A DNA stretch of 12,691 nt from Gallionella sp. (GTDB taxonomy: Bacteria; Pseudomonadota; Gammaproteobacteria; Burkholderiales; Gallionellaceae): positions 1 to 12,691 of the forward strand of contig JAUYGW010000281.1 of NCBI GenBank assembly GCA_030690245.1, in the 5' to 3' direction. A model generated the notes under the pieces. The model worked only from the letters and a program-made list of their open reading frames with translations, was not told where the DNA came from and did not search any database. Shown piece after piece: positions 1-12,691 of this stretch. Every line of letters starts with the position of its first letter. The first letter of the stretch is position 1. The position numbers were made by a program, and so were the translations under genes.

Positions 1-9
1 TCAAAACAA

Positions 10-783
10 TTGGACTCCGGTACATTGAAGCCCCGACCTAATTTCATTAGAAATTTTCCTGCGATGACATCCATCATTCCCCTCAGCGAAGCAAATTCCC
101 TTGAAGAGTTCGTCAAACTTGTTGAATTGCTCCCATTGTTACAGGGTGATTCAATTTACCGAGGTCAAGCAGTTAAGGGCAATCTCATACCTGGTGTTTC
201 CCGAAATAACCGTCGCGAAAATACAACTGCACTGGAGCGCGAAACGCTTAACCAACTCTCCTTGCGAGGAGCAAACCTTTTGAATTCGCCTTTGCAATCG
301 ACATTAGATCTCATGGTAATAGCCCAGCATTCCGGGCTTAAAACTCGCCTACTGGATTGGACAAGCAACCCTCTCGCTGCCCTATGGTTCGCATGTGCTG
401 ACCACATAGAAGGTGACGCATATGTGTACGCCTTAGGTAAAGAACAATTGCTTGTGAGCGACATGTATTCCAGCGATCCATTTGCACAATGTAAGACTCG
501 TGTTTTCCAGCCGCGCCAAAACAATTTGCGGATTGTGGCGCAACAAGGTTGGTTTACGCTTCATAGCTACTCTTCTGAGAATAATGAGTTCATTCCGCTT
601 GAACTCCAAGGAATGATGGAGAACCACACTCTTTTCGAAATCACAATTCCTGAAAAATCTCGTGAAAATATGACCCGCTCTTTAGACCGATACGGCATGA
701 ATCTTTGGACACTCTTTCCAGATTTGGAAGGCCTCTGTCGCCACCTCACTTGGAAACACCATCCCGATAACACAGACAAGTAG
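10..783 (+). CDS. FRG domain-containing protein
   Basis: The protein has the hallmarks of the FRG domain, named for its conserved Phe/Tyr-Arg-Gly motif; the biochemical function of this domain is not established. Counted from the TTG at 10, YRGQ lies at residues 50-53, the central QHSGLKTRLLDW...PLAALWFA block at about 106-128, and a later R-x2-AQQGWFTLH block at about 174-185. There is no signal peptide or membrane segment, so it is probably cytoplasmic. The start is uncertain. The frame is open to the first base of the window, TTG at 10 is possible, and ATG at 64 (giving 239 residues) is the more natural choice, although neither has a clear ribosome binding site. The gene ends in TAG. It is visibly more AT-rich than the genes to its right and abuts repeat DNA, which suggests acquisition by transfer. 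FRG proteins are often found in accessory or prophage-like regions, but no partner gene is visible here. Confidence 0.85.
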   Translation: MDSGTLKPRPNFIRNFPAMTSIIPLSEANSLEEFVKLVELLPLLQGDSIYRGQAVKGNLIPGVSRNNRRENTTALERETLNQLSLRGANLLNSPLQSTLDLMVIAQHSGLKTRLLDWTSNPLAALWFACADHIEGDAYVYALGKEQLLVSDMYSSDPFAQCKTRVFQPRQNNLRIVAQQGWFTLHSYSSENNEFIPLELQGMMENHTLFEITIPEKSRENMTRSLDRYGMNLWTLFPDLEGLCRHLTWKHHPDNTDK

Positions 784-806
784 CGTGGGCACGAAGTGCT
801 CACGCT
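782..806 (+). terminator. Hairpin directly after the FRG gene
   Basis: An 11-bp stem (782-792 pairing with 796-806, one G-T pair) with a 3-nt GAA loop starts inside the TAG stop codon of the FRG gene. The position and strength suit transcript termination or 3'-end protection. Only a broken T-rich stretch follows, so a classical intrinsic terminator is not certain. It may also be a copy of a dispersed palindromic repeat. Confidence 0.5.
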
Positions 807-829
807 GTGGATTTAGGTTTTGACTTACC

Positions 830-1043
830 TCCCCTGTGCGCCGCCGAGTAGCGCAGACTGGTCAGGGGTAGTCGGCGAGGACTGTCTGAGCGCGTAGCGC
901 GAGTTCCGCAGCCGCCTGACCAGTCGAGCAACGCAGGGAACCGCACAGCGGCGGCAAACCGGGGTCGCCTTTTCTTCGGTCACCTTCTTTTGGCGACGCA
1001 AAAGAAGGTGACTAGCTGCCGGGCTACCCCCGGCGGTTTTGAT
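830..1043. repeat. Intergenic dispersed-repeat region with nested hairpins
   Basis: I see no credible gene in this stretch, although a 77-codon minus-strand frame runs through it. It holds at least three inverted repeats: an 11-bp pair at 856-866 and 915-925 enclosing about 48 bp; a perfect 13-bp pair at 979-991 and 1000-1012 with an 8-nt loop; and a GC-rich 6-bp stem at 1018-1023 and 1029-1034 followed by T runs, which looks like a terminator. The block ending in the hairpin and the CCCCCGGCGGTTTTGATTTTG segment resembles a repeat that recurs between genes in many gamma- and betaproteobacteria and is often mis-annotated as a short hypothetical protein. That recognition is from memory. The region marks the boundary between the FRG gene and the housekeeping block. 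Confidence 0.6.
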
Positions 1044-1059
1044 TTTGTTCCAAGCCATT

Positions 1060-1107
1060 CATGCTTCGACAAGCTCAGCATGAACGGTCATAGCTCAACA
1101 CGAACGG
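1060..1107. repeat. Short repeat, two tandem copies, overlapping the mutY 3' end
   Basis: Two 16-bp direct copies, at 1072-1087 and 1092-1107, differ at two positions (AGCTCAGCATGAACGG and AGCTCAACACGAACGG). The first is preceded by TTCGACA, forming the TTCGACAAGCTCAG core at 1065-1078. CATGCT at 1060-1065 and AGCATG at 1077-1082 make a small inverted repeat. A similar core is a common intergenic repeat in several proteobacteria (from memory). The second copy covers the mutY stop codon (1095-1097), so the last few MutY residues and the stop are repeat-derived. Confidence 0.6.
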
Positions 1108-2234
1108 CCTAAATTTTCCAACACCTTCCGCACCGGCGTCGGAATCGCCGCTCGCAAAGCCTCTCCCACATCCAGCCACAAACTGCCCGGCTGCGTGGCC
1201 CGCAAGGGTTTGTGCGACAACTCGATCTTCAGCGGCGTGATGTGCAGCCTGAAGTGCGTGAAAGTGTGGGTGAACGTCGCCAGCCTCTCTCCTTCACTCG
1301 CCATCATCCCGCTGCGCAAGAACCAGTCCCTGGCCGCTGCCTCGTCGTCGAATTGCGGCGGGCACCACAGCCCGCCCCAGATGCCGCTGCCGGGGCGCTT
1401 CTCCAGCAGGATGTCATTGCCGTGCATGAGCAGCAGGAAGATGGCGTGTCGTTCCGGCACGGCCTTGCGCGGGCGCGGCGTGGGCAGCTCCGTGGTGCGG
1501 CCGGTATAGAATGCGACGCAACCGGCCTGCACCGGGCACTCGCCGCATCTCGGCTGGCTGCGCGTGCAGACGGTCGCACCGAGATCCATGAGTGCCTGGG
1601 TGTAGGTGGCGATGTCGGAGTTATTCGATGAACCTTTTTCTCGTCGCTCCCGCGAATGCGGGAGCCCAGTTTTATCTGATGACTGGATTCCCGCCTTCGC
1701 GGGAATGACGGCATTATTATTTTGCGGCAGCAGTGCTTCGGCTTGCTGCCACAGTTGCTCCTCTACTTCCCTGTTGCCAGCCCAGCCCTCGATGCCGCAA
1801 TAGCGCGCCAGTACGCGCCTGACGTTGCCGTCGAGGATCGCGCGGCGCTCGTGAAAAGCCAGCGCGCAGATCGCGGCGGCGGTGGAGCGGCCGATGCCGG
1901 GGAGTTCGAGAATCTGTTCGAAGTTGCGCGGGAAATCGCCGCGATGTTGCCCGACGATTATCCGCGCAGTCGCATGCAGGTTGCGGCCTCTGGCGTAGTA
2001 GCCGAGGCCGCTCCAGTGGGCGAGCACTTGCTCCTCGGTTGCTGCCGCGAGCGAGGCGATGGTCGGGAACGACGCGGTGAAGCGCTGGTAATAGGGGAGG
2101 ACGGTGGCGACCTGCGTCTGTTGCAGCATGATCTCGGACAGCCACACGCGGTAGGCATCCGTGCCCTGCCACGGCAGGTCGTGGCGGCCGTGTGTGCGTT
2201 GCCATGCAATGAGGCGCGAGGCGAAACTATGCAT
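1095..2234 (-). CDS. mutY: Adenine DNA glycosylase MutY with in-frame repeat insertion
   Basis: MutY removes adenine mispaired with 8-oxoguanine in base excision repair. The N-terminal glycosylase domain is complete. WLSEIMLQQTQVATV carries the catalytic-type Glu34 (E. coli E37). The helix-hairpin-helix LPGIGRSTA lies at 111-119. ILDGNVRRVLAR carries Asp135 (E. coli D138). The [4Fe-4S] loop has Cys223, 230, 233 and 239 with C-x6-C-x2-C-x5-C spacing. A C-terminal NUDIX-like 8-oxoG recognition domain follows (about 260-375), including LLEKRPGSGIWGGLW. At 379 residues it is longer than the roughly 350 usual because residues about 172-206 are an extra segment, VIPAKAGIQSS and following, encoded by a palindromic repeat. 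The insertion sits between the glycosylase helices and the helix leading into the iron-sulfur loop, keeps the frame, and leaves every catalytic residue intact. The stop codon lies inside another repeat. It is read after asmA with a 99-bp gap. Confidence 0.95.
   Translation of the reverse strand: MHSFASRLIAWQRTHGRHDLPWQGTDAYRVWLSEIMLQQTQVATVLPYYQRFTASFPTIASLAAATEEQVLAHWSGLGYYARGRNLHATARIIVGQHRGDFPRNFEQILELPGIGRSTAAAICALAFHERRAILDGNVRRVLARYCGIEGWAGNREVEEQLWQQAEALLPQNNNAVIPAKAGIQSSDKTGLPHSRERREKGSSNNSDIATYTQALMDLGATVCTRSQPRCGECPVQAGCVAFYTGRTTELPTPRPRKAVPERHAIFLLLMHGNDILLEKRPGSGIWGGLWCPPQFDDEAAARDWFLRSGMMASEGERLATFTHTFTHFRLHITPLKIELSHKPLRATQPGSLWLDVGEALRAAIPTPVRKVLENLGRSC
1646..1706. repeat. dRS3-like palindromic repeat pair inside mutY
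   Basis: There are two 20-bp hairpins, each with an 8-bp perfect stem and 4-nt loop: 1646-1653 pairing with 1658-1665, and 1687-1694 pairing with 1699-1706. They are separated by 21 bp. The second fits the neisserial dRS3 consensus ATTCCC-N8-GGGAAT exactly, and the first is a related GCTCCCGC...GCGGGAGC version. On the mutY strand the unit reads as VIPAKAGIQ, the typical translation when this repeat lands in a gene. Flanking codons for Asn and Ser runs (about 1617-1721) complete the insertion. Confidence 0.8.
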
Positions 2235-2249
2235 TCATCAGCATTTGCA

Positions 2250-2319
2250 GGAGCGGGCGTCTGTCCTGAGCTTGCCGAAGCGGCCCGCGACCAAAAGGCT
2301 CGCGGGCATGGCCCGCTCC
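2250..2319. repeat. Palindromic intergenic repeat between mutY and asmA
   Basis: An outer 9-bp inverted repeat (GGAGCGGGC at 2250-2258, GCCCGCTCC at 2311-2319) encloses an 8-bp hairpin (2283-2290 with 2300-2307, 9-nt loop). The enclosed core CTGAGCTTGCCGAA at 2266-2279 matches, at 13 of 14 positions and in opposite orientation, the TTCGACAAGCTCAG core at 1065-1078 beyond the other end of mutY. It fills most of the 99-bp asmA-mutY gap and could act as a terminator or attenuator between them. Confidence 0.6.
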
Positions 2320-2333
2320 TACGGTCAAGCAAG

Positions 2334-4577
2334 TCACCGGAACAAGCCTTTCAACCCACCCTTTAGTTGATCCTGCAACCTGGTCTTCACTTCTTCTTTC
2401 TTGGCCTCGATCTTCTGCTTGGCGGCTTCGCCGACCATCGCGCCGAAATCGAGCGTGTATTTCAGGTCGGCAAACGGGCCGCTGACGCGCACCGGCACGG
2501 TAATGCCGCCGACGACATCCTTGCCGCCCTGGCCCTCCAGGGTCTTTGCGAGCGTGGCCTTGGCGACGTAATTCATGCTGTCGTTGCCGATGTTGATATC
2601 GCCGTTGCCGGTGACGCGCAGCAGCGGCGATTTCAGCGACAGGTCGTCGTTGTGCGCGATGCCGTTGTTCACCTTGAAGCTTGCCTTGAGCTCGCTGAAA
2701 TCGGTCTTCTCATCCTTGTTGGCGGATTGCGTTTGCGCGCTTGCGCCACCCTTGCCCAGCATGCCTTGCGCATCGCGCAGCTTCTTGGCGATGTTGATGC
2801 CCTTGATCGCGCCGTCGGCAAGATTCAGCGACATCGTGCCGTTGAGCGCCTTCTTCATCGCGCTGACGGTGTTGCCCTGCATGGTGAGGCTCATGCCGAC
2901 ATTGCCCCTGCCTTCCAGCGTGTCGAAATTCGCCGCATCCCTGGTCAATGCGGCGACATTCACGCCGCTCAGCGTCTGGTTGACAGCGATGCTCGGTGTG
3001 GCTTGCGCGTTCACGCTGACGCTGCCCTTCATGCTGCCCTGGTACAGGTTGGCGGACAGCGGCGCGACGTTCAACTGGCCGTTGCGCGCCTTCACGTCGA
3101 GGCGCACATTGGTGGATTTGATGTTTGCCACTTTCAGCGCGCCGATGCGCAGGCTGCCGTCCAGCTTGAGCTTGCGCAGGCCAGACAGGTCGAGCGGCTG
3201 CTCTGGTTCGTTGGTTTTCGGAGTCCCGGCAGACTTCTTCGGCATGTAGAGATCGGCATCAAACTGATCGACATCCACGTCAAAATGGATCGCCGGATCG
3301 GCGAAACCGTTTACGCCGACCTTGGCCTTGACCTGGCTTTGCAGCAGACCGCCGGCGAGGTTCGCCTGCACGGTTTCTTTTTTGGCATCGATCTGCACGC
3401 TGCCCTTCATTTCGCTGCTGATGGATTTGCCCGGCAGCCTGTCGCCGGTGGCATTCACCGCCACAACCAGATTGCTCAAATCGAATTGCCGCGCCTGGAA
3501 ATTGCCCGACAGCGGCGAGGTAAGTTTCACCTTGAATGCCTGCTCGGGCTGCTTCACATCCAGGTCGAGCGTCATGGCGCCAACCCTGAATGATTTCGCG
3601 TCGCCTTCCAGGCCGGGCAGCGACAGGGCTGCGGTGATATTGCCGGAAGCGCCATCCAGCTTGGCGTTCAGCGTCAGCTTGTCGCCGGAGAATTTGCCTC
3701 TGGTGAGGCTTAACGCCGGTGCATCCAGCGTAATTTCGAAGTTATCTTTACCCTTCACGCCGTTTGCGCTCAGGGTGAATTTATTTGCGCCGAATTCCTG
3801 CGTGGATAAATCCGCGCTTGTATCGCCATTGGCCTTCAACTTGAGGTTGCTGACGTCCAGAGCCGCGCCGCTGGCTTGCAGATCCAGGTTTTCCAGACGG
3901 TATTGCTGCTTGCCCAGATCGAAGGTCAGCATGGTCTTGAGTTGCGCGGCAATGTCCAGCTTCGGCTGGTTCGCCTGCACGGCGGCGGACAGATCGATCT
4001 TGCTCGGCACGCCGTTGGCGATGCGCCCGGTGTGCAGGTTCAAGTCCTTGATCGCATATTGCGCGCCGCTGTCTTCGTCGCGATAAGTCAGGCTGGTTTT
4101 TTCGATGGATATTGCGGCGATGTCGAACTTGACCGGCTGCTTGCCGTCGGTTTTCTTCTCGGCCGCTTTTTCCTCTTTGGCGCCGAGCAGGTCGTCGATG
4201 TTGGTTGTGCCGTCCTTGCGCTTGATCAGGGTGGCCTGCAGGCCGCTCAGCGCTACTTCATCCACCACCGCCTGCCCGGAGAACAGCGGCAGCAACGCCA
4301 GCGAGACGCGCGCCGAATCAATCGCGGCAAATTGCTTGTCGCTGTTGAATTCGGACAACGACACCTTGCCTACGTTGGCGCCGATGCTGGGGAAGAACGA
4401 CAGCGTGATCTTGCCGTCGAGGCGCAGGTCGCGCTGTTTGCTGTCCTTCACCGCCTTGATGATTTGATCCTTGTACTCGTTCGGATCGAAGGTCGCAGCC
4501 ACCTAGACCGCACCTGCCCCGGCGATGCCCAATACCGCACCCGTGCCCAACAAACCGTACTTGAGGATTTTGTTCAT
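2334..4577 (-). CDS. AsmA family envelope protein, interrupted by an in-frame amber codon
   Basis: AsmA-like proteins are large, inner-membrane-anchored periplasmic proteins linked to outer-membrane and lipid homeostasis. The intended start is ATG at 4577, with GGAGG at 4587-4583 spaced 5 nt from it. It opens a typical signal-anchor, MNKILKYGLLGTGAVLGIAG. Codon 25 (4505-4503) is TAG, directly before VAATFDPNEYKDQIIK, the classic AsmA N-terminal sequence. The frame then runs unbroken to TGA, giving 747 positions including the amber. The C-terminal AsmA signatures are clear: LADGAIKGINIAKKLRDAQG, then DFSELKASFKVNNGIAHNDDL and SPLLRVTGNGDINIG. A restart at GTG 4502 would give 722 residues without the membrane anchor, probably mislocalised. 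Either the gene is newly inactivated, the TAG is read through, or it is a sequence error. It lies 77 bp after hemN on the same strand and ahead of mutY. Confidence 0.88.
4503..4505 (-). other. In-frame amber codon in the asmA signal-anchor
   Basis: The minus strand reads GCG GTC TAG GTG GCT, codon 25 after a well-placed start. The reading frame is open and homologous on both sides, so one base substitution explains the interruption. The lost residue would be in or at the end of the membrane helix, where Tyr or Leu codons are one base away from TAG. Confidence 0.85.
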
Positions 4578-4582
4578 GATCG

Positions 4583-4612
4583 CCTCCGCAATGAAAGACA
4601 GGAGGGATTATA
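4583..4612 (-). promoter_or_regulatory. Possible -10 box and ribosome binding site for asmA
   Basis: On the minus strand a perfect TATAAT (4612-4607) is followed by GGAGG (4587-4583), 5 nt ahead of ATG 4577. I cannot find a good -35 hexamer: the expected place falls inside the hairpin at 4615-4641. The ribosome binding site is firm and decides the start; the promoter is tentative. Confidence 0.45.
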
Positions 4613-4614
4613 GC

Positions 4615-4641
4615 GGAGTGCGGGCACGATGCCCGCACTCC
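4615..4641. terminator. Strong hairpin between hemN and asmA
   Basis: A perfect 12-bp stem (4615-4626 with 4630-4641) and a 3-nt CGA loop lie 13 bp beyond the hemN stop. It is GC-rich and could terminate or attenuate hemN transcription. There is no clean U tract in the minus-strand reading, so it may also act as an RNA-stability element. Confidence 0.5.
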
Positions 4642-4654
4642 TGTCAGTTCGGGA

Positions 4655-6049
4655 TCAGATCACCTTGGAATAGCGCGCGTGCTCGGTGCGCGTGCGCAGG
4701 TATTTGTCGAACACCATGCAGATGTTGCGGATCAGCATGCGTCCCTTGGGGGTCACTTCGATCCATTGCGGAGAGATTTCCAGCAGGCCTTCGTGTTCAT
4801 ATTCGCGCAACTCCTCCATCTCGGTGGCGAAGTACTGGTCGAAGTCGATCAGGTAGGCGATGTTGAACGATTCCTTGGAAAGCTCGAAATGGCACATCAG
4901 CGCCTGGATGATGGCGCGGCGCACCAGGTCGTCGGCGTTCAATTCCAGGCCGCGCATGATGGGCAGTTCATCCCGGTTCAGCGCGTCGTAATAGTCTTCC
5001 AGTTCGCGGTAGTTCTGGCTGTAGGTCGGGCCGACTTTTCCAATGGCACTCACTCCCAGAGCAATGAGGTCGCAGTCGGAATGGGTCGAATAGCCCTGAA
5101 AATTGCGGTGCAACCGGCCCTGGCGCTGCGCCACGGCAAGCTCGTCTTCCGGCTTGGCGAAGTGATCCATGCCGATATACACATAGCCCGCTTCGGTCAG
5201 CTTGCTCACCGCCAGGCTGAGGATGTCCAGCTTGGTTTGCGGGGCGGGCAGATCCTCTTCGTTGATGCGCCGTTGCGGCTTGAAGATGGCCGGCATATGC
5301 GCGTAATTGTAGACGGACAGGCGATCCGGGTTGGCGGCGATCACCTTGTCCAGCGTCACGCCGAAACCTTCCAGCGTCTGCTTGGGCAGGCCGTAAATCA
5401 GATCGATGCTGACCGACTTGAAACCGTTGGCGCGCGCGGCACGGATGACGCCCAGGGTCTCTTCCTCGCTCTGGATGCGGTTCACCGCGCGCTGCACCTC
5501 GGCGTCGAAATCCTGCACGCCGATGCTGATGCGGTTGAAACCTTCCTTGCCGAGCAGCGCGATGGTCGCGTCGCTGACCTTGCGCGGGTCGATCTCGATG
5601 GAATACTCGCCGTCTTCGACCAGTTTGAAGTGCTCGCGTATCGCCGCCATGACCTGGCGAATTTCGTCATCGCTCATGAACGTCGGTGTGCCGCCGCCGA
5701 AGTGCAATTGCTCGACAACCTGTCCCGGCCCGAGCAATTCTGCCTGCATCGCCATTTCCTTGATCAGGTAGCGCACATATTCGGCGGATTGGCTGCGATC
5801 CTAGGTGATGACCTTGTTGCAGGCGCAGTAGAAGCACAGCGTGTTGCAGAACGGGATATGGATATACAGCGACAGCGGGCGTGCGATGCCGCCGATCTCG
5901 CGTTTGGCCACCCATTGGCTGTAGCTCTCGGCATTGAAGGCTTCAATAAAGCGATCTGCGGTTGGATACGAGGTGTAGCGCGGGCCGTTCTTATCCAGCC
6001 TGCGTATTAACTCCAAGTCCACTACCAGTTGATTGACTGGTTCATCCAT
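4655..6049 (-). CDS. hemN: Oxygen-independent coproporphyrinogen III oxidase HemN, interrupted by an in-frame amber codon
   Basis: HemN is the radical-SAM enzyme that converts coproporphyrinogen III to protoporphyrinogen IX without oxygen, in the cytoplasm. The start is ATG 6049 with GGAGG at 6060-6056, spaced 6 nt from it. The N-terminus has the family signature NGPRYTSYPTADRF (21-34), then PFCNTLCFYCAC with the [4Fe-4S] cysteines C68, C72 and C75. Codon 83 (5803-5801) is TAG, after CNKVIT. The same frame continues as DRSQSAEYVRYLIKEMAMQ, then HFGGGTPTF, RISIGVQDFD, IDLIYGLPKQT and the HemN C-terminal domain, ending in TGA. The total of 464 positions is close to E. coli HemN (457). As written, neither piece is active: the first has the cysteines but no barrel, and the second lacks the cysteines. 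AAG (Lys), usual at this place in relatives as I recall, is one base from TAG. An FNR box lies upstream. Confidence 0.92.
5801..5803 (-). other. In-frame amber codon in hemN
   Basis: The minus strand reads ATC ACC TAG GAT CGC, codon 83, six codons after the radical-SAM cysteine cluster. Homology continues in the same frame right after it, so there is no frameshift, only one stop. The context CCTAGG shares CTAGG with the asmA amber. Confidence 0.88.
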
Positions 6050-6103
6050 AAAATACCTCCTGTTAACATTATACATTATGCATGTTAGCCAACCCTGACT
6101 GGT

Positions 6104-6117
6104 TTGATATATGTCAA
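6104..6117. promoter_or_regulatory. FNR box between hemN and fnr
   Basis: TTGATATATGTCAA matches the FNR consensus TTGAT-N4-ATCAA at 9 of 10 fixed positions (G for A at the first base of the right half-site). It is nearly symmetric, so it can serve both directions. Its centre is 61 bp upstream of the hemN ATG and about 95 bp upstream of the fnr ATG. FNR control of hemN is well known in proteobacteria; autoregulation of fnr is an inference from the shared region. Confidence 0.75.
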
Positions 6118-6204
6118 AATTCATGCCATATTCGACAGTCAGGAAGTGGCTGGTGCGAAACCCGCTCGTTCTTCACCACTTCCCACTTTCCAAGGGTAAG
6201 CGTC

Positions 6205-6930
6205 ATGCAACAATCTGTTTCGTCCTTTCGTCGCAAAGCAGCATGCTCCAATTGCAGGCTGCGCGAGCTGTGCCTGCCAGTCGGCCTGAGTGCCGGTGAA
6301 ATGCAGCAGGTGGACGATATCAGCCACCTCAAGCGCGGTTATGCGCGCGGCGACTACCTTTATCGCAGCAACGACAAATTTCAGTCGTTGTACGCCATTC
6401 GCAAAGGCTCGTTCAAGACCCAAGTGCTGCACGAGGATGGGCGCGAGCAAGTGACCGGCTTCCAGATGACCGGTGAAATCATCGGCCTGGATGCGATCTG
6501 CACCGACCACCACACCTGCGATGCGGTGGCGATGGAAAGCAGCGAGGTATGCGAGTTGCCGTTCAACAAGCTGGAGACGTTGAGCCGCGAATTGCCCAGC
6601 CTGCAACGCCACTTGCACAAGATCATGAGCCGCGAAATCGTGCGCGACCAGGGCATCATGTTGCTGCTCGGATCGATGCGCGCCGAAGAACGACTGGCCG
6701 CGTTTCTGCTCAATTTATCACAGCGCCTTGCGGCGCGCGGCTTGTCGCCTACCCAATTCCAGTTGCGCATGTCGCGCCAGGAAATCGGCAGCTATCTGGG
6801 GTTAAAGCTGGAAACCGTCAGCCGCGCGTTTTCGAATTTTCAGGATAATGGCTTGATTAACGTCAGGGCGCGCGCGGTAGAACTGCTTGATTTGCCCGCC
6901 TTGCATGCATTGGTCGGGAAGCAGCAGTAA
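6205..6930 (+). CDS. fnr: FNR-type oxygen-sensing transcriptional regulator (CRP/FNR family)
   Basis: FNR is a cytoplasmic DNA-binding regulator that dimerises when its [4Fe-4S] cluster is intact and controls anaerobic genes. From ATG 6205, with AAGGG about 8 nt upstream, the protein has 241 residues, the family norm. Cluster ligands are visible: C14, C17 and C23 in CSNCRLRELC, and C116 in SSEVCELPF (the E. coli C122 position). The cyclic-nucleotide-like fold spans about 30-145, with the dimerisation helix following (about 140-160). EERLAAFLLNLSQR leads into the helix-turn-helix MSRQEIGSYLGLKLETVSRAF. Its recognition helix has E203, S206 and R207, which match the E-x2-SR of FNR and predict binding to TTGAT half-sites. 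A longer frame from 6082 is open but its extra N-terminus does not look like FNR. It is divergent from hemN across an FNR box. Confidence 0.95.
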   Translation: MQQSVSSFRRKAACSNCRLRELCLPVGLSAGEMQQVDDISHLKRGYARGDYLYRSNDKFQSLYAIRKGSFKTQVLHEDGREQVTGFQMTGEIIGLDAICTDHHTCDAVAMESSEVCELPFNKLETLSRELPSLQRHLHKIMSREIVRDQGIMLLLGSMRAEERLAAFLLNLSQRLAARGLSPTQFQLRMSRQEIGSYLGLKLETVSRAFSNFQDNGLINVRARAVELLDLPALHALVGKQQ

Positions 6931-6963
6931 AGCGCGACAGATGCGGTGATGGGCGCTTTTTTT
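6929..6963 (+). terminator. Intrinsic terminator after fnr
   Basis: A 7-bp stem AAAGCGC (6929-6935) and GCGCTTT (6953-6959) with a 17-nt loop runs directly into seven T residues (6957-6963). It begins at the fnr stop codon. The loop is longer than usual, but the stem-plus-T-run layout is that of an intrinsic terminator. Confidence 0.65.
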
Positions 6964-7057
6964 GCTGCTCATGGCGCATGACGGCAAGTTGCCAACACTT
7001 TGCCGGACAAAACCCAGGTACGCAGGTACTGCAATCTCAACTCACTCAAAAATAACC

Positions 7058-7738
7058 ATGGAACGCAAGCTATATTGGGTTGTTGGCATCCTTTCGATTC
7101 TGATTCTGGTCGGTTCGTTTTTTATGCCAGGGAAACCCGGCGTCCAGAATGATCTGCCATGGCATATCGAACACCCCGCGCCAGGCATGACGCGCATCTT
7201 TGGTCTGACGCTTGAGTCAAGCACCGCCAGCGAAGCGGAACAGCGTTTCCATGAAGAAGCCAAACCCAGTTTATTCAAGTCGCCGGATGGGCAACTGGTC
7301 GCGGAGATGTTCTTCGAGCAGGTTACCCTGGCGGGATTGAAATCCAGAATCGTGATCAATATCGCCGTTCCTGCAGCGGAATTGCAGGCCATGTATGAAC
7401 GCGGCCTGCGTATCAGCGGGACGGGCAGCAGTAAAAAAATCACGCCGGCGCCGGATGATGTAGCCAGGCTGCGCGCGCTGCCGATCGGCAGCCTGACCTA
7501 TATGCCATCGATCCGTCTGGAAGAGGAAATTTTTCTCAAGCGTTTCGGCCAGCCGAGCCAGCGAATCAGGGAAAAGGAAAGCGGCGCAGTCCACTGGCTG
7601 TACCCGCAAGACGGCTTGGACATCACCCTGGGCGGTGAAGAAAAACCCGTGCTGCAATATGTCCCTCCCAAAGATTTCAGCAAGCTGTTGCAGCCCTTGC
7701 TGAACAAAGGCGAAGTCATTAAAAACCCACCCCGGTAA
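7058..7738 (+). CDS. Conserved-looking hypothetical protein with N-terminal membrane anchor
   Basis: I do not recognise this family. From ATG 7058 the protein has 226 residues. Residues about 6-22 (YWVVGILSILILVGSFF) form one uncleaved membrane segment after a short basic start, so the rest (about 25-226) probably lies in the periplasm. The soluble part has no cysteines, and no enzymatic motif stands out. It has a mixed alpha/beta look, with IGSLTYMPSIRLEEEIFLKRFGQPSQRI and a following AVHWLYPQDGLDITL stretch that reads like a strand-rich C-terminal unit. The frame is open from 6962 but the added residues are low quality and overlap the fnr terminator. No strong ribosome binding site is seen. 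It stands alone between the fnr terminator and the hemerythrin promoter region, ends in TAA, and matches its neighbours in base composition. Confidence 0.75.
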   Translation: MERKLYWVVGILSILILVGSFFMPGKPGVQNDLPWHIEHPAPGMTRIFGLTLESSTASEAEQRFHEEAKPSLFKSPDGQLVAEMFFEQVTLAGLKSRIVINIAVPAAELQAMYERGLRISGTGSSKKITPAPDDVARLRALPIGSLTYMPSIRLEEEIFLKRFGQPSQRIREKESGAVHWLYPQDGLDITLGGEEKPVLQYVPPKDFSKLLQPLLNKGEVIKNPPR

Positions 7739-7864
7739 TTTCATGTCTCGCACCGCTTGCCTGCGGGATGCAGGGCAAGGCGCACTGCCGATTTCCTCTT
7801 TTTTCCGGATTGCCATTCAAACCAACCACTGTCAACTAGGCCGAAATATATAGGTATTTTGGTC

Positions 7865-7893
7865 TATACACATTTCAACTGGATATATGTATA
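7865..7893. promoter_or_regulatory. AT-rich inverted repeat upstream of bacteriohemerythrin
   Basis: TATACACAT (7865-7873) and ATATGTATA (7885-7893) form a 9-bp inverted repeat with one mismatch and an 11-bp spacer, 36 bp before the hemerythrin ATG. The 190-bp gap at 7739-7929 becomes strongly AT-rich here, as promoters do. TATATG/TATAAA hexamers overlap the right arm. A convincing -35 box is not seen. The repeat is a candidate operator for the downstream cluster. Confidence 0.35.
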
Positions 7894-7929
7894 AATCGGG
7901 CAATTCATAGAAATTGTGAGGTCGTCGTG

Positions 7930-8346
7930 ATGTCCACATGGACAAAACAGTTAAGCATCGGCAATAGAATTCTCGATTCCGAACACAAAAAATTGCACGG
8001 CATCATTAACCAGATAGTTTGCTCAGTGGCTGCAAGGAATGTTGCGGCTCTGTCGGAGACATTTGAACTGCTGGAAAGTTGTCTATGCGACTATTTTGCA
8101 GTTGAGGAAAATATCGCACAAGCAATAGGCTTTGACTTTACCCAGCACAAGCTTGCGCACCAACATTTGTTGAATGAGTTTCAGCGCATCAGGGGCAAGT
8201 TGATGGCTAGAAATGGCATGTGGTCTGATGAGGAGGGGAAAAATTATGCCCATTCTTTGATGAATTGCTTGATTCAACACATTACGCAAGATGGTAAGCC
8301 GTTAAGGATAGTGCTGGATACCTGTTTGTACGACTTCAATCCCTGA
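7930..8346 (+). CDS. Bacteriohemerythrin with one substituted iron ligand
   Basis: Bacteriohemerythrins are four-helix-bundle diiron proteins that bind O2 and serve in oxygen sensing, storage or delivery. The 138-residue single-domain protein begins MSTWTKQLSIGNRILDSEHKKLH, typical of the family, with H19. It continues with YFAVEENIAQAI (E59), HKLAH (H73, H77) and HITQD (H117, D121). The usual HFxxEE motif reads YFAVEE here: Tyr55 stands where the family has an iron-ligand His (H58 in the Methylococcus capsulatus protein). The other ligands appear present. ATG 7930 is preferred over GTG 7927 because GAGG ending at 7921 is 8 nt upstream. It is followed after 21 bp by the EAL-HDOD gene, so the two are probably co-transcribed. 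The end, YDFNP, matches the YDFKP-type endings I recall in related betaproteobacterial proteins. Confidence 0.9.
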   Translation: MSTWTKQLSIGNRILDSEHKKLHGIINQIVCSVAARNVAALSETFELLESCLCDYFAVEENIAQAIGFDFTQHKLAHQHLLNEFQRIRGKLMARNGMWSDEEGKNYAHSLMNCLIQHITQDGKPLRIVLDTCLYDFNP

Positions 8347-8367
8347 CGGATTTCTGAAGGTTTCCTT

Positions 8368-9594
8368 ATGCAGCCATTTTTTCTCGCGCGCCAGCCTATC
8401 CTAGACCGCAATGAAAACCTGTGCGCTTTCGAGTTGTTATTCCGCGCTAGCAATAATGCGGCAGGGGCGAATGTGTCGGACGATACTCTCGCCACAGCAC
8501 AGGTGATGGTGAATGTGTTCGGTGAAATGGGGATTGCCGAAGTGCTTGGCGCACACAAGGGGTTTATCAACCTGGATGCCGAGTTCCTGTATAGCGACAC
8601 GGTCGAATTGCTGCCCAGGCAGCAAGTGGTGCTTGAGTTGCTGGAAACCATTGTTGTCGATGATGCGGTCATCGCGCGTTGCCGCGAATTGAAAGCAATG
8701 GGATTCAGCCTCGCGTTGGATGACGTGCTGAAGTTCGGCGATGAGTGCAAACCATTGCTCGGCGTGGTGGACGTGGTCAAGCTGGACTTGACGCAGATTG
8801 ACCCTGCCCGATTGCCTGCGCTGGTAAAAAGCTTCAGGCAATACCCGGTAAAGCTGCTGGCGGAAAAGGTGGAAGACCGCGAGCAGGCCCGCCGTTGCAT
8901 GGAAATGGGCTTCGACATGTTTCAGGGCTATTACTTCGCACGCCCGGAGATGCTTTCCGGCAAGCGCGCCGATCCCTCCAAGAAGGCGCTATTGAACATC
9001 CTGACGCTGATGTTGAGCGATGCCGAGAACGAAAAAATCGTGAATGCGTTCAAGGAGCGCCCAATATTGGCCTACAACCTGCTGCGCATGGTGAATTCTG
9101 CGGGTTCCAAGCTGACCACCAAAATCAGTTCGCTCAGTCATGGGTTGATGGTGTTGGGGCGCCGTACGCTACAGCGCTGGGTGCAATTGCTGTTGTATGC
9201 CACCGGCAAGGGGGGGGAAGTGGCCAACCCGTTGATGCAGCTTGCCGCCACGCGCGCCAAGCTGATGGAGCTGATCGCCCAGCAAGCGCGTCCGCGCGAT
9301 TGCGACTATATCGACCGCGCCTTCATGGTGGGCATGTTGTCGTTGCTCGATGTGCTGATGGAGGAGCCGCTGCTGGAAATCCTGGCGCACATGAACCTGC
9401 ATGAAGACATTGAAACAGCGTTGCTGAGGCGCAACGGGGACCTTGGCGAGTTGCTGGCGCTGTGCTGGGAGCTCGAATCGGGTGATGCCGTAGCCGTGCA
9501 GGAAAGGTTGCGCGCCCGTCCCGGCCTGACTGTAGACGCGCTCAATGGAGCACAATTGGAAGCCATGGGCTGGGCCAACAATATCGCCATGTAG
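8368..9594 (+). CDS. EAL and HDOD domain-containing signalling protein (YuxH/CdgJ-like)
   Basis: EAL domains hydrolyse or bind cyclic di-GMP, and HDOD domains are non-catalytic HD-fold modules found in signalling proteins. The 408-residue protein has an N-terminal EAL-type domain (1 to about 195). In place of EAL it has FELLF (21-25), then INLD (67-70), LELLET (89-94), LALDDV (115-120), VKLD (137-140), AEKVED (165-170) and FQGYYFARP (185-193). The HDOD region follows (about 200-380), including SKKALLNILTLM, ERPILAYNLLRMVNSA and FMVGMLSLLDVLM. The loop after DD lacks the usual FG-x-G-x2-S, so activity is doubtful even though the acidic, Asn, Lys and Gln positions are kept. GAAGG lies a few bases before the ATG. 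It is soluble, with no signal or membrane segment. It ends in TAG and follows the hemerythrin gene by 21 bp. Confidence 0.92.
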   Translation: MQPFFLARQPILDRNENLCAFELLFRASNNAAGANVSDDTLATAQVMVNVFGEMGIAEVLGAHKGFINLDAEFLYSDTVELLPRQQVVLELLETIVVDDAVIARCRELKAMGFSLALDDVLKFGDECKPLLGVVDVVKLDLTQIDPARLPALVKSFRQYPVKLLAEKVEDREQARRCMEMGFDMFQGYYFARPEMLSGKRADPSKKALLNILTLMLSDAENEKIVNAFKERPILAYNLLRMVNSAGSKLTTKISSLSHGLMVLGRRTLQRWVQLLLYATGKGGEVANPLMQLAATRAKLMELIAQQARPRDCDYIDRAFMVGMLSLLDVLMEEPLLEILAHMNLHEDIETALLRRNGDLGELLALCWELESGDAVAVQERLRARPGLTVDALNGAQLEAMGWANNIAM

Positions 9595-9596
9595 CT

Positions 9597-9640
9597 GGAA
9601 CTTTCGTAACACACCTTGCTGCGCAAGGATGAGAAGTTCC
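9597..9640 (+). terminator. Two-tier hairpin after the EAL-HDOD gene
   Basis: An outer 7-bp stem GGAACTT (9597-9603) and AAGTTCC (9634-9640) encloses a 6-bp hairpin CCTTGC (9614-9619) and GCAAGG (9623-9628). It starts 2 bp after the TAG. No T run follows, so it may reduce rather than stop read-through into the next three genes, or act as a processing site. Confidence 0.4.
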
Positions 9641-9697
9641 CCAAATTGCAGTTTGCACCCTATTGCTTGTATGAATATTCACAAGAGGCCAGAGAAA

Positions 9698-9769
9698 ATG
9701 CACGCGGAACTATCGAACGATGTCACTGAGCGGCATTTTTCCATGATTGCGGTATCCCGGTACTCATGA
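9698..9769 (+). CDS. Possible 23-residue leader peptide
   Basis: ATG 9698 has GAGG at 9685-9688, 9 nt upstream, the best ribosome binding site in this gap. The short frame (MHAELSNDVTERHFSMIAVS and three more residues) ends at TGA 9767-9769, which overlaps the ATG of the next gene. Such an arrangement could couple translation. No homology is apparent, and a frame this short can arise by chance. Confidence 0.25.
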   Translation: MHAELSNDVTERHFSMIAVSRYS

Positions 9770-10011
9770 TGAAATTTTCCGGATATCACGATCCTGACAT
9801 CTTTATTTCGGTGCGCAAGAATGTCATAACCAATGTTTGCGAGTTAATCGGCATAGTGCATATGACGGAGTGCATCGCTGACGGATATTTATTCGTTAGA
9901 GATAAAGAGCTGTGCCAATTTGAACAGGACGCACCAAAGTGCTTCGAGATGTCAGAACAAGAATTCTCCGAACTCGAGGGAAATGTTTTGGCTTATCTGA
10001 ATGGCGAATAA
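9766..10011 (+). CDS. Small hypothetical protein, 81 residues
   Basis: I do not recognise this protein. It starts with tandem ATG codons (9766 or 9769), is acidic, and has no signal peptide or membrane segment. It has four cysteines (C25, C36, C50, C59) in no obvious metal-binding spacing. The middle, MTECIADGYLFVRDKELCQF, looks like a small alpha/beta fold, and the C-terminus (FEMSEQEFSELEGNVLAYL) like an amphipathic helix. No good ribosome binding site precedes it, but it overlaps a possible leader frame at its start and overlaps the next gene by 11 bp at its end, as expected for an operon member. Its codon use resembles its neighbours. Confidence 0.65.
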   Translation: MMKFSGYHDPDIFISVRKNVITNVCELIGIVHMTECIADGYLFVRDKELCQFEQDAPKCFEMSEQEFSELEGNVLAYLNGE

Positions 10012-11443
10012 GGCAATGGATATTCGTAAACAGCTCATTACCCGGCACGCAATTACGGCATTCACCATGGCTGCCATGTTGGCGTTCCCGTGCATCGTCA
10101 AGGCTGAACTTTCCAGTGAGCCGGCCGATAAATCACGCATCGAAAAAGTCAGCGACGAAGAAATCGCATTGCTGCTGGAACAGCAAAAACTGCTGGTGCC
10201 CAGCTTCCTGGATATGCAACAAAAGCTCAAGCTGTTGCACGATGAGCTGGATGCAGTCAAATTACAACTGGTGCAGTTGGGTGTTAGCCCTTCCAATGCA
10301 GCGGCGCCGATGCTGTTGGCAACGGCAGGTGTACAGAAAAAAAGCCTCACGCCGGCCATTGCTGTGAATCAAATGACGTTGCAACAAGATAGCACGTATC
10401 CGCAAAACGAATTAATTGCAGTGCTTGCGGGGATGCTGTTCATCCTTACCCTATGGCTAGGATCTCGCTATTACATCAAAATAAAATCGCGCAATCGAAC
10501 CTGCTGGCAGCAAGATGCCGGCACAATTCCGAAACCGGCAAGTGATGCCGCACCAAAGATATGTGTATCACCCACCACCAAACAACCTGCTCAGGTTGAT
10601 AGCGGCAAAGCGCAACCTGCCGCTCTGCCGCCCAAGGCAAGCACAGCCAGAAATGCGGCATTTTCACCCGCTCATCCCCATAAACAAATCGAGAAGAAAG
10701 TGTCCGAGGATGATTCAATGCTGGAAGAAGCCGGGCTTTATGCCGCCAATGGCCGCATGGACAAGGCTGCCGGGATATTGCAAGAGATCATCAAGCGGAA
10801 CCCTGCAAAAGTCGACGCCTGGACATTATTGCTATCCGTCTATTCCGCTCTTTGTAAAGTGTCGGACTTTGAGAGCACCGCACGAGAATTTCTGAAGCAC
10901 CACAAAACCAGTCCATCATGGAGCGGAATAAAGGTATTGGGGCGCACCCTGGACCGCGATAACCCGCTATATGCCGATCAAGGTAGCCATATTTCCGCCG
11001 CTCCCTTATTGCCCGATACGCTCAATTGGCATCGCCCCATCGGAGATATTCTGATTGAGATGGGAGTCTTGCCCAAACGGGAGATTCTGAAATACCTTGA
11101 TGATTTCGACCCAAAACAGCATGGGCGCTTCGGAGGGTATCTGGTGGCACGCAAGGCAATTACCATTGCGCAGCTCGATCAAGCCTTGTTGCAACAACAA
11201 GGGGTAAATGCCAATGCCGAAGTGAAACCCGGTGATCTGCCTTCATTGCAGGATATAGAGAAATTTTTGGTTGATTTCGACCCTAAGCAGCATGGAAGTG
11301 TCAGCAAATTTCTGGCATCACACAACATTGTCACGCCAGAACAACTTGGCCAGTTGCTCCGGCAAACATCAAACCAGGGAGCTGCAGCAAAAAATCTGCA
11401 AGCTGATGGCATCACCATTTTTGGCGAGCTGTCCACATCATGA
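10001..11443 (+). CDS. FimV-like membrane protein with TPR-like domain and MshEN-like repeats
   Basis: The 480-residue protein has, in order, a likely signal peptide ending near CIVKA (about 6-35); a coiled-coil-prone stretch (about 50-93, EEIALLLEQQKLL to DELDAVKLQLVQLG); one membrane helix (about 137-154); a low-complexity Ala/Pro/Lys linker (about 171-230); a TPR-like unit (about 240-324, LEEAGLYAANGRMDKAAGIL through LGRTLDRDNPLYA) that closely resembles the C-terminal domain of FimV; and repeats at 346-369, 376-399 and 433-455 that fit the MshEN pattern (x-I/F-G-x2-L-x8-9-hydrophobic-x3-L). FimV-type proteins organise polar type IV pilus and cyclic nucleotide signalling; MshEN modules of MshE-type ATPases bind cyclic di-GMP. 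The start may be ATG 10001 or 10016; neither has a good ribosome binding site. It overlaps the 81-residue gene by 11 bp and the next gene by 4 bp. Confidence 0.8.
   Translation: MANKAMDIRKQLITRHAITAFTMAAMLAFPCIVKAELSSEPADKSRIEKVSDEEIALLLEQQKLLVPSFLDMQQKLKLLHDELDAVKLQLVQLGVSPSNAAAPMLLATAGVQKKSLTPAIAVNQMTLQQDSTYPQNELIAVLAGMLFILTLWLGSRYYIKIKSRNRTCWQQDAGTIPKPASDAAPKICVSPTTKQPAQVDSGKAQPAALPPKASTARNAAFSPAHPHKQIEKKVSEDDSMLEEAGLYAANGRMDKAAGILQEIIKRNPAKVDAWTLLLSVYSALCKVSDFESTAREFLKHHKTSPSWSGIKVLGRTLDRDNPLYADQGSHISAAPLLPDTLNWHRPIGDILIEMGVLPKREILKYLDDFDPKQHGRFGGYLVARKAITIAQLDQALLQQQGVNANAEVKPGDLPSLQDIEKFLVDFDPKQHGSVSKFLASHNIVTPEQLGQLLRQTSNQGAAAKNLQADGITIFGELSTS
11036..11365 (+). repeat. Internal repeats in the FimV-like gene
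   Basis: The sequence DFDPKQHG is encoded twice (11102-11125 and 11273-11296) with nearly the same bases. It sits at the same place in two related segments, each followed by a G/S-x-hydrophobic-L...I-T-x2-QL-x2-L half-motif. A first half-motif at 11036-11107 makes three units in all. The arrangement points to internal duplication. Confidence 0.7.
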
Positions 11444-12684
11444 TGGATTACCTGAAAAAGCTCCCTTCTGTTCATATTTGGCTACTTTCCATTGCTGTTT
11501 CCGTAGTCGTGATGGAGAGCATCGCGGGTGGTATGGGAGTGCTGCTGAGAGGGGAGGTTACATATGACTATCTCCTGATTGGTTTTGTCTCTTCCCTATT
11601 TGTCGCAGGCTTGGCCGGAGGCTTCTCGACTTTCTTTTTAGCCCAGCAAAGAAAGATTGAAGCCGGTTTTCATCTTGCCGCGACCGCTTTTGAAGCGCAT
11701 AAAGACACGTCGATTGCCGGCGCACCAGTGAAGGAGGATACCGAAGAGGTTATCCGCTACGCTGCCGCGCCGCGCGATATCGCCGAACCCAATACGACGG
11801 GAAAGCGAATCTGCAATGGCGAAGCAGAAACAGGCATCAGGCGGGCTATCAGAAACCTCGATGTATTGCCCGCAATGCCGGTCATTGCGCAAAGGCTGCT
11901 GGCGTTAAATCTGGATACCGACGAAGGCGAACGGGCGCTGCTGGTACTGATCGAGCAGGATCCGCAAATTGCGGCAAAAATCCTCGGCTTGGCCAATTCG
12001 GCGATGACCGGCGCATCGCGCCAGATAACGACTGTGAGGGGCGCTGCGATACTGCTGGGCTCTAAACGTGTCCAGTCGGTCGCTACCGGTATTGCCATCA
12101 TTTCCCTGATGGACAAGACACCCGCAGGTGAGTTTAATGTTCATGACTTTTGGTTGCACGGCGTCCGTATTGCATTTGCCGCGCAGGGTATTGCACGGTT
12201 CATGTCGGCAGAAATGCGGCCCCAGGATGACCAAATATTTCTTGCCGGCATGCTGCACGACATCGGCTATCTCGTGCTGGCCTACCTTGACCCAAAGCTT
12301 AGCGGCAAGCTACACAACCGCTTGGCTGCGGAACCCGAGCGTCCGGTAATGGAGGTTGAACGGGAAGTCCTGGATATATGTCACGATGAACTGGGTGCGG
12401 AGCTGGCACGCCACTGGAATTTGCCTGAGGAAATCATCACCGTGCTGCGTTACCACCATAGCCCGGAGGCAACCGAAGCCGCAGTAGGACAGCCGCTGGT
12501 GCGCATGATCAACCTCGCGCAAAAACTGCTGCCCTCTTTTGGTGTTACCGAATATGTAACTTCCGGTATCAGCACCGAGGAGTGGGAAGCATTGGGTATA
12601 AGCCCATCCAAAGCAGAGGAAGTGAAAGAGCAGGTAACCGAGCGAGCGGAACAGGCCATACAGTTGGTCAGTTCGTTTGCCTGA
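11440..12684 (+). CDS. Membrane-anchored HDOD domain protein
   Basis: The 414-residue protein has two N-terminal membrane helices (about 11-36 and 42-67) joined by a very short TYDYLL-containing loop, a linker (about 70-130), and a C-terminal HDOD domain (about 137-330) in the cytoplasm. The HDOD signature is clear: LPAMPVIAQRLLAL (143-156), IEQDPQIAAKILGLANSA (171-188), AAILLGSKRV (202-211) and MLHDIGYLVL with HD at 273-274. HDOD domains usually lack hydrolase activity and act in signalling, motility and cell-cycle control. The 2-TM head resembles those seen ahead of GGDEF or kinase domains in betaproteobacteria (from memory), so it may sense a membrane signal. The start codon overlaps the stop of the FimV-like gene (ATGA), so translation is probably coupled. 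It ends in TGA just inside the window. Confidence 0.9.
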   Translation: MMDYLKKLPSVHIWLLSIAVSVVVMESIAGGMGVLLRGEVTYDYLLIGFVSSLFVAGLAGGFSTFFLAQQRKIEAGFHLAATAFEAHKDTSIAGAPVKEDTEEVIRYAAAPRDIAEPNTTGKRICNGEAETGIRRAIRNLDVLPAMPVIAQRLLALNLDTDEGERALLVLIEQDPQIAAKILGLANSAMTGASRQITTVRGAAILLGSKRVQSVATGIAIISLMDKTPAGEFNVHDFWLHGVRIAFAAQGIARFMSAEMRPQDDQIFLAGMLHDIGYLVLAYLDPKLSGKLHNRLAAEPERPVMEVEREVLDICHDELGAELARHWNLPEEIITVLRYHHSPEATEAAVGQPLVRMINLAQKLLPSFGVTEYVTSGISTEEWEALGISPSKAEEVKEQVTERAEQAIQLVSSFA

Positions 12685-12691
12685 TATTCCG

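What the first reader, a model, noticed from the sequence alone, without database searches (positions are those of the whole stretch)
7930..12684. Candidate O2/diiron-to-cyclic-di-GMP signalling module
Five to six co-directional genes join a bacteriohemerythrin, an EAL-HDOD protein, an orphan small protein, a FimV-like protein with MshEN-like repeats, and a membrane HDOD protein. The last three reading frames overlap. Each family is known; I do not recognise this combination. An oxygen or redox input, two HDOD outputs and a possible cyclic di-GMP reader in the envelope would form a complete circuit, perhaps controlling pili or aerotaxis. The functional link is inference from gene order.
Basis: partly seen in the sequence, partly recalled or inferred. 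Interest (0 to 1): 0.7.

Follow-up and report, generated by a model that had tools for sequence, protein, structure and literature searches.

The report
Two neighbouring pilus-and-second-messenger gene pairs
In a relative of freshwater iron-oxidising bacteria, a gene pair that may break down the messenger cyclic di-GMP lies beside a second pair that looks pilus-related, with a dead gene between them; the supposed oxygen sensor lacks key iron-binding residues, so one oxygen-sensing circuit is not shown.

Summary
The gene order is real; the reading as one complete O2 circuit is only partly supported. The window is from a Gallionellaceae-type metagenome-assembled genome. (1) The "orphan" 81-aa ORF is the tail of an HDOD gene with two internal stretches missing, so four intact genes remain. 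(2) The hemerythrin belongs to a clade in which one iron-binding His is Tyr or Cys (97 of 103 sequences) and the bridging Asp is Gly, Ser or Ala in 85 of 103; it misses the curated bacteriohemerythrin cut-off. (3) Hemerythrin lies directly upstream of the EAL-HDOD gene in 5 of 12 genomes with that orthologue, in two of them with one partner broken. (4) FimV-like plus membrane HDOD is a separate pair in 5 of 158 family genomes; in one it sits in a pilus-type cluster, in another the HDOD partner carries GGDEF. (5) The c-di-GMP-binding (MshEN) motif of the FimV-like protein is altered in a conserved way, so binding is doubtful. The full order was seen in no other genome; G175 keeps a partial, decayed version. 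Best reading: two c-di-GMP/pilus modules side by side, loosely linked.

The parts
7927..8346 (+). Hr: single-domain hemerythrin of a modified-ligand clade (H20, Y56, E60, H74, H78, H118, then D122-G123 in place of HxxxxD); start GTG 7927 or ATG 7930
8368..9594 (+). EAL-HDOD protein (408 aa), probable c-di-GMP phosphodiesterase; E22, N68, E90/E93, D118-D119, K138, E166 and Q186 line up with a solved EAL domain
   Evidence: dN/dS 0.19 against G142 and 0.21 against G017
9698..9769 (+). N-terminal remnant of an HDOD gene (23 codons, then stop)
   Evidence: DNA match to the start of full HDOD genes of G175 and G098; positions
9730..10011 (+). Rest of the same HDOD gene, in another frame, after loss of two internal stretches; holds the 'orphan' ORF 9766-10011
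   Evidence: a 91% identical short copy from another assembly shows the same second junction
10016..11443 (+). FimV-like protein (475 aa): signal-like segment, TM-like segment near residue 132, TPR-like region, altered MshEN repeat pair (341-364 and 371-394); lacks the FimV_N domain that many relatives carry
11440..12684 (+). TM-HDOD: two TM-like segments plus HDOD domain; start overlaps the FimV-like stop by 4 nt

Best explanation
The segment is two c-di-GMP-linked gene pairs placed side by side, with a dead HDOD gene between them. Pair 1 is a non-canonical hemerythrin plus an EAL-HDOD protein. The EAL-HDOD protein most likely hydrolyses c-di-GMP (inferred from retained residues and from characterised proteins of the same architecture). 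The hemerythrin is likely its partner and senses redox state, NO or iron rather than binding O2 reversibly (inferred). Pair 2 is an inner-membrane FimV-like scaffold whose gene overlaps that of a membrane HDOD protein (overlapping frames seen in genomes of three genera, which suggests translational coupling), and which I expect to gather signalling and motor proteins of a type IV-type pilus, as HubP/FimV do (inferred). Together they would lower c-di-GMP near a pilus base when the hemerythrin signal changes; this link between the pairs is the weakest step.
For: Pair 1: Hr lies directly upstream of EAL-HDOD in G000, G142 and G016, as a broken copy in G017, and, as another Hr subtype before a broken EAL-HDOD, in G175: 5 of 12 genomes with the orthologue. 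dN/dS is 0.19-0.34 for Hr and 0.19-0.21 for EAL-HDOD. Single-domain Hr near HDOD genes: 8 of 85 within 3 kb, 1.47 expected; 4 of 61, 0.75 expected, when three genomes with cases known beforehand are left out. Pair 2: FimV-like directly followed by TM-HDOD in G000, G017, G080, G070 and G062; dN/dS about 0.25 for both against G017. In G080 it sits among a T2SSE/MshEN ATPase, a GspF/PilC-like protein and prepilins. In G062 the partner is TM-GGDEF-HDOD. More distant clusters: GGDEF-EAL, HDOD, FimV-like in G031 and G124, the same with an EAL match in G160, and HDOD, FimV-like in G004. Link between pairs: G175 has Hr, broken EAL-HDOD, intact HDOD, then codons resembling the start of the FimV-like gene.
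Against: The full order was seen in no other genome. In G017 and G080 (and G065, G087) EAL-HDOD and FimV-like genes are on different contigs, far from the contig ends in G017. In 7 of 12 genomes EAL-HDOD has no Hr in the fetched flank (only 1.9 kb upstream in G062), and in 5 of these it sits beside a hisC-like gene. Of 9 loci with Tyr/Cys-type Hr read, 2 have EAL-HDOD, 1 an HDOD gene, 1 (G008) an EAL-domain protein within 1.2 kb, 5 none. One distant FimV-like gene (G164) has no HDOD neighbour. The MshEN motif is altered. EAL loop 6 departs from the canonical sequence (recalled). No expression data; no structure model could be made.
Confidence: 0.42

Rival explanations
1. One reading: one operon in which the hemerythrin senses O2 and drives EAL-HDOD, the HDOD outputs and a FimV-like c-di-GMP reader.
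For: All genes point one way with short gaps; no terminator-like site on the + strand between 7927 and 12653 (a simple consensus scan); partial order in G175.
Against: A His ligand and the bridging Asp are replaced; the middle HDOD gene is dead; the halves are unlinked elsewhere; the MshEN motif lacks key residues.
Confidence: 0.12
2. Decaying neighbourhood: the genes are neighbours by history in a lineage with many HDOD, EAL and hemerythrin paralogues, without a shared function.
For: Broken Hr in G017, broken EAL-HDOD in G175 and split EAL-HDOD in G080, dead HDOD in the window, FimV-like remnant in G175; EAL-HDOD beside a hisC-like gene in 5 genomes; the Hr-HDOD enrichment is modest once known cases are left out.
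Against: Purifying selection on the four intact genes; Hr before EAL-HDOD in 5 of 12 genomes; FimV-like/TM-HDOD adjacency in five genomes of four genera.
Confidence: 0.3
3. The FimV-like protein is a pure scaffold whose MshEN-derived repeat no longer binds c-di-GMP, so the second pair does not read the messenger (compatible with the best explanation).
For: Strict motif in 0 of 116 and one relaxed half in 5 of 116 homologues; the Gln of the first half is mostly Phe and the Gly of the second half mostly Lys/Arg; below the NCBIfam cut-off.
Against: Spacing and most other motif positions are kept (92 of 116 have two halves with at most one deviation each); the distant cousin in G124 passes the cut-off at 65.6 bits.
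Confidence: 0.4

Closest known systems
ZpdA and CdgJ (EAL-HDOD phosphodiesterases of Vibrio cholerae)
   Same: N-terminal EAL, C-terminal HDOD; CdgJ represses surface MshA pili (passages of PMC12607878; PMC4624765)
   Different: Here the gene can pair with a hemerythrin; activity is untested; loop 6 departs from the canonical EAL sequence (recalled)
[quoted passage not shown]
   Same: Hemerythrin tied to c-di-GMP turnover; Bhr-HD-GYP is from an iron oxidiser (passages of PMC9388753)
   Different: Separate genes rather than a fusion; EAL rather than GGDEF or HD-GYP (that review knew of no Hr-EAL protein); ligand set altered
HubP/FimV polar landmark proteins
   Same: Predicted TM segment and cytoplasmic TPR-like region; many relatives carry FimV_N; HubP recruits and activates the phosphodiesterase PdeB, which affects MSHA pili (passages of PMC9061725)
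   Different: The window protein lacks FimV_N and matched no FimV model in NCBIfam; it has an MshEN-derived C-terminus instead
MshEN domain of MshE/PilB
   Same: Paired 24-residue motifs; best solved match of the family profile is MshE 5htl, E 0.0039
   Different: First-half Gln is mostly Phe and Arg mostly Pro, second-half Gly mostly Lys/Arg, spacing 30 rather than 29 in the window protein (motif from passages of PMC5013675)
Mycobacterial hemerythrin-like protein (Mka HLP)
   Same: Four His, two Glu and a Tyr (passages of PMC8913304) resemble H20, H74, H78, H118, E60, D122, Y56 here
   Different: Not among the PDB matches of the clade profile; order of ligands not compared; that paper states the Tyr ligand is not seen outside mycobacteria

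Membership tests
Bacteriohemerythrin (O2-binding) | Score above the NF033749 cut-off (84 bits) | tested here: not met
   54.2 bits; the broader TIGR02481 (58.2, cut-off 51.75) and PF01814 (29.3, cut-off 25.3) are met
Bacteriohemerythrin (O2-binding) | Ligand motif H-HxxxE-HxxxH-HxxxxD | tested here: not met
   H20, Y56, E60, H74, H78, H118, G123; Tyr/Cys in 97 of 103 and no Asp at the last position in 91 of 103, gaps included
EAL phosphodiesterase with HDOD (ZpdA/CdgJ type) | N-terminal EAL and C-terminal HDOD over cut-off | tested here: met
   PF00563 62.4 (31.3), PF08668 34.8 (22.9)
EAL phosphodiesterase with HDOD (ZpdA/CdgJ type) | Catalytic residues E, N, E, DD, K, E, Q | tested here: met
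   All line up with chain 6ifq; positions; which residues are catalytic is recalled
EAL phosphodiesterase with HDOD (ZpdA/CdgJ type) | Hydrolysis of c-di-GMP | not testable with these tools
   needs purified protein
FimV/HubP | FimV_N or LysM periplasmic region | tested here: not met
   No match in the window protein; G017 and G080 match PF25800 below its cut-off of 27 (19.9 and 25.7 bits), P0198 above it (31.9)
FimV/HubP | Cytoplasmic TPR region | tested here: inconclusive
   TPR models at E 0.0004-0.002, below Pfam cut-offs
MshEN c-di-GMP receptor | RLGxx(LVI)2xxG(LVI)2xxxxLxxxLxxQ, twice, 5-residue spacer | tested here: not met
   0 of 116 strict; the window halves deviate from the relaxed motif at position 24 and at position 10, spacer one longer; NF053729 33.0, cut-off 38
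HDOD proteins (TM-HDOD) | PF08668 over cut-off | tested here: met
   164.2 bits, cut-off 22.9
MSHA-type pilus module | Pilus motor and prepilin genes beside the pair | tested here: inconclusive
   Seen in G080 only; the ATPase and GspF-like protein there stay below the equivalog cut-offs of PilB and GspF and the label MSHA is recalled; not seen beside the pair in the window, in G017 (after a dnaE-like gene, named by eye), G070 or G062

The most novel reading that the evidence does not exclude
Gallionellaceae hold a clade of hemerythrins with a new metal site (Tyr/Cys in place of an iron-binding His, and the fourth-helix carboxylate moved by one residue) that acts in trans as a redox, NO or iron sensor for an EAL-HDOD phosphodiesterase, and a FimV-like scaffold with a remodelled MshEN fold passes this to a pilus.
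Probability: 0.2. Interest if true: 0.65.

Novelty: new variant of a known kind. Interest (0 to 1): 0.4.

Why it matters
Iron oxidisers must hold position in opposing Fe(II) and O2 gradients, and why one of them carries so many hemerythrin genes is stated as unknown (passages of PMC3770913). A hemerythrin clade with a conserved altered metal site, in some genomes beside a likely c-di-GMP phosphodiesterase, gives a concrete protein pair to test. The FimV-like/HDOD pair, in one genome inside a pilus-type cluster, suggests a role for an HDOD protein in pilus control.

Tried and rejected
Orphan small protein: rejected. Orf81/FimV-like overlap as translational coupling: rejected, start codon artefact. 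The internal deletions as an assembly error: made unlikely by a 91% identical short copy from another assembly with the same second junction; the first junction is not visible in that protein. Loss of FimV_N as a local accident: rejected; P0109-P0119 (439-477 aa) carry no precomputed PF25800 match. Selection test on orf81: not informative, since most divergence may predate the deletion. FNR control of the cluster: no FNR-box-like site just upstream of Hr; the best site before a gene start lies between hemN and fnr. The first FimV-like dN/dS was out of frame and was redone. RNA families: none at gathering threshold in the window. Structure models: jobs lost, so no fold search was made.

Dropped rows and limits: one search left out five short rows (two places of G017, each twice, and one cut locus). 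Searches used 99 of the 135 HDOD rows (rows weaker than E 1e-8 left out, except the window-type EAL-HDOD of G142) and 84 of the 123 hemerythrin rows (frames of at most 260 aa) plus the G142 window-type Hr. I chose the 12 genomes after I had seen Hr beside HDOD genes in G142, G017 and G009. Within 3 kb: all 12 genomes 8 of 85, 1.47 expected; without those three 4 of 61, 0.75 expected (Poisson 0.007, or 0.04 when two Hr beside one HDOD gene count once); with all 135 HDOD rows, 8 of 85 against 2.07 and 4 of 61 against 1.14. Positions are treated as random and independent. Gene calls in relatives were made by longest open frames, so neighbours may be missed. Hit lists were cut off by the tool after the best rows. 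One search scored only the 8000 candidates sharing most words.
Full report
SETTING. The window is contig 48 of a 2.34-Mb, 357-contig genome, 82.5% complete. A relative of its FimV-like gene in a named record (40% identity) is from a Gallionellaceae MAG, and a 93% identical hemerythrin is labelled Gallionella sp., so it probably comes from a relative of freshwater iron oxidisers. Five forward ORFs run from 7927 to 12684; the contig ends 7 nt after the last stop. Contig 56 of the same genome begins with an HDOD gene that aligns to the gene following TM-HDOD in relative G017 (80% DNA identity), starting almost where contig 48 stops, so the cluster probably continues there (inference).

THE SMALL ORF IS A DEAD HDOD GENE. 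In 150 family genomes (own genome included), 33 match the 81-aa ORF; 32 of the 36 rows lie in frames of 270-403 aa, the others being the window itself, G020 (148 aa) and two short frames. Those read in context are HDOD proteins by similarity and two of them by Pfam. At DNA level, window 9629-9729, 9730-9791 and 9819-10057 align in order to three separate blocks of the G175 locus, so two internal stretches are missing. The start (ATG 9698) survives but runs into a stop after 23 codons, and the rest is in another frame. A 91-aa protein, 91% identical and with the same second junction, exists in another assembly, so a local assembly fault is unlikely. Whether the tail is still made is unknown.

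THE HEMERYTHRIN IS NOT CANONICAL. Aligned to DcrH (2avk), the ligand positions read H20, Y56, E60, H74, H78, H118 and G123, with D122 one residue early. Among 45 distinct hemerythrins in fetched loci, 14 share the Tyr/Cys change and all 14 lack the Asp; 11 have Asn at the third His, 12 have Gln at the fourth (some with further changes), and 8 are canonical (my count of its table; the set leans to relatives of the query). Among 102 database homologues plus the query, the second His position is Tyr in 89, Cys in 8, His in 6; the Asp position is Gly 46, Ser 31, Asp 12, Ala 8, others or gaps 6. In 93 of the 94 Tyr/Cys sequences that reach that far, the residue one earlier is Asp or Glu (79 and 14); rows with the canonical His also have Glu there (7 of 7, DcrH included), so this is only suggestive. 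Three His bind Fe1, two bind Fe2, and O2 binds Fe2 (passages of PMC9388753); that the replaced His is one of the Fe2 pair is recalled. A 2016 survey noted ligand variation in 106 single-domain hemerythrins, beta-proteobacteria included (passage of PMC4919030), so variation as such is known. A Tyr ligand has been described as not seen outside mycobacterial hemerythrin-like proteins (passages of PMC8913304). O2 binding is therefore not to be assumed.

PAIR 1. The EAL-HDOD protein keeps the E, N, E, DD, K, E and Q that line up with a solved EAL domain, and its architecture is that of ZpdA, an active phosphodiesterase, and CdgJ (passages of PMC12607878). Orthologues at 63% identity or more occur in 12 of 150 genomes. 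Hr is directly upstream in the window, G142 and G016, as a broken copy in G017, and as another subtype before a broken EAL-HDOD in G175. The other 7 show no Hr in the fetched flanks (only 1.9 kb upstream in G062), and in 5 of these the gene sits beside a hisC-like gene (hisC is named by eye). dN/dS is 0.19 for Hr against G142 and 0.34 against G174, and 0.19-0.21 for EAL-HDOD. Of 9 loci with Tyr/Cys-type Hr read, 2 have EAL-HDOD, 1 an HDOD gene, 1 an EAL-domain protein within 1.2 kb and 5 none, so this Hr often stands alone. In 12 well-assembled genomes, 8 of 85 single-domain hemerythrins lie within 3 kb of an HDOD gene against 1.47 expected. I had chosen those genomes after seeing such cases in three of them; without the three it is 4 of 61 against 0.75 (Poisson 0.007; 0.04 if two Hr at one HDOD gene count once), and weaker still if all weak HDOD rows are counted. 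The association is thus modest. Because of this recount I lowered the best explanation from 0.45 to 0.42 and raised the decay rival from 0.28 to 0.30.

PAIR 2. The FimV-like gene starts at 10016 (475 aa). It has a signal-like segment, a TM-like segment, a TPR-like region and, at the C-terminus, an MshEN-derived repeat. It lacks the FimV_N domain that G017 and many relatives carry; against G017 the loss is 357 nt, in frame (my arithmetic), and it is shared with proteins of similar length. In 158 family genomes, 24 have a FimV-like gene at E <= 1e-13; in five it is directly followed by TM-HDOD (the window, G017, G080, G070, G062). The frames overlap by 4 nt in the window, G017 and G080 and by about 8 nt in G070; in G062 there is a 64-nt gap. 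In G062 the partner is a TM-GGDEF-HDOD protein. In G080 the pair lies in a pilus-type cluster: T2SSE/MshEN ATPase, GspF/PilC-like protein, FimV-like, TM-HDOD, HDOD, then prepilins; that it is MSHA-like is judged by eye. Other FimV-like genes follow a PilB-type ATPase gene in G070, G065 and G099. More distant clusters have the order GGDEF-EAL, HDOD, FimV-like in G031 and G124, an EAL match, HDOD and FimV-like in G160, and HDOD, FimV-like in G004; a fifth such FimV-like gene, in G164, has no HDOD neighbour. Published HubP/FimV proteins recruit c-di-GMP enzymes (passages of PMC9061725 and PMC10212136).

IS THE FIMV-LIKE PROTEIN A C-DI-GMP READER? The published motif is RLGxx(L/V/I)2xxG(L/V/I)2xxxxLxxxLxxQ, twice with a 5-residue spacer (passages of PMC5013675). 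Of 116 homologues (the window's own record included), 0 have the strict motif, 5 have one relaxed half, none a relaxed pair; 92 have two halves with at most one deviation each, spaced 28-31. The commonest deviations are Gln to Phe in the first half and Gly to Lys/Arg in the second. Shuffled sequences give a one-deviation half in 3% of cases against 97% of real ones. The fold is therefore probably kept and the binding chemistry probably changed (inference). The best solved match of the family profile is MshE 5htl (E 0.0039). The FimV-like protein of G124 passes the curated cut-off (65.6 bits) and is the better candidate reader.

ARE THE TWO PAIRS ONE SYSTEM? For: same direction, small gaps, and G175, where Hr, a broken EAL-HDOD and an intact HDOD gene are followed by codons resembling the start of the FimV-like gene (MNIRK..QHAIT). 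Against: in G017, G080, G065 and G087 the two genes are on different contigs, in G017 far from the ends, and no other genome showed the whole order. The pattern is a loose neighbourhood under turnover: broken Hr in G017, broken EAL-HDOD in G175, broken HDOD here.

LITERATURE. No held paper has both 'bacteriohemerythrin' and 'HDOD'. Searches for HDOD with EAL, hemerythrin, FimV, pili, MSHA, and for MshEN with FimV showed no paper on this combination in the rows listed (15 of 19, 4 of 5, 12 of 27, 12 of 110 and 10 of 78 papers). The library lacks most subscription journals. Papers named here were seen as passages only.

VERDICT. Most likely these are two c-di-GMP/pilus-linked pairs with a dead gene between them and a hemerythrin whose metal site is not that of an O2 carrier. 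The modified hemerythrin clade and the FimV-like/HDOD coupling are the parts worth following. Interest 0.4.

Noticed in passing
6082-6930 (+) and 4655-6010 (-): An fnr-type regulator (NF008365, 244.8 bits, cut-off 228) lies divergent from a hemN-like gene (named by eye), with an FNR-box-like site TTGATATATGTCAA at 6104-6117 (one mismatch). The window has 10 such sites with up to 2 mismatches against 5.5 expected; 11 of 200 shuffles had as many.
   Followed up: partly
6962-7738 (+): A 258-aa ORF between fnr and the hemerythrin has no Pfam or NCBIfam match; by eye one TM segment near the likely start. It matched nothing in the fetched loci searched.
   Followed up: partly
Gallionellaceae loci, e.g. 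L107, L111, L142 (Asn) and L108, L113:852-1250, L143 (Gln): Other hemerythrin subgroups replace the third iron-binding His by Asn or the fourth by Gln; 37 of 45 aligned copies depart from the canonical set (a biased sample).
   Followed up: partly
L221:6254-8071 (-): In G062 the TM-HDOD orthologue has a GGDEF domain between the membrane part and the HDOD domain.
   Followed up: partly
window 1642-1710: A 29-nt inverted repeat with 11-nt spacer (83% complementary) lies inside the mutY-like gene 1095-2234 (-) (named by eye) and is read through in frame as 'VIPAKAGIQ...'; it looks like a dispersed palindromic element inserted in a coding gene.
   Followed up: partly
window 1-783 (+): An FRG-domain protein (PF08867, 70.3 bits) at the contig start.
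   Followed up: no
L220, L230, L241: A FimV-like paralogue directly follows a PilB/GspE-type ATPase gene; in L220 and L230 it lies near a purM-like gene (named by eye), as do FimV-like genes of several other family genomes.
   Followed up: partly
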